A stretch of DNA of 64,000 nt from assembly GCA_016219275.1 (NCBI GenBank), contig JACRBM010000007.1, positions 1 through 64,000 on the forward strand, written 5' to 3'. A program made the translations under genes and the position numbers. The notes below the pieces were generated by a model. It was given only the letters and a program-made list of their open reading frames with translations. It made no database searches and had not been told where the DNA came from. Below, piece after piece: positions 1-64,000 of this stretch. Each line of letters opens with the position of its first letter. The first letter of the stretch is position 1. This DNA is from Chloroflexota bacterium. GTDB lineage: Bacteria > Chloroflexota > Anaerolineae > UBA4142.

Positions 1-65
1 TGCTTGGCTTTTGGTCTGACCTCGGGGTCAGGTAGTGCGGTCGTTGATGTTCCAGTCTGAGACAT
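1..65 (-). CDS. IS3-family transposase OrfA, N-terminal fragment
   Basis: The reading frame starts at ATG 65-63 and runs off the left edge. The 21 visible residues include ALPDPEVRPKAK, a stretch I recognise from the start of OrfA proteins of IS3-type elements, where it precedes a helix-turn-helix (family knowledge). A purine-rich ribosome binding site (GGGAGAG) lies 6-7 bases upstream of the ATG. OrfA would provide the DNA-binding part of the transposase. Only the start is visible, so activity and subgroup cannot be judged. Confidence 0.6.
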   Translation of the reverse strand, partial: MSQTGTSTTALPDPEVRPKAK

Positions 66-120
66 GTTGATCTCTCCCTTGCCCCCATTATACAGTTAAT
101 TGTCAGGGAGAGTTGTACCA
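1..120 (-). mobile_element. End of an IS3-family insertion sequence (cut by window edge)
   Basis: The first ~120 bases hold the 5' end of a transposase gene reading out of the window, preceded by an AT-rich leader that ends near a TGGTACAACTC-like terminus at about 110-120. The transposase N-terminus identifies the element as IS3-like. The exact terminal inverted repeat and target duplication cannot be fixed because the other end lies outside the window. Confidence 0.6.
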
Positions 121-127
121 CCCCATA

Positions 128-313
128 TTAGCACAGGGGGTAACAGTATATACTGATTAGAAGTATAGGTTTACCACTCGGATTAACCAAAAACATTATC
201 GCCGATTCAAATTCGCGCCAAGAGTACTTTCCTGCTTGCGTTCTAAATTCATCTTGGGCTTTAATGTACCAGGGGCTTGGACCAGGAACCATGTCAATTG
301 GATCTATTTTCAT
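128..313 (-). CDS. Small hypothetical protein next to the IS end
   Basis: A 61-residue frame beginning MKIDPIDMVPGPSPWY, with AT-rich codon use unlike the genes downstream. It ends a few bases from the insertion-sequence end, so it may be the front part of a gene broken by the IS. A weak AGG lies upstream of the ATG. I do not recognise a family, and it could be a chance frame. Confidence 0.3.
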   Translation of the reverse strand: MKIDPIDMVPGPSPWYIKAQDEFRTQAGKYSWREFESAIMFLVNPSGKPILLISIYCYPLC

Positions 314-356
314 AGGGAAAACCTAGAGATGGATTTGAGTGCACACATTTTTTTCA

Positions 357-1544
357 TCACGGCAAATGTACATGCGTGTGTCCGTACTTTTTCATCAAAT
401 CAACTGTCTCTTCAATCGGCAAGCCCGCCGCGACGCGACCATCGCGCCCGATCATCGTGTCCGATTTGAACAGCGAGTTGAGCACCGCTTCTTCCGTCGC
501 TTCGACGACCGACCAAAACATATTGTTGATGATGTCACCCTGCTCGATAATTTGCTCGGCGGTGTAGGTGAGCGAATCGGCGAAATGTTTTTTGCGGCGC
601 GTGGTGCTGAACGCGATGACGAAATCGCCGCTGGTGTTTCCCGTGTGCGAGCCAGTGCGCGCGAGTCCGTTTTGCGCGCGCATCGCGAGTCGCGTCAAGA
701 TGCGTTGCGAGCACGGCGCGTCGGTCGCGATAATGACGATGACCGAGCCGCCATCAACGACCGGTGAACCTTGCGAAGGTTTTGGAACCTTCGCAAGGGT
801 TTTAATTTCCGGCGGATTTTCGGATTTGCGACGAAGCGGTTTGTAGCGTTCGAGTTCGCGCCCGACCGGTACACCGTCAATCATCAACTGCGGTCGCCAA
901 CCGAAATTCGTTTGCACGAGCACGCCAACCGTAAAGTCACCGAGTTTTTCCGGCAATTTGCGCGACGCCGTGCCGATACCACCCTTGAAATCGTAACACG
1001 TCATCCCGGTTCCGCCGCCGACCGCGCCTTCTTCGACCGGTCCGCCGCGCGCGGTATCAATCGCGTGAAAGACATGTTCGCGTTTGACGTGACGACCGCG
1101 AATGTCGTTGAGGTACATATCGCTCGTCTCGGCAACGACCGGACTGATGCCCCAGGTGTCCACGCCCATCGCCTCGTTGCGCGCGATGCTCCAATCAATC
1201 AAGGCATCGGCAACGCGCGGCACGTTCCACGTGTTCGTGAGCAAGATCGGTCCCTCGATAAAACCCATCTCGTGAATCTGTTCCGAGTTGGTCACTTCGC
1301 CGAAACCGTTGATCCGCAAAACCGCGCCGGTCACTTTTTCGAGGAACATGTCGCCGCCGTGCGTGTGAATCGCGGTAACGCCGGTGCGAATCGGTCCGAC
1401 GCCGGGAACGAGTTTGCCTTCACCTTCGATGAGCGTCATGTGTCCAACGCGCACGCCGGCAACATCGGTAATCGCGTTGTAGCGTCCGGGCTTGACACGC
1501 CCGATTTTGATTCCCAGGTCGCGCGCGCGTGGTCGTGTGGTCAA
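357..1544 (-). CDS. P1-family (DmpA/BapA-like) aminopeptidase, Ntn-hydrolase fold
   Basis: About 395 residues. The family (DmpA, BapA, L-aminopeptidase/D-esterase) cuts itself in front of a catalytic Ser to give alpha and beta chains and releases N-terminal residues from peptides. Visible family features are the N-terminal ITDVAGVRVGH, the GGGTGM segment and the cleavage region ending NTSGDFVIAFST, where Ser at about residue 305 is the expected nucleophile. The residue before it is Thr, whereas I recall Gly in DmpA. I chose TTG at 1544-1542 because AGGAGA lies 9 bases upstream. It begins one base after the stop of the GNAT gene, indicating translational coupling. An ATG at 1571 would add 9 residues but lacks a ribosome binding site. 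Confidence 0.85.
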   Translation of the reverse strand: MTTRPRARDLGIKIGRVKPGRYNAITDVAGVRVGHMTLIEGEGKLVPGVGPIRTGVTAIHTHGGDMFLEKVTGAVLRINGFGEVTNSEQIHEMGFIEGPILLTNTWNVPRVADALIDWSIARNEAMGVDTWGISPVVAETSDMYLNDIRGRHVKREHVFHAIDTARGGPVEEGAVGGGTGMTCYDFKGGIGTASRKLPEKLGDFTVGVLVQTNFGWRPQLMIDGVPVGRELERYKPLRRKSENPPEIKTLAKVPKPSQGSPVVDGGSVIVIIATDAPCSQRILTRLAMRAQNGLARTGSHTGNTSGDFVIAFSTTRRKKHFADSLTYTAEQIIEQGDIINNMFWSVVEATEEAVLNSLFKSDTMIGRDGRVAAGLPIEETVDLMKKYGHTHVHLP

Positions 1545-1545
1545 C

Positions 1546-1986
1546 TCAGCACATCTCCTTTTTGCCGGCATCCAGGTTTTTGCCCATGATGGTAATGTCC
1601 ATCACGTCCCAACCTAGCCCCTGATAAAACTCGATCACGTCTTCGTTCTCGCGCTTGACGAGCAAATAACTCTTGAGACAACCCTTTGCCGCCATCCGTT
1701 TTTCAACTTCCGCCATCAATATTTTGCCAAGACCATTGCCGCGATACACGCGCGCAACTGCGAGATGATAAATGAGACCGCGCCGACCATCGTACCCGCC
1801 AAACACAGTGCCGATCAGTTTGCCATCATCCGTCGCGACGAGGAACAAGTCTGGGTCGCGCTGTAACTTTTTCGCGATCTCGTCGCGCGTATCCGAACGG
1901 CTGAGACCGATCCCAGGTGCGGAGTCTTGCCACAGTGCGAATGCCACGTCGTAGTCGTCGAGGGTGAATTCACGAAGTTCAATCAC
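1546..1986 (-). CDS. GNAT acetyltransferase, YpeA-like
   Basis: 146 residues, the normal size of a single-domain GNAT enzyme. The acetyl-CoA pyrophosphate loop is seen as RVYRGNGLGKILM at about 79-91, after the LIYHLAVA strand. The FLVATDDGKLIGTVFGGYDG segment resembles E. coli YpeA. Substrate unknown. The gene is followed after one base by the P1 peptidase start, so the two are probably co-translated. Confidence 0.8.
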   Translation of the reverse strand: MIELREFTLDDYDVAFALWQDSAPGIGLSRSDTRDEIAKKLQRDPDLFLVATDDGKLIGTVFGGYDGRRGLIYHLAVARVYRGNGLGKILMAEVEKRMAAKGCLKSYLLVKRENEDVIEFYQGLGWDVMDITIMGKNLDAGKKEMC

Positions 1987-2025
1987 AAGTGAACAATGCC
2001 TTTCTCTGAAGAGTTGCCAACCCTG

Positions 2026-2253
2026 TTATTTCCAAGCGAACCGTGACCAGTATGTCAGAACGATTCCAATGGAGGTTATCACAAAGCCAACGCGATTAAG
2101 GATATATTCATTCTTTGTCAAAATATCTTTGCCCAGCCAAAACTTCCGCCACACTTGATTGTCCTTTGTCCGTGCGCTGTACATTGCGTTGGACATGGTC
2201 AGCATAGCAATTCCGACAAATGCAATCAATACGAATAGATAGGTCAGAGACAT
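2026..2253 (-). CDS. Small two-helix membrane protein, function unknown
   Basis: 75 residues with two hydrophobic segments (about 4-22 and 53-70) separated by a charged loop, a hairpin membrane topology. A GAGAGG ribosome binding site precedes the ATG. Codon use is AT-richer than in its neighbours. No family is recognised. It lies between a surface protein and the GNAT gene on the same strand. Confidence 0.55.
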   Translation of the reverse strand: MSLTYLFVLIAFVGIAMLTMSNAMYSARTKDNQVWRKFWLGKDILTKNEYILNRVGFVITSIGIVLTYWSRFAWK

Positions 2254-2316
2254 AGTTTCCTCTCATTGGGTTTCCCAAATTCGACAACTCTAAACAAGGC
2301 TTGATCTCGATGACTG

Positions 2317-3495
2317 CTAGAGAATCACCAGCGCCATATTATCGAAATACGCCGACACGCGCCGATGGTCTGCCCAGGAAACAAAGCGCACCGTCGCGTC
2401 GTACGGATCGTGATACGTCACGCCGCGATCACTCGCGGCGATGATGACGCTCGCGTGTTCGTACGGAACCAGCTTGACCGTTGTGCCATCCGCCAATTTC
2501 ACCATCACCGGCGATTGGTACGAATCCTGCCACGTATGCCACCAAATCACCGCGCGACCGGCGCGCAAATGCGCGAGCAATGCGTCTTTGAATTCGTCGT
2601 AACTCTGTCCGTACAAAACCTGGGATTGGATGCCGAGCGCAGTCAATCCTTTTTGCAAACCTTGCGCGTACACGCCGTAATCGTTCAAGCCGCCATAATA
2701 CGTCGGGTTCGTTTGCCCGCGAATTCCGTCAAAGGGATTCTCACTGCGCGGCATCACCGCGAGCAGTTGATCTTCGGTGATCGCGCCGCGCGATGCCATC
2801 GCCGCGGACGCTTCCTCGCAGGTGAGCGCCTGCTTTTGTCGGAAGAGCGGAACGCCGGTGATCCGCACCTCATTCGCGCCGGCGACCGGCGCGGCGCGCG
2901 CCGGTGATTTGCCCGGGAGCACGAGTCGCTGACCCGCGTAGATCATCCATCCATTTGGCAAATCGTTCGCCTGCGCGAGCGCGACCGTCGTCGTGTCGTG
3001 CCGCAACGCGATTTGCGCGAGCGTCTCGCCCGACTGGACGACATAGGAACGCGCCGACCCAGCCAAGGTCGGCGCAGTACGCGTTGCCGTTGTCGGAATC
3101 TTCAACGTCCAACCGGTGTAGATCAAACCATTCGCGGGTAAATCATTCGCAGTGGAGAGGGCGTCCACCGTCGTATTGAATCGCGCGGCAATCGAAAAAA
3201 GCGTATCGCCGGCGCGCACCGTGTAGAAACCGCTCGGCGTTGTCGCGGGCGCGGGACTCGCATTGCCGGCTGGAATTTTCAGACGCATCCCGGCGTAGAG
3301 CCAGCCGTCCATCCGAATGTTGTTCGCGTTCGCGATCGCTTGCGGCGTGACACCGTACGTCCGCGCGATGCTGGAAAGCGTTTCACCCCACGCGACGGTG
3401 TGTGTGGTGGGCGTGTCGGCGGAGACGTATCCCGGCAACACAAGCAAACAGAAAACCGAGAGCAGAACGATCGGACGAAGAAATTTTATTTCCAT
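2317..3495 (-). CDS. Secreted LysM protein with C39-like peptidase domain
   Basis: 392 residues. A signal peptide (about 1-26, ending GYVSA) is followed by three LysM modules at about 31-75, 91-135 and 150-195, which bind peptidoglycan or related glycans. From about 210 there is a C39-like cysteine peptidase domain: the candidate catalytic Cys is in ALTCEEASAAM, the His in YEHASVIIAAS, and the Asp in TYHDPYD. The protein is probably exported and held on the cell wall. The start overlaps the end of the PIN-like gene by 10 bases. Confidence 0.85.
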   Translation of the reverse strand: MEIKFLRPIVLLSVFCLLVLPGYVSADTPTTHTVAWGETLSSIARTYGVTPQAIANANNIRMDGWLYAGMRLKIPAGNASPAPATTPSGFYTVRAGDTLFSIAARFNTTVDALSTANDLPANGLIYTGWTLKIPTTATRTAPTLAGSARSYVVQSGETLAQIALRHDTTTVALAQANDLPNGWMIYAGQRLVLPGKSPARAAPVAGANEVRITGVPLFRQKQALTCEEASAAMASRGAITEDQLLAVMPRSENPFDGIRGQTNPTYYGGLNDYGVYAQGLQKGLTALGIQSQVLYGQSYDEFKDALLAHLRAGRAVIWWHTWQDSYQSPVMVKLADGTTVKLVPYEHASVIIAASDRGVTYHDPYDATVRFVSWADHRRVSAYFDNMALVIL

Positions 3496-3887
3496 GACCG
3501 TCTGCGCAAAGATTCGTCGCCTAACTGCCAGTACTCTACGCCCGTTACACCGACGCGCGCAACCTTGCCCATGCGCGCCGCTTTCGAATGGAATTCTGGT
3601 AAACGCAAAACTCTCCGAAGCATTTGAGGCAATTCATCCTGTTGATCATTCTGCAGAGGAAAACAAAGGACGCCATATCGCGGATTTCGCAATGATCTGT
3701 TCCAAAAACCCAGGTCAATCATCGCCAAAGTCGGCTGACGCAGACTGCACAGGATTTCTGGCACTCGTTCATCCTTGATGACCCCACCCGGACGCAATTC
3801 GCGCAGACGTTGGACGGTGATCCATCGCGCGATCGGGATCAAGACTTCTTGATCAAAGAGCTGGTCATCGAGAATGATTTGGCTCAC
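3486..3887 (-). CDS. PIN-like toxin partner of DUF433 antitoxin
   Basis: 133 residues starting MSQIILDDQL; the acidic pair near the N-terminus, KDERVPE and MIDLGFW fit the DUF5615/PIN-like proteins encoded directly after DUF433 genes. Such pairs are predicted toxin-antitoxin modules in which the PIN-like protein would be an RNase. The start codon overlaps the stop of the DUF433 gene by four bases (ATGA), as expected for coupled translation. Activity is inferred from family and context only. Confidence 0.75.
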   Translation of the reverse strand: MSQIILDDQLFDQEVLIPIARWITVQRLRELRPGGVIKDERVPEILCSLRQPTLAMIDLGFWNRSLRNPRYGVLCFPLQNDQQDELPQMLRRVLRLPEFHSKAARMGKVARVGVTGVEYWQLGDESLRRRSWK

Positions 3888-4129
3888 GCGGCAATCTCAA
3901 GCGGAATGTGATAACGCAAGCGCAATGATTCGGTTGCCAATTCGACTACTTCTTCAATCGCGGGGCGTCTCAACTCTGGATAACTTTTGAGCAATTGCTC
4001 AACCGAGTATCCTTTTGCCAACAAGGCGAGGACCGTGTCAATGGGCACGCGTGTACCCGCAAATGTTATTTGCCCGTGACAGATTTCCGGATCAATCACG
4101 ATGTACTTGCCGATTTCCGTCCGACTCAT
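3884..4129 (-). CDS. DUF433 antitoxin
   Basis: 81 residues. The central ICHGQITFAGTRVPIDTVL and the following helix pair (VEQLLKSYPEL) are characteristic of DUF433, a small winged-helix-like DNA-binding family paired with PIN-like toxins. An AAGGAA ribosome binding site lies 8 bases before the ATG. It sits five bases after the PHP-protein gene and overlaps the toxin gene by four bases. Confidence 0.8.
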   Translation of the reverse strand: MSRTEIGKYIVIDPEICHGQITFAGTRVPIDTVLALLAKGYSVEQLLKSYPELRRPAIEEVVELATESLRLRYHIPLEIAA

Positions 4130-4134
4130 TAAAA

Positions 4135-6432
4135 CTATTCCTTTCGTTCAGCGTTTTCCGATTTCGATGTGGGCTGTCCCGGATTCATCGCCGCCATCGC
4201 GCGTTCCAATTTCTCGCGCCACGTTTGCGCGCGCGTCTTGGGCGCAGGCGGCGCGACGGATTCCGCCAACGGCGGCGATGTCGGTTCCGATTCCGGAGTC
4301 TCGAATGGCGGTACGAGTTCTTCCGGCTCGGATTGAAGCATCTCGAACGGCGGCGCGACTTCTTCCGGGCTTTGGTCTACAATCATTGTGGATTCATCGG
4401 ATGTTGCAACGAATTCCGCTTCTGGCTCAAAGTCATCCGCCGGTGGCAACGGTTCACCGAGCGGTGTGCGAAATTCGTCGTACTCGCCGAGCGCCGCGGG
4501 TGGCATAACCAGCGTCGCGGTTTCGTCCAGGTCTTCGGGCGGGATGTACGATTCGATTTCGTCGCCCAGCACCGGCGGCGGAATCATGTCGGCAGCTGGC
4601 TCGTGCCCGACAAGTGGGATCGTGTCCGGCATCGCATCGTACTCTGCCGCGATTTCCGTCGGCATCCCGATGTCGCTGCGCGTTTCGCCGGTCGCGCTGT
4701 CCTCGCCGCCGTTCTCGCCCTCGACCAGTTTGTGCCACGCGCCGTCCATCCCATCGTCGGTGACGCCGTAATACACAAGCACTTTATCGCCGACGCGTTG
4801 CGCGAGATCATAGCGCATCTTGCCGCCGCGCTTGTGCGTTTTCCAAATGCCAATGTCGCCCGTCCATTGCACGTTCTCGGCTTTGACCGGATTTTTTTCG
4901 TGTTCCGAAATCGCGTACTGCCACAAACTGCGCGCGCTCGCAAGCGTCACATTTTGCACGATGCGGCTATTTCGCAAATCGCGCACGGAATAATAGTGCG
5001 TGCCTTTCCGCACATCGGACGCGACGATCTCCACCCCGGTGCGCGGCGCGGGCACGTTCGGTTGGACTTGCGCGGGATGCTCGACCGGCGGCAACGGTTC
5101 GCTCACCGGCGACGCGGCAAATTCGACCGCGAGGGATTCGCGCACGAGTTGCACGATCTCGTCACGCATCGCGAGCGTCGTTTCGTTTTCGGAACGCACA
5201 TAGATGTGCGCGCCGTCGAGCGCGTACGGTACATCGCTGCCGCGCGGGACGATCATTTGCAGAACGGTCTTGCCCTGGCTCTTGAGCGCCTCGATTTGCG
5301 TGTCGAGCGGTGGATTGATTTGTTTCGAGATCGCGCTCTTCAAATCCGCGATGGCGTGTTCGACGCGTTCAACTCCGACGACGGGTTGGCGCGCGTGCGC
5401 GTTCGCGCCGATATAGATCGTGCCGCCGTTCGTGTTCGCAAGCGCGACGACATCCTGCAAAATCGCTGGCGCGACGTTGCGCTTGTCGAGCATTTTTTCG
5501 TGGAACGCTTGCACGAGCGTTTCGCCTTGTTCGCGCGCTTCGCGAATCGGGTCGAAGGGTTCTTCGGTCGCCGCGCGATACGGGCGCGTGCGCGAGAAAT
5601 CGTTGCCGACGAACACGTCCTTGATCGCGTCGAACGAAACGTCGTCGAGCAAGATTTCGGTCGCGCGGTCGCCGACGCCCATCTCGTTTTTGAACTTGGC
5701 GTCGTAATCGAGTTTGTGCGCGTCGCTACCCTGGATGCAGTGCATCCGGCGCGGATATTCCGGCTTGATGCCGTTGAAGAACATCGCGGTGCGCCGCCGC
5801 GAACGCGATTCGAGATCGGTCACTTCGAGCGCGTGCAAATTCGAATCCTGGGTGTACGCGATGCGCGTCTGCCCGCCGAAATCGAACCCAGGCATAGCGA
5901 CGCCGTGCGACGAATTCGCGTGCGCGGCAATGACGAGACCGCCGGCTTGGTTGACCATGCGATACGCGGTCAGTACGTCGGTCGTCGCGCCAACTTCGCC
6001 GCTCCCGTCGTCGAGCTTATCGGCGGGCACGTTGAGCGACATCAACAGATGATCGAGTTCGCGCACGGTCGTTTCGGGTTGGAAAATCGCGAGGATGTGA
6101 AAACCCAGCGTCGCGGTCAATTCAAAGCCGGGCAAGATCAACAGTTTTTCGCGCAAGCGACGATACTCGCCAAGTTGCTTGCGCTCCTCGTCGGTCATGC
6201 GATCCAAGCGCGCGAGTGTTTCGAGCGTTTCGACTTGTTGCAGAAAACGCGCGTAACCCATCACCGAATTGTGATCGGTGAACGCGACAATGTCGAGTCC
6301 CTTGTCTTCCGCTTTTTTGAGAAAGTCAAGGTACGATACGCCAGATTGTTTGTAATCGGCGGAGGCAGGTGTGTGCAAATGCAAATCCATTCGCCGCCAC
6401 TGGCGTTGTGAAGATTTTTTGCGTTGAGGCAT
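4135..6432 (-). CDS. PHP-domain phosphoesterase fused to AlbA/Schlafen-like DNA-binding domain
   Basis: About 765 residues from the ATG at 6432, which has AAGGAAGG upstream. The N-terminal PHP domain shows its metal-binding motifs in order: [33 protein letters not shown] and GSDAHKLD. It is followed at about 320-460 by an AlbA_2/Schlafen-type segment ([15 protein letters not shown]). A further globular segment at about 480-590 includes the phrase [19 protein letters not shown]. The last ~150 residues are acidic and Pro-rich and probably disordered. PHP domains hydrolyse phosphoesters, and the AlbA-like part suggests action on nucleic acid. The combination is unusual and the substrate is unknown. 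Five bases upstream of the DUF433 gene. Confidence 0.8.
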
Positions 6433-6449
6433 GTGTCCCTTCCTTGGGG

Positions 6450-6541
6450 AGAGTAGGCAAGTAAACCGGTAGACAGGTAAACAAGGAACCAGGCAAGCTA
6501 TATGCCAGTGAACTTGTTTACTTGTATCCTTGGCTACCTGC
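6450..6541. repeat. Self-complementary short-repeat array upstream of the PHP gene
   Basis: Repeats of the type GGTAAACAAGGAACCAGGCA are followed by the complementary series CTTGTTTACTTG...CCTTGGCTACCTG. The array can fold on itself. It is one of many junction repeats in this window, in its own sequence family. From 6541 to 6860 I see no convincing gene or site. Confidence 0.6.
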
Positions 6542-6861
6542 ACGGGAAGGGTTGCGCGAGGAGAACCGTGGCGAAAAAATCTCGCCGGAAATGCGCCCAG
6601 GGTGCGAGCGATGCAATGGTTGTCGCGACGCAAGTCGGCATGACTCGGCGACACAATCACTCGCGGAGGCGTCCACGCTTCGGCAAATGTGTCTCGTCTG
6701 TTTTGTAATGCGAGACGAAATCAAAAATCGAATCGAGACGCGCAAATCGAGCGCGTTTGGTCTCTCGTCTGGCGTAACCCAGTCCAGAGTACAGGCAATC
6801 GGAAATATAGTGCGCGATTGTCTGCGGGTGGATACAGTTTGTTCGGTTGTTAAGTGTGCCT

Positions 6862-6947
6862 CACTCCTCACCCCCTTCGCCCCCTCTCCCCTCTCCTGAT
6901 TCTCCGAATCAGGAGAGGGGAGAGGGGGTTGGGGGAGTGGGGCGAGG
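6862..6947. repeat. C-rich/G-rich palindromic repeat element, copy 1
   Basis: A perfect ~22-bp stem (CCCCCTCTCCCC... paired with ...GGGGAGAGGGGG) around a short loop at 6897-6906, with further C-rich and G-rich flanks. It abuts the lon stop codon. A near-identical element lies at 48178-48268, and looser relatives lie in frame at 42146-42229 and 43457-43509. It may double as a transcription barrier for lon. Confidence 0.85.
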
Positions 6948-9443
6948 TCACCCGTTCTTTTTCTTCGCGGTGCGCGGTGTTTTGTCTTTTGATTCGGTCG
7001 CCGGTTCTGCATCGCGACCATTACCGCTGCCGTTGCCAGGGGCAACGCGTTTTTCGCCGAGTGCCGCGCTAAAGACATCGGTCACTTGCTCGGCAAAGAC
7101 AAAGTTCAAGTCTTTGCGAACCTGGTCTGGAAGTTCATCCAAATCTTTTTCATTACGCTTGGGCAAAATCACAGTTTTCAATCCGGCGCGATGTGCCGCG
7201 AGCACTTTTTCCTTGATGCCGCCGACCGGCAGCACGCGTCCGCGCAACGTAATCTCGCCGGTCATCGCGACATCGCTGCGCACGAGCCGGTCCGTCACGA
7301 GACTCGCGAGCGCGGTTGCCATCGTTACGCCGGCGCTCGGACCGTCCTTGGGCGTCGCGCCTTCGGGGACGTGGACGTGAATGTCGCTCTGCTCAAAGAC
7401 TTTATTTTCGACGCCCAGTTCTTTCGCCTTCGAGCGGACGTACGACATCGCGGCTTGCGCGGATTCGCGCATCACGTCGCCGAGTTGCCCGGTCACCATA
7501 AAGCCCTTGCCGCCCGGCATGCGCGTCGCTTCAATGAATACAATGTCGCCGCCGACCGGCGTCCAGACCAGACCGGTTGCCACGCCGGGAATCGTCGTGC
7601 GTTCTGCGACTTCGGCGTAGAACCTGGGTTTGCCGAGCAGTTCGCTCACCTTCGCGGGCGTGATGATGACGGGCGTCTCTTTGCCTTCCGCGATGTGCGT
7701 TGCCACTTTGCGGCAGACCGAGCCGAGATTGCGTTCGAGATTTCGCACGCCGGCTTCGCGCGTGTAATCGCGCGCGATTTGGCGAATCGCGTCATCCTCG
7801 AACGCGATTTCTTCCGGCTTGAGTCCGTTCTCTTTCACCTGGCGCGGAACGAGATACCCTTTCGCGATGTAGAGTTTCTCGTCTTCCGTGTAACCGGAGA
7901 GGACGAGAATTTCCATGCGGTCGCGCAACGCGGGCTGAATCGAATCGAGCTGATTCGCGGTGCAAATGAAGATGACTTGCGAAAGGTCAAAGTCCACGTC
8001 GAGATAATGATCGCGAAAGGTTTTGTTCTGCGCGGGATCGAGCACTTCGAGCAGCGCCGACGACGGATCACCGCGAAAGTCTGCCCCGATCTTGTCCACT
8101 TCGTCGAGCATCATCACCGGGTTGCGCGATTCCGCACGCTTGAGCGATTGGACGATGCGCCCGGGCAACGCGCCGATGTACGTGCGGCGATGCCCGCGAA
8201 TCTCGGCTTCGTCGTGCATGCCGCCGAGCGACATGCGGATGAACTTGCGCCCGAGCGCGCGCGCGATGGATTGACCGAGCGAGGTCTTGCCTACGCCGGG
8301 CGGTCCGGCAAAACAAAGAATCGAACCTTTGTAGGTGCGCGCCTCTTCGTCGCCGCCGCGTTCGAGACGCAGTTTGCGAACGGACAAGTACTCGAGGATG
8401 CGTTCCTTGACTTCCTTGAGGTCGTAGTGATCCTCATCGAGAATTTGCCGCGCGCGCGCAATGTCGAGATTATCCTGGCTCGTTTTGGTCCACGGCAATT
8501 CCACCAGCCAATCAAGGTACGTCTTGATGACGTGGTACTCGGCGGCGGCGGGCGGCATCGTCTTCATCCGCGCCAGTTCGCGTTTGGCTTCCTTTTCCGC
8601 TTCGGGCGACATTTGCGCCTCGGCAATTTTCTTCTCGTACTCTTTGGCTTCGACGGTCTGCTCGTCTTCCTCGCCCAATTCCTTTTTGATCTGCTTCATC
8701 TGCTCGCGCAGAATGTAATCGCGTTGCGATTTAGAGAGTTCGTCTTGTGCCTGGGTCTGGATTTTCTTGCCGAGTTCGAGCACCTCCAACTCTTTCGTCA
8801 TGATCGCGTCGAGTTTCTTCAACTTGTCCGCGACGTCGTCGAGTTCGAGGAGTTCTTGCGCGTCCTTCAATTCCAAGCGCAACACATTGCCCGCGAGCGC
8901 GTAGACGAGTTGACGCGGGTCGTCAATGTTCATCACCGCCATCAACACTTCTTCGGTGAAATGCGAGGTCAGCGCGACAAAGCGCTTGAACAGTTCGACG
9001 GTGTTCGTCATCAACGCTTTGACTTCGACCGTCTTTTCGGCGTTCTCGGGCGCTACTTCGACACGCGCTTTGAGGTACGGTTCTTGCGCGGTAAACTCGC
9101 GGATGCGAATGCGCTCCATCGCCTGGACGATCAAACGCACCGTGTCGTCCGGCGCGCGCAAGAGACGTACGATAATGGCGGCAGTCCCGGTCCAGTACAC
9201 GTCGTCCGGTCCGCCGTCTTCGATAGCAGAGTCTTTCGTTGTGACGAGACCGATAAGGCGACTGCCTGTTGTGACATCGTCCACCAAGCGAATCGAGCGC
9301 GCTTGACCGACACTGAGCGGAATCATCGTCAGCGGATAGACGACTGTGCCGCGCAATGGCAGAATCGGCAATTCCTCTGGAATCGCCGGGGATTTCGGTT
9401 CTTCTTCTTTTTCAGATTCGCGTTTACCGGTGAAAATGTGCAT
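6948..9443 (-). CDS. lon: ATP-dependent protease Lon
   Basis: 831 residues, full length for a LonA protease. The N-terminal substrate-binding domain starts at about 24 ([16 protein letters not shown]), followed by a coiled region (220-300). The AAA+ module carries Walker [10 protein letters not shown] at about 380 and Walker B MMLDEVDK at about 444. The C-terminal serine protease has the catalytic Ser in PKDGPSAG (about 700) and the Lys in [12 protein letters not shown] (about 740). Lon degrades misfolded and regulatory proteins in the cytosol. The C-terminal tail is basic and extended. The gene follows hsp20 by six bases, so the two form a protein-quality operon. Confidence 0.97.
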
Positions 9444-9449
9444 AGGTGG

Positions 9450-9869
9450 TTACGCTGATGGCGTGCGAATTAGCACGTGATGCTCTTCACGATGTTTGGG
9501 CAAGGTGATGTAGAGAAAACCGTTTTCGTACCGCGCGTCGATCCGGTCTTCGGCGAATGTGCCCGGCAAATAGACCGGCACGCGAAACTCACCGTACGGA
9601 ATTTCGAGCAAGTGGTAACCGAGTTTCGATTCGCGGTCGAGCCGCGCGCCTTCGACAGTCAACGTGTGGTCGGTGAAGGAAATTGTAAAGTCCGCGGCGT
9701 CCATCCCCGCGATCTCCATTTTTACAATGACGGCTTCGTCGGTTTCGTAGACATCCGTTGCCGGACGCCATTCACGCGGGCGGGTTCGGTGTTCGCTTGG
9801 AAAATAGGCGTACAACATCTTGTCCATCTGCCGTTCAAATTCGTCCATTTCGTCAAACGCTTTGAGCAT
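9450..9869 (-). CDS. Hsp20/alpha-crystallin family small heat-shock protein
   Basis: 139 residues. The alpha-crystallin domain covers about 35-135 (TDVYETDEAVIVKMEIAG at its start, with the LPGTFAEDRIDARYENGFL strand block towards its end). It is an ATP-independent holdase that keeps unfolding proteins soluble. GAGGA lies 6-7 bases before the ATG. Co-transcribed with lon from the promoter at 9917-9945. Confidence 0.9.
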   Translation of the reverse strand: MLKAFDEMDEFERQMDKMLYAYFPSEHRTRPREWRPATDVYETDEAVIVKMEIAGMDAADFTISFTDHTLTVEGARLDRESKLGYHLLEIPYGEFRVPVYLPGTFAEDRIDARYENGFLYITLPKHREEHHVLIRTPSA

Positions 9870-9916
9870 CGCTTGTCCTCAAAACGAGTCTGCCATTCAT
9901 CCGTGATGGCGAAATC

Positions 9917-9945
9917 ATTGTAGCACAGATGGGCGATTCTCTCAA
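9917..9945 (-). promoter_or_regulatory. Promoter of the hsp20-lon operon
   Basis: On the minus strand, TTGAGA (9945-9940), 17 bp, then TACAAT (9922-9917), about 45 bases upstream of the hsp20 start. No CIRCE or other heat-shock operator is evident. Confidence 0.6.
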
Positions 9946-10033
9946 GTTCAATTTTTCTTAAAACGCGCGGCGCGTGATTTGCTCCACCGGTCGCGCGGCG
10001 TTATAATCGCCGGCACTAGACAAAAGTAGTAGT

Positions 10034-10137
10034 GTTCAGCCATGCGAAGGTTTGAAGGCACATTGCGCGCGGAAGCGAATTGGTTGTTGTCGCGCGATTC
10101 CTCGCCAGAGTGATTGGCTACCTTCGCATGGCTGAAC
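10034..10137. repeat. 18-bp perfect inverted repeat enclosing 68 bp
   Basis: GTTCAGCCATGCGAAGGT at 10034-10051 is repeated exactly in reverse complement at 10120-10137. The arms flank a 68-bp core rich in CGCG and lie just before the asparaginase gene. There is no U-tract, so it is not a simple terminator. It could be a MITE-like insertion or a long hairpin in the asparaginase leader. Confidence 0.7.
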
Positions 10138-10159
10138 TGAATACCAAATGAGGTTTAGC

Positions 10160-11065
10160 ATGGCACAACTAGCAATCATCGTTCATGGCGGCGCAGGCGA
10201 TATCTCCGACGCGGAAGCCAAACCACATCGCCGCGGCGTCGCTATCGCCGCGCAAATCGGCTGGAGCGTTTTGCGCGCTGGTGGCTCGGCGCTCGACGCG
10301 GCGCAAGCCGCGATCATTTCGATGGAAGACGACCCAGCGTTCGACGCGGGGTACGGCTCGTTCCTCAATCGCGATGGCGTCGTCGAGATGGACGCAAGTA
10401 TGATGGACGGACGCACACTCGACGCGGGCGCGGTCGCCGGCGTGCAACGCGTCAAGAACGTGATCGTGCTCGCGCGGCGCGTGATGGAAAGCGAGTACAC
10501 GTTGTTCGTCGCGCGCGGCGCAGAAGAATTTGCGGTCGCGCACGGGATCGCGCTCGTTGAGAACGAAACGCTACGCTCGCCCGCACAGATCGAAATTTGG
10601 AAGGAGTGTCAGAGAAATTCATCGGCGCGCGATACGACCCAGGATGTCGCGCCGCGAAACGGCGGCACCGTCGGATGCGTCGCGGTGGATCGCGCGGGAA
10701 ATATCGCGGCGGGCACTTGTACCGGCGGGATGAAATTCAAGCCCGCGGGTCGCGTCGGCGATTCGCCGATTGTCGGCGCGGGCACGTACGCGGACAATTT
10801 GCTCGGCGGCGCGTCGGCAACCGGCTGGGGCGAAGCGATCACGCGTGTCGTGCTCGCCAAGTTCGCGGTGGACGCACTCGCCGGCAACCGCGAACCGAAC
10901 GTGGTTGCCAAGACAGCAATCGAATATCTCGCCCAACGCGTCGGCGGCACCGGTGGCATCATCCTCGCTGACCGAGAGGGGCGCGTCGGCTTGGCATACA
11001 ATACGTCGCGTATGGCGCGGGCGTGGATCACCGAATCAAGCCCCCAAATCATCGCCGAGTGCTAG
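10160..11065 (+). CDS. Isoaspartyl peptidase / type III L-asparaginase
   Basis: 301 residues. Ntn-hydrolase that self-cleaves before a Thr and hydrolyses beta-aspartyl peptides and asparagine. Family signatures seen: IIVHGGAG at the N-terminus, the cleavage site NGGTVGCVAVD with Thr about 170 as nucleophile, TCTGGMKFKPAGRVGDSP, and the GTGGIILAD segment. The ATG at 10160 is chosen because GAGG lies 6-7 bases upstream; an in-frame ATG at 10148 has none. Confidence 0.92.
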   Translation: MAQLAIIVHGGAGDISDAEAKPHRRGVAIAAQIGWSVLRAGGSALDAAQAAIISMEDDPAFDAGYGSFLNRDGVVEMDASMMDGRTLDAGAVAGVQRVKNVIVLARRVMESEYTLFVARGAEEFAVAHGIALVENETLRSPAQIEIWKECQRNSSARDTTQDVAPRNGGTVGCVAVDRAGNIAAGTCTGGMKFKPAGRVGDSPIVGAGTYADNLLGGASATGWGEAITRVVLAKFAVDALAGNREPNVVAKTAIEYLAQRVGGTGGIILADREGRVGLAYNTSRMARAWITESSPQIIAEC

Positions 11066-11135
11066 TGGTTGTCATAAAATAAATGAGAGATTGTTAAAGC
11101 ACGCTAGTCAGTTGCAAAGAAATCACAAAAAAGTA

Positions 11136-11164
11136 TTGACTTGGCTTGTTTATTGTCATATAAT
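11136..11164 (+). promoter_or_regulatory. Consensus sigma-70 promoter of rpoD
   Basis: TTGACT (11136-11141), 17-bp spacer, TATAAT (11159-11164). Transcription should start near 11171, giving a leader of about 70 bases. Confidence 0.85.
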
Positions 11165-11241
11165 CTCTGACAGAGGCGGGGTTGCTCCTGTCTCAATTTT
11201 ATTGTTTACCACAGGGTTGACAAGGGCTGTCGGATAATCTA

Positions 11242-12555
11242 GTGGTTGATGGTGTTGGCGGAATGGTGAAAAAGGCAACAAAGGCGAAAACTGAAAAACA
11301 AGTGAAAGGCGCGATTGGGCGCGACGAAAAGCGACCGCGTTCGCAAGCGGCGCAGACTTTGCGCGCCGCGTTGGCGCGCCTTAAAACTCCGCCCGCGCCC
11401 GGCTCACCGCTCGATGAAGAATCCACGCTTGCGGAAGAGTTGATCAAAAAAGGCAAAGATCAAGGTTATTTGACCCAGGATGATATCCTGGTGCTCTTCC
11501 CGGAAGCCGAGTCGAGTCTCGAGCAACTCGAAGAAATGTACATCGTTCTCTTTGACGAGGGGATCCCGGTCGTTGAGGCGGAAAAGGCGCACGACGAAGC
11601 CGATGCCAAAGCAGAGGAACCGAAAGAAGATTTCGATCTCAGCGCGATCGGCATTGACGATACCGTTTCACTGTACCTCAAAGAAATTTCGCGCATTCCT
11701 TTGCTGACGGCAGAACAAGAAGTGGAATATGCGCGCGGGATGGAAACGGGCAAACGCGCGCGCTATCGTTTGACCAAGAATCATGTCCAAAACGGCGAAC
11801 GCGCGCGCCTTGAGCAAAAGATTCGCGAGGGCGATCTGTATCGCCAGAAACTGATCAAAGCCAACTTTCGTCTCGTCGTTTCCATCGCGAAAAAATATAT
11901 CGGGCGCGGCGTGTCGTTCCTCGACCTGATTCAAGAAGGCAACATCGGTTTGATTCGCGCGGTCGAAAAGTTCGATCACCATCGCGGTTTCAAGTTTTCG
12001 ACGTATGCGACGTGGTGGATTCGCCAGGCGATCACGCGCGCGATTGCGGACCAAGGACGTACGATTCGCGTGCCGGTGCACATGTGCGAGCGCATCAACA
12101 AACTGACGCGCGTCTCGCGCCAACTCGTGCAAGAACTGGGTCGCGAGCCAACGAGCGACGAGATCGCGAAAGAGTTGAACACCACCTCGCGCAAGGTCGA
12201 GCGCATCATCAAGATTTCGCAGCGCCCATTGTCGCTCGAAATGCCGGTCGGCGAAGAACAAGATTCGCACCTCGGCGATTTCATCCCGGATGAAATGACG
12301 CTGGGTCCGACGGACGCGGCATCGCACCAACTGTTGCGCGAGCAGATGGAAGAAATTCTCACATCGCTCAGCCCGCGCGAGGGACGCGTGCTTCAACTGC
12401 GTTTCGGTTTGAAGGACGGCAAGGCGCATACGCTCGAAGAAGTCGGCAAGAAATTCGGCGTGACGCGCGAGCGCATTCGGCAGATCGAAGCCAAGGCGCT
12501 CCGCAAATTGCGCCATCCATCGCGATCGCGCAAGTTGCGCGATTACCTGGAGTGA
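11242..12555 (+). CDS. rpoD: Primary RNA polymerase sigma factor (sigma-70)
   Basis: 437 residues. The regions are clear: 1.1-like at about 60-115; region 1.2 ([17 protein letters not shown]) near 140; region 2 with [20 protein letters not shown] and [17 protein letters not shown]; region 3 ([13 protein letters not shown] onward); and region 4 with the helix-turn-helix in [19 protein letters not shown]. This full set marks the housekeeping sigma factor. The promoters found in this window match what such a factor reads. The N-terminus is Lys-rich. Starts at 11242 and 11263 are both possible; neither has a strong ribosome binding site. Confidence 0.96.
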
Positions 12556-12562
12556 AATGTGA

Positions 12563-12600
12563 GACCCGCAGGGTTTTTCAAACCCTGCGGGTCTTTATTT
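12563..12600 (+). terminator. Rho-independent terminator of rpoD
   Basis: A 14-bp perfect stem starting GACCCGCAGGG, loop TTC, then TTTATTT, eight bases after the rpoD stop. Confidence 0.93.
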
Positions 12601-12623
12601 GCGCCACGTGAACGCCGAGCGCA

Positions 12624-12908
12624 TCAACCTTGACGACTGGGACGCGCAACGGAAAGGGTTCCCTCGCAAGATGGGCAACTTGCGCGGCTGGAATATCGTC
12701 TGGTGCGCACGCGCGGTCGCGGCGCAGACATCGGCAGGTGCACGCACCACAGCAACAATCGTTGAACCAGCCAAACGAGCACGCGTAGGTAGAAAGGCGC
12801 CGACTTGGTGCGACTCGCCATCGCCTCACGCGCAAGCTCTTCTCTTGCCAGTTCGCGCCGGAGATCGTTGAGTTGTTCTTCGCGAACAAGTTTCTCCATT
12901 TCGAGCAT
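12624..12908 (-). CDS. Small hypothetical protein with one hydrophobic helix
   Basis: 94 residues from the ATG at 12908, which has a strong AGGAGG ribosome binding site 6 bases upstream. Residues 1-33 are charged and helical (REEQLNDLRRELAREELARE). A hydrophobic segment follows at about 39-58, then a basic, Pro/Arg-rich tail. It lies 38 bases after the ArsR-type gene on the same strand, so it may be co-regulated. The tail looks random, so the C-terminus may be wrong because of a frameshift. Confidence 0.5.
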   Translation of the reverse strand: MLEMEKLVREEQLNDLRRELAREELAREAMASRTKSAPFYLRVLVWLVQRLLLWCVHLPMSAPRPRVRTRRYSSRASCPSCEGTLSVARPSRQG

Positions 12909-12946
12909 TCTATCCTCCTCCCCTAAAAATGTTGACCCTGAAACAA

Positions 12947-14050
12947 TCAGCGACCGAGCAGGAATGTGTCCAACGCGCGCAGGGTTTCTTCGATGCGCGC
13001 CCGGTTGAGCGCGTAGCATTTCGCGCCGTCACAACGTCGTTCCGTGAGGTACCCGATCGCCACAAGTTGCATGAGGTGCCGCGATACCGCGGGCTGACTC
13101 AAGCCGAGCGCCTGGATAATGTCCTGCGAACGCGTTTCACCTTGCTCGGCAATGTGCTTTAAGATTCGCAAGCGGCTGTCGTCGGTCAGCGCGCCGAGAC
13201 GCACGATGGCGTCCGCACGACTCAATGCCGGGGCTACGACTTGAGCGCCTTCTGGCACGCGCGCGCCAAAGACGACCCAGAATGTATTGCCGGCTTGATG
13301 TCTGCCGGTGTACGGACCGACATGCGCGCTCGGTACGAAAATTATCTGCTCGCTCTCTTCAAACGGTTTCTTCCATTTGTCATCGTCCAACGCGTGCCCC
13401 GTGACCCAGCGATATGCTTCGGGTCGGGTCATCGCGCTGAAATCGCCGTGCGCGACCGCTTGGAGTGCTTCTTGCAACATCGGCATAACGCGATCCCATT
13501 CTGGCGCGAGATATTTTTTCCACATATTTCGCAGATGGGATATGATCAATTTTTTCATCGCCGGCGGATTTGAAACATACTTGTACGCCTGGGTTTCGAT
13601 CTCGACGTTCACTTTTTCAGCGCCAAACATCTGTCGCAAAAATTCCAAATAGGCATCCGCCGATTTGAGCGCCGCACGCATGTCTGGGATGGGAGCAATT
13701 CCTAGCGCACCGGTCTTGCCGTAGCCCGGCTTGCGCGCATAGATCTCCAGCATCTTGTCGCGCAGCGCGACTGGGCTAGTAGTTTGGAGATGTTTGAGGT
13801 AAGCCGGGAAGCTCTCCCAACTTCGGCGCGGCATCACGGCAAAATAAAAACCGATGATGACCAAATCATTCAAGCGACGCTCTTCCGGCGTCATGGCGTG
13901 AGCAGTGCGAATGACCCAGTCGCCCAAGCCCGACACATCCTCGACTTTGGTCAGCAACAGCAAACTGTGCAGCGCGTTCAACGCCGGTTCCAATCGGGCG
14001 CTGATGCGCGCGCGACTGGACAGGGTAAGGGATTCTTCGGGTGGAGGCAT
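12947..14050 (-). CDS. ArsR-type transcriptional regulator with long N-terminal domain
   Basis: About 367 residues from ATG 14050. The last ~90 residues form a winged helix of ArsR type (ALTDDSRLRILKHIAEQGET, then the recognition helix ALGLSQPAVSRHLMQLV and the wing ending RCDGAKCYALN). The ~260-residue N-terminal part is a helical domain like those found in large ArsR-like regulators of Chloroflexota and Firmicutes; its ligand is unknown. A GTG at 14083 is also in frame but overlaps the putative operator and has no ribosome binding site. Confidence 0.75.
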   Translation of the reverse strand: MPPPEESLTLSSRARISARLEPALNALHSLLLLTKVEDVSGLGDWVIRTAHAMTPEERRLNDLVIIGFYFAVMPRRSWESFPAYLKHLQTTSPVALRDKMLEIYARKPGYGKTGALGIAPIPDMRAALKSADAYLEFLRQMFGAEKVNVEIETQAYKYVSNPPAMKKLIISHLRNMWKKYLAPEWDRVMPMLQEALQAVAHGDFSAMTRPEAYRWVTGHALDDDKWKKPFEESEQIIFVPSAHVGPYTGRHQAGNTFWVVFGARVPEGAQVVAPALSRADAIVRLGALTDDSRLRILKHIAEQGETRSQDIIQALGLSQPAVSRHLMQLVAIGYLTERRCDGAKCYALNRARIEETLRALDTFLLGR

Positions 14051-14079
14051 CGTATTTCCGCTCTTTCGACCAAGAGTTT

Positions 14080-14148
14080 CCACTTATGCTTATTATTCAT
14101 TTAAGTGGATTACAGGCATAATATAGGCGATAATCGCCGGTTTGTCAA
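14080..14148 (-). promoter_or_regulatory. Promoter and inverted-repeat operator of the ArsR-type gene
   Basis: On the minus strand: TTGACA (14148-14143), 17 bp, TATATT (14125-14120). Just downstream, CCACTTA...TAAGTGG (14080-14086 and 14102-14108) forms an inverted repeat over the early transcript, a natural site for autoregulation. From 14149 to 14319 I see nothing definite. Confidence 0.65.
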
Positions 14149-14319
14149 GGCGCGCAACCTTAAAGATTTGCGCGTGGGCTTGCGGAGCAGGGCAACCCCG
14201 TTTCGAGCGTGGAGTTGGATAGTACACCTTGAAAACCAAACGGGCGCGCGCGCCGCGGTTCAGGCTGGTTCAACGCACTTGGTTTAATCCCAGGGTCGCA
14301 TAACCGTGCGCCGGGTTCG

Positions 14320-14348
14320 TTGACACGCGGCGTTAGGTCGTCTATAAT
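14320..14348 (+). promoter_or_regulatory. Consensus promoter of the response-regulator gene
   Basis: TTGACA (14320-14325), 17 bp, TATAAT (14343-14348): a perfect sigma-70 promoter, giving a leader of about 135 bases. Confidence 0.85.
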
Positions 14349-14491
14349 CCGCTCAGATTGGAACTCATGCCGCGCGGTTCTGTGCGCCCTTTTCCCCAAA
14401 CAATCCGCTGATTTGAACGGAGACGCGATGGCTTGAAAGAATGGATGTCCAAGGATACCCGTCTGATAGATTATCGAATGGAATTTGTTCT

Positions 14492-15157
14492 ATGAATGAA
14501 GCCATCCGCACCCTGATCGTTGACGCGCATGCGCTGGTTCGCGCCGGACTCAAGGAACTGATCGCTCATCAAGCGCACATTGTCATCGTCGGCGAAGCCG
14601 GGAATCGTGACGATGCCATCGCGCTGGCAACGCAAACGCAACCTGAACTGATTTTGCTAGAATTCAACCTCGATGAATCCGAGCATCTCGACATCATTCC
14701 CGCGTTACTGGGTGTCGCACCGCACGCGCGCATTATCCTCGTTACCGCGATCAACGACCTGCAGGTGCATTATCGCGCGGTCCAAGCCGGCGTGATGGGT
14801 GTCGTGCTCAAGCATCAGCCGCCCCAGGTTCTCTTCAAAGCCATCACCAAGGTTCATTCCGGCGAGGCGTGGCTCGACCGCGCGACGATTGCGACGATGC
14901 TTACTCAAATGTCGCGCGGCAAACCGAAGGACGATCCCGATACGCAAAAAATCGCCAGTCTGTCTCAGCGTGAACGCGAGGTCATTACGATGATCGGCAA
15001 AGGTCTGAAAAACAAACAGATTGCCGACATGCTCTCCATCAGCGAAGTCACGGTGCGACATCATCTCACTTCAATTTTCTCCAAACTCGAAATTACCGAT
15101 CGCCTCGAATTGATCATTTACGCGTACCAACATCACCTAGCCGATTTGCCGCACTAA
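14492..15157 (+). CDS. NarL/LuxR-type response regulator with Glu at the phosphorylation site
   Basis: 221 residues. N-terminal receiver domain (about 4-120) and C-terminal LuxR-type helix-turn-helix (about 150-210, LSQREREVITMIGKGLKNKQ and SISEVTVRHHLTSIFSKLEI). The conserved Thr (about 85) and Lys (about 107) of the receiver are present, but the phospho-acceptor position reads LILLEFNLD with Glu about 57 instead of Asp, and the acidic pocket has one Asp (VDAH) instead of two. Glu often mimics the phosphorylated state, so the protein may be constitutively active. No histidine kinase is nearby. The ATG at 14492 is the best domain fit. Confidence 0.88.
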   Translation: MNEAIRTLIVDAHALVRAGLKELIAHQAHIVIVGEAGNRDDAIALATQTQPELILLEFNLDESEHLDIIPALLGVAPHARIILVTAINDLQVHYRAVQAGVMGVVLKHQPPQVLFKAITKVHSGEAWLDRATIATMLTQMSRGKPKDDPDTQKIASLSQREREVITMIGKGLKNKQIADMLSISEVTVRHHLTSIFSKLEITDRLELIIYAYQHHLADLPH

Positions 15158-15172
15158 CCAGTTTGCAAATCA

Positions 15173-15208
15173 CGCTCTCTTCCATCTGGGAGAGAGCGTT
15201 TTTGTTTT
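15173..15208 (+). terminator. Terminator of the response-regulator gene
   Basis: CGCTCTCT, 10-base loop, AGAGAGCG, then TTTTTGTTTT. Confidence 0.9.
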
Positions 15209-15288
15209 CCTGACTTTCAAAATCATTCGGCACAATTGTGCCGAGGTGTTGGGATATTTGCGCCCATTTCGAATCCATGAAAACTGGC

Positions 15289-15352
15289 GCGAGTATCTAT
15301 CGCGAAAACGCTATCTGTACGATGCGACATGCGAGCGAGTCGCATAGAATAC
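15289..15352 (+). promoter_or_regulatory. Duplicated promoter element, copy 1
   Basis: A 36-base block GCGAGTATCTATCGCGAAAA... ending GATGC, 19 bases of unrelated sequence, then TAGAATAC, a likely -10 region (15345-15350). The same block and exact spacing recur at 16229-16292. There is no good -35, so an activator is expected to bind the upstream block. Confidence 0.7.
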
Positions 15353-15438
15353 CTGCACATTACCATACTCTTCACGATGCAAATCGAACAAACTCGCGCT
15401 GCGCGTTTGGTACTCGTGAAAACAAAAAGGAGGAAAGA

Positions 15439-16119
15439 ATGACCAAGACGACTATTTTCCGAGCACTGTTGTTGGTCGCCATCATACTGATCGTGTCCGT
15501 AACCTTCGTCTCTGCCGCAACATTTGTTTTGCAGATCACCGGTGCTGGGACTGTCAACGGCACGCCGGATGAATGGGGCACACCGGACGCAAGCAATCCT
15601 TATTACATTACCGATTTGTGCATTAATGGGGATTGCGTCAATCAACCGCGCGTCGGACGATTGTTCGCGCACTATACATGCGATAACGATATGGTGTATA
15701 TGTACGTCGCGCCATTCACCGGTTTAACCTATACAACTGACGCGACGAATAACTTTCTGGCACAAAATACGTTGAGCAACATCCTGATGAATGACGCGCC
15801 ACCCTATACGACGAACACGAATCAGAACCAACCGATCTGGCGCGATCTAACGCCGGCTGGCTCCGGTTTTGAGGCGGGCTATCCTTTCGCGCGCGGCGTC
15901 CCCGTGACGTTGACTGTGAATGCGATCATCAGCTCGACCACGGCTTCGACCAGCTTTCACACCTTCGGTATTCCCGGCTGTGTGCCCACCGCGGTGTCCC
16001 TCTCGAATCTGCGCGCCGAGGCGACGGGGGGATTCGATATCATGTTGAGTGGAATCGCCATCCTTGGATTGATCGGCGTTGCCGGCGTCGGACTGTTCGT
16101 TTGGCGTCGCACGCTGTAA
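15439..16119 (+). CDS. Secreted surface protein with C-terminal membrane anchor
   Basis: 226 residues from ATG 15439, preceded by AGGAGG. A signal peptide at 1-26 ends in VSA. The middle is a beta-rich, Asn/Thr-rich exterior domain with Cys residues (CINGDC, HYTCDND, GIPGC) that may form disulphides. The C-terminus is a hydrophobic helix followed by WRRTL, typical of a surface anchor. No known family is recognised. It sits between two strong terminators, so it is a one-gene unit under the copy-1 promoter. Confidence 0.75.
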   Translation: MTKTTIFRALLLVAIILIVSVTFVSAATFVLQITGAGTVNGTPDEWGTPDASNPYYITDLCINGDCVNQPRVGRLFAHYTCDNDMVYMYVAPFTGLTYTTDATNNFLAQNTLSNILMNDAPPYTTNTNQNQPIWRDLTPAGSGFEAGYPFARGVPVTLTVNAIISSTTASTSFHTFGIPGCVPTAVSLSNLRAEATGGFDIMLSGIAILGLIGVAGVGLFVWRRTL

Positions 16120-16137
16120 CACTGGAAACGCGACATC

Positions 16138-16175
16138 AACGCTCTCTTCACAGGAACTGCGGAGAGAGCGTTTTC
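16138..16175 (+). terminator. Terminator of the surface-protein gene
   Basis: AACGCTCTCT, 15-base loop, AGAGAGCGTT, then TTCATTCTT; the stem resembles the terminator at 15173. Confidence 0.85.
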
Positions 16176-16228
16176 ATTCTTGGCAAGCGCAAATCAGGGA
16201 CGGCACATTTGTACCGTTCCACCCAGTC

Positions 16229-16292
16229 GCGAGTGTCCATCGCGAAAACACTATTTGCACGATGCTCGAACCGAACCCTCCGTGTAGAATAC
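16229..16292 (+). promoter_or_regulatory. Duplicated promoter element, copy 2
   Basis: GCGAGTGTCCATCGCGAAAA... through GATGC, 19 unrelated bases, then TAGAATAC (-10 at 16285-16290). The start codon of the PilZ gene is seven bases after the -10, so its mRNA is probably leaderless. Confidence 0.7.
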
Positions 16293-16296
16293 GAGT

Positions 16297-16659
16297 ATGC
16301 TGAATAAACTCGATGCTTCTGCGACCCAGGTCGCGTCTCAACTGCATAACACGGATCGCCGAAGTAAGCCACGGGTTGCGTGCGCTTACTCGGCGGTCGT
16401 GCGCGGGATCGAAACCCAGGGCGCGCGATTTCAAGAGGCGGCGCAAGTACGCAACCTGAGTGCGTCGGGATTGTATTTGAAATTGGATCATGCGCTGACG
16501 AATGGACGCGCCTTGTTCGTCGTGTTTTGGTTTTCCTCTCACGCGAACCAAGCCGATTCAGCCGGGCTTGCCGTACGCGGCACGGTCGTCCGCAACGAGA
16601 TTCAATCCGATGGTTCGTGTGGCATCGCCGTACGCTTTCGCCAACATCGGTTCATCTGA
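16297..16659 (+). CDS. PilZ-domain protein (probable c-di-GMP receptor)
   Basis: 120 residues. The two c-di-GMP binding motifs of PilZ domains are present: DRRSKPRV near residue 19-26 (RxxxR type) and RNLSASGLYL near 52-61 (D/NxSxxG type). The domain fills the whole protein, so it likely works by binding a partner. It shares its promoter type with the preceding surface-protein gene, suggesting a joint surface or motility response. Confidence 0.87.
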   Translation: MLNKLDASATQVASQLHNTDRRSKPRVACAYSAVVRGIETQGARFQEAAQVRNLSASGLYLKLDHALTNGRALFVVFWFSSHANQADSAGLAVRGTVVRNEIQSDGSCGIAVRFRQHRFI

Positions 16660-16697
16660 TCATTCCAACGAGCACTAGGTCGCTTGCAATATCCGCA

Positions 16698-16729
16698 CGA
16701 CGCGCGAATTGGCGCGTCGCGTTTTTTTT
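16698..16729 (+). terminator. Terminator of the PilZ gene
   Basis: CGACGCGC, loop GAATTG, GCGCGTCG, then CG and eight T. Confidence 0.88.
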
Positions 16730-16749
16730 GCGAAAAACCGAAAAACCAT

Positions 16750-16778
16750 TTGACGCCGCGCGTAACTTGTGTTATGAT
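16750..16778 (+). promoter_or_regulatory. Promoter of the LysM lipoprotein gene
   Basis: TTGACG (16750-16755), 17 bp, TATGAT (16773-16778). Confidence 0.75.
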
Positions 16779-16824
16779 AATTGTGCAACCCGGCAACACC
16801 GAACTTTACTAAGGAGGTTGCGCG

Positions 16825-17691
16825 ATGAAGCGTTTGTTTATCTTGGCGGCATTTGTCGTTGTGGCACTTGCCGCATCGGCGTGTACTCGAGACAAGCCGC
16901 CAGAACCAACACCCGTCCCGCCGACGCGTGTATCCGCCGCGCCGACAGCCGCACCAGGAACCGCTACCGCGCGCGAAGGCGAAGGCACGGTCACACCAAC
17001 GCTGGTCATTCCCATCACCGAAACACCGATACTGCCGCCACCGCCACCGACATCGGTCGTCACCGTGACGGCAACCATTCCGGCAGCGACGCCTACACCC
17101 CTACCCAGTTCCGGCAGTGGTCCGACGACGTACACCGTCCAATGGGGTGATTGGTTGAGCAAGATTGCTCAAAAATTCGGCGTGACGAATCAGGAGATTC
17201 TTACAGCGAACCCCGGATTAAATCCGAATCGCATCTACCCGGGTCAGGTGTTAAACATCCCCGCCGCGGGCGGCAGTGTGCCGGCGCCGGCGAGCGCGTT
17301 GACGCCAACGCCAGTGGCTGGCGCAACACCGACACCCGTCCCCGTTTCACCTGCGGGCGGACCGACGACGTACACCGTACAGCGCGGCGACTGGCTTTAC
17401 AGCATCGCACGCAAATTCGGCGTTACTGTCAGTGGTTTGCTCGCGGCGAATCCTGGCATTAACGCGAACTTTGTCTACCCGGGACAAGTACTGAATATCC
17501 CAGGCAGTGCCGGTCCCAATCCCGCGCCACTACCGCAACCAGGCGGCAATACGTACACTGTTCAAGTTGGCGACACACTCTTTTCGATTGCCGCGCGTTT
17601 TAATGTTACGACGTACGCGTTGCAAATCGCGAACCATTTGCCGAACCCGAATTTCATTTATCCGGGACAAACGCTCGTCATTCCGCGCTGA
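16825..17691 (+). CDS. Lipoprotein with three LysM domains
   Basis: 288 residues. The signal peptide ends in a lipobox (LAASAC, Cys about 20), so the mature protein is lipid-anchored. A Thr/Pro-rich linker follows to about 95. Three LysM modules then come at about 97-142, 176-222 and 240-286, each with the YTVQ...GD...IA opening and a YPGQ-LNIP or YPGQ-LVIP ending. LysM binds N-acetylglucosamine-containing glycans such as peptidoglycan. There is no catalytic domain, so it is probably a wall-binding or tethering protein. AAGGAGG precedes the ATG. Confidence 0.9.
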   Translation: MKRLFILAAFVVVALAASACTRDKPPEPTPVPPTRVSAAPTAAPGTATAREGEGTVTPTLVIPITETPILPPPPPTSVVTVTATIPAATPTPLPSSGSGPTTYTVQWGDWLSKIAQKFGVTNQEILTANPGLNPNRIYPGQVLNIPAAGGSVPAPASALTPTPVAGATPTPVPVSPAGGPTTYTVQRGDWLYSIARKFGVTVSGLLAANPGINANFVYPGQVLNIPGSAGPNPAPLPQPGGNTYTVQVGDTLFSIAARFNVTTYALQIANHLPNPNFIYPGQTLVIPR

Positions 17692-17706
17692 CGATAGATT
17701 TTGAAC

Positions 17707-17744
17707 AGAGAGGCGTTGCGCATGTACGCGCGCCTCTCTTTTTT
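17707..17744 (+). terminator. Terminator of the LysM lipoprotein gene
   Basis: AGAGAGGCG, 15-base loop, CGCCTCTCT followed by T-rich sequence. Confidence 0.88.
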
Positions 17745-17764
17745 GTTGGACGAGTCTGACAACT

Positions 17765-18295
17765 ATGGCTGAAGAAATCCTTCGCAGTGAGTACCTCTAT
17801 CGTGGACGCGTCGTCAAACTTCGACTCGATCAAGTCCGCTTGGCAAATCGGAGCGTCGTCGCACGCGAGATCGTCGAGCATCGCGGCGCCGTCGCAATGG
17901 TGCCGCTCGACGCGCAGAATCGCGTCGTGATGGTGCGGCAATATCGTTCCGCCGCCGCGCGCGAGATGCTCGAAATTCCGGCGGGCACGCTCGAAGACGG
18001 CGAAGACCCCGCGTTGTGTGCGACGCGCGAGTTGAAAGAAGAAACCGGCTATACTGCGCTCGAATGGCACGACCTGGGTTTTTTCTACTCCAGTCCTGGT
18101 TTCTCCACCGAGAAAATGACGCTGTATCTCGCGCGCCAATTGACCGCCGGGAATGCCTCGCCCGAAGACGACGAACTCATTCACACCGAACACATCCCGT
18201 TCGCCGAAGCCATCGCCAAAATCGAACGCGGCGAGATCCTGGATGGGAAAACGATTATCGGACTGTTGCGCGTGAAAAGTTTGCTAGTGCTCTAG
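17765..18295 (+). CDS. Nudix hydrolase, ADP-ribose pyrophosphatase type
   Basis: 176 residues. A complete Nudix box (GTLEDGEDPALCATRELKEE followed by TGY) at about 79-101 carries the metal-binding Glu residues. The preceding REMLEIPAG and the N-terminal half resemble ADP-ribose pyrophosphatases of the NudF group, which cleave ADP-ribose to AMP and ribose 5-phosphate. Substrate is inferred from similarity. Followed by a GNAT gene 21 bases downstream. Confidence 0.87.
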   Translation: MAEEILRSEYLYRGRVVKLRLDQVRLANRSVVAREIVEHRGAVAMVPLDAQNRVVMVRQYRSAAAREMLEIPAGTLEDGEDPALCATRELKEETGYTALEWHDLGFFYSSPGFSTEKMTLYLARQLTAGNASPEDDELIHTEHIPFAEAIAKIERGEILDGKTIIGLLRVKSLLVL

Positions 18296-18316
18296 TTGCC
18301 GAGTTGAATAGTTCAA

Positions 18317-18931
18317 ATGCCACACAACTACCCAACTATGATTTACGGCGACAACGTGATCCTTCGTCCCTTTGAGGACTCGATTACTGACGAGGACGCG
18401 GCGCGCGTGTGGCGTTGGAGCCGCGACGAAAATTTGTTGCGTTGGGCAGGCGGCACACCGACCGACCTTACGCTCTCCGAATTTCGCGAGCATCTGCGCG
18501 GCGAACGCTTTCACGCGCCGACGAATCGCCGCGCGTTTTTTGTGCTCACGAACGACGGCGCATTGATCGGGCGCATCGGCGTTTTCGCGATTGATTGGCT
18601 GAATCGCGACGGCGAAATGGGCATCGTCATCGGCGAGCCGGTGAACTGGGGCAAACACTATGGACGCGACGCGATCAAAACACTCGTGCGGCACGTTTTC
18701 GCGACGACGTCGCTCGACCGCCTGTACCTGTTCACCTTCAACGACAATGTGCGCGCACAACGGTGCTTCGCCGCGTGCGGATTTCGCACCCTGGGTTCCG
18801 CGCGACGATTTTCGCCGGACGTGGGTGAGTACGATGGCGTCGAAATGGAATTGACCCGTCAGGATTTTCGGGAACGACGCTTCCCGGAAAATACGAATCT
18901 AACCTTGAGGATACAAAATGAGCGAACGTGA
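18317..18931 (+). CDS. GNAT acetyltransferase, RimJ/RimL-like
   Basis: 204 residues. The layout NVILRPFEDS..., GRIGVFAIDW, EMGIVIGEPVNWGKHYGRDA and FNDNVRAQRCFAACGF is that of RimJ/RimL-type N-acetyltransferases that modify protein N-termini or small molecules. The 3' end overlaps the next gene by 14 bases, which supports one operon. Confidence 0.82.
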   Translation: MPHNYPTMIYGDNVILRPFEDSITDEDAARVWRWSRDENLLRWAGGTPTDLTLSEFREHLRGERFHAPTNRRAFFVLTNDGALIGRIGVFAIDWLNRDGEMGIVIGEPVNWGKHYGRDAIKTLVRHVFATTSLDRLYLFTFNDNVRAQRCFAACGFRTLGSARRFSPDVGEYDGVEMELTRQDFRERRFPENTNLTLRIQNERT

Positions 18932-20078
18932 TTTGTTGATGATCCCCGGACCGATCAACTTTGATCCCGGTGTTTTGCGCGCGATGAGCGCGCCGACCGC
19001 CGGACACACCGCGCCGGAATTTCTCGCGCGCTTTGGCGAAACGCTGGAGATGATGAAGCAAGTATTTGGCGCGCCGAGCGGAATGCCCTTTGTAATCGCC
19101 GGTTCCGGCACACTCGCAATGGACCTCGCAGTGTGCAATCTCGTCGAGCCAGGCGACCGCGTGCTCGTGCTTTCGACCGGTTATTTCGGCGAACGCATGG
19201 CGGCAATTGCCGAACGCTACGGCGCAGAAGTGACGATTGCGCGCGCAGAGGTGGGTGAGGTCATCGCGTTAAATCGCGTCGAGCAAGAACTTGGGCGCGT
19301 CAAACCAAAGATCATCACGCTGACGCACGTAGATACTTCGACCGGCGTCGCGATGGATGTGCGCGGCATCGCGAAACTGGGTCGTAAGCACGGCGCGCGC
19401 GTGATCGTGGATGGCGTTTGCTCGGTCGCCGGCATGGAATTGGAACAGGACGCCTGGGGCGTAGACGTTACGTTGACCGCGTCGCAAAAAGCGGTCGGCG
19501 TTCCGCCGGGACTCGCGCTCCTCGTCGCGTCGCCGCGCGCGCTTGAAACGTTCAAGGCGCGCAAGCAACCGGTCGCGAGCTACTATGCCGATTGGACGAG
19601 TTGGCTTCCGATCATGGAGGCGTACCTTGCGCGCAAGCCAGCGTACTTTGGCACGCCGCCGGTGAATTTGGTGTACGCGTTGCACGAAAGTCTGAAACAA
19701 ATTCTCGCCGAGGGCATGGACAAGCGCATCGCGCGTCACAAAAAATTGAGCGACGCGTTCAAAGCCGGCGTCACCGCGATGGGCTTGAAGCAAGTACCCG
19801 TACGCGCGGACATCGCGGCGACGACGATGACCGCGCCGTACTTTCCCGCCGGCGCGGACGCGAAATTGATCGGCAAGATTCGCGAGCGCGGAATTGTCGT
19901 TGCGGGTGGCTTGCATCCCGCGATTCGCGATAAATATTTCCGCGTCGGGCACATGGGCGTCGTCAACGCGGCGGATATTTCCGCAACGCTCTCCGCGATT
20001 GAAGGCGCACTCCTCGCCGCTGGCGTCGAGTTCGACGAAGGCGCGGGACTCGTAGCAGCAGAAAAAGCGATGGTGTAG
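18918..20078 (+). CDS. Class V aminotransferase (alanine/serine-glyoxylate type)
   Basis: 386 residues. Fold type I PLP enzyme; the Schiff-base Lys is in LTASQKAVGVPPG (about 191-197). MIPGPINFDP near the N-terminus, GSGTLAMDLAVCNL and the VDGVCSVAG strand with the PLP-binding Asp match alanine-glyoxylate and serine-glyoxylate aminotransferases. Role is probably glyoxylate, serine or glycine interconversion; exact amino donor unknown. Confidence 0.88.
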   Translation: MSERDLLMIPGPINFDPGVLRAMSAPTAGHTAPEFLARFGETLEMMKQVFGAPSGMPFVIAGSGTLAMDLAVCNLVEPGDRVLVLSTGYFGERMAAIAERYGAEVTIARAEVGEVIALNRVEQELGRVKPKIITLTHVDTSTGVAMDVRGIAKLGRKHGARVIVDGVCSVAGMELEQDAWGVDVTLTASQKAVGVPPGLALLVASPRALETFKARKQPVASYYADWTSWLPIMEAYLARKPAYFGTPPVNLVYALHESLKQILAEGMDKRIARHKKLSDAFKAGVTAMGLKQVPVRADIAATTMTAPYFPAGADAKLIGKIRERGIVVAGGLHPAIRDKYFRVGHMGVVNAADISATLSAIEGALLAAGVEFDEGAGLVAAEKAMV

Positions 20079-20280
20079 TTCAACCAGTTGATTTGGGCAC
20101 AGGGTGGTTTCCCGCATCTTGAGTGATGAACATTATTCTCAAATCCCTTGTCGTGACGAGAACCCCTGCTTCCACTCACTGATGGAGCGATTGCTCTCCA
20201 CCGCGCGGCGTGCCACTCATTGCCATCGAATTACTCCGCGCCAGATCAAGCCTCCGTGCCCAACGCACAGATAATCTATC

Positions 20281-20313
20281 GAGGCGAGTCTTCACGACTC
20301 GCCTCTTGTTTTT
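20281..20313 (+). terminator. Terminator after the aminotransferase gene
   Basis: GAGGCGAGTC, loop TTCAC, GACTCGCCTC, TTGTTTTT. It lies ~200 bases after the stop. The rest of 20079-20448 holds no clear gene. Confidence 0.88.
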
Positions 20314-20448
20314 CCCCGGCAACCAACCACTCCGCCAAGGTCACAGTTACCTTCTCTTTTTCTGGGTGTTTCAGTGTGGCGCGCAGCGTGTGGCTAATTC
20401 GACAGTGTCAATTAGTTACCTCGCAACATGCGTTAACCTTCGCGTGTT

Positions 20449-20482
20449 TTGACAAACCGCCGATGTTAGTGTATACTAACAT
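20449..20482 (+). promoter_or_regulatory. Promoter with DtxR-type operator over its -10 region
   Basis: TTGACA (20449-20454), 17 bp, TATACT (20472-20477). A perfect 20-bp palindrome ATGTTAGTGTATACTAACAT (20463-20482) covers the -10, the arrangement of a repressor site. The palindrome resembles DtxR/MntR-type boxes, and the next gene encodes such a regulator. Confidence 0.88.
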
Positions 20483-20516
20483 ATAGAATTCAGCCAAACT
20501 CACAAAGGAGACCGCT

Positions 20517-21179
20517 ATGCCCAACGCCCCATCACACGAAATACCAGAAATGATTCTCCTCACGCTCGCGCGCGCCGAAGAGAACGCGCAGATGCTCACA
20601 CTCGCAGACCTCGCGCGCACAGTGAACCTGTCGGCAGCGTCGCTCGACGCGCACCTCCACCCACTTTTCGCCCAAGCTCTCGTCACGCATACAACAAGCG
20701 CCGTAACCCTGACCGTGATCGGTCAGGCACGCGCGCGCATTCTCCTACGACGGCATCGTCTCGTCGAGCGACACTTTACCGATGTGCTGGGACTGGACTG
20801 GGCACGCGCGCACGACGAAGCGGATCGCTTGGAGCATTTCGTCTCGCCGGAAACCGAAGCGCAACTCGCCGATCAACTCGGCAATCCCGATACCTGCCCG
20901 CACGGCAATCCCATCCCACGCGCGTCGAGTGACGCCGCCAAGTCCGCGCAAAAGTTGCTCGCCGATTGCGCGCCCCGCACGCGCGCCACGATTGCGCGCA
21001 TCGCATTGGAAACATCAGCCACACTGCGACACCTCGCGACGCTCGGCTTACTACCGAATGTTCAAGTCGTAGTTGAAAATCGCGCGCCCTTTGGCGGTCC
21101 CGTGCTTGTGCGCGTCGGTCACGCGCACTACGCGCTCGGACGCGACCTGGCAAATCGAATTTGGGTCACACCAACATAG
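20517..21179 (+). CDS. DtxR/MntR-family metal-dependent repressor
   Basis: 220 residues. N-terminal winged helix (about 5-65). The metal-binding/dimerisation domain carries HRLVERHFTDVLGLDW, AHDEADRLEHFVSPE and NPDTCPHGNPIP, signatures of DtxR-type repressors that use Fe(II) or Mn(II) as corepressor. The C-terminus (about 165-220) is an SH3-like FeoA-type domain (LRHLATLGLLPNVQV). AAGGAGA precedes the ATG. It probably represses its own operon through the palindrome at 20463, lifting repression when iron is low. Confidence 0.93.
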   Translation: MPNAPSHEIPEMILLTLARAEENAQMLTLADLARTVNLSAASLDAHLHPLFAQALVTHTTSAVTLTVIGQARARILLRRHRLVERHFTDVLGLDWARAHDEADRLEHFVSPETEAQLADQLGNPDTCPHGNPIPRASSDAAKSAQKLLADCAPRTRATIARIALETSATLRHLATLGLLPNVQVVVENRAPFGGPVLVRVGHAHYALGRDLANRIWVTPT

Positions 21180-21187
21180 GAAACGCA

Positions 21188-21709
21188 ATGAAAACGATTA
21201 TCGTCTTGGCAATGCACGGCGCGCCGCCACACGATTTCCCCAAGCGCGAACTGGGCGAATTTTTCGGTTTGCACAACCGAATCGAACTCGCCATCGAACC
21301 CGAACGCGCGACCATGCGCGCGCGTCTCGCGGAACTCGACGCGAAGATTCGCGCGTGGACGCGCACCGCGCAGAACGATCCGTACTGGGCTGGCTCGCAC
21401 GCTATCGCGCGCGAATTGGCGCGCGTGATGAACTGCGATGTGATTGTCGGCTTCAATGAATTCTGCGCGCCAACGCTCGACGCGGCGTTCGATCAAGCCG
21501 CGGCGCGCGCGGAACGCGTGATCGTCCTCACGCCGATGATGACCCGCGGCGGTGAACACTCGGAAAAGGAAATTCCGCAAGCGATGGATGCCGCGCAGAA
21601 ACGTCATCCGTCAATCACCTTTCAATACGTCTGGCCCTTTGACATGAATGCGATCGCGCAATTCCTTGCCGCGCAAATCGCGAATTACGAATCACGGACT
21701 AGAAATTAA
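21188..21709 (+). CDS. CbiX/SirB-like protein (chelatase family)
   Basis: 173 residues. The N-terminal MKTIIVLAMHGAPPHDFP and the later MMTRGGEHSEKEIPQAM, with conserved His residues, match the small chelatases (CbiX, SirB) that insert Co or Fe into sirohydrochlorin. The iron-uptake context could mean an iron-handling role. It starts 8 bases after the regulator, with AGGAAACGC as ribosome binding site, and ends just before feoB. Confidence 0.75.
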   Translation: MKTIIVLAMHGAPPHDFPKRELGEFFGLHNRIELAIEPERATMRARLAELDAKIRAWTRTAQNDPYWAGSHAIARELARVMNCDVIVGFNEFCAPTLDAAFDQAAARAERVIVLTPMMTRGGEHSEKEIPQAMDAAQKRHPSITFQYVWPFDMNAIAQFLAAQIANYESRTRN

Positions 21710-21711
21710 CT

Positions 21712-23712
21712 ATGGCTTCCTGTCACACACTCACCCAGCATTTTGGACACACCGATTTGACAATTGCGCTTGCCGGCAATCCGAACGTTGGCAAGTCATC
21801 CCTGTTCAATCGTTTAACTGGCGCGAATGTCGAGACCGCGCATTATCCGGGCAAGACTGTTGCGCTGAACTATGGCACCACGCATTGCGATGGCAAACGC
21901 ATCGGCGTGATTGATTTGCCCGGCACCTATGCGCTAGGCGCAATGAGCGAAGACCAGTGGGTCGCGCGGCAAGGCGTGCTCGACAATCACCCCGACGCGA
22001 TTGTCGCAATCGCCGACGCGACGAACCTCGAACGCAACCTCTATCTCATTTTGCAATACCTCGACCTGGGATTGCCTCTCGTCGCCGCCGTGAATTTGAT
22101 TGACGAAGCCGCGCGCGTCGGAATTCAGATTGATACGGCGCGACTCGCGCACGCCCTGCACGTGCCGGTCGTACCGACGATTGCGACGCGCGGGCAAGGC
22201 GTCCACGAATTGATCGAGACCGTCACCGCGTTGCCGCGCGATCCCGTGACGCCACCCGAGTACGACCTCGAAATCGAAACCGCGATCCACGCCTTGGCGC
22301 GCGTCATCCGCGAATCCGGCATCGTAGTGCCGAACGATTTGTCGCCGCGCGCGCTCGCGATTTTGCTGTTTGAGCAAGACTCGACGTTGACCCGCGCAAT
22401 CGAGCAATTGCCAGACGGGGATGCGATTCTCGCGCGGGCGCGGCATCTCGCCGCCGAAATCGAAACGCGCGTCGGCGAACCGTTGAGCTTGCATCTGCCG
22501 CGCGCGCGTCACGCGCTCGCCAGCGCCATCGCGCGGGACGCGCAAGTCCGGAAATCGAATCGCGAACCGCTCGCGACCAAACTGTGGCGCTGGTCGGTCG
22601 AACCGGCAACGGGTATCCCTACCTTGATCGCCGTGTTGATCGGACTGTTCGCGTTTCTCTTTGCGGTCGGCGGCGCGCTCGCGGAACAGTTCGCGTCGCT
22701 CTGGGGAACCTGGGTCTCGCCGCAGATCCAGACCATCGTCGCGTGGGTATTGGGCGAGAGCGTGTTTGCGCGCATTGCGCTGTGGGGATTCGACGCCGGC
22801 ATTCAAGCCGCGCTCGGCATCGGCATTCCGTACGTCCTGACATTCTATACGCTTCTCGCGATCTTGGAAGACAGCGGTTACATGAACTCAATCGCATTTT
22901 TGCTCGACGCGTTGATGAAGCGGCTCGGCTTGCATGGGCGCGCGGTGATTCTGTTGCTTGCCGGCGCGGGGTGCAACGTGCCCGCGATCATGGGGACGCG
23001 CGTGCTGACGACGCGACGCGAGCGCATCATCGCGAGCACGCTCGTGGTGCTGACACCGTGCAGTGCGCGCATCGCGGTGATCGCCGGCGGCGCGGCATTG
23101 TTCGCGGGCTGGCAGTACGGCGCGGCGATTTTGGTGTGCGCGTTCGCGCTGATCATCGCGGTCGGCATCGGACTGAATCGCCTGCTGCCGGGCAACTCGG
23201 ACGATTTAGTCATGGAGATGTTTCCGTTCCGTGTGCCGACTTTGCGCGTGATCGTACGTAAAACCTGGGGGCGTTTCAAAGAGTTTCTGTTCGAAGCGTT
23301 GCCGATCGTGCTACTAGGCAGTTTCGCGATGGGCGCGTTGTACGAAACGGATACGCTGTGGGCGTTCAGCGCGCCGCTCGCGCCGGTCGTCGAAGGCTGG
23401 CTAGGGTTGCCGACTATTGCGGGATTGGCATTGCTTTTCGCCGTGCTGAGAAAGGAACTTGCGCTGCAATTCCTAGTCACGCTCGCGCTGGTCCAGTACG
23501 GCGCGGGCGCGGACAACTTTTTATCGTTTATGACGCCGTCGCAGTTGTTCGTCTATTCGCTCGTCAACACGATCTACATTCCTTGCATCGCGACGGTCGG
23601 GGTGCTGAACAAGGAGCTAGGTGCGCGCGCGGCAATCGGCATATCAACATTTACCATTGTCCTCGCGATTCTCGTGGGAGGGATCGCGCGCTATGTTCTC
23701 GCGTTGGTTTAA
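21712..23712 (+). CDS. feoB: Ferrous iron transporter FeoB
   Basis: 666 residues. The N-terminal GTPase domain carries G1 GNPNVGKSS (about 23-31), G3 DLPG and a G4-like NLID; the Fe(II) channel follows from about 300 with eight or more membrane helices and two gate regions (GCNVPAIMGTR is typical). FeoB imports Fe(II) across the inner membrane, driven or gated by nucleotide hydrolysis. A separate feoA gene is absent; the FeoA-like domain of the upstream repressor is the only one seen. The 3' end overlaps the Cys-rich gene by 20 bases. Confidence 0.96.
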   Translation: MASCHTLTQHFGHTDLTIALAGNPNVGKSSLFNRLTGANVETAHYPGKTVALNYGTTHCDGKRIGVIDLPGTYALGAMSEDQWVARQGVLDNHPDAIVAIADATNLERNLYLILQYLDLGLPLVAAVNLIDEAARVGIQIDTARLAHALHVPVVPTIATRGQGVHELIETVTALPRDPVTPPEYDLEIETAIHALARVIRESGIVVPNDLSPRALAILLFEQDSTLTRAIEQLPDGDAILARARHLAAEIETRVGEPLSLHLPRARHALASAIARDAQVRKSNREPLATKLWRWSVEPATGIPTLIAVLIGLFAFLFAVGGALAEQFASLWGTWVSPQIQTIVAWVLGESVFARIALWGFDAGIQAALGIGIPYVLTFYTLLAILEDSGYMNSIAFLLDALMKRLGLHGRAVILLLAGAGCNVPAIMGTRVLTTRRERIIASTLVVLTPCSARIAVIAGGAALFAGWQYGAAILVCAFALIIAVGIGLNRLLPGNSDDLVMEMFPFRVPTLRVIVRKTWGRFKEFLFEALPIVLLGSFAMGALYETDTLWAFSAPLAPVVEGWLGLPTIAGLALLFAVLRKELALQFLVTLALVQYGAGADNFLSFMTPSQLFVYSLVNTIYIPCIATVGVLNKELGARAAIGISTFTIVLAILVGGIARYVLALV

Positions 23713-23902
23713 GACCGCCGACCGCCGACCACCGACCACCGACCCTCCGCCGGCGATTCGCCATTCGCCATCTGCCATTCGCTGCCCACTCTGCGGCAAA
23801 CAATTCACGGCAAGCGAGGCGGCGCAATGCCCGACGTGCGCGCTCGCGAAAAAGTGCGGCTTGGTAATGTGTCCGCGTTGTCACTATGAATTTGCGGCTT
23901 AG
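23693..23902 (+). CDS. Cys-rich zinc-ribbon protein of the feo operon
   Basis: 69 residues. The C-terminal part CPLCGKQF...CPTCALAKKCGL...CPRCHYEF has seven Cys in paired motifs, as in small metal-binding proteins often encoded beside feoB. The N-terminal ~25 residues (RRPPTTDPPPAIRHSPSAIR) are encoded by the repeat families found at other junctions (23713-23784), so the original protein probably started near the first Cys. Role in Fe handling is inferred from position. Confidence 0.7.
   Translation: MFSRWFKTADRRPPTTDPPPAIRHSPSAIRCPLCGKQFTASEAAQCPTCALAKKCGLVMCPRCHYEFAA
23713..23784 (+). repeat. Short tandem repeats inside the Cys-rich gene
   Basis: GACCGCC/GACCACC units followed by CGATTCGCCATTCGCCATC units, the same families seen at gene junctions (34808, 57040), here translated in frame. 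Confidence 0.75.
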
Positions 23903-23954
23903 GCGCGAACGAATTTGCGTGTTCGTCCCATTTGTGCTAGAATAATTCCGCCGA

Positions 23955-24027
23955 AGGGGTGTAGCTCAATTGGCAGAGCAACGGTCTCCAAAACCGTAGG
24001 TTGCGGGTTCAATTCCTGTCGCCCCTG
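23955..24027 (+). tRNA. tRNA-Trp (anticodon CCA)
   Basis: 73 bases with a 7-bp acceptor stem (AGGGGTG with CGCCCCT), D arm, anticodon loop CTCCAAA and T arm GGTTCAATTCC. The anticodon CCA reads UGG. The discriminator is G and CCA is encoded directly after it (24028-24030). Confidence 0.95.
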
Positions 24028-24035
24028 CCAACGCA

Positions 24036-24072
24036 GACCTGAGAGGATTTGAAACCTTTCAGGTCGTTTTCT
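24036..24072 (+). terminator. Terminator after tRNA-Trp
   Basis: GACCTGA ... TCAGGTC with a 16-base loop, followed by GTTTTCTTT. Confidence 0.7.
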
Positions 24073-24085
24073 TTGTCGAATCAAA

Positions 24086-24120
24086 AACCCGAAAGGTCTT
24101 GAAGACTCTTCGGGTTTTCT
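24086..24120. terminator. Bidirectional terminator between tRNA-Trp and the minus-strand gene
   Basis: AACCCGAA ... TTCGGGTT flanked by A-rich sequence on the left and TTTTC on the right, so it can stop transcripts from both sides. It adjoins the stop of the gene at 24122. Confidence 0.75.
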
Positions 24121-24121
24121 T

Positions 24122-24847
24122 TTATCGCGGAACCTGGGTCGGTCGGCGCAGAATTTGCTTCGCCATCCAACTAAAGGATTTTGGCGCGCGATCCAGATCC
24201 TCTTGCAGTAACTCGATGCGCCGCCACACGAGTTGCTGTTCCTCCGGGTCGAGATACTTGTCGAGCGTTTGTTCCAGCAGAACCGAGTTGTCGTACACCG
24301 CCGTGAACACGCCCCAGTTGTGCGCCGCAAGTTTCGCGATGTACTCGCGGTCAACCTGGTCTTCACCCTCGCCGCGCCCGACGCGATGATCGAGCAACAG
24401 CGCGACGATATCCTGAACATCCTTTTCTTCCATGTTGACGCGTGATAATTTGATGAGAAGCAGGTCCGCGAATGTCACGGTCGGCGATGCGAGATCAAGC
24501 CGCGGCGTGAGATCGGCAAAAGGAAAAACCGGGTCGCACAACTCGATCTCGACGCCATCGCGATCAAAAATCCACGAGCCAGGTTGTTTCGTGCGCGTCA
24601 CGCAACCGCGCGCCGTCAACACCTCGGCGAGCGCTTCAAATTCATCGCGCGGTGCGACGAAATCCAAATCCTTGTAGGCGCGTTGCAATGCCGTGTGCGT
24701 CTCGATGCTAGGACACGTGAGTAAAGTGGCGACGCCGGCGATCACACGCAGCGTCAGTTTCTTTTCCGCCGCCGCGTCCACCAATTCTTTGGCGAGTGTG
24801 ATCAATTGTTCGTTGGTTATTGTCATGATTGAGATCATACCATTCAT
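24122..24847 (-). CDS. Nucleotidyltransferase-like protein
   Basis: 241 residues. DLDFVAPRDEFEAL with a D-x-D pair near residue 42-44, and VEIELCDPVFPFADL further on, resemble predicted nucleotidyltransferases of the MNT/AbiEii superfamily, some of which are antitoxins, toxins or defence proteins. The ATG overlaps the stop of the DUF2971 gene (TAATG), so the two are coupled. Family placement is tentative. Confidence 0.55.
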   Translation of the reverse strand: MNGMISIMTITNEQLITLAKELVDAAAEKKLTLRVIAGVATLLTCPSIETHTALQRAYKDLDFVAPRDEFEALAEVLTARGCVTRTKQPGSWIFDRDGVEIELCDPVFPFADLTPRLDLASPTVTFADLLLIKLSRVNMEEKDVQDIVALLLDHRVGRGEGEDQVDREYIAKLAAHNWGVFTAVYDNSVLLEQTLDKYLDPEEQQLVWRRIELLQEDLDRAPKSFSWMAKQILRRPTQVPR

Positions 24848-25593
24848 TACATGTATAGGTTCACACCAAGATCGGATCGCTTTACTTGAAGCGAACAGTC
24901 GTGTTTGTCCAGAAGATCTCTGACTCGATTCTCATCATGCTGATCACAGACAGGGGAAAGATAAACATGTTCAATGAGTTCATTTATGTCAGTATCCACG
25001 AAGATTCCGCTCTGGGACTGGAGTTTGCTATCTGCCTTGTTAATAATAGCTCGAAGTTCATTTTCATATTTGAAGTGGTGCCATTTCAAGAAGAAAGCTT
25101 TTAGGGTATTTGGCATGTCCACATTGAAAAAGCGATTTTCAGGTTTCCACTCTCTGAAATCTATATACTCCACTTCACCGATCCATATTCGTTCACTATT
25201 GATGTCAATGCTACGTTTTAGTCGCCCCACGGTAGATTGAATTGCAATAGCCCCTCTGTCATCTCCAGAGTAAATTTTCCACATCGCAAAAGACTCGTGC
25301 TCATTTGCATGCCAACAATTTATCCAATGTGATCGAGCTTCAATCTGCATTTGCCACTCAAGATGGGTATAGGTTTGTCCATTGATGAAGAGGGGTTGTT
25401 TCGCATCCAGATTAAACTTTTGAATCATCTTGATTGGAAAAACACCCTCCCATTTGTCATGGAACTTGTCAGCTCTGCAAAAATACAAAGCTCTGCTGCT
25501 AATGAGACTCACGAACTTGGCAAAATCCATGTAGCGCCAGATTTTGTGTGAATCATCATAGCTCAGAGTTAGCCGAGGATGTTCTACATACAT
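24847..25593 (-). CDS. DUF2971 family protein
   Basis: 248 residues. WRYMDFAKFVSLISSRALYF and FHDKWEGVFP at the N-terminus, NCWHANEHESFAMWKIYSG in the middle and KYENELRAII near the C-terminus are typical of DUF2971. Function is unknown; members often sit in defence or mobile islands. Its base composition is clearly lower in GC than its neighbours, a sign of transfer. ATG at 25593 is preferred over a GTG at 25599. Confidence 0.75.
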   Translation of the reverse strand: MYVEHPRLTLSYDDSHKIWRYMDFAKFVSLISSRALYFCRADKFHDKWEGVFPIKMIQKFNLDAKQPLFINGQTYTHLEWQMQIEARSHWINCWHANEHESFAMWKIYSGDDRGAIAIQSTVGRLKRSIDINSERIWIGEVEYIDFREWKPENRFFNVDMPNTLKAFFLKWHHFKYENELRAIINKADSKLQSQSGIFVDTDINELIEHVYLSPVCDQHDENRVRDLLDKHDCSLQVKRSDLGVNLYM

Positions 25594-25632
25594 TGTCACA
25601 CCATCTCTGGACAGAACTAGGGATTTCCTTGT

Positions 25633-25654
25633 GGGCAGACAAATATGTCTGCCC
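25633..25654. repeat. Perfect palindrome at the 3' end of the dehydrogenase gene
   Basis: GGGCAGACA, AATA, TGTCTGCCC. It touches the stop codon of the gene at 25655 and separates it from the foreign-looking DUF2971 pair. Confidence 0.75.
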
Positions 25655-26764
25655 CTACAATTTCCCGGCTACTGCTTCCGCCATCTCCATCGTCGTACTC
25701 TTGCCGCCCATATCGTACGTGCGAACCTTGCCCTCCGCGATGACTAAGCCAATCGCGTGTTCGAGTCGCGTCGCTTTTTCTTTTTCGCCGAGCCAGTCCA
25801 ACATCAACATCGCCGCGAGAAACGTCGCGATCGGGTTGACCTTGTTCTGTCCGGCGTACTTTGGCGCGGAGCCGTGCGTTGGCTCGAACACGGCGAATTT
25901 GTTGCCGATGTTGCCACTCGCCGCGAAACCCAGCCCGCCGACGAGTTGCGCGCACAGATCGGACACGATGTCGCCGAACATGTTGCTCGTCACGATCACG
26001 CCGTACTGTTGCGGATTCTTGACGAGCCACATCATAATCGCGTCCACGTTCGCTTCCCACAATTCGATCTTGGGGAAATCCTTCGCAACCTGGCGCGCGA
26101 CGCGTGTCATCAATCCGCTCGTCTCACGCAACACATTCGGTTTTTCGACGAGCGTCACGTTTGGATAGCCATGCTGTTGCGCGTACTCAAACGCGGCGCG
26201 GACGATGCGCTCGGAACCACGCCGCGTGATAATGCGCGCGGAGAACGCAATGTCTTCAGATGCAACATCCTTGAACGCGCGCATCCCGGGCGATGCTTCA
26301 AGCGCGCGGCGCACGTCGTCGGGCAACGGGTAAAACTCAACGCCGACGTACAGCCCTTCGGTGTTTTCGCGGAACACAACCAGGTCAATGTCGTCGCGAT
26401 AGTTGAGTGGGTTGCCGTGATACGCTTTGCACGGGCGCAGATTGGTGTAGAGATCAAACATCTGGCGCAGCCGCACGATGGGACTGCGGTACACGAGTCC
26501 CTTACCGCGTAGATTCGGCGCGAGTTCGGCTTCGGCTTCTTCTTTGGGTTTCGAGGTGATCGCGCCAAAGAGCAAACAGTGCGACGATTTCAAAATATCA
26601 ATCGTGCGTTGTGGAAGCGCTTCACCCTCGTTGCACCAAAATTCCCAGCCAATGTCGGCGTGAATGTACTCCGCGTCCAGTTTGATCGCGTCGAGCACAA
26701 CCTTCGCCGCGTCCATCACATCATTTCCGATCCCGTCGCCAGGCATCCAAGCAATCTTGTACAT
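25655..26764 (-). CDS. hicdh: Homoisocitrate dehydrogenase (isocitrate/isopropylmalate dehydrogenase family)
   Basis: 369 residues of the beta-decarboxylating dehydrogenase family. MPGDGIGNDVMDAAK at the N-terminus, the FDLYTNLRPCKAY block with substrate-binding Arg residues, the ENTEGLYVGVE phosphorylation-loop region and SNMFGDIVSDLCAQLVGGLG with the Mg-binding Asp residues are all present. Because homocitrate synthase, homoaconitase, LysX and LysW are encoded nearby, the likely substrate is homoisocitrate in lysine synthesis; isocitrate or 3-isopropylmalate remain possible. It follows the homoaconitase small-subunit gene on the same strand. Confidence 0.8.
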   Translation of the reverse strand: MYKIAWMPGDGIGNDVMDAAKVVLDAIKLDAEYIHADIGWEFWCNEGEALPQRTIDILKSSHCLLFGAITSKPKEEAEAELAPNLRGKGLVYRSPIVRLRQMFDLYTNLRPCKAYHGNPLNYRDDIDLVVFRENTEGLYVGVEFYPLPDDVRRALEASPGMRAFKDVASEDIAFSARIITRRGSERIVRAAFEYAQQHGYPNVTLVEKPNVLRETSGLMTRVARQVAKDFPKIELWEANVDAIMMWLVKNPQQYGVIVTSNMFGDIVSDLCAQLVGGLGFAASGNIGNKFAVFEPTHGSAPKYAGQNKVNPIATFLAAMLMLDWLGEKEKATRLEHAIGLVIAEGKVRTYDMGGKSTTMEMAEAVAGKL

Positions 26765-26765
26765 T

Positions 26766-26857
26766 TTTGATTTCTGATTTATGATTTATGATTTTGGATT
26801 ACGATACCTGATCGGCTACAAATCAGAAATCATCAATCGAAAATCATAAATTTCCAA
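26766..26857. repeat. GATTT/AAATC short-repeat array
   Basis: TGATTTCTGATTTATGATTTATG and related units are followed by the complementary AATCAGAAATCATCAATCGAAAATC, so the junction can fold into a hairpin. Same family at 36038, 42749 and 59672. Confidence 0.8.
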
Positions 26858-27388
26858 TCAGTCTCCTCCCGATTTTATTTCCGGCATCGGCAAATGTTCC
26901 GTGCCCAGTTTCTTGCGTAACATCTGAATCAATCCACCCGTCTCGATGATCGTAAACAGCGAGGGCGAGAGCGCGGGAAAGTCGAACGCGCCCGCCGCGC
27001 AGTGAATCGTGTGCGCGTCGAGATCAATCGCGATGGTTTCGCCGTTCGCAATCGCGTCCGCCGCCGGCGCGCACACAATCGGCACGACGCCGTTGTTCAC
27101 CAAGTTGCGAAAGTGAATGCGCGCAAACGATTTCGCGATGATCGCGGTGACGCCCGCGTATTTCAAACACGTCGCGGCTTGCTCGCGCGACGAACCGTTG
27201 CCCCAGTTTTTTCCGCCGACGATAATGTCGCCGGGCTGGACATTCGCTACAAAGGTGGGATCCAAATCTTCGAGCGCGTGTTTCGCTTGCTCTTTGGGAT
27301 CGGTGATGGTGTACGTGTACTTGCCCGGAAAAATCACGTCCGTGTTCACATCATCGCCGTACTTCCAAACTCGACCGCGTAGTTGCAT
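26858..27388 (-). CDS. hacB: Homoaconitase / isopropylmalate dehydratase small subunit
   Basis: 176 residues from the ATG at 27388, which has AGAGG 7 bases upstream. [37 protein letters not shown] and [18 protein letters not shown] are the signatures of the swivelling small subunit (LeuD/HacB). It pairs with the large subunit encoded at 33487-34806 to convert homocitrate to homoisocitrate. The ribosome binding site lies in the end of the preceding Nudix gene, so the genes are coupled. Confidence 0.88.
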
Positions 27389-27390
27389 CG

Positions 27391-27954
27391 CTAACCTCTG
27401 GTATGTTTCTGGCGGTGGTTGGTTTTCATCACCAACCTGATCGCTTCGTTCACAAATCGCAAAATAAAAAACACGACGCGCGCCGGATAAAGTTTCCACA
27501 ACGCGAAATCAATCCGCCGCTCGACGGGAACGCCATCCGCCAACGTGTCCGCGATGATCTGACGATGCAGCGGTTCGAGCGTGCGCGGCAAGCGCGTCAC
27601 ATCGCACCATTTCAAGCCGGTGACTTCTAGACCAAAATGCTTGGCATTGCCGCCAACGACGCGTCCGCGAAAAGCATACGTCAGTTGGTCGCCGCGCCCA
27701 TAGACGGATTGATGCAAATAACACCCGACGAATTTCTCCGCCACGATGTCGTACCCGACTTCCTCGGAAGTCTCGCGCACCGCTGCCTCTGCCGGGTCTT
27801 CGTTTTTCTCGATGCCGCCGCCGGGCAAATCCCACAAGAAAAAAATCTCGCGGCGCAACAGCAACACCTGTTTGCAATCGCCCGAAAGCACGACTGCCAT
27901 TGCGCCGCGGCGCGTGATACGCGATTCGCATGGAGGATTGTTCACGGCGCGCAT
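27391..27954 (-). CDS. Nudix hydrolase
   Basis: 187 residues from ATG 27954. Complete Nudix box [20 protein letters not shown] followed by VGY. Substrate unknown. It ends two bases before the hacB start codon and follows the methyltransferase gene, so it sits inside the lysine-gene block for reasons that are not obvious. Confidence 0.85.
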
Positions 27955-27985
27955 TATGCCACAAGCCCGCGCTATCGTCAAAGCA

Positions 27986-28765
27986 TCACGCGCAGACGAA
28001 CATCCCCACCGACTTGGTAATCACGAACGCGCCGTCACGCGCGATGCGGTCAGTTATAATCCGGCGCAATTTTTCTTCGCCATTTGCTTGATGGACCTGG
28101 GAACTCAACACACCCGACATCGCATACGCGACCAGCGGCTCAACCTCGGTCACGACGAGCGCGTCGTCATAATCGAAACGTTGCACGTTCGCAAAATAGT
28201 GTGCGAGATACGCCGCGCCATTTTCCAAGTTGAATTGCATTTCAAGGAATGGTTGTTCAATGCCAGCGATCTCGCCAATCAACGCGCGCAATTCGCGCAA
28301 ATGTGTTTGACCATTCGTCGCCGCGAACAGTTTGCCCTGTGGTCGCAACACGCGTTTGAATTCGGCGAGCGCGCGCGGCACGTCAGGCACATGGTACAGC
28401 ATGTGATTCGCGAGCACCGCATCGAACACGCCCCATTCGAACGCAACCGATTGCGCGTCAGTCACCGCGAATCGCGCGCGCGGCACAGCGACGCGCGTCG
28501 TCTCAATCATGCCCGGCGAAAAATCGGACAGCGTGATTTGCCACGACGGTGGAATGCGCGTGTCATTCTCGCGCCAGAGCGCGCCGGTGCCGCAACCGAC
28601 TTCGAGCACACGCGCGCGCGCCGGCAAATCGAGATGATCGAAATACCAATCGAACCACTTGCGCGGTGCAGTGCCAAAACGTTCGTGTAACGCGGCGCGT
28701 GTCGTCAGATTGTTGCTCGCGCGATATTGATCGCGTACATAACCAGAATCACTCAAACTTGTCAA
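27986..28765 (-). CDS. Class I SAM-dependent methyltransferase
   Basis: 259 residues. Motif I VLEVGCGTGALW (about 53-64), the acidic strand ITLSDFSPGM, FDAVLANHMLYHVPD and LRPQGKLFAATNG are the standard methyltransferase-11 motifs. The start is TTG at 28765, overlapping the adenosine deaminase stop by four bases (TTGA). Substrate unknown. Confidence 0.83.
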   Translation of the reverse strand: MTSLSDSGYVRDQYRASNNLTTRAALHERFGTAPRKWFDWYFDHLDLPARARVLEVGCGTGALWRENDTRIPPSWQITLSDFSPGMIETTRVAVPRARFAVTDAQSVAFEWGVFDAVLANHMLYHVPDVPRALAEFKRVLRPQGKLFAATNGQTHLRELRALIGEIAGIEQPFLEMQFNLENGAAYLAHYFANVQRFDYDDALVVTEVEPLVAYAMSGVLSSQVHQANGEEKLRRIITDRIARDGAFVITKSVGMFVCA

Positions 28766-29796
28766 GGCAAATGCTCCGCGCGCAAACGCGCAAACTCTTG
28801 TTTGAATGACGCGTCCATCGCCGCACGTTGGTTTGCCGGCAACAATGAGGCGCGCAACGCGTTCAGCGATAATCGCTCCAACTGATCGGCGTCAAAATGA
28901 AAATACTGGGCAACCTTGAGGTACTCGTCGGTGAGCGTCGTGTTGAACATCGGCGGGTCGTCCGAGTTGAGCGTGACGTACAATCCTTGCGCAATCAAAC
29001 GCGGGAACGGATGCTCGGCAAAACTCGGCACGACGTTGAGGCAGACATTGCTCGTCGGACACACTTCGAGCGGAACCTGGGTCTCGCGCAGATGCGCGAC
29101 CAGTGCTGGATCTTCAACGCATCGCACGCCGTGTCCGATGCGTTGCGCGTGCAAATCGCGCAGCGCGCCCCAAATACTCTCAGGTCCGCTGATTTCGCCG
29201 GCATGCGGAACGCTCGCAAGTCCGGCTACCCGCGCGCGATCAAACACGTCGCGAAATTTCGCGGGCGGGTTGCCGGTTTCCAGCCCGCCTAATCCAAATG
29301 CAACAACGCCGTCGCTCATCGCGCTGATCGCCCAATCGGCGACCAACAACCCATCGTTCGCCGAAACCTCACGCGGGATGTCGAGGACAAGCGACATCGT
29401 TACGCCAAGTTCCCGCTCCGCCCAACGGCGCGCGCGGTTGATCGCCTCCAATTGATCGCGAAACGAAATACCATTGCGCCGAAATTGCGTCAACGCGGTG
29501 TATGTCACTTCGCTGTGGCGAATGTTTTGCGCCGCTTGCCCTTGCAAGAATTCGCACGCGACAAGTTCGATGTCATCTGACACCCGCAAGCAAGTGGCAA
29601 TTATGGTATAGACTTCGACAAAATGCGGAAAGTCAACGAACGTGTACCAGCGATGCAGACCGGCGACATCCTGGGCGGGCAAGGAAACGCGATGGCGTTT
29701 CGCCAGTTTAAGCAGTGTCGCCGGGCGAATCGCGCCTTCGAGATGAACGTGCAATTCCACCTTGGGCATTGCGCGGATGTACGATTCAAGTGACAT
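28762..29796 (-). CDS. add: Adenosine deaminase family protein
   Basis: 344 residues. Zinc and substrate motifs of the family are intact: ELHVHLEGAIRPATL near 14-28, HAGEISGPESI with the catalytic Glu, RIGHGVRC and NSDDPPMFNTTL. The enzyme deaminates adenosine to inosine; related deaminases act on aminodeoxyfutalosine or adenine, which cannot be excluded. First gene of the block that continues into the methyltransferase, Nudix, hacB and hicdh genes. Confidence 0.87.
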   Translation of the reverse strand: MSLESYIRAMPKVELHVHLEGAIRPATLLKLAKRHRVSLPAQDVAGLHRWYTFVDFPHFVEVYTIIATCLRVSDDIELVACEFLQGQAAQNIRHSEVTYTALTQFRRNGISFRDQLEAINRARRWAERELGVTMSLVLDIPREVSANDGLLVADWAISAMSDGVVAFGLGGLETGNPPAKFRDVFDRARVAGLASVPHAGEISGPESIWGALRDLHAQRIGHGVRCVEDPALVAHLRETQVPLEVCPTSNVCLNVVPSFAEHPFPRLIAQGLYVTLNSDDPPMFNTTLTDEYLKVAQYFHFDADQLERLSLNALRASLLPANQRAAMDASFKQEFARLRAEHLP

Positions 29797-29805
29797 GGAT
29801 GTTTG

Positions 29806-29845
29806 GAAATTGGAAGTTGGAAATTAGAGATTAGAGATTGGAACT
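29806..29845. repeat. TTGGAAA/TTAGAGA short-repeat array
   Basis: GTTTGGAAATTGGAAGTTGG continuing as AAATTAGAGATTAGAGATTGG. Same family as the arrays that bracket the giant lipoprotein gene (49038 and 52160). Confidence 0.8.
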
Positions 29846-29855
29846 ATCCTCCAAC

Positions 29856-31274
29856 TCACGGCTTGCTCAAAACGTACTTGAAAACCTGGGTGCGCGCGAC
29901 GACGAACAATTCGTTCTTGTCGTTGAACACCATCCCCGATGGCGAGCCACCTTCGACGCGGAATGTGTCGAGATAGCGACCGTCCAGCGCGAACACGAGA
30001 ACGGCATTACTATCCGCGACGTAGATGCGGCTTTGATTGTCAATCGCGATCGCTTGCGGCGAACGGAATTGTCCCGGCTCGTTGCCGCGACTGCCGAATT
30101 TATTTTCGTACTTGCCGTCGGGCGTGAATTTGAAAATCGTCGAACTCGCCAAGGCGAAAATATTGCCTGCGCCATCCACGGTAAGTTTGGCGTCAAACTC
30201 TGGACGATTCGTCAAACTGCTGATGAAACCTGGGATTGTTTTGACGACCTTCCCCTCGCGATCAAAGCGCACGAGATCATCGCGCACACCCTGGACGGAA
30301 GTGAAAAGACCGGTGCGCGCTTCAAACCACAGTGCAAGCAATCCACCATCCGGCAGAGTGATCACCTGATCGAAACGATTATCCGGGAATTGTACTTGCC
30401 CAAGTGATTTGCCGGTCGCGCCTTCAAATTTCGCGAGGATGCCTTTCTGCGCGATGTAAACCGTCCCCTTGCGATCGGACGCGAGCCAACGCAACGGCGC
30501 TTGCGCGTCCACCGTCCATTGCGTCGAAAACTTCCCGGCGGAATCGAAAACCTGGATGCGTCCGCCGGTGTACTCACCAACGTAGATGTTGCCCTCGCCG
30601 TCCACGGCGATACTGCGCGCGTCGGTGAACAACCCAGGTCCCGAACCACTGCCGCCGAATTTGAGCGCGAGGTTCATAAACGCCGGAGTCGGCGTCGTGG
30701 TTGGCACCCGCGTCGCGGTAGGAATCGGCGTCGCGGTCGCCGTTCGCGTGGGCGTTACGGTGCGCGTCGGTGTAGGCGCAAACGGATTGAGCGCGATGAA
30801 CATTCCTGCCGGTACGATCAAAGCAGGAACGATGACGAGCGCGACAATCGCGGTCACAATCGCCGCGATAATACAACCCAGGTTGCGACCGGATTTGACG
30901 ACTACTTGCGGCGTCGCATCGAAACGCGTCGTCACGACCGTCGCGCCGCCAACCTGGACTGGCTTGCCCGCCGCGAGCGCCTCGACCGCATCTTTCGCTT
31001 CTTTCAATCCAACGCCAAACACCTCGCGATAAATTTTGATCGCCTCAATCTTTTTGCCGGCGCGAACCATGTCCGCCATCTCGCCCAGTCGCGACGATTG
31101 CGCCGCCAACTGCGCGAGATCGGAAAAACCCGACGACGCCGATGGCGGTCCGACGCGCAATTCTTCCGGCACAATTACCGAATTTTTGCAGTGCGCGCAC
31201 GTGATCGTTAGATCAGGTCCGCCATCGTAATCGAGCGGTGCGCCGCACTTGGGGCAGTTGAATGCTTGGGACAC
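29856..31274 (-). CDS. Zinc-ribbon / L12-like / membrane / NHL-propeller fusion protein
   Basis: 472 residues from GTG 31274, with GGAGG 7 bases upstream. N-terminal zinc ribbon (CPKCGAPL...CAHCKN, 8-29). At about 72-110 there is a segment like the C-terminal domain of ribosomal protein L7/L12 (KKIEAIKIYREVFGVGLKEA). A membrane helix follows at about 134-166, then a Thr/Pro-rich linker and, from about 205, NHL-type repeats (DARSIAVDGEGNIYVGE, RSPQAIAIDNQSRIYVADS) forming a beta-propeller. The sensor-like part lies outside and the zinc ribbon inside. Function unknown. Confidence 0.75.
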   Translation of the reverse strand: MSQAFNCPKCGAPLDYDGGPDLTITCAHCKNSVIVPEELRVGPPSASSGFSDLAQLAAQSSRLGEMADMVRAGKKIEAIKIYREVFGVGLKEAKDAVEALAAGKPVQVGGATVVTTRFDATPQVVVKSGRNLGCIIAAIVTAIVALVIVPALIVPAGMFIALNPFAPTPTRTVTPTRTATATPIPTATRVPTTTPTPAFMNLALKFGGSGSGPGLFTDARSIAVDGEGNIYVGEYTGGRIQVFDSAGKFSTQWTVDAQAPLRWLASDRKGTVYIAQKGILAKFEGATGKSLGQVQFPDNRFDQVITLPDGGLLALWFEARTGLFTSVQGVRDDLVRFDREGKVVKTIPGFISSLTNRPEFDAKLTVDGAGNIFALASSTIFKFTPDGKYENKFGSRGNEPGQFRSPQAIAIDNQSRIYVADSNAVLVFALDGRYLDTFRVEGGSPSGMVFNDKNELFVVARTQVFKYVLSKP

Positions 31275-31334
31275 GTGTCATCCTCCATCAGACGACCTTG
31301 AAACGCATCGCCGACCAATCGTCGTCAATCGAAA

Positions 31335-31967
31335 TCATGGCGACGCCTTTTGCGCGATTGTTTTATCCGACATCGTTCGCCCCGCTTCTTTCAACGCGAG
31401 AAACTCGCCATTGCCGACTGGCACAAGCGAAATGAGATAGCCCGGCGTTGCGCGCACAAGGCGCACGAAATCCGCCAGCTCACTCGCGTGCGACACGGCG
31501 TTGTCTGCGACGAGCAATCCGCCGGGCGCGAGGATGCGTTGCAGATCGCGCCACCAGCCGACGTACTGTCTGCGTGATGAATCCAAGAAAATCAAATCGA
31601 ACACATCCACAGTTTGTCGCAAAAAACCGCTGGCATCGCCGACGCGCAGGTCAATGCGCGCGGCAAGTCCGGCGCGTTCGAAATTCGCGCGCGCCATCTC
31701 GATCTTGAACGCGGATTGTTCGAGCGTCGTCACGCGCCCATCGAACGGCTCGACGGCGTGCGCGAGCCACAATGTCGAGTAGCCATTCGACGTACCGATT
31801 TCGAGCGCGCGTTTCACTTGCAGCGCGCGAACGAGCAACAATAAAAATTCGCCGGTGTCCGGCGTGATGTTCAACATTCGTCGCGTGCGATCGGTCGTCT
31901 GCGCGTCGTTCGCCTCGCCGAAAATTTCGAGTTCGCGCAAGAGCGCCGCGAGTTGTTTGTCCATCAT
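31335..31967 (-). CDS. O-methyltransferase, caffeoyl-CoA type
   Basis: 210 residues. VKRALEIGTSNGYSTLWLA is the SAM-binding motif; VFDLIFLDSSRRQYVGWW and LLVADNAV carry the metal- and substrate-binding positions typical of cation-dependent O-methyltransferases. Substrate unknown. Starts with two ATG codons and no visible ribosome binding site. Confidence 0.83.
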   Translation of the reverse strand: MMDKQLAALLRELEIFGEANDAQTTDRTRRMLNITPDTGEFLLLLVRALQVKRALEIGTSNGYSTLWLAHAVEPFDGRVTTLEQSAFKIEMARANFERAGLAARIDLRVGDASGFLRQTVDVFDLIFLDSSRRQYVGWWRDLQRILAPGGLLVADNAVSHASELADFVRLVRATPGYLISLVPVGNGEFLALKEAGRTMSDKTIAQKASP

Positions 31968-31970
31968 CTA

Positions 31971-32000
31971 TTGACAATCCACTGGAACGTGAGAGAATAT
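31971..32000 (+). promoter_or_regulatory. Probable promoter of the small lipoprotein gene
   Basis: TTGACA (31971-31976) followed after 18 bp by GAATAT; the -10 is weak. Confidence 0.4.
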
Positions 32001-32029
32001 TCGAGCGTCTTTTGAAATAGGAGGATGAA

Positions 32030-32533
32030 ATGAATCACATCTTGCTTTCATCTAGTTTTCTGTTCCTCGGTCTGACCATCGCGTTAACCGCTTGCGCGAC
32101 CATTGTTCCTACACCCACACGTCAGCCGATTGACCCAACCGCGAACGCGCCGATCATCGTACCGACGCGCGCGGCGAATACACCTGCCGCCACGCCCTCG
32201 TTCGATCCCAAACCAGGCGATGATAAACTGCAACGCGGCAATGTTTTTCTGGACACGAGCCGCTTGCTATCAACAGCAAGCTTTCCGCCGCTACTCTTTC
32301 TCGAACTTACCGGCTCGCTGCCGACACCTTGCCATCAATTGCGAGTCCAGGTTTCGCCGCCCAACGCAAAGAATGAAATTCACGTCAGCGTGTATTCGCT
32401 GGCTGACCCGTCGGCAATTTGCGTGCAGATGATTGCGCCATTCAGTGCGAGCGTGCCGCTGAAAAATTTATCGCCGGGCAAGTACACCATCTGGGTCAAC
32501 GAGAAACAGATCGGAGAGTTGACTGTGCCGTAA
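32030..32533 (+). CDS. Small lipoprotein, function unknown
   Basis: 167 residues. Signal peptide with lipobox LTAC (Cys about 22), a Pro/Thr linker, then a compact beta-rich domain (about 75-167) ending VNEKQIGELTVP. AGGAGG precedes the ATG. No family recognised. Convergent with the lysine block. Confidence 0.7.
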   Translation: MNHILLSSSFLFLGLTIALTACATIVPTPTRQPIDPTANAPIIVPTRAANTPAATPSFDPKPGDDKLQRGNVFLDTSRLLSTASFPPLLFLELTGSLPTPCHQLRVQVSPPNAKNEIHVSVYSLADPSAICVQMIAPFSASVPLKNLSPGKYTIWVNEKQIGELTVP

Positions 32534-32557
32534 CTCAAATCGCGTGCGGGTTTGCGT

Positions 32558-33490
32558 TCACCCCGCGCCCACATTCGCGGTGACAAGTTTGACGATACAC
32601 GCCAACCCGCGTTCGGATTGACCTGGCTTGAGCACCCAACATTTGTCCGCGCTTTTGGGTCGTTCGGCGGCAACGCACAGCGTTTGCGATGGCGCGTCAT
32701 AGTACTGCACGTCGCCGCTCGCGCCAGCAAACAACGCATTGGTCACACCCAGGTCGAGAAGATAGCGAACCAGGTCGTCTTCGGTTCCGCTTCTGTCCCA
32801 GTCCGCCGGATTCGTCACATCGCCAATCAGCCCCACCCAAACAACGCGTCCATCCGGCATCAAGCCAATGGCGCACAAGGCAGCGGGCGCGCCGAGCGTG
32901 TACAACGTTTCTCCGCTCATCGCGGTCCGACCCGGCGGCGGATTTTTCAGCGGCGCGCGCTGACCTTGCTTCAAAATATACGGAACCGAAAAACCATTGG
33001 TGCCGGCATAGATGTGGCGATCATCATCCGCGTGGATTTGATTCAGGACAATTCGCAAATCACGAATCTCGGCGCATCCGTTCGCGTGTTGCAGGAAAAA
33101 AGTGAATGCGCCGTCGAGCGGTTCCCATTCTTTTTGCCCAAGCACTCTGATTCCTGCCGGCTTGGTCAGCAAGCGTCCGTTTTCAACAAGCGGATTGATC
33201 ATCACGCCGGATTCGCCAGCATTGAAATACGCGACGCCGCCTGGACACATGGCAATCATTTCGCGCACGCTCGTTCCCGGATGCGGCGCAAGTTTTTTCC
33301 ACGGCTCGACGGTTTGGTAGTACGGCGCAAACGTGTTGGCGAAAAAATCATGCGCCATCGTTTCACGCGAGACGATCAACTCCAACCGAATCGCTTGCGG
33401 ATTCCAAATGATCGCGTGACCGATGGTGTACGCGACACCCTGCGCGTCGGCTTTGGAGAGAGGAATGAAATTGTAGTCGAACAAAATCAC
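32558..33490 (-). CDS. Phosphodiester-glycosidase-like (NAGPA-type) protein
   Basis: 310 residues from GTG 33490, whose first bases overlap the hacA stop (GTGA). The C-terminal half has the layout of phosphodiester glycosidases: a substrate loop, [21 protein letters not shown], then [20 protein letters not shown]. The usual Gly-Gly-Gly-Ser near the end is replaced by [10 protein letters not shown], so the assignment is tentative. No signal peptide is visible. Last gene of the lysW operon; a role in lysine synthesis is not obvious. Confidence 0.5.
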
Positions 33491-34806
33491 ACCTCGCGCG
33501 GATCCGCAATCACGCCCGCCACCGCGCTCGCGGCAACGACCGCCGGACTCGCGAGATAGATTTCCGAATCGCGCGTGCCCATCCGTCCGCGAAAATTCCG
33601 GTTCGCGGTCGAGATCGTCACTTCGCCCGGCGCGGGAATGCCCATGTGATTGCCCATGCACGGTCCGCATCCTGGCGTGCCGATCACGCCGCCCGCATCC
33701 ACGAATGTTTGAATATAGCCGCGCGTCAACGCCTCGCTCAAAACCTGGGACGATGCCGGAATGACGAGCAAGCGCGTACCGCGCGCGATTTTCTTGCCGC
33801 GCAAAATCTCCGCCGCCGCCGCGAGGTCTTCGATGCGCCCATTCGTGCATGTGCCGATGAACGCCTGATTCACCCGCGTCCCGCGCACCTGCGACAACGA
33901 TTTCACATTGTCAACGCGATGCGGACACGCGACGAACGGCTCAAGTGTCGCGGCATCATAGTGATACATTGCTGTATAGTTCGCGTTTTCATCAGGATAA
34001 AGCGCACCATCGCGAATAGTAGATCGCCAATGGCTAATGGCAGATGTTCCCTGCCCGCCATTTGCTATTTGCCACCTGCCATTTGCCCTTCGCTGTGCAA
34101 GCCACTCAAACACCGCGTCATCCGGCGCGAGCCACGCGTTCTTGACTCCAAACTCCGCCATCATGTTTGGAATCACCATGCGCGATTCGAGCGACATGTT
34201 CGAAATCGTGCTGCCGTGAAGCTCGACCGAGGCGTACAGTCCGCCATCCGCACCCAGGTCGCCGATGATACGTAAACACAAATCCTTCGACGTGACACCG
34301 CGCGGCAGTTCGCCGACGATGACAATTTTCATAGACTCGGGCACGCGCAACCACAACTCGCCTGTCGCCCAGATCGCCGCGACTTCGCTGCGACCCACGC
34401 CCGCGCCGAACGCGCCCATCCAACCATAGTGCGTCGTGTGCGAGTCCGCCCCGAGAATGAGTTGTCCCGGTAAAATGATCGCCTCTTCGCTCAAGACCTG
34501 GTGACAGATGCCGCGTCCAACCTCAAAGAAATTCGCGACGCCTTGTTCTTCGACAAACTTGCGCGCGTCCGCGTGATTCGTCGCGTGCACCGTTGTCGGT
34601 GCGGGAACCGCGTGGTCAAGCGTGATCGCGAGACGCTCCGGATATTTCACGCGCTCTACGCCGAGCGCGCGAAAAATCTTCCAGATTGCCGCGGTGTTAT
34701 CGTGCGACAACACTACATCCGGCACCGCGTCCACGATTTGTCCGGCGACAACCTCGCGCAATCCCGCCGCGCGCGCGAGCGCCTTTTCCGCAAACGTCTT
34801 ACCCAT
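33487..34806 (-). CDS. hacA: Homoaconitase / isopropylmalate dehydratase large subunit
   Basis: 439 residues. The [4Fe-4S] cluster Cys residues are in FIGTCTNGR and [42 protein letters not shown] and [12 protein letters not shown] fit the LeuC/HacA family. In the lysine context it should form homoaconitase with HacB. Residues at about 237-266 (for example [10 protein letters not shown] and [10 protein letters not shown]) are encoded by junction-type repeats inserted in frame, between the DDAVFEWL helix and the YPDENANY strand. Preceded by the homocitrate synthase gene with a repeat array between. Confidence 0.88.
34011..34093 (-). repeat. Repeat array inserted in frame in hacA
   Basis: Units such as GCCATTTGCTATTTGCCACC and CGCCAATGGCTAATGGCAG, of the CCATTTGCCATTCGC family seen at 34808 and 57040. 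It is flanked by normal hacA sequence. Confidence 0.78.
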
Positions 34807-34807
34807 T

Positions 34808-34860
34808 TTTCATTTGCTCACTTATCCGTTTCCCATTTGCCATTCGCCATTCGCTATTCG
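34808..34860. repeat. CATTTGC/CCATTCGC short-repeat array
   Basis: TTTGCCATTCGCCATTCGCT and similar units fill the hacA-homocitrate synthase junction. Confidence 0.8.
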
Positions 34861-34861
34861 C

Positions 34862-36028
34862 TCATTTTCCCGCTGTCTCGACCGTCACCCCCGCGCCGTC
34901 CGCCCAACGCATCAACAACTCGTCCACATCGGTCAAGTCCAAGCGCTTTTCATCGGCGAGCGCCTTGACGTGTGCGGTCACTTCTTTGATTTGATCGTCG
35001 CTCAGCGTCACGCCCAACTGCTCGGCGCGATCCTTGATCGCGTTCCAACCGGTCAACTTGTGGGCGATGCTGATGTAACGCGTGAGACCGAAATCCTTGG
35101 GATTCAAAATCTCGTACGTCTCCGGCTGATTCAGAATCGCTTTCGCGTGGATGCCAGCTTTGTGGGTGAACGCGGTCACGCCGGTGATGTAATTGTTGAA
35201 CGGAATACCGATGCCGACCATCTTGGCGATCATCTCGTCAATCTTGCGGAGTTTTTTCAGTTTGTATTTTTTCTTGACGATGTCGCGATTGTTCGCATAC
35301 ATCCGCGCGATAAATCCGCCGAGCGGCGCGATGCCGTTGCGCTCGCCGATACCCAGGACGCTCGTATCAATGTGCGTCGCGCCGGCTTCGAGCGCGGTCA
35401 TCGCGTTCGCAATCGCGCAACCGGAATCGTTGTGCCCGTGAAACTCGATGCCCGCTTTGACGAGTCGCCGCAAACCGGAAACGAGTTGATACACGCGCAT
35501 CGGCGTCGCGATGCCGACCGTATCCGCGATGCCGAACCGATCCACGCCGACCTGATCCACCGCGAGATAGACGCGGAACAAATCGGATTCTTCGCTGCGA
35601 AACGAATCTTCGGTGCTGAAGCGCAATTCGAGATTCGGCGCTTGGGCGCGCAACCACGCGAGCACTTCGACCGCGCGATCAATCACTTGTTGCATCGCCA
35701 TGCCGTGACTGAACTGGCGCAGATACGACGAGGTGCCGATCACCAGGTCAATCCCTTGCACGCCGGTATCGAGCGCGAGTTTCGCATCGTCAATGTGGCA
35801 GCGCACGTGCGTGAGGACTTTGGATTTTAGTCCGCGCCGCGCGATCAACTTGGCATCCTCCATGCTTTGGGGCGATGCCGCGGGCGACGTGAGTTCGATG
35901 TACTCGACGCCGAATTCGTCCAGCGCGTCCGCGATTTTCAGTTTATCCTCGGTCGTGAAATTCGCGCCGACAAACTGTTCGCCCTCGCGCAAGGTGGACT
36001 CGATGATATTAAAAGATTCTAGTGACAT
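34862..36028 (-). CDS. lys20: Homocitrate synthase
   Basis: 388 residues. The sequence resembles Thermus homocitrate synthase closely: [62 protein letters not shown] with the metal His pair, and [15 protein letters not shown]. It condenses acetyl-CoA with 2-oxoglutarate, the first step of the alpha-aminoadipate pathway. 2-isopropylmalate synthase is the main alternative, but the short length and the LysX/LysW context favour homocitrate. The conserved His in the ADTVG region is absent, as in Thermus. Confidence 0.92.
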
Positions 36029-36037
36029 CCTTGCTCC

Positions 36038-36111
36038 ATTTCAGATTTAAGATTTCTGATTTATGATTTCAAAACCTGGGAGAGAAAGTCATTAATCAGA
36101 AATCAGAAATC
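36038..36111. repeat. GATTT/AAATC short-repeat array
   Basis: TCAGATTTAAGATTTCTGAT and units of that kind, then ATTAATCAGAAATCAGAAATC. The array reaches the lysX stop codon. Confidence 0.8.
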
Positions 36112-36978
36112 CTAAATTACTTTGATTTCGCCGCGCGCAACCGCGAGCACGTAATCGAGAATGCGGTCGGGAATGCTCACGCCGGTCGGCGCGCTGCTGT
36201 TTCGAAATTCGATGGTGTAATTGACTTCGTTCACGAGCAAACCACGCTCCGGGTCTTCGAGCAAATCCACGCCGACAATGCCCCCGCCGACCGCCTTCGC
36301 CGCGCCGACACAAATCTTGTTCAGTTCCGGCGTCACCGGACAATTCGCCGCTTGACCGCCGCGCGCGGTGTTCGTGATCCAGTGCTCCGAGTTGCGATAA
36401 ATCGCGGCAATCGTTTCATCGCCGACCACGAACGCGCGAATGTCGCGCCCCGGCTTTTTGATGTACTCTTGAATGTAGAAAATCGAGTGGTGGTACGAGC
36501 CAAGCGTTTCCTTGTGTTCGAGAATCGCCTCGGCGGCTTCGCGGTCGTTGACCTTGGAAAGCAATCGTCCCCACGAACCGACGGCGGGCTTGAGTACGAC
36601 CGGATAACCGAACTCTTCAATCGCGCGAATCGCAGATTCCGGCGTGAACGCGACTTTGACGCGCGTCGTCGGCACACCATCGCGCACGAGCGCGGCAGAG
36701 GTAACGAGTTTGTCGCCGCACACCCGCGCGGTATGCTCGGAGTTGATCGTCGGGATGCCCCAATTATTCAGAATCATCAGCGCGTTCAATGCGCGCGAGT
36801 GATTGACGCAACGTTCGAGCACCACCGCGTACTCGCGCCATTTGCCGGGATCGTCCAGGTCGAACACCACATCGCGGTCGTCAATGCGGTCATACGCAAT
36901 GCCGCGCGCGTCGAGCGCATCGAACAATAATTTTTCTTCCGCGCGCGCGCGGGAATAAAGAATGGCTAGTTTCATCAT
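36112..36978 (-). CDS. lysX: Alpha-aminoadipate-LysW ligase LysX
   Basis: 288 residues of the ATP-grasp/RimK family. The ATP-binding segment has [17 protein letters not shown] (about 126-142); the metal-binding C-terminal part is [20 protein letters not shown] followed by TIEFRNS, which matches the LysX signature region. LysX joins the alpha-amino group of alpha-aminoadipate to the C-terminal Glu of the carrier LysW. lysW is encoded just upstream, which makes the call strong. Confidence 0.93.
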
Positions 36979-36981
36979 TAC

Positions 36982-37048
36982 TCCAAATTCCTACATTTCC
37001 TTCATTTCCCTCAATTCCCTCACAGATGGAAATAAGCGAAATAGGAAT
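36982..37048. repeat. ATTTCC/GGAAAT short-repeat array between lysW and lysX
   Basis: CCTACATTTCCTTCATTTCC units followed by GGAAATAAGCGAAATAGGAA. It reaches the lysW stop codon. Confidence 0.75.
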
Positions 37049-37213
37049 TTATTCTCCCCAATCTTCTTCTTCTTCCGGCGCGAGGTCGAGCGCGAGCGGG
37101 TTCTCGCTCGTCACTTCGAGTTCCGCGCCGCAATCCGGGCAGACGATGATTTCGCCGCGCAACGGTTTGTCGAGCGTGATTTCGGCTTCGCACTCTGGGC
37201 AGTTCGCAGTCAT
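37049..37213 (-). CDS. lysW: Amino-group carrier protein LysW
   Basis: 54 residues. Zinc-binding Cys pairs CPEC and CPDCG at about 5-8 and 25-28, an acidic surface, and the diagnostic C-terminus EEDWGE whose last Glu accepts alpha-aminoadipate. LysW protects and carries the intermediates of lysine (in archaea also ornithine) synthesis. GAGGAGG lies just upstream of the ATG. First gene of the operon lysW-lysX-lys20-hacA-NAGPA-like, read from the promoter at 37393. Confidence 0.95.
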   Translation of the reverse strand: MTANCPECEAEITLDKPLRGEIIVCPDCGAELEVTSENPLALDLAPEEEEDWGE

Positions 37214-37386
37214 GGTTCCTCCTCAAAAATAGTTAAATAAAAACGCGCGCCATGCTTCTCATCCAAGACGGTGAGATGCGCAAGCGGCGTGCGTGAGCTG
37301 ATCTAAAAATCACATCGGTGGGACGACATCAGCCGCCGTCCCCGACGTGGACTAGGTTCCATTCACTCTGATTTCGCAAAAGGTTT
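37214..37386 (-). other. Structured leader of the lysW operon, possible attenuator
   Basis: About 170 bases separate the predicted transcript start from lysW. They contain nested hairpin sequences (GGACG...CGTCC; a TCTCA...TGAGA stem closed by GCGC...GCGC at about 37245-37282) followed by GTTTTTATTT at about 37236-37245, which could act as a weak terminator. No match to the lysine riboswitch core was seen. Confidence 0.4.
37303..37362 (-). CDS. Possible Arg-rich leader peptide before lysW
   Basis: ATG at 37362 opens a 19-codon frame, MEPSPRRGRRLMSSHRCDF, with five Arg codons, about 24 bases after the predicted transcript start. The ribosome binding site is weak. It could report arginine supply to the lysW operon, but it may be chance in this GC-rich sequence. 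Confidence 0.25.
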   Translation of the reverse strand: MEPSPRRGRRLMSSHRCDF

Positions 37387-37392
37387 GCGCCG

Positions 37393-37421
37393 AATATAAC
37401 ACTATCGCCGCGCAGTGTCAA
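37393..37421 (-). promoter_or_regulatory. Promoter of the lysW operon
   Basis: On the minus strand: TTGACA (37421-37416), 17 bp, TATATT (37398-37393). Confidence 0.8.
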
Positions 37422-37440
37422 CCTCTTGACCTTAAAATTC

Positions 37441-37731
37441 TCATTCACGCGGCTGGTGTCGTCGCGCGAGTTCGTCCTCGACCGCGCGCCACGCGATTCC
37501 GCGCGACGCGAGCAAGACAAAGGTGTGGTACATCAAGTCAGCCACCTCGGAAACGATTCGTTCATCACCCTGTCCTTTCGCCGCGACGATCACCTCAATC
37601 GCTTCCTCGCCGATTTTCTTGACGATTTCATTTTCGCCCGTCGCGAATAATTGCGCGGTGTACGATCCCGCCGGCGCGTTCGTCTTGCGCGATTCGATTG
37701 TGGCGTACAGTGCGTCAAGCACATCACTCAT
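37441..37731 (-). CDS. hisE: Phosphoribosyl-ATP pyrophosphatase
   Basis: 96 residues from ATG 37731 (AGAGG upstream). The all-helical MazG-like HisE signature is seen in [20 protein letters not shown] and [15 protein letters not shown]. It removes pyrophosphate from phosphoribosyl-ATP, the second step of histidine synthesis. Last gene of the his operon. Confidence 0.93.
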
Positions 37732-37749
37732 AATTGATCTGCCTCTCAA

Positions 37750-37836
37750 AGGATGAAGGATGAGGGATGAAGGATGAAAAGAACTCTTATCTCGATGAAT
37801 TCATCCTTCATCCCGCGAAGCGTGCCTTCATCCTTT
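37750..37836. repeat. GGATGAA/TTCATCC self-complementary array
   Basis: AAGGATGAAGGATGAGGGATGAAGG units followed by TTCATCCTTCATCCC and TTCATCCTTTC. The right half forms the last codons and stop of hisI. Confidence 0.85.
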
Positions 37837-38155
37837 CGACCGTCCCCAGACTTCGATAAAAACAACTCACCTCGCCGGTGTGACACGCCGGACCCGCCGG
37901 GTCAACGAGCAGGAGAATCGCGTCGCCGTCGCAGTCGTACTTGATTTCGCGCACGCGTTGGATGTTGCCGGACGTTTCGCCTTTCAGCCACAATGATTTA
38001 CGCCGCCGACTCCAAAACGTCGCGTTGCCGGTTGTGAGCGTTTGCGCCAACGACGCGGCATTCATGTACGCGAGCATCAGCACTTGCTTGGTCTGGATGT
38101 CTTGCACGATGGCGGGCACCAACCCGTTCGCGTCCCAATTGATTTCGTCGCTCAT
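37808..38155 (-). CDS. hisI: Phosphoribosyl-AMP cyclohydrolase
   Basis: 115 residues from ATG 38155 (GGAG upstream). [55 protein letters not shown] and HTGEVSCFY hold the zinc Cys and metal Asp residues of HisI. It opens the ring of phosphoribosyl-AMP. The C-terminal tail (ERMKARFAG) is encoded by a repeat array. Confidence 0.94.
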
Positions 38156-38178
38156 ACCCACACTCCATTTGAATCAAT

Positions 38179-38207
38179 ACCACAGATTTCACAGATTTCA
38201 CAGATTT
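38179..38207. repeat. Left inverted repeat of the GxxExxY cassette
   Basis: ACCACAGATTTCACAGATTT and onward; its inverted copy lies at 38601-38628. Confidence 0.85.
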
Positions 38208-38212
38208 TTTCG

Positions 38213-38583
38213 TTAGAGAATTCGACGCTTGTATTCCAAAGAGGCGCTCCCAAAATTCAGCAACGGACCAACCCGATGACCTGTCCCTTTGAGATAGTTC
38301 AACAGTTGGGCTTTATCAATTTGCGTTAGCGATTTGATCGCTTTCAATTCGACGATTACTTTGCCATCTACGACAAGTCCGGATGAAATTCACCGGCGGT
38401 GATCTCTTTATAACGAACCAACATTCGCGCTTGACGCTCGTGCGAGATTCCACGCAATCTCAATTCGTGGGCGAATGCCTCTTCGTAAACAGATTCCAAG
38501 AATCCGGAGCCTAAAATCCGATGTACCTCCATTGCCGCGCCGATGATCGAATGAGTTAGGTCTTGATACAAAAACTCTGCCAC
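38213..38583 (-). pseudogene. GxxExxY-family gene broken by a one-base frameshift
   Basis: The first frame (38583 to about 38370) gives LTHSIIGAAMEVHRILGSGF and LESVYEEAF, clear GxxExxY family, and hits a stop after GEFHPDLS. Read one frame over, the rest continues with VVDGKVIVELKAIKSL, then DKAQLLNYLKGTGHRVG and YKRRIL to a stop at 38213. One base is missing near 38366-38370 (GACTTG-TCGTAG). It is a pseudogene unless this is a sequencing error. Function of the family is unknown. It sits between hisF and hisI. Confidence 0.85.
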
Positions 38584-38600
38584 GATGATTCCCCTTTCCC

Positions 38601-38628
38601 AATCTGTGAAATCTGTGTAATCTGTGGT
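38601..38628. repeat. Right inverted repeat of the GxxExxY cassette
   Basis: AATCTGTGAAATCTGTGTAA and onward, the reverse complement of 38179-38207 with one change. Confidence 0.85.
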
Positions 38629-38629
38629 T

Positions 38630-39421
38630 TTACCTTCTTACCGGCACTCCCCGTGACGCAAGATAATCCTTCACCTGACCAATCGTCAGCTCGCCAAAAT
38701 GAAACAGACTCGCCGCGAGCACCGCGTCCGCGTGACCTTTGATGATGCCATCGGCAAAATGTTCGATACGCCCCGCGCCGCCGGACGCGATCACCGGAAT
38801 CGAAACCGTGTCCGCAATCGCGCGCGTCAGTTCGAGGTCGTATCCATCTTTCGTGCCATCGCGATCCATGCTCGTCAGCAAGATTTCGCCCGCGCCGCGC
38901 CGCTCCATTTCACGCGCCCATTCAATCGCGTCAATGCCAGTCGGCGTGCGACCACCGTGCGTGAAAACTTGCCAAGACAGTGGGGAGGTTGATGTCGTCC
39001 GTCCTCCGTCCTCCGTCCTTCGTCTTTTTGCATCAATCGCCACGACGACACACTGCGACCCGAATCGCTCTGCCGCTTCAGTAATCACCGATGGATTCTC
39101 GACTGCCGCGGTGTTCACCGCGACCTTGTCCACGCCCGCAAGCAGAATCGCGCGGAAATCTTCGACCGTGCGTACACCGCCGCCAACCGCGAACGGAATG
39201 AACACCTGGTCGGCGACCGCGCGCACGACATCGAGCAAAATATCGCGCCGTTCGTGCGACGCGGTGATGTCGAGGAACGTAAGTTCGTCTGCGCCAGCGG
39301 CGTCGTAAATTCGCGCTTGCTCGACCGGATCGCCGGCATCGCGCAATTGCACAAAGTTCACGCCTTTGACGACACGCCCGTCTTTAACGTCAAGGCAAGG
39401 GATAATTCTTTTGGCTAGCAT
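38630..39421 (-). CDS. hisF: Imidazole glycerol phosphate synthase cyclase subunit
   Basis: 263 residues from ATG 39421, about 10 more than usual. [20 protein letters not shown] with the first catalytic Asp, [15 protein letters not shown], and [18 protein letters not shown] with the second catalytic Asp are intact. With HisH it makes IGP and AICAR. Near residue 143 the loop after VVAIDAKR carries an extra ~13 residues ([13 protein letters not shown]) encoded by a junction-type repeat (38994-39023). Confidence 0.95.
38994..39023 (-). repeat. Short tandem repeat inserted in frame in hisF
   Basis: GTCCGTCCTCCGTCCTCCGT units, the same family as the arrays around the nitrilase gene (43970 and 44868). 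Confidence 0.8.
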
Positions 39422-39429
39422 AGTCACTT

Positions 39430-39494
39430 CCGGTATTCAGTATTCAGTATTCAGTATTCAGTATTCAGCATTGTGTGCAGTGAACAGTAAACAG
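39430..39494. repeat. GTATTCA and GTGAACA repeats left of the four-helix-bundle gene
   Basis: Five GTATTCA units, then GTGTGCAGTGAACAGTAAAC. The second part is the inverted partner of 40061-40098. Confidence 0.85.
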
Positions 39495-39583
39495 TTGTCA
39501 TTCAACTGAGTCGTCACTTCAACACCTTCGCCAAACGCGGATTCTGTTTGGCAATTTTGGAAAATTGCCCCACGATTTTGCAT

Positions 39584-40045
39584 TCAGTTTTTGATTGGCG
39601 AAGGTATTGCACTTGAACCAGCAAAATAATCGGTGGCGGACTCGCACAGAGTTTTCGGCAATTCGCCACAGAAGAGATCCGCCTTATCCATCGTTCCACC
39701 AAGCAAGCGTCCAATCTCTTCGCATTTTTCCATGTACGGATTCGCTTTCTCACGGCTCAGATATTCACAGTCCACGGCAGTGCCGATCCAATGTTGCGTC
39801 TCGTACTGTTCGCCATCGGCATCAGTCAGTTTGCTCGCAAAATGCTTCTCGTATCGCCGCATGCCCCACGCTTCGGCGAGGTTTGCGCCAATCGAACGCG
39901 AAGAACGTCGAATCTGATCAACCAACGAAAACTGGTCATCCCTCGGAAATACTCGCGACAACAAAAAGATTTCTTTTTGCAACGCCCGCGCCTTTTGATA
40001 CACCACCAACTCACAATAATTTTGCGCATGCGGCAAACCGCTCAT
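39584..40045 (-). CDS. Four-helix-bundle protein (23S rRNA intervening-sequence family)
   Basis: 153 residues from ATG 40045 (AAGGAG 6 bases upstream). YQKARALQKEIFLLSRVFP, LVDQIRRSSRSIGANLAEAW and CEEIGRLLGGTMDKAD are typical of the S23/IVP-like four-helix-bundle family, often found in rRNA intervening sequences or scattered in genomes. Function unknown. It interrupts the his operon between hisA and hisF and is bracketed by inverted repeats. Confidence 0.85.
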   Translation of the reverse strand: MSGLPHAQNYCELVVYQKARALQKEIFLLSRVFPRDDQFSLVDQIRRSSRSIGANLAEAWGMRRYEKHFASKLTDADGEQYETQHWIGTAVDCEYLSREKANPYMEKCEEIGRLLGGTMDKADLFCGELPKTLCESATDYFAGSSAIPSPIKN

Positions 40046-40060
40046 CTTTTGCTCCTTCGC

Positions 40061-40098
40061 TATTTACTGTTCACTGTTCACTGCGCACTGTTCACTAT
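40061..40098. repeat. Repeats right of the four-helix-bundle gene, overlapping the hisA end
   Basis: TATTTACTGTTCACTGTTCA and CTGCGCACTGTTCAC, complementary to 39473-39494. The hisA stop codon (40078) lies within the array. Confidence 0.85.
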
Positions 40099-40809
40099 TT
40101 CGAGCACCTGGTTCAACGACACCGCGCCCGTGTACAGCGCCTGCCCAATAATCACGCCTTCGATTTCCGGGAATGCGCGCAACGATTCGACATCGCGCAC
40201 GCTCGCCACGCCGCCTGATGCGATGACCGCCAGCCCGCATGCGCGCGCGAGTTGCGCGGTTGCCTCCGCGTTCACGCCTTGCAACATTCCATCGCGCGCG
40301 ATGTCGGTGTAGATAATGCGTTCGATGCCGCGTTCGCGCATCTCGCGCGCCAACTCAATCGCGCTGACTTTCGATTTTTCGACCCAGCCGCGCGTCGCGA
40401 CCATACCATCGCGCGCGTCAATGCCAACGGCAATCGTTTCTGAGCCAAAGCGATTCAGAATCTCCGACACGAGCGCGGGATTCTCGATTGCCGCTGTACC
40501 GATCACAACGCGCGACACACCCCGATCGAACGCCGCTTGAATGCTTGCAAGGTCGCGCAGTCCGCCACCGAACTGCACCGGAATTTCCACCGTTGCGAGA
40601 ATTTTTTCGAGCGCGCGCAGGTTCGCGCCGGTGTGTTCGCCGAACGCGCCGTCGAGATTGACAACGTGCAACCAGTGCGCGCCTTCGTCTTGCCAACGCA
40701 CGGCAACCGATGCTGGGTCATCGCTGTATTTTGTTTCCGCCTCCGCGCGTCCTTGCTGCAATCGCACGACGCGACCATTTCGCAAATCAATCGCTGGAAA
40801 AATGATCAT
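40078..40809 (-). CDS. hisA: ProFAR isomerase
   Basis: 243 residues. FPAIDLRNGRVVRLQQGRA with the catalytic Asp, VQFGGGLRDLASIQAAFD, YTDIARDGMLQG with the second Asp and VIASGGVASVRDVE mark the HisA (beta/alpha)8 barrel. It isomerises ProFAR to PRFAR. The last residues (NSAQ) are encoded by a repeat array. Confidence 0.95.
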   Translation of the reverse strand: MIIFPAIDLRNGRVVRLQQGRAEAETKYSDDPASVAVRWQDEGAHWLHVVNLDGAFGEHTGANLRALEKILATVEIPVQFGGGLRDLASIQAAFDRGVSRVVIGTAAIENPALVSEILNRFGSETIAVGIDARDGMVATRGWVEKSKVSAIELAREMRERGIERIIYTDIARDGMLQGVNAEATAQLARACGLAVIASGGVASVRDVESLRAFPEIEGVIIGQALYTGAVSLNQVLEIVNSAQ

Positions 40810-40829
40810 TCCTTCTCACTCACTATGCA

Positions 40830-41444
40830 TCACACATCACGATTCACGATTCCCACAAAGTTTTCCAGAATCTTTAGCCCAACGGTCTGGCTTTTCTCCG
40901 GATGAAACTGCGTGCCCCACACGTTGCCGCGTCCGACGATGGAGGCGAAATCAACTCTGTAATCGGTTGTCGCAAGCGTGATGCTGGGATCGCTCGGCGC
41001 GCAATAGTACGAGTGAACGAAATAGGTGTATCCGCCATCGGGCACATCGCGCAACAACGGATTGGATTGACGAATTTGCAATTGATTCCAACCCATCTGC
41101 GGAATCTTGAGACCGTTCGGAAACCGTTTCACCGCGCCGCCGAAAATTCCTAACCCTTCGTGCTGTCCCATCTCTTCGCTCGTCTCGAACAACAATTGCA
41201 TTCCGACACAAATTCCCAGGAACGGCACGCCGTCCGCGCACGCTTGTTTCAACGGCGCAATCCAGCCCGCGTCGCGCAAGTTGATCATCGCTTGACCGAA
41301 CGCGCCGTCGCCGGGAAGCACAATCGCGCGCGCGCCGATCATCTCACGCGGCGACTGGACGATACGCGCCGCGCCGCCGACCTTTTCGATCCCGCGCAAC
41401 GCGCTCCGAAGATTCCCCATACCATAATCAATAATCGCAATCAT
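40830..41444 (-). CDS. hisH: Imidazole glycerol phosphate synthase glutaminase subunit
   Basis: 204 residues from ATG 41444. Class I amidotransferase: nucleophile Cys in PFLGICVGMQLLFE, His and Glu in WGTQFHPEKSQTVGLK; YFVHSYY is also typical of HisH. It supplies ammonia to HisF. Confidence 0.94.
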   Translation of the reverse strand: MIAIIDYGMGNLRSALRGIEKVGGAARIVQSPREMIGARAIVLPGDGAFGQAMINLRDAGWIAPLKQACADGVPFLGICVGMQLLFETSEEMGQHEGLGIFGGAVKRFPNGLKIPQMGWNQLQIRQSNPLLRDVPDGGYTYFVHSYYCAPSDPSITLATTDYRVDFASIVGRGNVWGTQFHPEKSQTVGLKILENFVGIVNRDV

Positions 41445-41460
41445 TGAAAAACCCTTTTGT

Positions 41461-41523
41461 GACGCGGACGAGCGCAGACAAACGCAGATAATTTTTCCGC
41501 GTTCGTCCGCGTTTATCCGCGTC
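41461..41523. repeat. GACGCGGA / TCCGCGTC self-complementary array (hisH-hisB)
   Basis: GACGCGGACGAGCGCAGACA ... TTTATCCGCGTCC. The same family occurs between argC and argB (53531-53589). Confidence 0.88.
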
Positions 41524-42117
41524 CTATAAAACCCCTTTTGTCGAGGCAATGCCAACGCGCCGCGCATCGAACGCTGCCGCCATCGCGAGCGCGCGACCGA
41601 GTGCTTTGAACAGTGCTTCGGCTTTGTGGTGATCGTCACGTCCGTACAAAACTTTCGCATGCAAATTCATCCGCGCGTTCGTCGCAAGCGATTCGAGAAA
41701 ATGCGCGATCAAACTCGTTGGCAATGCGCCGATCATCGGCGTCGCAAACTCGGCGTCCATCACGGCGTACGCGCGCCCGCTCAGATCAATCGCGACGAAC
41801 GCGAGCGCTTCGTCCATCGGTACGTACGCGTGACCCATCCGCACGATGCCGCGCTTGTCACCGAGCGCGCGCGCGAGCGCATCGCCCAGCACAATTGCGA
41901 TGTCCTCGGTCGTGTGATGCGCGTCAATTTGCAAATCGCCGGTCGCGCGCACTTGCAAATCGAACAAGCCGTGCACCGCGACGTGCGCGAGAAGGTGATC
42001 GAGCATTGGCACGCCGGTCGCAATGTCCGCGTTGCCCGTGCCATCGAGATTCAACGTGATGGCAATATCGGTCTCTTTCGTTTTGCGCGTGACGGTCGCA
42101 GTTCGATCATTCGACAT
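41524..42117 (-). CDS. hisB: Imidazoleglycerol-phosphate dehydratase
   Basis: 197 residues, monofunctional. The manganese-binding His clusters [10 protein letters not shown] and [13 protein letters not shown] are present, as are [15 protein letters not shown] and the [13 protein letters not shown] strand. No phosphatase domain is fused, so a separate histidinol-phosphatase is needed. Its start lies inside the end of the preceding phosphatase gene (11-base overlap). Confidence 0.95.
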
Positions 42118-42748
42118 TTTCGATCACCTCTTCTACTGTCCATGACCCCACCCCAGCCCTCCCCTTGGCAAGGGAAGGGAGTGTCTCAATCATTTCCCGC
42201 CCCTTGTCAAGGAGCGGGTTAGGGACGGGTGACATCACGACGATAGACGGCAAACCCAGCCGTTTCCAAAACTCGAACGGCATCGGGTTCGTGCGCGCGA
42301 CGAAAAGTGAGATGACCGTGCCGTGCGCGACGACCGCGATATTTTTCTGCGGATGTTTTTCAATCACGCGTTCAATCGCGTCGGCAAATCGTGCGTGCGC
42401 CGCGTTCGCCGTTTCGTTGCCGAGCACCAACTCGTTTGGCTTGGCGAAAAATTCCGCAACGCGCGCTTCAAGTTCGGCGGTCGGCATAAACGGCACGTTG
42501 CGCCGGTCGTGCTCGTGCAAGCCCACGCCGATTTCGTGCGGCTTACCCAATCGCGTCGCGACAATCCGCGCGGTCTCGATGGCTTTTGGCTCGACACTAC
42601 TCACGATCACATCCAGCGGATACGCGGCGAGTTTTTGCGCGAGCAATTTACATCGTCCGCGACCCAGTTCGCCGAGATGCCATTCGGGCGCAGGCACGGC
42701 GAGATTGAGTTCGGGCATCGAGTGTTTGATGAGATAGAGCTTTTGCAT
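42107..42748 (-). CDS. Histidine-phosphatase superfamily enzyme, candidate histidinol-phosphatase
   Basis: 213 residues from ATG 42748. The catalytic His is in [11 protein letters not shown], where the usual RHG is [20 protein letters not shown] has Lys for the second Arg; GLHEHDRR carries the acid and [14 protein letters not shown] the second His. The gene lies between hisC and hisB and overlaps hisB, just where histidinol-phosphate phosphatase is required. That role is an inference. The C-terminal ~30 residues are encoded by palindromic repeats (42146-42229). Confidence 0.7.
42146..42229 (-). repeat. Two palindromes encoding the phosphatase C-terminus
   Basis: CCCTTGGCAAGGG and CCCGCCCCTTGTCAAGGAGC (followed by GGG) are two hairpins of the C-rich/G-rich type. 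They are read in frame as [18 protein letters not shown] and onward. Confidence 0.78.
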
Positions 42749-42847
42749 TTCTGATTCCTGATTTCTGATTTCTGATTTTTGATTTTTGATTTTTGATTCT
42801 CGATTTTCGATTGCCGATTTACGACTGCAGAATTCCAAATCCAAAAT
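42749..42847. repeat. TGATTTC/TGATTTT tandem array upstream of the phosphatase gene
   Basis: About ten TGATTYY units grading into CGATTTTCGATTGCCGATTT. It fills the whole hisC-phosphatase junction and supplies the bases just before the start codon. Confidence 0.85.
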
Positions 42848-43954
42848 TCACGTGAGTTCCTTCAAATCCTGGATCAGCCGCTCGTCCTCCTCCGGCGTTC
42901 CAACCGTGATGCGAATGTACTCGCGCAACATGCCGGACTTGTACGCGCGAATCAGGATGCCGCGCGAAGCAAGCGCATCGCGCAACACAAGTGAATCGCG
43001 CCCGACAACGCGGCACAAGATGAAATTCGTTTTGCTCGGAACCGGTTGGAGAAATCCGAGCGATGCGAGTGCAATCGTCAAACGTTCGCGCTCGGCGATG
43101 ATGCGTTCGATATTCGCACGCAGGTAGTCCACATCGTCGAGCGAGGCGCGCGCGGCAACAATCGCGGCGGCGTTCACATTGTACGGCGATTTGATGCGGC
43201 GCAGTTGATCGGCGATGCGCGGATGTGCGACGCAATAGCCGACACGCAAGCCCGCGAGTCCCGCCCACTTGCTGAACGTGCGCAGGATGATGAGGTTTGG
43301 CTGTGTTGGCACGCGCGCGACCATCGTCTCGCCGCCGAACTCGGCGTACGCTTCATCAAGCAGAATCATCACCGGCAACGCGAGCAATCGCTCAATGTCC
43401 GCGCGTGGCATCGGCGTGCCGGTAGGATTGTTGGGGTTGGTGAGGAAGAGTAATTTCACCCCCACCCTTCCCTCCCCCGTCTTTGACGGGGGAGGGTTAG
43501 GGAGGGGGCTGATTACCCTTTCAACCGCATCTACATCAATCGAAAAATCCGCGCGACGCGGAACATCCATCACGCGCGCGCCGATGATGTGCGCGTAATG
43601 CGAGTACATCTCGAACGTCGGCGGACAGTTGACGATAGTATCGCCCGGTGCGAGGAATGCGCACTCGATCCAATCAATCAATTCATCGCCGCCGTTGCCG
43701 ACAACGAGTTGCGACGCGTCCACGCCGACGTAACGCGCGAGCGCGGGAAGCAATTCATCCTGGGTCGCGTACCGATGCCAGTGACGAAAATCGGCGAGCG
43801 CGGCGACGGTGCGCGGCGATGGACCGAACGCGTTCTCGTTCGCATCGAGTTTGATGATGCGAGCAAAATCGTCGGTCGTGACGGGCGCCATGGTGTACGG
43901 CGGAAAGCCAAGCAGGTCTTGGCGCAGAAATTCTTCGGGATCAAGTGGTGGCAT
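42848..43954 (-). CDS. hisC: Histidinol-phosphate aminotransferase
   Basis: 368 residues from ATG 43954 (GAGG upstream). KLDANENAFGPSP at the N-terminus, FLTNPNNPTG, LLDEAYAEFGG and the PLP Lys in RTFSKWAGLAGLRVGY identify HisC. It transaminates imidazole-acetol phosphate. Residues near 150-170 (SPLPNPPPSKTGEGRVGV) are encoded by a palindromic repeat and lie just before the LLFLTNPNN strand. Confidence 0.95.
   Translation of the reverse strand: MPPLDPEEFLRQDLLGFPPYTMAPVTTDDFARIIKLDANENAFGPSPRTVAALADFRHWHRYATQDELLPALARYVGVDASQLVVGNGGDELIDWIECAFLAPGDTIVNCPPTFEMYSHYAHIIGARVMDVPRRADFSIDVDAVERVISPLPNPPPSKTGEGRVGVKLLFLTNPNNPTGTPMPRADIERLLALPVMILLDEAYAEFGGETMVARVPTQPNLIILRTFSKWAGLAGLRVGYCVAHPRIADQLRRIKSPYNVNAAAIVAARASLDDVDYLRANIERIIAERERLTIALASLGFLQPVPSKTNFILCRVVGRDSLVLRDALASRGILIRAYKSGMLREYIRITVGTPEEDERLIQDLKELT
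43457..43509 (-). repeat. Palindromic repeat inserted in frame in hisC
   Basis: A perfect 12-bp stem CCCTCCCCCGTC / GACGGGGGAGGG with loop TTT (43470-43496), extended by imperfect C-rich and G-rich arms. Related to the intergenic elements at 6862 and 48178. Confidence 0.88.
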
Positions 43955-43969
43955 GTGTAACCTCAAATG

Positions 43970-44006
43970 CGACGGAGGACGGAGGACGAAGGACGAAAGT
44001 TTTTGC
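43970..44006. repeat. Left inverted repeat array of the nitrilase cassette
   Basis: GACGGAGGACGGAGGACGAAGG and onward; inverted partner at 44868-44934. Confidence 0.85.
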
Positions 44007-44048
44007 ATTCGCCATTTACCCCAATTCTTCGCAGTAGCGTTTTCGTAA

Positions 44049-44849
44049 TCAAAGATTGGCATTCGTCATTCTTCGGGTAGCGCAGATTTCAACAATGTCT
44101 GTTCTGCATTGATTGAGATACCAATTGGAAACCTGCGATAAATCAAGATTGACGCGCATAAATGTCGGCTGGTCGGATGGTAACTCGCTCAGCACTTGAC
44201 CATTCGGCGCGATGGCAACTGTGGGGCTTGTCTGTTCAGAAGCAACGTTGTTCGCGCTAATCACAAACCTTTGTGTTTCCGCTGCTCGACTGACAAGATG
44301 ACTTTGCCAAATAGTCCGCTCGTGCAACTTGCCAATTGCATTGTTGAGATGAAGAATAACTTGCGCTCCATTTCGTGCTAACCATCCCCACTGTTCAGGA
44401 AACCGTAGTTCACGACAGAGCTGAACGCCAAGTGTAACCACACCATTTGGCATATTTATTTTGAATACAGGTAAATCTGTTCCTGCTGTGAACGTGCCAC
44501 GTTCATGTGTTGCCAAGTTAATTTTGTGATACACATAGCTTTGCCCATCAGGATTAAACCCCCAAGCCGCGTTGAACCAATGACCATCCTTCTGATAGCA
44601 CGCTCCTACCCACAAGGAAATTTTTCGGCAACGCGCTTCTGTTTTGAGATGGTCTAAAGCTGTTTCTAATTCGCACAGGTCAATCTCGTCAAGAAAAGCC
44701 AAGTCATCAGAGTAACCAGAAACAGACCCTTCAGGAAAAATCACTAATTCTCCTGGCTGCGTCTCTTTGAGAACATTCTGAATAGATATCAGGTTTTGTT
44801 GAATCGAAAATGAAACCAGAAATTGCGCCACCACCGCAGTGAGGTTCAT
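44049..44849 (-). CDS. Nitrilase-superfamily carbon-nitrogen hydrolase
   Basis: 266 residues. The Glu-Lys-Cys triad of the superfamily is in LVIFPEGSVSGYSDD (about 36-50), VYHKINLATHE (about 107-117) and GVQLCRELRFPE (about 141-152). Substrate unknown, likely an amide or carbamoyl compound. GC content is clearly lower than in the flanking his genes and the gene is bracketed by inverted repeats, so it looks inserted between hisD and hisC. Confidence 0.85.
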   Translation of the reverse strand: MNLTAVVAQFLVSFSIQQNLISIQNVLKETQPGELVIFPEGSVSGYSDDLAFLDEIDLCELETALDHLKTEARCRKISLWVGACYQKDGHWFNAAWGFNPDGQSYVYHKINLATHERGTFTAGTDLPVFKINMPNGVVTLGVQLCRELRFPEQWGWLARNGAQVILHLNNAIGKLHERTIWQSHLVSRAAETQRFVISANNVASEQTSPTVAIAPNGQVLSELPSDQPTFMRVNLDLSQVSNWYLNQCRTDIVEICATRRMTNANL

Positions 44850-44867
44850 TCAGCTTCTCCTATCACT

Positions 44868-44934
44868 TGCTTCCGTCCTTCGTCCTCCGTCGCTCGTCCG
44901 TCCTCCGTCATTCGTCCTCGGTCATCCGTCTTCT
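44868..44934. repeat. Right inverted repeat array of the nitrilase cassette, overlapping the hisD end
   Basis: CTTCCGTCCTTCGTCCTCCG and similar units. The hisD stop (44908) and its last residues (RRRMTEDE) are encoded by this array. Confidence 0.85.
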
Positions 44935-46233
44935 TATCGCGCTCGCGTGCCCAGTCAATCCTTCCGTCTCCGCAAGAATCGCCGCGCGTTCGCCCAACTC
45001 GTGCGCCTCGCGCGCGCTCACGCTGAATACGCTCGTAATTTTCACAAAATCATTCACGTTCAACGGCGACGAAAATCGCGCCGTGCCCGCCGTCGGCATC
45101 ACGTGACTCGGACCAATCACGTAATCGCCGAGCGCCTCGTTCGTCCACTCGCCCACAAACACGCCGCCCGCATTCTCCACCTTGCCGACCCAGTTCCACG
45201 GTTCGCGCACGAGCAAGCACATGTGCTCCGGCGCAAACGCGTTGCCCAGGTCCATCGCCTCGTCCAAATTGGCGATGACGATAATCGCGCCCTGCCCTGC
45301 CAGCGATTTCGCGATGATGTCGCGGCGGGAAAGAGAGACAAGTTGCTTTTCGATTTCCGCAACCACTTGGTTGGCGAGTAATTGGGAAGTGGTAATTAGG
45401 ATTGATGTCGCGAGTACATCGTGCTCGGCTTGCGCGAGCAAATCGGACGCGACCCACGCGGGATTCGCGGAATCGTCCGCGATGAGCAAAGTCTCGGTCG
45501 GACCGTACAAACCATCAATGCCGACAGCGCCGAACACTTGACGCTTGGCGAGCGTCGTGAACAATCCGCCCGCGCCGACAATCTTGTCCACGCCTGCAAC
45601 TGACTCGGTGCCGAACGCGAACGCGGCGATGGCTTGCGCGCCGCCCATCGAGTACACGCGCGACACGCCCGCGACCTTCGCCGCCGCGAGAATCACCGGC
45701 GCGATTCTGGGCGGCGTGGCGACCGCGACCTCGCGCACGCCGGCGACTAGCGCGGGAATCGTGGACATTAACAGCGACGATGGAAGCGGCGCGGTCCCAC
45801 CTGGGACGTAAATACCAACGCGCGCGAGCGGGATGATGCGTTGACCCAACGCGCCTTCGCCGTTCCATTCCAACCACGATTTCGGTTTGTGCTTTTCGTG
45901 GAACGCGCGAATACGCGCCGCCGCGAGTTCCATCGCTTCGCGCACCGCGATGGGCGTTTCCGCGTATGCCGCGTCAATTTCGTCTTGGGTAACCGCGATG
46001 TTGGCGAGTTCGACGCGGTCGAATGTGCGCGTCCAATCGCGCACCGCCGCATCGCCGCGCGCGCGAATATCGGCGAGAATGCGCGCGACACCCTGCTCCG
46101 GCGTCAGTGGCTCGCCAAATGTTTTTTGCAAACGTTCGAGTAGTGGCGGCGGATATTCTTTTTCCGCGTATCCACGATTCTTGAGAATTTTTTCGCGTCC
46201 GGCTTGTGCGCTTATGATGATGGGAATTTCCAT
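44908..46233 (-). CDS. hisD: Histidinol dehydrogenase
   Basis: 441 residues from ATG 46233. The zinc-enzyme signatures are clear: PLARVGIYVPGGTAPLPSSL, GGAQAIAAFAFGTESV, EHDVLATSILITTS and APEHMCLLVREP with catalytic Glu and His. It oxidises histidinol to histidine in two steps. The ATG is preceded by repeat sequence and a weak GGA. The C-terminus is repeat-encoded. Confidence 0.95.
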   Translation of the reverse strand: MEIPIIISAQAGREKILKNRGYAEKEYPPPLLERLQKTFGEPLTPEQGVARILADIRARGDAAVRDWTRTFDRVELANIAVTQDEIDAAYAETPIAVREAMELAAARIRAFHEKHKPKSWLEWNGEGALGQRIIPLARVGIYVPGGTAPLPSSLLMSTIPALVAGVREVAVATPPRIAPVILAAAKVAGVSRVYSMGGAQAIAAFAFGTESVAGVDKIVGAGGLFTTLAKRQVFGAVGIDGLYGPTETLLIADDSANPAWVASDLLAQAEHDVLATSILITTSQLLANQVVAEIEKQLVSLSRRDIIAKSLAGQGAIIVIANLDEAMDLGNAFAPEHMCLLVREPWNWVGKVENAGGVFVGEWTNEALGDYVIGPSHVMPTAGTARFSSPLNVNDFVKITSVFSVSAREAHELGERAAILAETEGLTGHASAIRRRMTEDE

Positions 46234-46284
46234 TTTCGATTTCCGAGTTGCAAATTGCGAATTGCGAATAACAAAACGCAATTC
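46234..46284. repeat. TTGCGAA/CGATTT short-repeat array (hisG-hisD)
   Basis: CGATTTCCGAGTTGCAAATT followed by GCGAATTGCGAATAACAAAACG; it fills the hisG-hisD junction. Confidence 0.7.
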
Positions 46285-46908
46285 CTAATTTTGCTTTTCA
46301 ATTTTTTCGATTAGCCCACGAATCTCGCTTGCCCGCAACGTGTGCGAGGCGCGATTGACGATGAGCGCCGCTTGCGATTTGAAAATCTCTTCGAGTTCGA
46401 TCAACCCGTTCGCGCGAAGCGTGTTGCCCGTGTCCACTACGTCCACGATCAAATCCGCGAGACCGACGGCGGGCGCGAGTTCGACCGAGCCGTACACCTC
46501 GATGATCTCAACCGACAAGCCGCGCGCGGAGAAAAACTTTTTAGCGATGCGCGGATATTTTGTCGCGACGCGCAAACCGGCGATCATGCGCCACTCGGCA
46601 TCGCGATATTCCGGCTTGCCCGCGACCATCAGCCGACACTGACCATAACCCAGTTCGAGCGGCTCGTACACATTGACACCGCTCTCGCGCAACGCATCCT
46701 GCCCGACGATGCCAATATCCGCCGCGCCGTACTCGACATAGATCGGCACGTCCATCGGTTTCGCGTTCAAGAATTTTGCGCCGTGATTGGCGATGACGAG
46801 CTTGCGCGATGCGCGCACCTCGCGTGTATCGTAACCGAGCGATTCAAAAATTTTCAGCGACGGTTCTAGCAAGCGACCTTTTGCCAATGCAATTTTCAAT
46901 TCCGACAT
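46285..46908 (-). CDS. hisG: ATP phosphoribosyltransferase, short form
   Basis: 207 residues, the short HisG that lacks the C-terminal regulatory domain and needs HisZ. KIALAKGRLLEPSLKIFESL, YVEYGAADIGIVGQDAL and LIVDVVDTGNTLRANGL are diagnostic. First enzyme of histidine synthesis. hisZ lies directly upstream, as expected. Confidence 0.96.
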   Translation of the reverse strand: MSELKIALAKGRLLEPSLKIFESLGYDTREVRASRKLVIANHGAKFLNAKPMDVPIYVEYGAADIGIVGQDALRESGVNVYEPLELGYGQCRLMVAGKPEYRDAEWRMIAGLRVATKYPRIAKKFFSARGLSVEIIEVYGSVELAPAVGLADLIVDVVDTGNTLRANGLIELEEIFKSQAALIVNRASHTLRASEIRGLIEKIEKQN

Positions 46909-46925
46909 TTCAACACTCTATATTT

Positions 46926-46985
46926 TTCCACGAAGGACACCAAGGTCACAAAAAATAATTCGTGTCCTTCGTGCTCTTCGTGGAC
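46926..46985. repeat. CACGAAGGACAC / GTGTCCTTCGTG self-complementary array (hisZ-hisG)
   Basis: CCACGAAGGACACCAAGGTC ... CGTGTCCTTCGTGCTCTTCG. It can form a long hairpin between hisZ and hisG. Confidence 0.85.
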
Positions 46986-46991
46986 AATAAA

Positions 46992-48170
46992 TCACGCCGC
47001 GTCCAAATTCTCTTTACGCCCATCGCGCCACCAGATTTCGCGTGCGCCGCGCACGCGCGCGTACTCGCGCAACGCGTCGTCCGCGCGATTCAACACATCC
47101 ACTTCGATCACCTGCCCGCTCACCCGCGCCGACTCGACGCGCGATGAGTACTCTTGCGCCAGCACATCGGGCGCGATGCTTGCCCGCGCGCGTTTCGCCA
47201 TCAACACACGCTCGACGCCCAGCGCGAACCCAACGGCGGGAACGCTCGGACCAAAATGCGCAATGAGATTATCGTACCGTCCACCGCTCGCGACCGAAAA
47301 ACCCAATCCCTGGACAAAGCCCTCGAACAAGATGCCGGTGTAGTACGCCATCCCACGATTCTCGGCAAGGTCAAGCGTGATGTGATCGTCCAAACCGAAT
47401 CGCGCCAAACGTTCGACCACCACTTGCAAGTGTTCGACCGCCGCGCGCGATTCGTAATTGATCGCGTTGCGTAACGCGCGATCGAGCACATCCGCGCCGC
47501 CCCACAACGTCGGCAGTTGTGCGAGCGCGTTCTTGTGCGTCGCATCGAGATTGAGCGCATCGAGCAAGCGCGTCAGGTCGGGCACGCTCTTGCGGCGAAT
47601 CGCCTCGCGCAACGCGACGTCGTCTTCGTCCGCCAGCGGCACATCGCGCAGCAAACCGTGCAAGTACGCCGCGTTGCCAATCGTGAAACGAAAATCGTCG
47701 AGACCCAGGACGCGCAGCGCGGTCATCGCGAGCGCAATCGCTTCCGCATCCGCATCCGCCGTCGCTGCGCCGATCAACTCGATGCCGGCTTGCGTGAACT
47801 CGCGGCGCATTCCCGCTTGCGGTTCCTCATATCGAAACACCGAGCCGACGTAAAAGAATCGCAGCGGCATCGCGCGGTCGAACAATTTCGTGCCGACCAC
47901 GCGCGCGGTTGGGATCGTGAAATCGGCGCGCAGCGCGAGCGTGTGCCCATCGCGGTCGAAAAAGCGATACATCTCTTCGCGCAATTGCGGTCCCGCTTCC
48001 GCCGCGAGCGATTCATAATATTCGAACATCGGCGGAATAATTTCAGAATAACCCCAATGCATGAACGTGTCCGCGAGCGTGCGTTCCGCCGCGCGTTTGC
48101 GCGCCGCGTCGTTGAAAAACAAATCGGCGACGCCGTGAGGCAATCGTTTGTCGAGAGATTGAGAAATCAT
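46992..48170 (-). CDS. hisZ: ATP phosphoribosyltransferase regulatory subunit
   Basis: 392 residues of the class II aaRS-like HisZ family. LPHGVADLFFNDAARKRAAE, the motif 2-like LRADFTIPTARVVG with RYEEPQAGMRREFTQAGIEL, and GGRYDNLIAHFGPSVPAVGF resemble HisRS but with HisZ character. It activates short HisG and senses histidine. First structural gene of the operon, behind the leader at 48282-48405. Confidence 0.94.
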   Translation of the reverse strand: MISQSLDKRLPHGVADLFFNDAARKRAAERTLADTFMHWGYSEIIPPMFEYYESLAAEAGPQLREEMYRFFDRDGHTLALRADFTIPTARVVGTKLFDRAMPLRFFYVGSVFRYEEPQAGMRREFTQAGIELIGAATADADAEAIALAMTALRVLGLDDFRFTIGNAAYLHGLLRDVPLADEDDVALREAIRRKSVPDLTRLLDALNLDATHKNALAQLPTLWGGADVLDRALRNAINYESRAAVEHLQVVVERLARFGLDDHITLDLAENRGMAYYTGILFEGFVQGLGFSVASGGRYDNLIAHFGPSVPAVGFALGVERVLMAKRARASIAPDVLAQEYSSRVESARVSGQVIEVDVLNRADDALREYARVRGAREIWWRDGRKENLDAA

Positions 48171-48177
48171 GAAACCC

Positions 48178-48268
48178 CCACCTCACCCCACTCCCCCCTT
48201 GCCCCCTCTCCCCTCTCCTGACCGCGAAGCGGTTCAATCAGGAGAGGGGAGAGGGGGTTGGGGGTGAG
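48178..48268. repeat. C-rich/G-rich palindromic repeat element, copy 2
   Basis: CCCCCTCTCCCCTCTCCTGA and its reverse complement around a short loop, as at 6862-6947. It lies between the his attenuator and hisZ. Confidence 0.88.
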
Positions 48269-48281
48269 AGGTGAGGCAAAC

Positions 48282-48310
48282 AAAAAAACCAAGTCGCAAG
48301 TGACTTGGTT
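48282..48310 (-). terminator. Attenuator/terminator in the his leader
   Basis: On the minus strand AACCAAGTC, loop ACTTGC, GACTTGGTT and then TTTTT. A 9-bp perfect stem with a U-tract, upstream of hisZ and downstream of the leader peptide, so it must be bypassed for expression. Confidence 0.85.
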
Positions 48311-48348
48311 TCGGGGTGCTCGGCGGTACGCCAAATATGGCGAATCGC

Positions 48349-48405
48349 TTACCGATCCACCCCGCTCGTGTGATGATGCTTGGCAAAAAAAACTTGGTTC
48401 GACAT
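48349..48405 (-). CDS. hisL: His operon leader peptide (three consecutive His codons)
   Basis: 18 codons, MSNQVFFAKHHHTSGVDR, from ATG 48405 to TAA 48349. Three His codons in a row (48378-48370) recall the His-rich leader of enterobacterial his operons. The predicted transcript start is only 2-3 bases before the ATG, so it would be translated nearly leaderless. A hairpin (48313-48363, with GGGGTG...CACCCC and inner CGGTA, CGCC stems) overlaps its last codons, and the terminator at 48282 follows. Stalling at His codons would alter these structures. Confidence 0.75.
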   Translation of the reverse strand: MSNQVFFAKHHHTSGVDR

Positions 48406-48413
48406 TTGCGGCG

Positions 48414-48442
48414 ATTATAGGTGATGTACGGAGAGTTGTCAA
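48414..48442 (-). promoter_or_regulatory. Consensus promoter of the his operon
   Basis: On the minus strand: TTGACA (48442-48437), 17 bp, TATAAT (48419-48414), a perfect sigma-70 promoter. Confidence 0.9.
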
Positions 48443-48444
48443 AT

Positions 48445-48699
48445 TCACAGCGAGTACACGGGCACGAGAATTTGGCGATTGGCTTGACGACGCCCGCGCA
48501 CACTAGCTTGAACCGTCTTGAGCACGTTAGCCGCGTAATATCGCGTGCCGCATTTGACACACACACCCGCTGGAACATTTTCGATCAGGATGTATTTGCC
48601 GCGCATACGACGATGCAACGTCACGCGTTTTTCGACGATGTCGCCACCGCAATACTCACAGGTCTCACCTTCCCAAAAGCCCATTCTGTCCTCTTTCAT
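48445..48699 (-). CDS. YgiT-type zinc-finger protein (putative antitoxin)
   Basis: 84 residues. CEYCGGDIVEKRVTLHRR and GVCVKCGTRYY are the two Cys-x2-Cys halves of the YgiT-type zinc finger. A full MqsA would have a C-terminal helix-turn-helix, which is absent. Its start overlaps the stop of the DUF4258 gene by four bases (ATGA), a toxin-antitoxin layout with the toxin first. The stop lies three bases from the his promoter. Confidence 0.8.
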   Translation of the reverse strand: MKEDRMGFWEGETCEYCGGDIVEKRVTLHRRMRGKYILIENVPAGVCVKCGTRYYAANVLKTVQASVRGRRQANRQILVPVYSL

Positions 48700-48968
48700 T
48701 TCGGATTGTCTTCGTACACGGTGATAATCCGAACCTTACCTCTCAAGGTCACGCGACATACCACTCCGATTCGTCGTTTGTCCAGCGCCCGCCCAACGAT
48801 TTCGAACGTGCTTTCCTTGGGCCAAGTTCGCCGAACTTTGCCGCTCAAAATACCCTGCTCAACATCGTAGATGTCAAAGCCATCGTTGGCGGCTTCGTCA
48901 TCCGCATGTTCAGTCAAATAGTACAACCCATCTCGGACGAGCGACTGAATTTCTGCAATGCGAGTCAA
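48696..48968 (-). CDS. DUF4258 protein (putative toxin)
   Basis: 90 residues from TTG 48968, which has GGAG 7 bases upstream. YLTEHADDEAANDGFDIYDV, EIVGRALDKRRIGVVCRV and VRIITVYEDN fit DUF4258, a RelE/BrnT-like small fold paired with YgiT-type zinc fingers. Predicted RNase-type toxin. Function is inferred from family and pairing. Confidence 0.78.
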   Translation of the reverse strand: MTRIAEIQSLVRDGLYYLTEHADDEAANDGFDIYDVEQGILSGKVRRTWPKESTFEIVGRALDKRRIGVVCRVTLRGKVRIITVYEDNPK

Positions 48969-48997
48969 GGCAATACTCCACGAATGTTTACGACGCA

Positions 48998-49026
48998 ATC
49001 ATAGCGGAAACGCGTGAGACTGTCAA
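48998..49026 (-). promoter_or_regulatory. Promoter of the DUF4258-YgiT pair
   Basis: On the minus strand: TTGACA (49026-49021), 17 bp, TATGAT (49003-48998). Confidence 0.82.
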
Positions 49027-49037
49027 TCTGATTGCAA

Positions 49038-49107
49038 TTGGATGTTAGAGATTGGAAATTGGAAGTTGGAAACGCGCTTCCAATTTCCAACCTCCAACTT
49101 CCAACTT
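49038..49107. repeat. Left inverted repeat array of the giant lipoprotein gene
   Basis: GAGATTGGAAATTGGAAGTT units, then CTTCCAATTTCCAACCTCC. It reaches the stop codon of the lipoprotein. The same family, inverted, lies at 52160-52252. Confidence 0.85.
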
Positions 49108-52053
49108 CTATCTCGTATAGTTGATCGTATTGCCGCGAATGATGAGACGCACGAACGAGTGGTACACCGTCGGCGATGTTTCTTCGGAGAAGAAAGTGAA
49201 ATGCACTACATCGCCCAGTTCCGGTTTGCCGCTATTTTTATTTACGACATCGTACGTCTGTGCGATCTTGTTGAGCGCGGCAGGATCGAAGACAAGTTCG
49301 AATTTGCCGTTCGTCACGGGGAGCGAACCTTGCGCCAACACCGCGCCGGGAATGACCGCGGCGTAGCGAATTTCTTTCGCGGTGCTCTTGCCGGTGAACT
49401 TGGCGCCTTTTGCCGGATCGAATTTCGAGAGCGGCGGCAAATCGAACGTGATGCCAGGCGCATTCGCGGGGCGCGTCGTTTCGACGACGTAAAACTCGCC
49501 GCCCTCTGGCGGCATTCCAGGCACCAGCGCCTTGTAGCCGCTCCACTCGCCGTCCACCGTGTAGCGATATACGCCCGGCACATCGAGCGCCCAACGATCC
49601 TTGCCCGCCCACGAACCCGTTGCATCGCCGACGCCTTGCGCGGCAACCTGGCGTCCATCGGGATAGTACATCGTGAACGACATATTGACCGGCACCATCG
49701 GATCAATTTGAAACGCCGGGGCGAACGTCGAACCTTGGTCGTACACCATCCCCGGTCGTACGTTCATCGCGAGAAAGATCCGCGATTTTTGTCCGGTCGA
49801 ACCCATGATCTCTTCCGACCCCGGCGCGATGACGCGATTGTTGTTGCTGCCTTTCGGAAGAATGAACGCGTTCGCCATATAGCCGGCGTACATCGGCGCT
49901 TGGTCTTTTTTGCGAACGACGACGCCGCCGATCAAGCGATAGATTTCGCCGGGCGAATCGCCATTACTGCTCGCGTTGATTTGTCCGCCAAAGTTCGTGT
50001 TCGTCGTGGGCCAGTACGGCGCGCGCGTGCCATCTTCACCGACGAGAAAGCGTCCCATGAACCCAGGGCGCGGCGCGGCGGCGTAAAAGTACATCCAATC
50101 GGTGATGTATTCCGGGAACAGGTGCGGCGAGTACCCGTTCGACGTTTGCAATTGAACATTCGTCAAGCCGATGCTCTGAATCCTGGGATCGTAGCCCTTG
50201 GGGTTCGTCTTGTAATCGAACGACAACACCGGCTCGATCTTGTTCGCGCCTTGTTGCTCGGCGGCGATCAACAGCACGTCGCCGGCGTTGTACGGAAAGT
50301 TGATGTGATCGAGTTGTTGTTCGTCGGTTTGCAGATTGTGCCAGCCCTCAGAATTCGTTTCACCGCGCTCGACGAGTTTGTTGTTGACTTTGACCATCTT
50401 GCCGTGCGCGACAATCGGCGTATCCTCCGGATAAATCACCCCGGCGTGGCGCATGGACTCGACCCAGAGATGTCCGTCCTTGTCGGTGTACTTGGCAAAC
50501 ACGTGCGCGACGTACTCGCCCGGCGCATCGAATGGCAGCGGCTTCATCCCTTGCGCCGCGCCATACACGCCGCCGGCGGTCGCCTTGCCCGAGTACGTAA
50601 TCGTGCGCGGGTTTTTTGAATCCGAGTTTGGGAACAACGTCGCGGTCACGGTCACATCGGCAGGCGCTGCCGGTGCGAATCCGATATCGCGTCCATAGCG
50701 ATTGCCGACCGGGTACGCTTGACCCTGGAACGTCGCGGTCGCCAGCGTCATGCGTTTCGCGATCCAGAATTTGTACGTGCCGCCACCGTCGTAACGATTG
50801 CCCCACACATCCGCGATCCAGCCGGTCGCCTTGACCGTGTACTCGCCATACATCGGCGGCTTCCATTGCGTAAATTTGGGATTGCGCGTGGTGATGCCCG
50901 CGCGCGCTTGCGCGACGAATGGCGCTTTGCCAAGATCAACAACTTTACCATCGGGCTGGGTCACCTGCAGCGCAAGTTCGCCTTTGGTGTAATCCCAGGT
51001 AATGTTTTGACGATCCGAAATCGTATCTGCCGGGAATTGCGGTTCGAGCGAGTACGCGAGAATATTTTTTGGATTGTTCTCATCGTACATCGGCAGGATC
51101 ACATCGTCTTGAATGAGGTTGCGATTCGAGAGGGCGAAACGCGCCTTGTCTTCTTCGGCAATCGCGCCGCGATACCCATTCGAGTTATAGTTGCCGAGCA
51201 AGACCCAGGGTACGCGCGGTTTGATCGTGGACGCGTCAATCATCTTGCCGCTGACATGTTTCGCATCCGCGCGAATCGGCGGCGAGTACGTTTCGGTGTC
51301 GCACGGACCTTTCGGAAAGCCGCGTCGCGCAAACGTTTCGGCGTTCATGCTGTATTGGCGATTCTTCACGGTGACGCCATAATCGAAACGCAAGCGATAA
51401 ATGCCGGGCGGTAGATCGTTCGGCAGTTTAGTAGACACTTTGAACGACACCTGGAGCAAATTGTCCACTTTTTGCGTCGCGGTCATTGGCACCGACACCA
51501 GTTCGTCTACCGGTGTGCGAAAGCCATAGCCAAAACGTTTCGTTACTGCGCCTTGCACGCCGCCTTCAATCGCGAGACCTGTCGGCGTGAGGAGCGTGGA
51601 CATTCGCTCGTCGCTCGCTAAACGCAAAATGCCATCCGCGTCGAACGTGCGCTCCGCCGTAACGAGCATCACGAATCCATCCGGCTTGATACCCTTCATG
51701 CCCATCACGTTGAGATACGTTTCAGAAACCTTGAACGTAACTTGGGCGGTTAGCGGCACACCGGGCGTCCAGCGCGCCGGCGCGATCACCACATTGCTTT
51801 TCCATTCGCCGAAGCTGGTGTTACCAGTATCGGCAAACGTCACTTGCGCTAACGCTGCTTCGTCCGCCGGATTCGTCGTGGCGGGCGCGGCTTTGGTCGG
51901 CGCGACAGTGGGCGCGAGTTGGCTCGCGATCGTTGGCGCGCTGGTCGGCGCGACCAGCGCTGGGACCGGCGTTGCGGTCGATTGGGGAATTTGCGCGCAC
52001 GCGGTCAACAGTGCGAACGCCATCAACAGAAATGCAAATAAACGTGTTTTCAT
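49108..52053 (-). CDS. Giant secreted lipoprotein, function unknown
   Basis: About 981 residues from ATG 52053, with AAGGAGG upstream. Signal peptide with lipobox LLTAC (Cys about 19), a Pro/Thr/Ala-rich linker to about 70, then an all-beta exterior part. Segments such as PPGIYRLRFDYGV, PPMYGEYTVKATGWIADVWG and VPGVYRYTVDGEWSG look like repeated Ig-like or carbohydrate-binding sandwiches; a central part (FDYKTNPKGYDPRIQS, SNGYSPHLFPEYITDW) is unfamiliar. No catalytic signature is recognised. It may bind or process an external polymer. Bracketed by inverted repeat arrays. Confidence 0.78.
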   Translation of the reverse strand: MKTRLFAFLLMAFALLTACAQIPQSTATPVPALVAPTSAPTIASQLAPTVAPTKAAPATTNPADEAALAQVTFADTGNTSFGEWKSNVVIAPARWTPGVPLTAQVTFKVSETYLNVMGMKGIKPDGFVMLVTAERTFDADGILRLASDERMSTLLTPTGLAIEGGVQGAVTKRFGYGFRTPVDELVSVPMTATQKVDNLLQVSFKVSTKLPNDLPPGIYRLRFDYGVTVKNRQYSMNAETFARRGFPKGPCDTETYSPPIRADAKHVSGKMIDASTIKPRVPWVLLGNYNSNGYRGAIAEEDKARFALSNRNLIQDDVILPMYDENNPKNILAYSLEPQFPADTISDRQNITWDYTKGELALQVTQPDGKVVDLGKAPFVAQARAGITTRNPKFTQWKPPMYGEYTVKATGWIADVWGNRYDGGGTYKFWIAKRMTLATATFQGQAYPVGNRYGRDIGFAPAAPADVTVTATLFPNSDSKNPRTITYSGKATAGGVYGAAQGMKPLPFDAPGEYVAHVFAKYTDKDGHLWVESMRHAGVIYPEDTPIVAHGKMVKVNNKLVERGETNSEGWHNLQTDEQQLDHINFPYNAGDVLLIAAEQQGANKIEPVLSFDYKTNPKGYDPRIQSIGLTNVQLQTSNGYSPHLFPEYITDWMYFYAAAPRPGFMGRFLVGEDGTRAPYWPTTNTNFGGQINASSNGDSPGEIYRLIGGVVVRKKDQAPMYAGYMANAFILPKGSNNNRVIAPGSEEIMGSTGQKSRIFLAMNVRPGMVYDQGSTFAPAFQIDPMVPVNMSFTMYYPDGRQVAAQGVGDATGSWAGKDRWALDVPGVYRYTVDGEWSGYKALVPGMPPEGGEFYVVETTRPANAPGITFDLPPLSKFDPAKGAKFTGKSTAKEIRYAAVIPGAVLAQGSLPVTNGKFELVFDPAALNKIAQTYDVVNKNSGKPELGDVVHFTFFSEETSPTVYHSFVRLIIRGNTINYTR

Positions 52054-52159
52054 AACGCGATGCCTCCTTGCTCGTGTCGTCAAAACGATTGTATCGCGCT
52101 TGCACAACTTGATTGTAACCTCGTTGTAAAATCTATGCAAAATGTTTGTGTATGTGTGT

Positions 52160-52252
52160 TGCAAGTTGGAGGTTGGAATCTCTTCCAATCTCCAACCTCC
52201 AATCTCTAAATTCCAATTTCCAACTTCCAACCACCAATTTCCAATCTCCAAA
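52160..52252. repeat. Right inverted repeat array of the giant lipoprotein gene
   Basis: CCAATCTCCAACCTCCAATC, TTCCAATTTCCAACTTCCAA and further units. It stops just before the arg operon promoter. Confidence 0.85.
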
Positions 52253-52257
52253 CATAT

Positions 52258-52286
52258 TTGACATCACGCGCCGAGTGTGTTATATT
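52258..52286 (+). promoter_or_regulatory. Promoter of the arg operon
   Basis: TTGACA (52258-52263), 17 bp, TATATT (52281-52286). Transcription should start near 52293. Confidence 0.88.
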
Positions 52287-52311
52287 CGCTTCACTTTCGG
52301 AGAAACGACCA

Positions 52312-52392
52312 ATGCTTTCCATTCACACGATTAGCCCTCGCCCGCGTAGCACACCAGCCCCACGGTCTGGTGTATTTGTCGTTGCGCTCTGA
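52312..52392 (+). CDS. argL: Arg operon leader peptide
   Basis: 26 codons, MLSIHTISPRPRSTPAPRSG and VFVVAL, with GGAG 9 bases before the ATG. Arg codons CGC (52339) and CGT (52345) come just before RNA segment 1 (ACACCAG, 52351-52357). Segment 1 pairs with segment 2 (CTGGTGT, 52367-52373); segment 2 (GGTCTGG, 52364-52370) can instead pair with segment 3 (CCAGACC, 52425-52431); segment 3 otherwise forms the terminator with segment 4. A ribosome stalled at CGC or CGT would cover segment 1 and free 2 to pair with 3. This is the classic logic of amino-acid attenuation, here for arginine. Confidence 0.8.
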   Translation: MLSIHTISPRPRSTPAPRSGVFVVAL

Positions 52393-52423
52393 CTCCGCAA
52401 GCAATTACACGCGAATTTTGCAA

Positions 52424-52462
52424 CCCAGACCAGTGAGACTCTCGGTCTGGGATTTTTATTTT
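52424..52462 (+). terminator. Attenuator terminator of the arg operon
   Basis: CCCAGACC (52424-52431), 12-base loop, GGTCTGGG (52444-52451), then ATTTTTATTTT. Its 5' arm is complementary to 52364-52370 in the leader peptide coding region. Confidence 0.9.
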
Positions 52463-52519
52463 AATCTTAATCTGTCATTGTGAGCCGCAAAGCAGCCCGC
52501 AATGACCAATGGAGTCACT

Positions 52520-53527
52520 ATGATTCGGATTGGAATTTTTGGCGCGACGGGGTACACGGGAATTGAACTCGCGAAAATTTTCGCGCGGCATCCGCAAACC
52601 AAAATCGTGTTTGCGACTTCGGATACGCACGCTGGGAAGAAATTGAGCGATGCGCTGCCCTGCCATTTCGACATCCCGCTCGTCGCGCACGACGCCGCAC
52701 CGCTCGACCAAATTGACGTGGCGTACCTCGCGCTCCCGCATGGCGCGTCCACCGATTACGCCAAACGCGTGCTCGACGCCGGCGCTAGAGTGATTGACCA
52801 CTCGGCTGATTTTCGTTTGCATGACGCGGCGGTGTACAAGAAATTTTATGGACTCGATCACCACGCGCCGGAATTATTGCCGAACGCGGTCTACGGATTG
52901 CCAGAATTGCATCGCGCACAGATCAAGCAAACAAAACTGCTCGCGAATCCAGGGTGCTATCCCACGAGCGTCATCCTGGGTCTCGCGCCGATCTGGCGCG
53001 CGGAGGCGACGAACGACACGATCATCGTGGATTCAAAATCGGGCGTGTCCGGCGCGGGGCGCAAGCCAACGCTCACCGTCCACTTTGTCGAAGTGAACGA
53101 AAACCTCTCGCCGTACAACATCGGGCGCGTGCATCGGCACTTGAGCGAGATGGAACAGGAACTCAAAGAAATCAACGCGAAGGCATCACTCATTTTCTCG
53201 CCGCACCTCTTGCCCATCAGTCGCGGCATTCTTTCGACGATGTACGTGCGGCTGAACGCGGGCTGGGACGAACAACGCCTGCGCGATTTGTACACGGAAA
53301 CGTACCGCGACGAACCATTCGTCCGCCTTCTGCCCGCCGGACAAATCGCGACGATCACACACAGCAATTACACGAACTATTGCACGATTTCGATTCACTA
53401 CGTCCCGGATGTTCAGCAAGCGATCATCTGCTCAAGCATTGATAATCTCATCAAGGGCGCGAGCGGGCAAGCCGTGCAGAATATGAACTTGATGTTTGGG
53501 ATTGAGGAAACGACTGGATTGATATAA
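52520..53527 (+). CDS. argC: N-acetyl-gamma-glutamyl-phosphate reductase (possibly also LysY)
   Basis: 335 residues from ATG 52520 (GGAG upstream). The NADP-binding GIFGATGYTGIELAK, the catalytic Cys in LLANPGCYPTS and SKSGVSGAGRKPT identify ArgC. It reduces N-acetyl-glutamyl phosphate. LysY, the LysW-pathway counterpart, belongs to the same family; since no other copy is in the window, dual use is possible. First enzyme gene after the attenuator. Confidence 0.94.
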   Translation: MIRIGIFGATGYTGIELAKIFARHPQTKIVFATSDTHAGKKLSDALPCHFDIPLVAHDAAPLDQIDVAYLALPHGASTDYAKRVLDAGARVIDHSADFRLHDAAVYKKFYGLDHHAPELLPNAVYGLPELHRAQIKQTKLLANPGCYPTSVILGLAPIWRAEATNDTIIVDSKSGVSGAGRKPTLTVHFVEVNENLSPYNIGRVHRHLSEMEQELKEINAKASLIFSPHLLPISRGILSTMYVRLNAGWDEQRLRDLYTETYRDEPFVRLLPAGQIATITHSNYTNYCTISIHYVPDVQQAIICSSIDNLIKGASGQAVQNMNLMFGIEETTGLI

Positions 53528-53530
53528 TTG

Positions 53531-53589
53531 GACGCGGACAAACGCAAACAAACACAGATTTTCATTATTATCCGCGTTTATCCGCGTCC
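53531..53589. repeat. GACGCGGA / TCCGCGTC self-complementary array (argC-argB)
   Basis: GACGCGGACAAACGCAAACA ... TTTATCCGCGTCC; same family as 41461-41523 in the his operon. Confidence 0.88.
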
Positions 53590-53614
53590 CAATAAATTTT
53601 CGGGATGAGGAATC

Positions 53615-54352
53615 ATGCTAGTCTTAAAGGTTGGTGGAAACGAAATTGACGACGCGAATTTCCTGACCGGATTCGCGAGTGCGATTGCAAAAATGGAAGA
53701 GACGCCGGTCGTCGTTCACGGCGGCGGCAAAGAGATCGCCGACTTGCAACTCAAGTTTGGTTTGACGCCGCGTTTTGTCGAGGGTTTGCGCGTGACGGAC
53801 GACGCCTCGCTTGCGATTGCTGAAATGGTGTTGAGCGGACGTGTGAACAAGCGCATCGTCATCGCATTGTTGAATGCCGGGGTGGACGCGATCGGCATGA
53901 GCGGTGTGGATCGCGGCGTCGTGCGCGTCGAAAAGATGCAACACCCCGCCGGCGATTTGGGGCGAGTCGGGCGAGTCGTCGGTGTACGCGGCGAGGTGGT
54001 GCAGGATTTCGTCACGCGCCAAGTGGTTCCCGTCATCTCGCCGATTTCGCTTGGCGACGAAGGCGCGTATAATGTGAACGCCGATTCGGTCGCGTGCGCG
54101 ATTGCCGCCGCGCTGAACGCAGACGCAGTCGTGTTCGTCACGAACGTCCCCGGCGTTCTGCAAGGCGACTGCGTGATTCCCACCCTCCCCGCGCGCGAAG
54201 CGGAAGCGCTCATCAAATCCCAGGTCATCAAAGGCGGTATGATCCCCAAAGTCCGCGCCGCGCTTGATGCCATTGCTGGGGGTGCGCAAGCCGCGCGGAT
54301 TACGAATCTGGAAGGATTGTTGACCGGTAGCGGAACTGTGTTTTCGAATTGA
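53615..54352 (+). CDS. argB: Acetylglutamate kinase (possibly also LysZ)
   Basis: 245 residues of the amino-acid kinase family, a little short. VLKVGGNEI, VVVHGGGKEIADLQ, FVEGLRVTDDASL and NVNADSVACAIAAAL are ArgB-like; as I recall LysZ has HGGS where this protein has HGGG. It phosphorylates N-acetylglutamate. It may also act on LysW-aminoadipate, as no lysZ is visible. GAGG precedes the ATG. Confidence 0.92.
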   Translation: MLVLKVGGNEIDDANFLTGFASAIAKMEETPVVVHGGGKEIADLQLKFGLTPRFVEGLRVTDDASLAIAEMVLSGRVNKRIVIALLNAGVDAIGMSGVDRGVVRVEKMQHPAGDLGRVGRVVGVRGEVVQDFVTRQVVPVISPISLGDEGAYNVNADSVACAIAAALNADAVVFVTNVPGVLQGDCVIPTLPAREAEALIKSQVIKGGMIPKVRAALDAIAGGAQAARITNLEGLLTGSGTVFSN

Positions 54353-54416
54353 CCGCTAACTGCCGATGGCAGACCGTCGTCCAATTAGCGGCGGTCGGTC
54401 GTCTGCGGTCTCTCAA
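54353..54416. repeat. CGGTCGTC-type short repeats (argB-argD)
   Basis: ACTGCCGATGGCAGACCGTC and GCGGTCGGTCGTCTGCGGTC, partly self-complementary. Confidence 0.6.
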
Positions 54417-54425
54417 AGGAGAAAC

Positions 54426-55613
54426 ATGAAACCCGAAGAAATCATCCAAGCCGAAAAGCAGTACCTCGCGCAAACGTACATTCGCCCGCCGTTCGTATTG
54501 ACGCGCGGCGAGGGCGTGTACGTGTACGATGCCGCCGGCAATAAATATCTCGACACTGCCGCGGGCATCGCGGTGAATGCGCTCGGTTACAGCGATCCCG
54601 AACTCGTCAAGGCGATTCAGGACGCGGCGACGGGGTTGCTTCACACGTCGAATTTGTTTTACACCGAATCCCAGGTCGCGCTGGCGAAAACCCTCGTCGA
54701 AAAATCGTTTGCCGACAAAGTCTTTTTTTCCAACACCGGCACCGAGGCAATCGAAGGCGCGCTCAAGTTCGCGCGCAAGTATCACGCGGAGCGCGCGGAC
54801 ACGCAACGCAAGAATTTCGTCGCGCTGCGCGGCAGTTTCCACGGACGCTCGATGGGCGCGCTCGCCGTAACCGATTCGGAAAAGTACCAAGCGCCGTTTC
54901 GCCCGTTGATGCCAGGTGTCTCGTTCGCCAATTTCAACGACCTGGATTCAGTGCGCGCGGCGATCACGAACGAGACTGCGGCGGTCATCATCGAGCCGGT
55001 GCAAGGCGAGGGCGGCGTGTATCCGGCGAGCGACGAATTCATGCGCGGCGTGCGTGCGTTGTGCGACGCGCGCGGCGCGTTGCTCATCTTTGATGAAATC
55101 CAATGCGGCGTCGGTCGCACCGGCAAATTGTGGGGGCACGCGTGGTCGGGCGTGACGCCGGATATTATGACCATCGCGAAACCACTCGCCGGCGGTTTGC
55201 CGATTGGCGCGATTCTGATGACGGATGCGGTCGCATCCGCGATGCACGCGGGCGAGCACGGCACCACGTTCGGCGGCGGTTCGTTCATTACCGCGATCGC
55301 GCTCAATGTGTTCAATCGCGTCAGCGATCCGAAATTTCTCGCGCACGTCAACGAGACTGGGAATTATCTGATGGAGCGACTGAGCGAAATCAATTCGCCG
55401 CACATCAAAGAGGTGCGCGGACGCGGTTTGATGATCGGCTTGGAGTTGGACATTGACGCGGCAAAGGTGCGCGAGCGCGGTTACACGCACGGCTTGCTTC
55501 TGATTCAAGCGCGCGAAAAGGTCGTGCGATTCGTCCCGCCGCTCGTATTCCAAAAGACGCACGTGGATGAGTTGGTAGAAGGGCTGGCAAAGGTGCTAAC
55601 AGAAGTTGGTTAG
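54426..55613 (+). CDS. argD: Acetylornithine aminotransferase (possibly also LysJ)
   Basis: 395 residues from ATG 54426 (AAGGAG upstream). Class III PLP aminotransferase: VFFSNTGTEAIEGALKFAR, GSFHGRSMGALAVT, LLIFDEIQCGVGRTG with the PLP Asp, and the Schiff-base Lys in MTIAKPLAGGLPIGAIL. It makes N-acetylornithine; LysJ of the LysW pathway is in the same family. Confidence 0.93.
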   Translation: MKPEEIIQAEKQYLAQTYIRPPFVLTRGEGVYVYDAAGNKYLDTAAGIAVNALGYSDPELVKAIQDAATGLLHTSNLFYTESQVALAKTLVEKSFADKVFFSNTGTEAIEGALKFARKYHAERADTQRKNFVALRGSFHGRSMGALAVTDSEKYQAPFRPLMPGVSFANFNDLDSVRAAITNETAAVIIEPVQGEGGVYPASDEFMRGVRALCDARGALLIFDEIQCGVGRTGKLWGHAWSGVTPDIMTIAKPLAGGLPIGAILMTDAVASAMHAGEHGTTFGGGSFITAIALNVFNRVSDPKFLAHVNETGNYLMERLSEINSPHIKEVRGRGLMIGLELDIDAAKVRERGYTHGLLLIQAREKVVRFVPPLVFQKTHVDELVEGLAKVLTEVG

Positions 55614-55619
55614 TGCGAT

Positions 55620-55658
55620 GGTGCACTAGTTTGATAGTTGCACAGTTGCATAGTTGAG
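55620..55658. repeat. TAGTTTGA/CAGTTGCA short-repeat array
   Basis: TTTGATAGTTGCACAGTTGC and ATAGTTG units before the GNAT gene; brief and degenerate. Confidence 0.55.
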
Positions 55659-55668
55659 GAACCGCAAA

Positions 55669-56397
55669 ATGATCACACACATCGAAGAACTCTCGCTCAA
55701 CGCATGGTCTTCACTGCAAACCATGTTCGTAGACGGCTGGGTGCTCCGCTTTGCGGACGGCTACACCAAACGCGCGAACTCGATCAATCCGATGTACGCA
55801 TCGGCTCGCGATGTGAACGCGCAAATCGAATTTTGCGAGCAGGTCTATCGCGAGAAACAGTTGCCGGTCGTTTTCAAAATGACGACGGCAGTACACCCGG
55901 AAAACCTGGATGCGGTACTGGCAGAGCGCGGGTACGTGGTTGATTCGCCGACGAGTGTGCACACGATGGAATTGGACAACACGACTTGGACGGTGAACGC
56001 CGAGTTAAACCCAGCCCTTTCCGACGAATGGCTCGCAAGTTTCTGCCGCATGAGCAGCGTGAAAGATGAACGCCAGGTCACGTTGCGGCAAATCCTGGGG
56101 AACATCCTTCCGCAAAAATGCTTCGCTGCAATCCGGCGCGACAGGCAGATAATCGCATGCGGTTTGGGTGTGCGTCAAGGCGAGTACATCGGCTTTTACG
56201 ACATCGTTACGGACGCGGCTTGGCGCAAGCAAGGGTACGGCAAACTATTGATGGCAAGTCTGCTCGCGTGGGGCAAAGCGAACGGCGCGCGCTACGCGTA
56301 TTTGCAAGTGATGCTGAACAATCCGCCCGCGCTGCGGCTCTATGCCAATCTCGGTTTCAAAGAAATTTATCAGTACTGGTACCGAATCAAAGCATAA
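55669..56397 (+). CDS. GNAT acetyltransferase in the arg operon
   Basis: 242 residues from ATG 55669 (GAGGA upstream). The C-terminal GNAT domain has FYDIVTDAAWRKQGYGKLLM with the acetyl-CoA loop and LQVMLNNPPALRLYANLGF; the N-terminal part is a second, degenerate GNAT-like half. Substrate unknown. Position between argD and argA suggests a link to arginine metabolism, but this is only context. Confidence 0.8.
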   Translation: MITHIEELSLNAWSSLQTMFVDGWVLRFADGYTKRANSINPMYASARDVNAQIEFCEQVYREKQLPVVFKMTTAVHPENLDAVLAERGYVVDSPTSVHTMELDNTTWTVNAELNPALSDEWLASFCRMSSVKDERQVTLRQILGNILPQKCFAAIRRDRQIIACGLGVRQGEYIGFYDIVTDAAWRKQGYGKLLMASLLAWGKANGARYAYLQVMLNNPPALRLYANLGFKEIYQYWYRIKA

Positions 56398-56416
56398 TAT
56401 TTTCCACGAAAAAATG

Positions 56417-56461
56417 TGAAGCGGACGGCTCGTCCGCTCGTGCGGGCTAGCAGCCCGCACC
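56417..56461. repeat. Two palindromes before argA
   Basis: GCGGACG-GCT-CGTCCGC and GTGCGGGCTAGCAGCCCGCAC-like hairpins in tandem, with a unit resembling common bacterial repeated extragenic palindromes. Confidence 0.7.
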
Positions 56462-56484
56462 ACAGACATAATCCAGAGGACGTT

Positions 56485-57003
56485 ATGATGACCAAGAGTT
56501 TTATACACCTGCCTGTTTTTACTGTGGCGCAGAACGACATCATCGTTCGCCGCGCCACGCTCGCGGGCGCGCCCAGTATCGCCGCGCTCGTGAATCTCGG
56601 CGAACGCGAGGGACAATTGCTGCCGCGCTCGCTCGACGCGATTCGCGCGAGCATTGACGATTGGATCGTCGCGACGGATCAGCAGCGCGTCGTCGGCGTT
56701 GGCTCGCTCGTCGAGATGCATTCGGCGCTTGCCGAAGTGCGCTCGCTTGCGGTCGCGCCGGATTATCGCCAGTTCGGCATCGGCGGCAGAATCGTCAATG
56801 CGCTCGTTGACCTTGCACGCGAACGAAACATCGCGACAGTGTTCACACTCACACGCGCGGTGCTCTTTTTCGAGAAACTAGGATTCATCATCACGGACAA
56901 GGAAAATTTTCCGGAAAAAGTGTGGCGCGATTGTTCACTCTGCCCGGTGCAACTCGCGTGCGACGAAGTGGCGATGGTGAAATCAGTGAGAAGTGAACAG
57001 TGA
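56485..57003 (+). CDS. argA: N-acetylglutamate synthase (short GNAT form)
   Basis: 172 residues from ATG 56485 (AGAGGA upstream). VRRATLAGAPSIAALVNLGE, LPRSLDAIRASIDDWIVA, EVRSLAVAPDYRQFGIGGRI and the hallmark end FPEKVWRDCSLCP...CDEVAMVKS match the short N-acetylglutamate synthases that are sometimes fused to ArgH. It supplies the acetyl group at the start of the arginine pathway. The last residues (SVRSEQ) and stop lie within a repeat array. Confidence 0.85.
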   Translation: MMTKSFIHLPVFTVAQNDIIVRRATLAGAPSIAALVNLGEREGQLLPRSLDAIRASIDDWIVATDQQRVVGVGSLVEMHSALAEVRSLAVAPDYRQFGIGGRIVNALVDLARERNIATVFTLTRAVLFFEKLGFIITDKENFPEKVWRDCSLCPVQLACDEVAMVKSVRSEQ

Positions 57004-57108
57004 ACAGTGAACAGTGAACAGTAGACAGTCAGCAAACAAGATCGCCATTCGCTATTCGCCATTCGCTACTCGCTAATCGCAAATCATAAATCGAAAATCT
57101 GAAATCAC
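56990..57108. repeat. Composite array: GTGAACA, CCATTCGC and AAATC repeats
   Basis: Four GTGAACA units, then CGCCATTCGCTATTCGCCAT, then AATCATAAATCGAAAATCTG. Three families that occur singly elsewhere are joined here. The array supplies the argA stop codon. Confidence 0.85.
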
Positions 57109-57121
57109 AACAGGAGGAATC

Positions 57122-58384
57122 ATGGAAAAGAAAAAAGCCGGCAAGGTCGTCCTAGCGTACTCAGGCGGGCTGGACACGTCGGTCATTGTGCCGTGGCTCA
57201 AAGAGAATTACGACTGCGAAGTCATCTGCGTGTGCGCGAACATCGGGCAAGGCGATGACTTGTCCGGCGTCGAGGCGAAAGCGATCGCGAGCGGCGCGAG
57301 CAAATGCTATATCCAGGATTTGCGCGAAGAATTTGTGACGGACTATATTTATCCAACCATCCTCGCGGGCGCGGTCTACGAGCGCAAGTATTTGCTCGGC
57401 ACGTCGTTCGCGCGACCCCTCATCGCCAAGGCGCAAGTCGAGGTCGCCGAGTTGGAAGGCGCGGACGCGGTCTCGCACGGCGCGACCGGCAAGGGCAACG
57501 ATCAGGTGCGCTTCGAATTGACGTACCAAGCGTTGAATCCAAGATTGAAAGTGATCGCGCCCTGGCGCGAGTGGAACATTCGCTCGCGCGAGGACGCGAT
57601 CGCGTACGCCAAAGCGCACAACGTGCCGGTCACCGCGACGATCAAATCCATCTACTCGCGCGATTGGAACTTGTGGCACTTGTCGCACGAGGGCGGCATT
57701 CTCGAAGACCCGTGGCAAGAACCGGAAACCGCGATGTTCCAACTTTCGGTGTCGCCGGAACAAGCACCCGACGAACCCGAGTACGTCGAAATCGAATTCG
57801 ATAAAGGCATCCCGCACAAGATCAACGGACGGGCGATGGGACCGCTCGAAATCGTTACGCTCTTGAATCAAATCGGCGCGAAGCACGGCATCGGTCGCGT
57901 TGACCTGGTCGAGAATCGTTTGGTCGGGATGAAATCGCACGGCGTGTACGAAACACCCGGCGGCACGGTCCTCACCGAAGCGCACGACGCGCTCGAACAG
58001 ATTTGTCTCGATCGCGAGACATTGCACTACAAGCAAGTCATCGCGTTGCGCTACGCCGACCTGGTTTACAACGGGCAATGGTTCACGCCGCTCCGCGAAG
58101 CGATGGACGCGTTCGTACGCGAAACGCAAAAGACGATGACCGGCGCGGTGCGCCTGAAACTCTACAAAGGCAACGTCATCCTCGTCGGTCGCAAGTCGCC
58201 GCACAGTTTGTATCGCGAAGATTACGCGACGTTTGGACAAGAAGATGTCTACAATCAAAAGGACGCGGAAGGATTCATCCGCCTGTTCGGTTTGCCGTTG
58301 AAGGTACGCGCGCTGATTGATTTCGAGCGTCATGGTCGAAGCGTGTACGCCAAGCCGGATTATTCCAAGTTCAAGCGCGACTGA
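57122..58384 (+). CDS. argG: Argininosuccinate synthase
   Basis: 420 residues. The P-loop-like [16 protein letters not shown] (about 11-26), [35 protein letters not shown] and KKTGAV-like C-terminal region ([13 protein letters not shown]) are standard. It joins citrulline and aspartate with ATP. AGGAGG lies 4-5 bases before the ATG. Confidence 0.97.
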
Positions 58385-58385
58385 T

Positions 58386-58464
58386 AGCGCAGCAGAGGAG
58401 CAAGGGAGCGTGGGTGCCAGGGAGAAAAAATCGCCCCTGACCTGCTGCTCCCCTGCTCCCTTTG
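58386..58464. repeat. GCAGCAGAGGAGC / CTGCTGCTCCC self-complementary repeat
   Basis: GCAGCAGAGGAGCAAGGGAG ... GACCTGCTGCTCCCCTGCTC. It fills the argG-argJ junction. Confidence 0.75.
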
Positions 58465-58474
58465 AGGAAAAGCA

Positions 58475-59668
58475 ATGCAATCATCAACCAATACCGGCGT
58501 CACCATTCCACGCGGCTTTCGCGCGGCGGGTGTGGCGTGTGGATTGAAGAAAACGGGCGCGCTTGATTTCGCGATGATCGCGAGCGATCACGATTGCGCG
58601 TGCGCGGGCGTGTTCACGACGAATCGCGTCAAGGCAGCGCCGGTGCTGTACGATCAAGCAACGCTCGCGAACAATCCTGGCGCGATTCGCGCGGTCGTCG
58701 CGAACAGCGGCTGTGCGAACGCGTGCACCGGCGATGCGGGACTCGCGGACACGCGCGCAACCGCCGAAGCGACCGCGCGCGCGCTCGGCATTCGCGCCGA
58801 CCAGGTGCTCGTGCTGTCAACCGGCGTCATCGGGCAACGCTTGCCGATGGACAAACTTCTTGCCGGCGTCGCGGACGCGGCAAAGAAATTATCGTACACT
58901 GGCGGGGACGATGCCTCGCGCGCGATTATGACGACGGATACAAGACCAAAAGTTTTCGCCATGCGCGATTCGCAATTCGCCATCGGCGGCATGTGCAAAG
59001 GCGCTGGCATGATTCATCCGAACATGGCGACGATGCTCGCGGTCATCACGACTGACGCGATGATCGCGCCCAACCTGCTCGACCAGGCATTGCGCGCGGC
59101 GGTCAACCAGAGTTTCAATCGCATCAGCGTGGACGGCGACATGAGCACGAACGACACGGTGCTCGTGCTGGCGAACGGGGCGTCCAATTACGCAATACGC
59201 AATACGCAGCAACTTGCCGAGTTCACCAACGCGTTGACCCAGGTTTGCACCGATCTCGCCAAACAACTCGTGCGCGACGGCGAAGGCGCGACCAAGTTCG
59301 TCGAGATCGTCGTGCGCGGCGCGGCGAGCGAAGACGACGCGGTGCGCGTCGCGAAAGCGATTGCGAATTCGCCGCTGACCAAGACCGCGCTCTACGGCGG
59401 CGATGCGAACTGGGGACGCGTCGTGTGCGCGGCGGGGTACTCGGGCATCGCGGTCGAACCGGCTAACCTCAGACTCTGGTTCGGCGATGTGAATGTGTTT
59501 TCGAACGGCATGCCAACCAATTTCGACGAAGCTGATTCGACGGCAGCGCTTGCCGGAACCGACATCTCGATTCGACTCGATCTCGGAATGGGCAACGCCG
59601 GCACAACGGTCTGGACGTGCGACCTCTCACACGATTACGTGACGATCAACGGCAAATACAGAACCTAG
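58475..59668 (+). CDS. argJ: Glutamate N-acetyltransferase / ornithine acetyltransferase
   Basis: 397 residues. Self-cleaving enzyme; the catalytic Thr lies in GMIHPNMATMLAVITTDA (about 180). AGVACGLKKTGALDFAMI, NSGCANACTGDAGL and LYGGDANWGRVVCAAGYSG are typical. It recycles the acetyl group from acetylornithine to glutamate. With ArgA present, it confirms the acetylated arginine pathway. Two loops carry repeat-encoded residues (FAMRDSQFAIGG near 162; NYAIRNTQQ near 239). Confidence 0.95.
   Translation: MQSSTNTGVTIPRGFRAAGVACGLKKTGALDFAMIASDHDCACAGVFTTNRVKAAPVLYDQATLANNPGAIRAVVANSGCANACTGDAGLADTRATAEATARALGIRADQVLVLSTGVIGQRLPMDKLLAGVADAAKKLSYTGGDDASRAIMTTDTRPKVFAMRDSQFAIGGMCKGAGMIHPNMATMLAVITTDAMIAPNLLDQALRAAVNQSFNRISVDGDMSTNDTVLVLANGASNYAIRNTQQLAEFTNALTQVCTDLAKQLVRDGEGATKFVEIVVRGAASEDDAVRVAKAIANSPLTKTALYGGDANWGRVVCAAGYSGIAVEPANLRLWFGDVNVFSNGMPTNFDEADSTAALAGTDISIRLDLGMGNAGTTVWTCDLSHDYVTINGKYRT
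58956..58985 (+). repeat. Repeat insertion in frame in argJ, loop 1
   Basis: CGCCATGCGCGATTCGCAAT and TCGCCATC, of the CGCAATTCGCCAT family. Confidence 0.65.
59186..59211 (+). repeat. Repeat insertion in frame in argJ, loop 2
   Basis: AATTACGCAATACGCAATAC followed by GCAGC, a tandem ACGCAAT unit. Confidence 0.65.
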
Positions 59669-59671
59669 CGA

Positions 59672-59740
59672 ATTTTCGATTTTCGATTGCCGATTTGCGA
59701 TTGGTCAATCGAAAATCGAAAATCAGAAATCGAAAATCAC
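59672..59740. repeat. CGATTTT / AAAATCG self-complementary array (argJ-argH)
   Basis: TTTTCGATTTTCGATTGCCG and CAATCGAAAATCGAAAATCA. It runs to the base before the argH start codon and leaves no room for a ribosome binding site. Confidence 0.85.
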
Positions 59741-59741
59741 G

Positions 59742-61106
59742 ATGTGGGGCGGCAGATTTTCCAAAGCGATTGACGACCAATTCGCGTACCTCAACAATTC
59801 GTTTCGTTTCGATTGGCGATTGTACGCCGCGGACATTCGCGGGAGCATCGCGTATGCCAAGGCGCTCGCGCGCGCGGGCACGATCACCGACACGGAACGC
59901 GACGCGTTGATTGACGGCTTGCAACGCGTCAAACAGGAATTCGACGCGCGCACATTCGAGAGCAAACCGAGCGACGAGGACATTCACACCGCGGTCGAGC
60001 GGCGCTTGGGCGAGTTCGTCGGCGCGGTCGCCGGCAAACTGCACACCGGGCGTAGTCGCAACGACCAGGTCGCGACGGACGCGCGTTTGTTCGTGTTAAG
60101 TGCGATTGGCGATTTGCAATCCGCCATTCGCAATGTGCAAACCGCGATCATCGAGAAAGCAGAACAGCATCTCGACGTGGTGATGCCAGGTTATACGCAC
60201 GTTCAACGCGCACAACCGGTCTTGTTCGCGCATTGGTTGATGGCGTACTTTTGGATGTTCGAACGCGATTATGAACGCTTGACCGATGCCAGGTCGCGCA
60301 CATCCATCTCGCCGCTTGGCGCGGGCGCGCTTGCGGGGAATGCGCTAGGCATTGATCGCGATTTTCTCGCGCGCGAACTGGGTTTTGGCGAGGTCAGTCA
60401 AAATAGCATTGACGCGGTAAGCGATCGCGATTTCATCGCCGAGTTCTTGTTCGCCGCGGCATTGCTCGGCGTGCATCTCTCGCGGCTCGGCGAAGATTTG
60501 GTGTACTATTCGAGCGCGGAATTCGGTTTCATCACGATGGACGACGCGTACGCGACGGGATCGAGTTTGATGCCACAAAAGAAAAATCCGGACGCGATGG
60601 AACTGGCACGCGGCAAAGCCGGACGACTCGTCGGCAATCTCACGAACGTGCTCACAATGCTCAAGGGTCTGCCCTCGTCGTACGACAAGGATTTGCAAGA
60701 GGACAAGGAACCGCTGTTCGACTCGATAGACACACTCAGCGCGTTGTTGCCGGTCGTCGCGGGCGTGATTCACACGATGCGCGTGAACGCGGAGCGAATG
60801 CGCGCCGCGCTCGACGCGGGGATGCTCGCGACCGATCTCGCGGACTATCTCGTGCGACGCGGGATGCCGTTCCGTGACGCGCATCGCAAAGCCGGCGAAG
60901 CGGTCAAGCTTGCCGAAGCGCGCGGCATCGCGCTATCCGAGTTGCCGCTCGACGCATACCAACACATCGCACCGGAATTTGGCGACGATGTTTATCGCGT
61001 GTTCGATTTCGCGCAGTCCGTCGCCGCGCGCGAGGTGATCGGTGGCACGGGACCGAACGCGGTACGCGAACAAATCGCGCAAGCCCAAAAAAGGATGCGC
61101 GCATAA
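59742..61106 (+). CDS. argH: Argininosuccinate lyase
   Basis: 454 residues. MWGGRFSKAIDDQF at the start, HTGRSRNDQVATD, GYTHVQRAQPVLFAHWL and the signature GSSLMPQKKNPDAMEL with the catalytic Ser are all present. It releases arginine and fumarate. The start abuts a repeat array with no ribosome binding site. Residues at about 121-134 (IGDLQSAIRNVQTA) are encoded by repeat units (60101-60140). Confidence 0.96.
   Translation: MWGGRFSKAIDDQFAYLNNSFRFDWRLYAADIRGSIAYAKALARAGTITDTERDALIDGLQRVKQEFDARTFESKPSDEDIHTAVERRLGEFVGAVAGKLHTGRSRNDQVATDARLFVLSAIGDLQSAIRNVQTAIIEKAEQHLDVVMPGYTHVQRAQPVLFAHWLMAYFWMFERDYERLTDARSRTSISPLGAGALAGNALGIDRDFLARELGFGEVSQNSIDAVSDRDFIAEFLFAAALLGVHLSRLGEDLVYYSSAEFGFITMDDAYATGSSLMPQKKNPDAMELARGKAGRLVGNLTNVLTMLKGLPSSYDKDLQEDKEPLFDSIDTLSALLPVVAGVIHTMRVNAERMRAALDAGMLATDLADYLVRRGMPFRDAHRKAGEAVKLAEARGIALSELPLDAYQHIAPEFGDDVYRVFDFAQSVAAREVIGGTGPNAVREQIAQAQKRMRA
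60101..60140 (+). repeat. Repeat insertion in frame in argH
   Basis: GCGATTGGCGATTTGCAATC, CGCCATTCGCAATG: units of the GCGATTTGC/CCATTCGC family, between RLFVLSA and IIEKAEQHL. Confidence 0.7.
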
Positions 61107-61164
61107 AAAGCGAATCCGCCCGCGCAATCGTGGTATAATCGCCGCCGCCGTCAGAACCAATTGC

Positions 61165-61202
61165 CCGAAGGTCTGGTTCATCAGCCCTTCGGATTTTCTT
61201 TC
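61165..61202 (+). terminator. Terminator or attenuator between argH and the MATE gene
   Basis: CCGAAGG (61165-61171) and CCTTCGG (61186-61192) followed by ATTTTCTTTC. A competing hairpin GAACCA (61154-61159) / TGGTTC (61174-61179) overlaps it. A TATAAT at 61135 lacks a clear -35. Confidence 0.7.
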
Positions 61203-61215
61203 GCAAAGGATTTTC

Positions 61216-62592
61216 GTGCAGACATTTTTCGCCGACCGCGATTTTTTCGCGACGTTGTTGAAACTCTGGTTGCCCATCGCGCTCCAGCAATTGATCTTTT
61301 CGTTGCTCGGTCTCGTGACCGTGATGATGATCGGACAACTGGGCGAAACGTCCGTCGCCGCCGTCGGACTCGCCGGACAAATCGCGTTTTTGATGCAACT
61401 GTTTCTCTTTGGTATCGGCAGCGGCGCGGCGATTTTCGTCGCGCAGTTTTGGGGCACGCGCGACATTGCGAATATTCGTCGCGTGCTCGGCGTGGCGCTT
61501 GGCTTGGGTGCGCTCGGCGCAAGCGCGTTCACGTTCGTCGCGCTCGTCGTCCCCGATCTCGCGCTCGGGGTGTACTCGAGCGACCGCGCCGTGATCGTAC
61601 TCGGCAGTGAGTTTTTGCGAATCGCCGGATGGAGCTATCTGCCGATTGCGCTCACGACCGGCTATGCCATCACGTTGCGCAGTACCGGACATGTGCGCGT
61701 GCCGGTCACGATCAGCGTTTTTTCGTTGGGGCTGGGCGCGGTCATCAACTATGCGTTGATCTTTGGCGCGTTCGGTTTGCCCGCGCTCGGCGTGCAAGGC
61801 AGCGCGATCGGGACGGTGGTTGCGCGCTGGCTCGAATGCGGATTGATCCTCACGACGACGTACGCGCGGCAATCGGTCGCGGCGGCAGGGCTACGCGAGT
61901 TGTTCGCGTTCGATTCGCGCTTTTTGACGAGCGTGCTCAAGACGATGTTGCCGGTCGCCGCTAACGAAATCGTGTGGTCGTTCGGCATCACGACGTACAG
62001 TTTGATCTACGGCAGAATCGGGACCGAGGCAGTCGCGGCGGTCAGCATCGCCGAGACGATTCAGAATTTGGCGTACGTGCCATTCGTTGGATTGGCAAAT
62101 GCCGCCGCGATTATGATCGGCAATCGCATCGGCGCGGACGAAGAACACAAGGCGTTCGAGTATGCGACGCGTTTTTTACAAATCGTGTTGGCGCTCGCCG
62201 TGTTGACCGGCGCGGCGATTTTTTTGAGCGCAGATGGGCTACTCGGTTTCTACAAGATTGATGCGACGACGCATCGGTTCGCGCGCGCGGTGCTGACGGT
62301 CATGGCATTGACGTTGTGGGTCAAAGCGTCGAACATGATGTATATCGTCGGCGTGTTGCGCGCGGGCGGCGATGCGCGCGTGAGCGCGGTGATTGACACC
62401 GTGCCGTTGTGGATGATCGGCATCCCGCTCGCGGCGGCGGGCGCGTTCATGTTCGATTTGCCGGTGTACTGGGTGTACCTCTTGACGTTGAGCGACGAGG
62501 TGACCAAATGCACGCTCGCGACCTGGCGTTTCGTTTCCAAAAAGTGGATCACCAATCTCGCGCGCCAGCATCATCGCGCGAGCGAGGCATAG
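61216..62592 (+). CDS. MATE-family multidrug/toxin exporter
   Basis: 458 residues from GTG 61216, preceded by AAAGGA. Twelve hydrophobic segments, with two related halves; LWLPIALQQLIFSLLGLVTV in the first helix and LKTMLPVAANEIVWSFGI at the start of the second half fit the MATE fold. It exports organic cations or drugs by Na+ or H+ antiport. Substrate unknown. Located just after the arg operon. Confidence 0.92.
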   Translation: MQTFFADRDFFATLLKLWLPIALQQLIFSLLGLVTVMMIGQLGETSVAAVGLAGQIAFLMQLFLFGIGSGAAIFVAQFWGTRDIANIRRVLGVALGLGALGASAFTFVALVVPDLALGVYSSDRAVIVLGSEFLRIAGWSYLPIALTTGYAITLRSTGHVRVPVTISVFSLGLGAVINYALIFGAFGLPALGVQGSAIGTVVARWLECGLILTTTYARQSVAAAGLRELFAFDSRFLTSVLKTMLPVAANEIVWSFGITTYSLIYGRIGTEAVAAVSIAETIQNLAYVPFVGLANAAAIMIGNRIGADEEHKAFEYATRFLQIVLALAVLTGAAIFLSADGLLGFYKIDATTHRFARAVLTVMALTLWVKASNMMYIVGVLRAGGDARVSAVIDTVPLWMIGIPLAAAGAFMFDLPVYWVYLLTLSDEVTKCTLATWRFVSKKWITNLARQHHRASEA

Positions 62593-62653
62593 ACGCGTTT
62601 TTAGAATCGCGTATAATGGTAACCACGGAAGCATACCGAATATATTCTGTGTG

Positions 62654-62672
62654 GTTGTGAAAAATTCACAAC
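62654..62672. promoter_or_regulatory. Perfect palindrome upstream of the oligoendopeptidase gene
   Basis: GTTGTGAA, AAA, TTCACAAC, 17 bases before the start codon and after a TATAAT at about 62604-62609. It looks like an operator. Confidence 0.55.
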
Positions 62673-62688
62673 GCACCCGGAGACAACG

Positions 62689-64000
62689 ATGTCCAGTTCA
62701 TCCGCTCTGCCCCACTGGGATATGAGCACGATTTTCCCCGCGCTCGATTCGCCCGAGTTCGACGCGGCGTTCAAATCCGTTTTAGAATCCATAGATCGGT
62801 TGACCCAGTTCTTCGACGCGCACCAGATCACGCGGCGCGCCCCCCTGCCGCTCGACGCGGAAACGGTGACGACGTTCGAGCAAGCGATCAACCAACTCAA
62901 CGCGTTGCTCGACGAATCGCGCACGGTCGCCACGTACATCAACAGTTTTGTCGCGACCGACTCGCGCGATAATCGCGCGCAGGCAACGTTGAGCGAATTG
63001 CAACAATCCCAGGTTCGCACGCAACTGCTCGGCACGCGCTGGAGCGCGTGGCTCGGCTCGCTCGATGTAGATGCGCTCCTCGCGCAATCCCAGGTCGCGC
63101 GCGATCACGCGTTCATGCTGACTAAGGCGCGCATCGAAGCGCAACATCAAATGTCGCTCGCCGAAGAAACCCTCGCGGCAGAATTGCGTTTGATGGGCGC
63201 GACGGCGTGGCAAAAACTGCACGGCACATTCTCGTCCCAGTTGACCGTTCACGTCGAATTGGACGGCAAGACGCAAGCCCTGCCGATGAGCATGGTTCGA
63301 AATCTCGCATCCAACCCGCATCGCGCGATCCGCCGCGCGGCGTACGACGCGGAACTCGCCGCGTGGAAGAATGCCGCCGTGCCGCTCGCCGCCGCGCTGA
63401 ACAGCGTCAAAGGCACGACGAATTTGTTGAGCCAGCGACGCGGCTGGGCATCGCCGCTCGACGTGGCGTTGTTCGAAAACAACATTGACCGCGCGACGAT
63501 TGTCGCGCTGATGACCGCGGCGCACGAATCGTTCCCAGATTTTCGGCGTTACCTCCACGCCAAAGCGCGCGCACTCGATTTGCCCGCGCTTGCGTGGTAC
63601 GATCTCTTTGCGCCGGTCGGCGACGGCGGACGCGCGTGGTCGTTCGCCGACGCCGAACAATTCATCGTCGCGACGTTTCGCGCGTACTCGCCGCGCATGG
63701 GCGAACTGGGCGCGCGCGCGTTCCGCGAGCGATGGATTGACGCCGAGCCGCGGCTCGGCAAGCGCGACGGCGCGTTCTGCATGGCGATCCGTCAAGATGA
63801 ATCGCGCGTGTTTTCGAATTTCAAACCGGCGTTCGGCGGCGTCGGCACGCTCGCGCACGAACTGGGTCACGCGTACCACAATTTCAATCTCGCCTCGCGC
63901 ACGATGTTACAACGGCAAACGCCGATGACGCTCGCCGAGACCGCGAGCATTTTTTGCCAGCGGCTCGCGACGCGCGCAGCGATGCAAGACGCCAACCCGC
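62689..64000 (+). CDS. M3-family oligoendopeptidase (PepF-like), truncated by window end
   Basis: 437 residues visible from ATG 62689 (GGAG upstream); the gene continues beyond the window. N-terminal helical lid (about 1-200), then the oligopeptidase core with the zinc-binding motif HELGHAYH at about 387 followed by TLAETASIF, which holds the third ligand region. It cleaves short peptides in the cytosol. Confidence 0.92.
   Translation, partial: MSSSSALPHWDMSTIFPALDSPEFDAAFKSVLESIDRLTQFFDAHQITRRAPLPLDAETVTTFEQAINQLNALLDESRTVATYINSFVATDSRDNRAQATLSELQQSQVRTQLLGTRWSAWLGSLDVDALLAQSQVARDHAFMLTKARIEAQHQMSLAEETLAAELRLMGATAWQKLHGTFSSQLTVHVELDGKTQALPMSMVRNLASNPHRAIRRAAYDAELAAWKNAAVPLAAALNSVKGTTNLLSQRRGWASPLDVALFENNIDRATIVALMTAAHESFPDFRRYLHAKARALDLPALAWYDLFAPVGDGGRAWSFADAEQFIVATFRAYSPRMGELGARAFRERWIDAEPRLGKRDGAFCMAIRQDESRVFSNFKPAFGGVGTLAHELGHAYHNFNLASRTMLQRQTPMTLAETASIFCQRLATRAAMQDANP

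Follow-up and report, generated by a model that had tools for sequence, protein, structure and literature searches.

A putative arginine-sensing transcription attenuator ahead of argC in Chloroflexota

Introduction

Arginine operons are textbook targets of the repressor protein ArgR/AhrC, and attenuation was reportedly surveyed by Lopatovskaya and others in 2010 (cited in PMC4833913). The trp, his, leu, thr and ilv attenuators of Proteobacteria and Actinobacteria share one design, in which a leader peptide with codons for the pathway's amino acid, four RNA segments with mutually exclusive 1:2, 2:3 and 3:4 pairings and an intrinsic terminator precede a biosynthetic operon. According to a 2010 terminator survey, ribosome-mediated attenuation was confined in previous work to Proteobacteria and Actinobacteria; the survey itself extended it to Firmicutes (PMC2965389). 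For arginine, a survey of Actinobacteria reported no RNA element before the arginine operons there, and T-boxes before arginine genes elsewhere (PMC1262725). Leader frames with Arg codons have been described in other settings. Consecutive Arg codons in Salmonella orf34 (SpeFL) sense arginine through slowing of the ribosome, but they control the ornithine decarboxylase gene speF via Rho, RNase G and access to the ribosome-binding site, with no intrinsic terminator before arginine biosynthesis genes (PMC6386406). Arg codons in the leader frame rbfL of Staphylococcus aureus likewise sense arginine shortage, but the control is translational, acts on the biofilm regulator rbf and represses on shortage (PMC13009471). 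The carA leader of Pseudomonas aeruginosa encodes a peptide upstream of a gene that also serves arginine synthesis; as far as it is described where PMC4997734 cites it, attenuation is tied to pyrimidines, whereas arginine control is exerted by the protein ArgR.

Here, we analyze the region before argC in a 64,000-nucleotide stretch of DNA (the window), which is contig 7 of a 6.16-Mb Chloroflexota genome (98% complete). Sequence comparison, drawing on the parts of the element, their conservation, the Arg specificity of its codons, its alternative pairings and a lack of ArgR, makes it highly likely that the arginine biosynthesis operon is controlled by ribosome-mediated transcription attenuation in which the element reads the charging of Arg-tRNA. 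The mechanism is classical, and the amino acid (arginine) and the phylum (Chloroflexota) are new as far as we found: searches of the open full-text literature turned up no case of arginine biosynthesis being attenuated through a leader peptide, whether in Chloroflexota or in other organisms, although priority is not certain beyond that literature. Arginine would thereby join the amino acids whose synthesis is under leader-peptide attenuation, and the mechanism would extend to Chloroflexota.

Results and discussion

The element lies 3' of a promoter and 5' of the first gene of an arginine cluster, and consists of the following features.

52258..52286, + strand: sigma-70-type promoter TTGACA-N17-TATATT (read from sequence; 11 of 12 consensus matches)
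52299..52302, + strand: Shine-Dalgarno-like GGAG of the leader frame (read from sequence)
52312..52392, + strand: leader peptide frame of 26 codons, MLSIHTISPRPRSTPAPRSGVFVVAL and stop (read from sequence; frame and PRPR/RPR core kept in eight family members)
52339..52347, + strand: putative control codons CGC CCG CGT (Arg-Pro-Arg), the proposed stall site (CCTCGCCCGCGT invariant in seven aligned members; Arg enrichment in the class, z 10.4)
52351..52357, + strand: RNA segment 1, ACACCAG, pairs with segment 2 (95.8% of cells paired, seven members)
52364..52373, + strand: RNA segment 2, GGTCTGGTGT, pairs with 1 or 3 (2:3 pairs invariant in the family; own-partner preference over 22 families)
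52424..52431, + strand: RNA segment 3, CCCAGACC, pairs with 2 or 4 (pairing tests within and between families)
52444..52451, + strand: RNA segment 4, GGTCTGGG, 3' arm of the intrinsic terminator (98.2% of 3:4 cells paired, seven members)
52452..52462, + strand: terminator U-tract, ATTTTTATTTT (read from sequence; T-runs conserved)
52520..53527, + strand: argC, first gene of the arginine cluster (TIGR01850, 394 bits against a cut-off of 233.6)
53615..61106, + strand: argB, argD, two GNAT acetyltransferases, argG, argJ and argH (NCBIfam matches)

The genes from argB to argH lie on the strand of argC and presumably form one operon with it. The first-pass annotation of this DNA had read a consensus promoter, a 26-codon frame behind GGAG, the three alternative pairings and a U-tract from the letters, and these readings proved accurate to the base. 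The -35 box (TTGACA, 52258-52263) and the -10 box (TATATT, 52281-52286) are separated by a 17-nt spacer, and the leader frame runs from the ATG at 52312 to the TGA at 52390-52392. It contains four Pro codons and the Arg codons CGC (52339), CGT (52345) and CGG (52363). The annotation had placed CGC and CGT directly before segment 1, where they indeed lie; the third, CGG, sits in the 1:2 loop, leaving two at the key place, fewer than in many relatives. The leader RNA folds at -47.1 kcal/mol, compared with -38.6 +/- 4 kcal/mol for shuffled sequences (z -2.1), and its minimum-energy structure contains 1:2 and 3:4. Hairpin 3:4, which with the U-tract forms the intrinsic terminator (52424-52462) ahead of argC, is missing from a simple terminator scan because its 12-nt loop exceeds the scan's loop limit of 8.

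By analogy with the established trp and his attenuators, from which the coupling, the stalling on uncharged Arg-tRNA, the formation of 2:3 and the read-through are taken, we infer that the leader is translated, that ribosomes stall on it and that the operon responds to arginine. Transcription would start just after 52286, with the 26-codon leader translated behind the polymerase. When arginine is plentiful, the ribosome would pass the Arg codons and reach the stop codon, segment 2 would be hidden under the ribosome or paired with segment 1, and 3:4 would form and end transcription at the U-tract. When arginine is scarce, the ribosome would stall at CGC/CGT (52339-52347) and cover segment 1 (52351-52357), the free segment 2 would pair with segment 3, and argC and the genes behind it would be transcribed in the absence of the terminator. 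The window's family differs from the trp, his, leu, thr and ilv attenuators in having the stop codon behind segment 2, with a distance of 16 nt in the window itself. Other families have it inside or right behind segment 2 (..GTCTGGATAG), and a ribosome at the stop is therefore predicted to mask segment 2 and favour termination.

The element was found in all eight genomes of the window's family with a readable leader (G002, G005, G006, G007, G010, G011, G012 and the window's genome), which represent seven genera including the window's own, and it lies between promoter and argC in every one. TTTGACA and TATA(T/G)T are kept in the seven aligned members, as is CCTCGCCCGCGT (Pro-Arg-Pro-Arg) without exception, and TTCGGAG is kept in most, being weak or absent in G007 and G010. 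The frame of G002 ends inside the 1:2 loop (MSFPITFSPRPRRIRH, then stop), with the RNA segments still present. A covariance model built from seven leaders, with G010 left out of training, recovers the argC copy in each family genome, including G010 (E 2.6e-26), and matches the window's own genome at argC only. Four weak hits (L284-L286 and L275) looked unrelated, lying in tRNA, repeat or other-gene contexts, and were rejected. Within the family the 2:3 pairs are invariant and the pairs overall nearly so; because they hardly vary, the family alone cannot show covariation, and the evidence for pairing rests on comparison between families.

For that comparison, up to 500 bases 5' of argC were taken from 126 genomes of the phylum, many of them metagenome bins. 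The genomes were picked by a close relative of ArgC, and families with only a distant paralog (f2, f29 and others) were left out. Most genomes of the window's class carry a strong intrinsic terminator and, ahead of it, a short frame in which Arg codons form a run, such as MSPLPIHARLPRSPRRLQPDHWSG, MTLAFIRFPRIRRPETLPG.., MIAAVALRSRRSRRLDSVSG.., MCVRLPRAIRSQPDR and many more, as well as MNLVNQTFFRRLRRRQTTGLVICSV read from the sequence of Anaerolinea sp. CH6, all ending in a stop codon. The frame, the Arg codons and the alternative pairings recur in more than 20 families, so the check on relatives that could have overturned the annotation produced no refutation. Distant families keep the logic of the leader in different letters. 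An automatic criterion (at least three Arg in eight codons, ahead of a terminator) picked 49 of 63 class genomes and failed for the other 14; in families f71 and f97, which belong to another class, it picked all 11 genomes examined. It misses the window's own leader with its two clustered Arg codons and is conservative in that respect; a few automatic picks were wrong in start or frame (G011, G085, G069). Other phyla were rejected as a source of leaders: where a terminator precedes argC in them, it mostly terminates rpsI, and the Arg-rich C-terminus encoded by that gene resembles a leader in the automatic scan.

Family f71 includes Herpetosiphon aurantiacus DSM 785 (G238; its second contig is 100% identical to plasmid CP000876.1 over the 4000 bases compared), with the leader MLTNLFSPALRLRRPRTNEVRWACAVCAA and a stop; an alternative frame is four codons longer (MKKQ...), with its start 10 nt behind the -10 box. 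We infer that f97 corresponds to Roseiflexaceae and f61 to Chloroflexaceae. The Chloroflexus-type genomes of f61, for example Chloroflexus islandicus (L148), have no argC terminator. A conserved 28-codon frame, MFTR(I/F)L(N/K)FLRRLGQIHPAVIAIAPDRTW, was observed before argC without an intrinsic terminator in L148, G393 and G246.

The alternative pairings were compared across these leaders. RNA just 3' of the Arg codons pairs with the 5' arm and loop of the terminator better than shuffled sequences do (mean z -2.2 in 62 genomes, 49 of them below -1). Segments 2 and 3 read GGTCTGG/CCAGACC in the window's family (f1), GTGTGTGCCGGG/CCCCCGACACACAC in f5 and GAGGTTCGGTGGG/CCCCCCGAACCTC in f71; since the sequences differ by family, each family keeps its own complement. 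Own 2:3 partners pair at -19.4 kcal/mol, compared with -14.8 kcal/mol when the partner is borrowed from another family. In permutations limited to a single genome from each of 22 families, the observed value was never attained (1,000 permutations in each of 50 draws; p < 0.001). The covariation that the annotation proposed to test is absent within the family, where pairs are nearly invariant, and present for 2:3 between families. The 1:2 hairpin is also supported, though less strongly (mean z -0.83 in 58 genomes, t-test p 3e-5). Between the last Arg codon and segment 2 lies a median of 11 nt (quartiles 7-17), the kind of gap that stalling on those codons requires. With the usual ribosome footprint, a stall on the Arg codons would cover segment 1 and leave segment 2 largely free.

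In view of these comparisons, it is highly improbable that the 5' untranslated region carries the terminator and the frame by chance or as constitutive parts without regulation, or that the terminator is that of the upstream gene. Arg-rich frames do arise by composition in GC-rich genomes, but composition is accounted for by the dinucleotide shuffles, and own 2:3 partners outperform foreign ones. A terminator of the upstream gene fits poorly with the element's own promoter immediately 5' and with the location of that gene on the opposite strand. Together, conservation and the between-family pairing tests support the trp/his-type four-segment logic that the annotation had suggested before argC.

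Which amino acid is sensed had been left between Arg and Pro, with Arg preferred. For each of the 20 residues, we scored the highest count per eight-codon stretch in any short frame up to 190 bases before the terminator against dinucleotide shuffles. Arg stood out with z 10.4 in 55 class genomes, followed by Met (4.8), Pro (4.1) and Gly (4.1). Correction for relatedness is only partial in these z-scores and in the p-values given here. When the window's family was removed and the scores were averaged over 24 families, Arg reached 8.3 and Pro 3.4; in f71 and f97 Arg scored 6.8 and Pro was outside the six most enriched residues. Sensing of proline, or of a general slowing of translation, could draw on the four Pro codons of the window's peptide and on the Pro score of the class, but these are outweighed by the Arg score, by leaders with Arg runs and no nearby Pro (e.g. 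MIAAVALRSRRSRRLDSVSG..; also G115 and G059) and by an operon that makes arginine, and we regard it as extremely improbable. By these sequence counts, the specificity of the codons is settled in favour of Arg.

The leaders also differ from their own argC genes in the Arg codons used: CGT makes up 32% against 8%, AGG 18% against 1% and CGG 7% against 21% (24 genomes; chi-square p 5e-22 without correction for relatedness). This over-use of CGT and AGG and under-use of CGG suggests a choice of charging-sensitive isoacceptors.

Stalling could instead be caused by an arrest peptide, a nascent chain that halts the ribosome with bound arginine, ornithine or polyamine, as is thought for SpeFL/ORF34, rather than by uncharged Arg-tRNA. 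The core (F/S)(S/A)PRPR..TPA.RSG is indeed well conserved inside the window's family, but the same letters are constrained there by RNA pairing and codons. Across families the flanks of the Arg codons are wholly different (LPRSPRR, FPRIRR, LRSRRSRR, FIRRRR, VRLPRAIRS) and only Arg recurs, whereas an arrest peptide of the SpeFL type should keep its sequence over wide distances. An arrest peptide is distinctly improbable, and the reading of Arg-tRNA charging remains preferred.

Leader control of arginine genes in this phylum had been flagged as notable given their common regulation by ArgR/AhrC. A profile search found no ArgR (PF01316) in the window's genome; over the curated cut-off, PF01316 occurs in none of 59 leader-bearing genomes, in 1 of 120 class genomes and in 65 of 301 phylum genomes, the 65 all coming from families without such leaders in the set. 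E. coli, B. subtilis and further control genomes gave positives in the same search. ArgR and the leader look mutually exclusive, ArgR being absent where leaders occur and present in branches whose families have no such leader in the set, though a repressor of another kind may be present. The T-box covariance model had no match in the window, where only a tRNA gene reaches the gathering score, and Rfam had none at the leader. The locus shares the control of arginine genes with Arg T-boxes and ArgR/AhrC repressors but belongs to neither, the window lacking a T-box and the genome ArgR.

A large branch of the phylum thus appears to be without ArgR and may use the ribosome as its arginine sensor instead. 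This would be a clear case of one type of regulator replacing another, and H. aurantiacus DSM 785, a cultured carrier, makes it testable. A broader reading is that, in Anaerolineae-type Chloroflexota, Herpetosiphon (f71) and f97, attenuation that senses Arg-tRNA takes the place of ArgR in the arginine-specific control of synthesis, is ancient in the phylum, often acts on leaderless transcripts and relies on Arg codons (CGU, AGG) selected for charging sensitivity; for this whole we consider the case evenly balanced.

Within the window's genome, the sequence upstream of argF is coding and holds no such leader; among relatives, the eight argF regions that could be placed showed no terminator. A second argC-like gene (39% identical, contig 78) has no terminator leader, as judged by eye. 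Besides argJ, the arg cluster holds two differing GNAT acetyltransferases (55654-57003), one with distant similarity to the N-acetylglutamate synthase of CG3035 type (109.6 bits against a cut-off of 280) and the other near the PRK07757/ArgA type.

Several further features of the leaders were observed. In f97, f71, f5, f37 and G074 just 6-10 nt separate the end of the -10 box from the leader ATG, which predicts translation of the leader peptide from leaderless transcripts in several families, a difference from the trp, his, leu, thr and ilv attenuators; leaders of other families have a Shine-Dalgarno sequence. Many class leaders (e.g. G076, G042, G074) share a motif of approximately TCTGGATAGNNGCGCNTGGGCC after segment 2, exceeding what pairing with segment 3 needs. 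The leader ribosome-binding site (52295-52314) can pair with the bases that follow segment 2 (52374-52392), likewise in relatives. This pairing is strong (mean -14 kcal/mol, up to -22 kcal/mol in G005) and may tune translation of the leader, but we do not claim it, own partners not being clearly better than swapped ones (p 0.15).

Directly 5' of the promoter (52160-52255) lies a near-repeat tract of TCCAATCTCCAACCTCCAA, and a similar sequence starts an ORF at 49042. Between the terminator and the argC ribosome-binding site (52472-52509) are palindromic repeats that differ by genome, GTCATTGTGAGCCGCAAAGCAGCCCGCAATGAC in the window and, in the same spot (L006, L005, L007), ACCTGACAGG.. in G012 and CGACGACCG.. 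in G006, as if this spot accepted repeat insertions.
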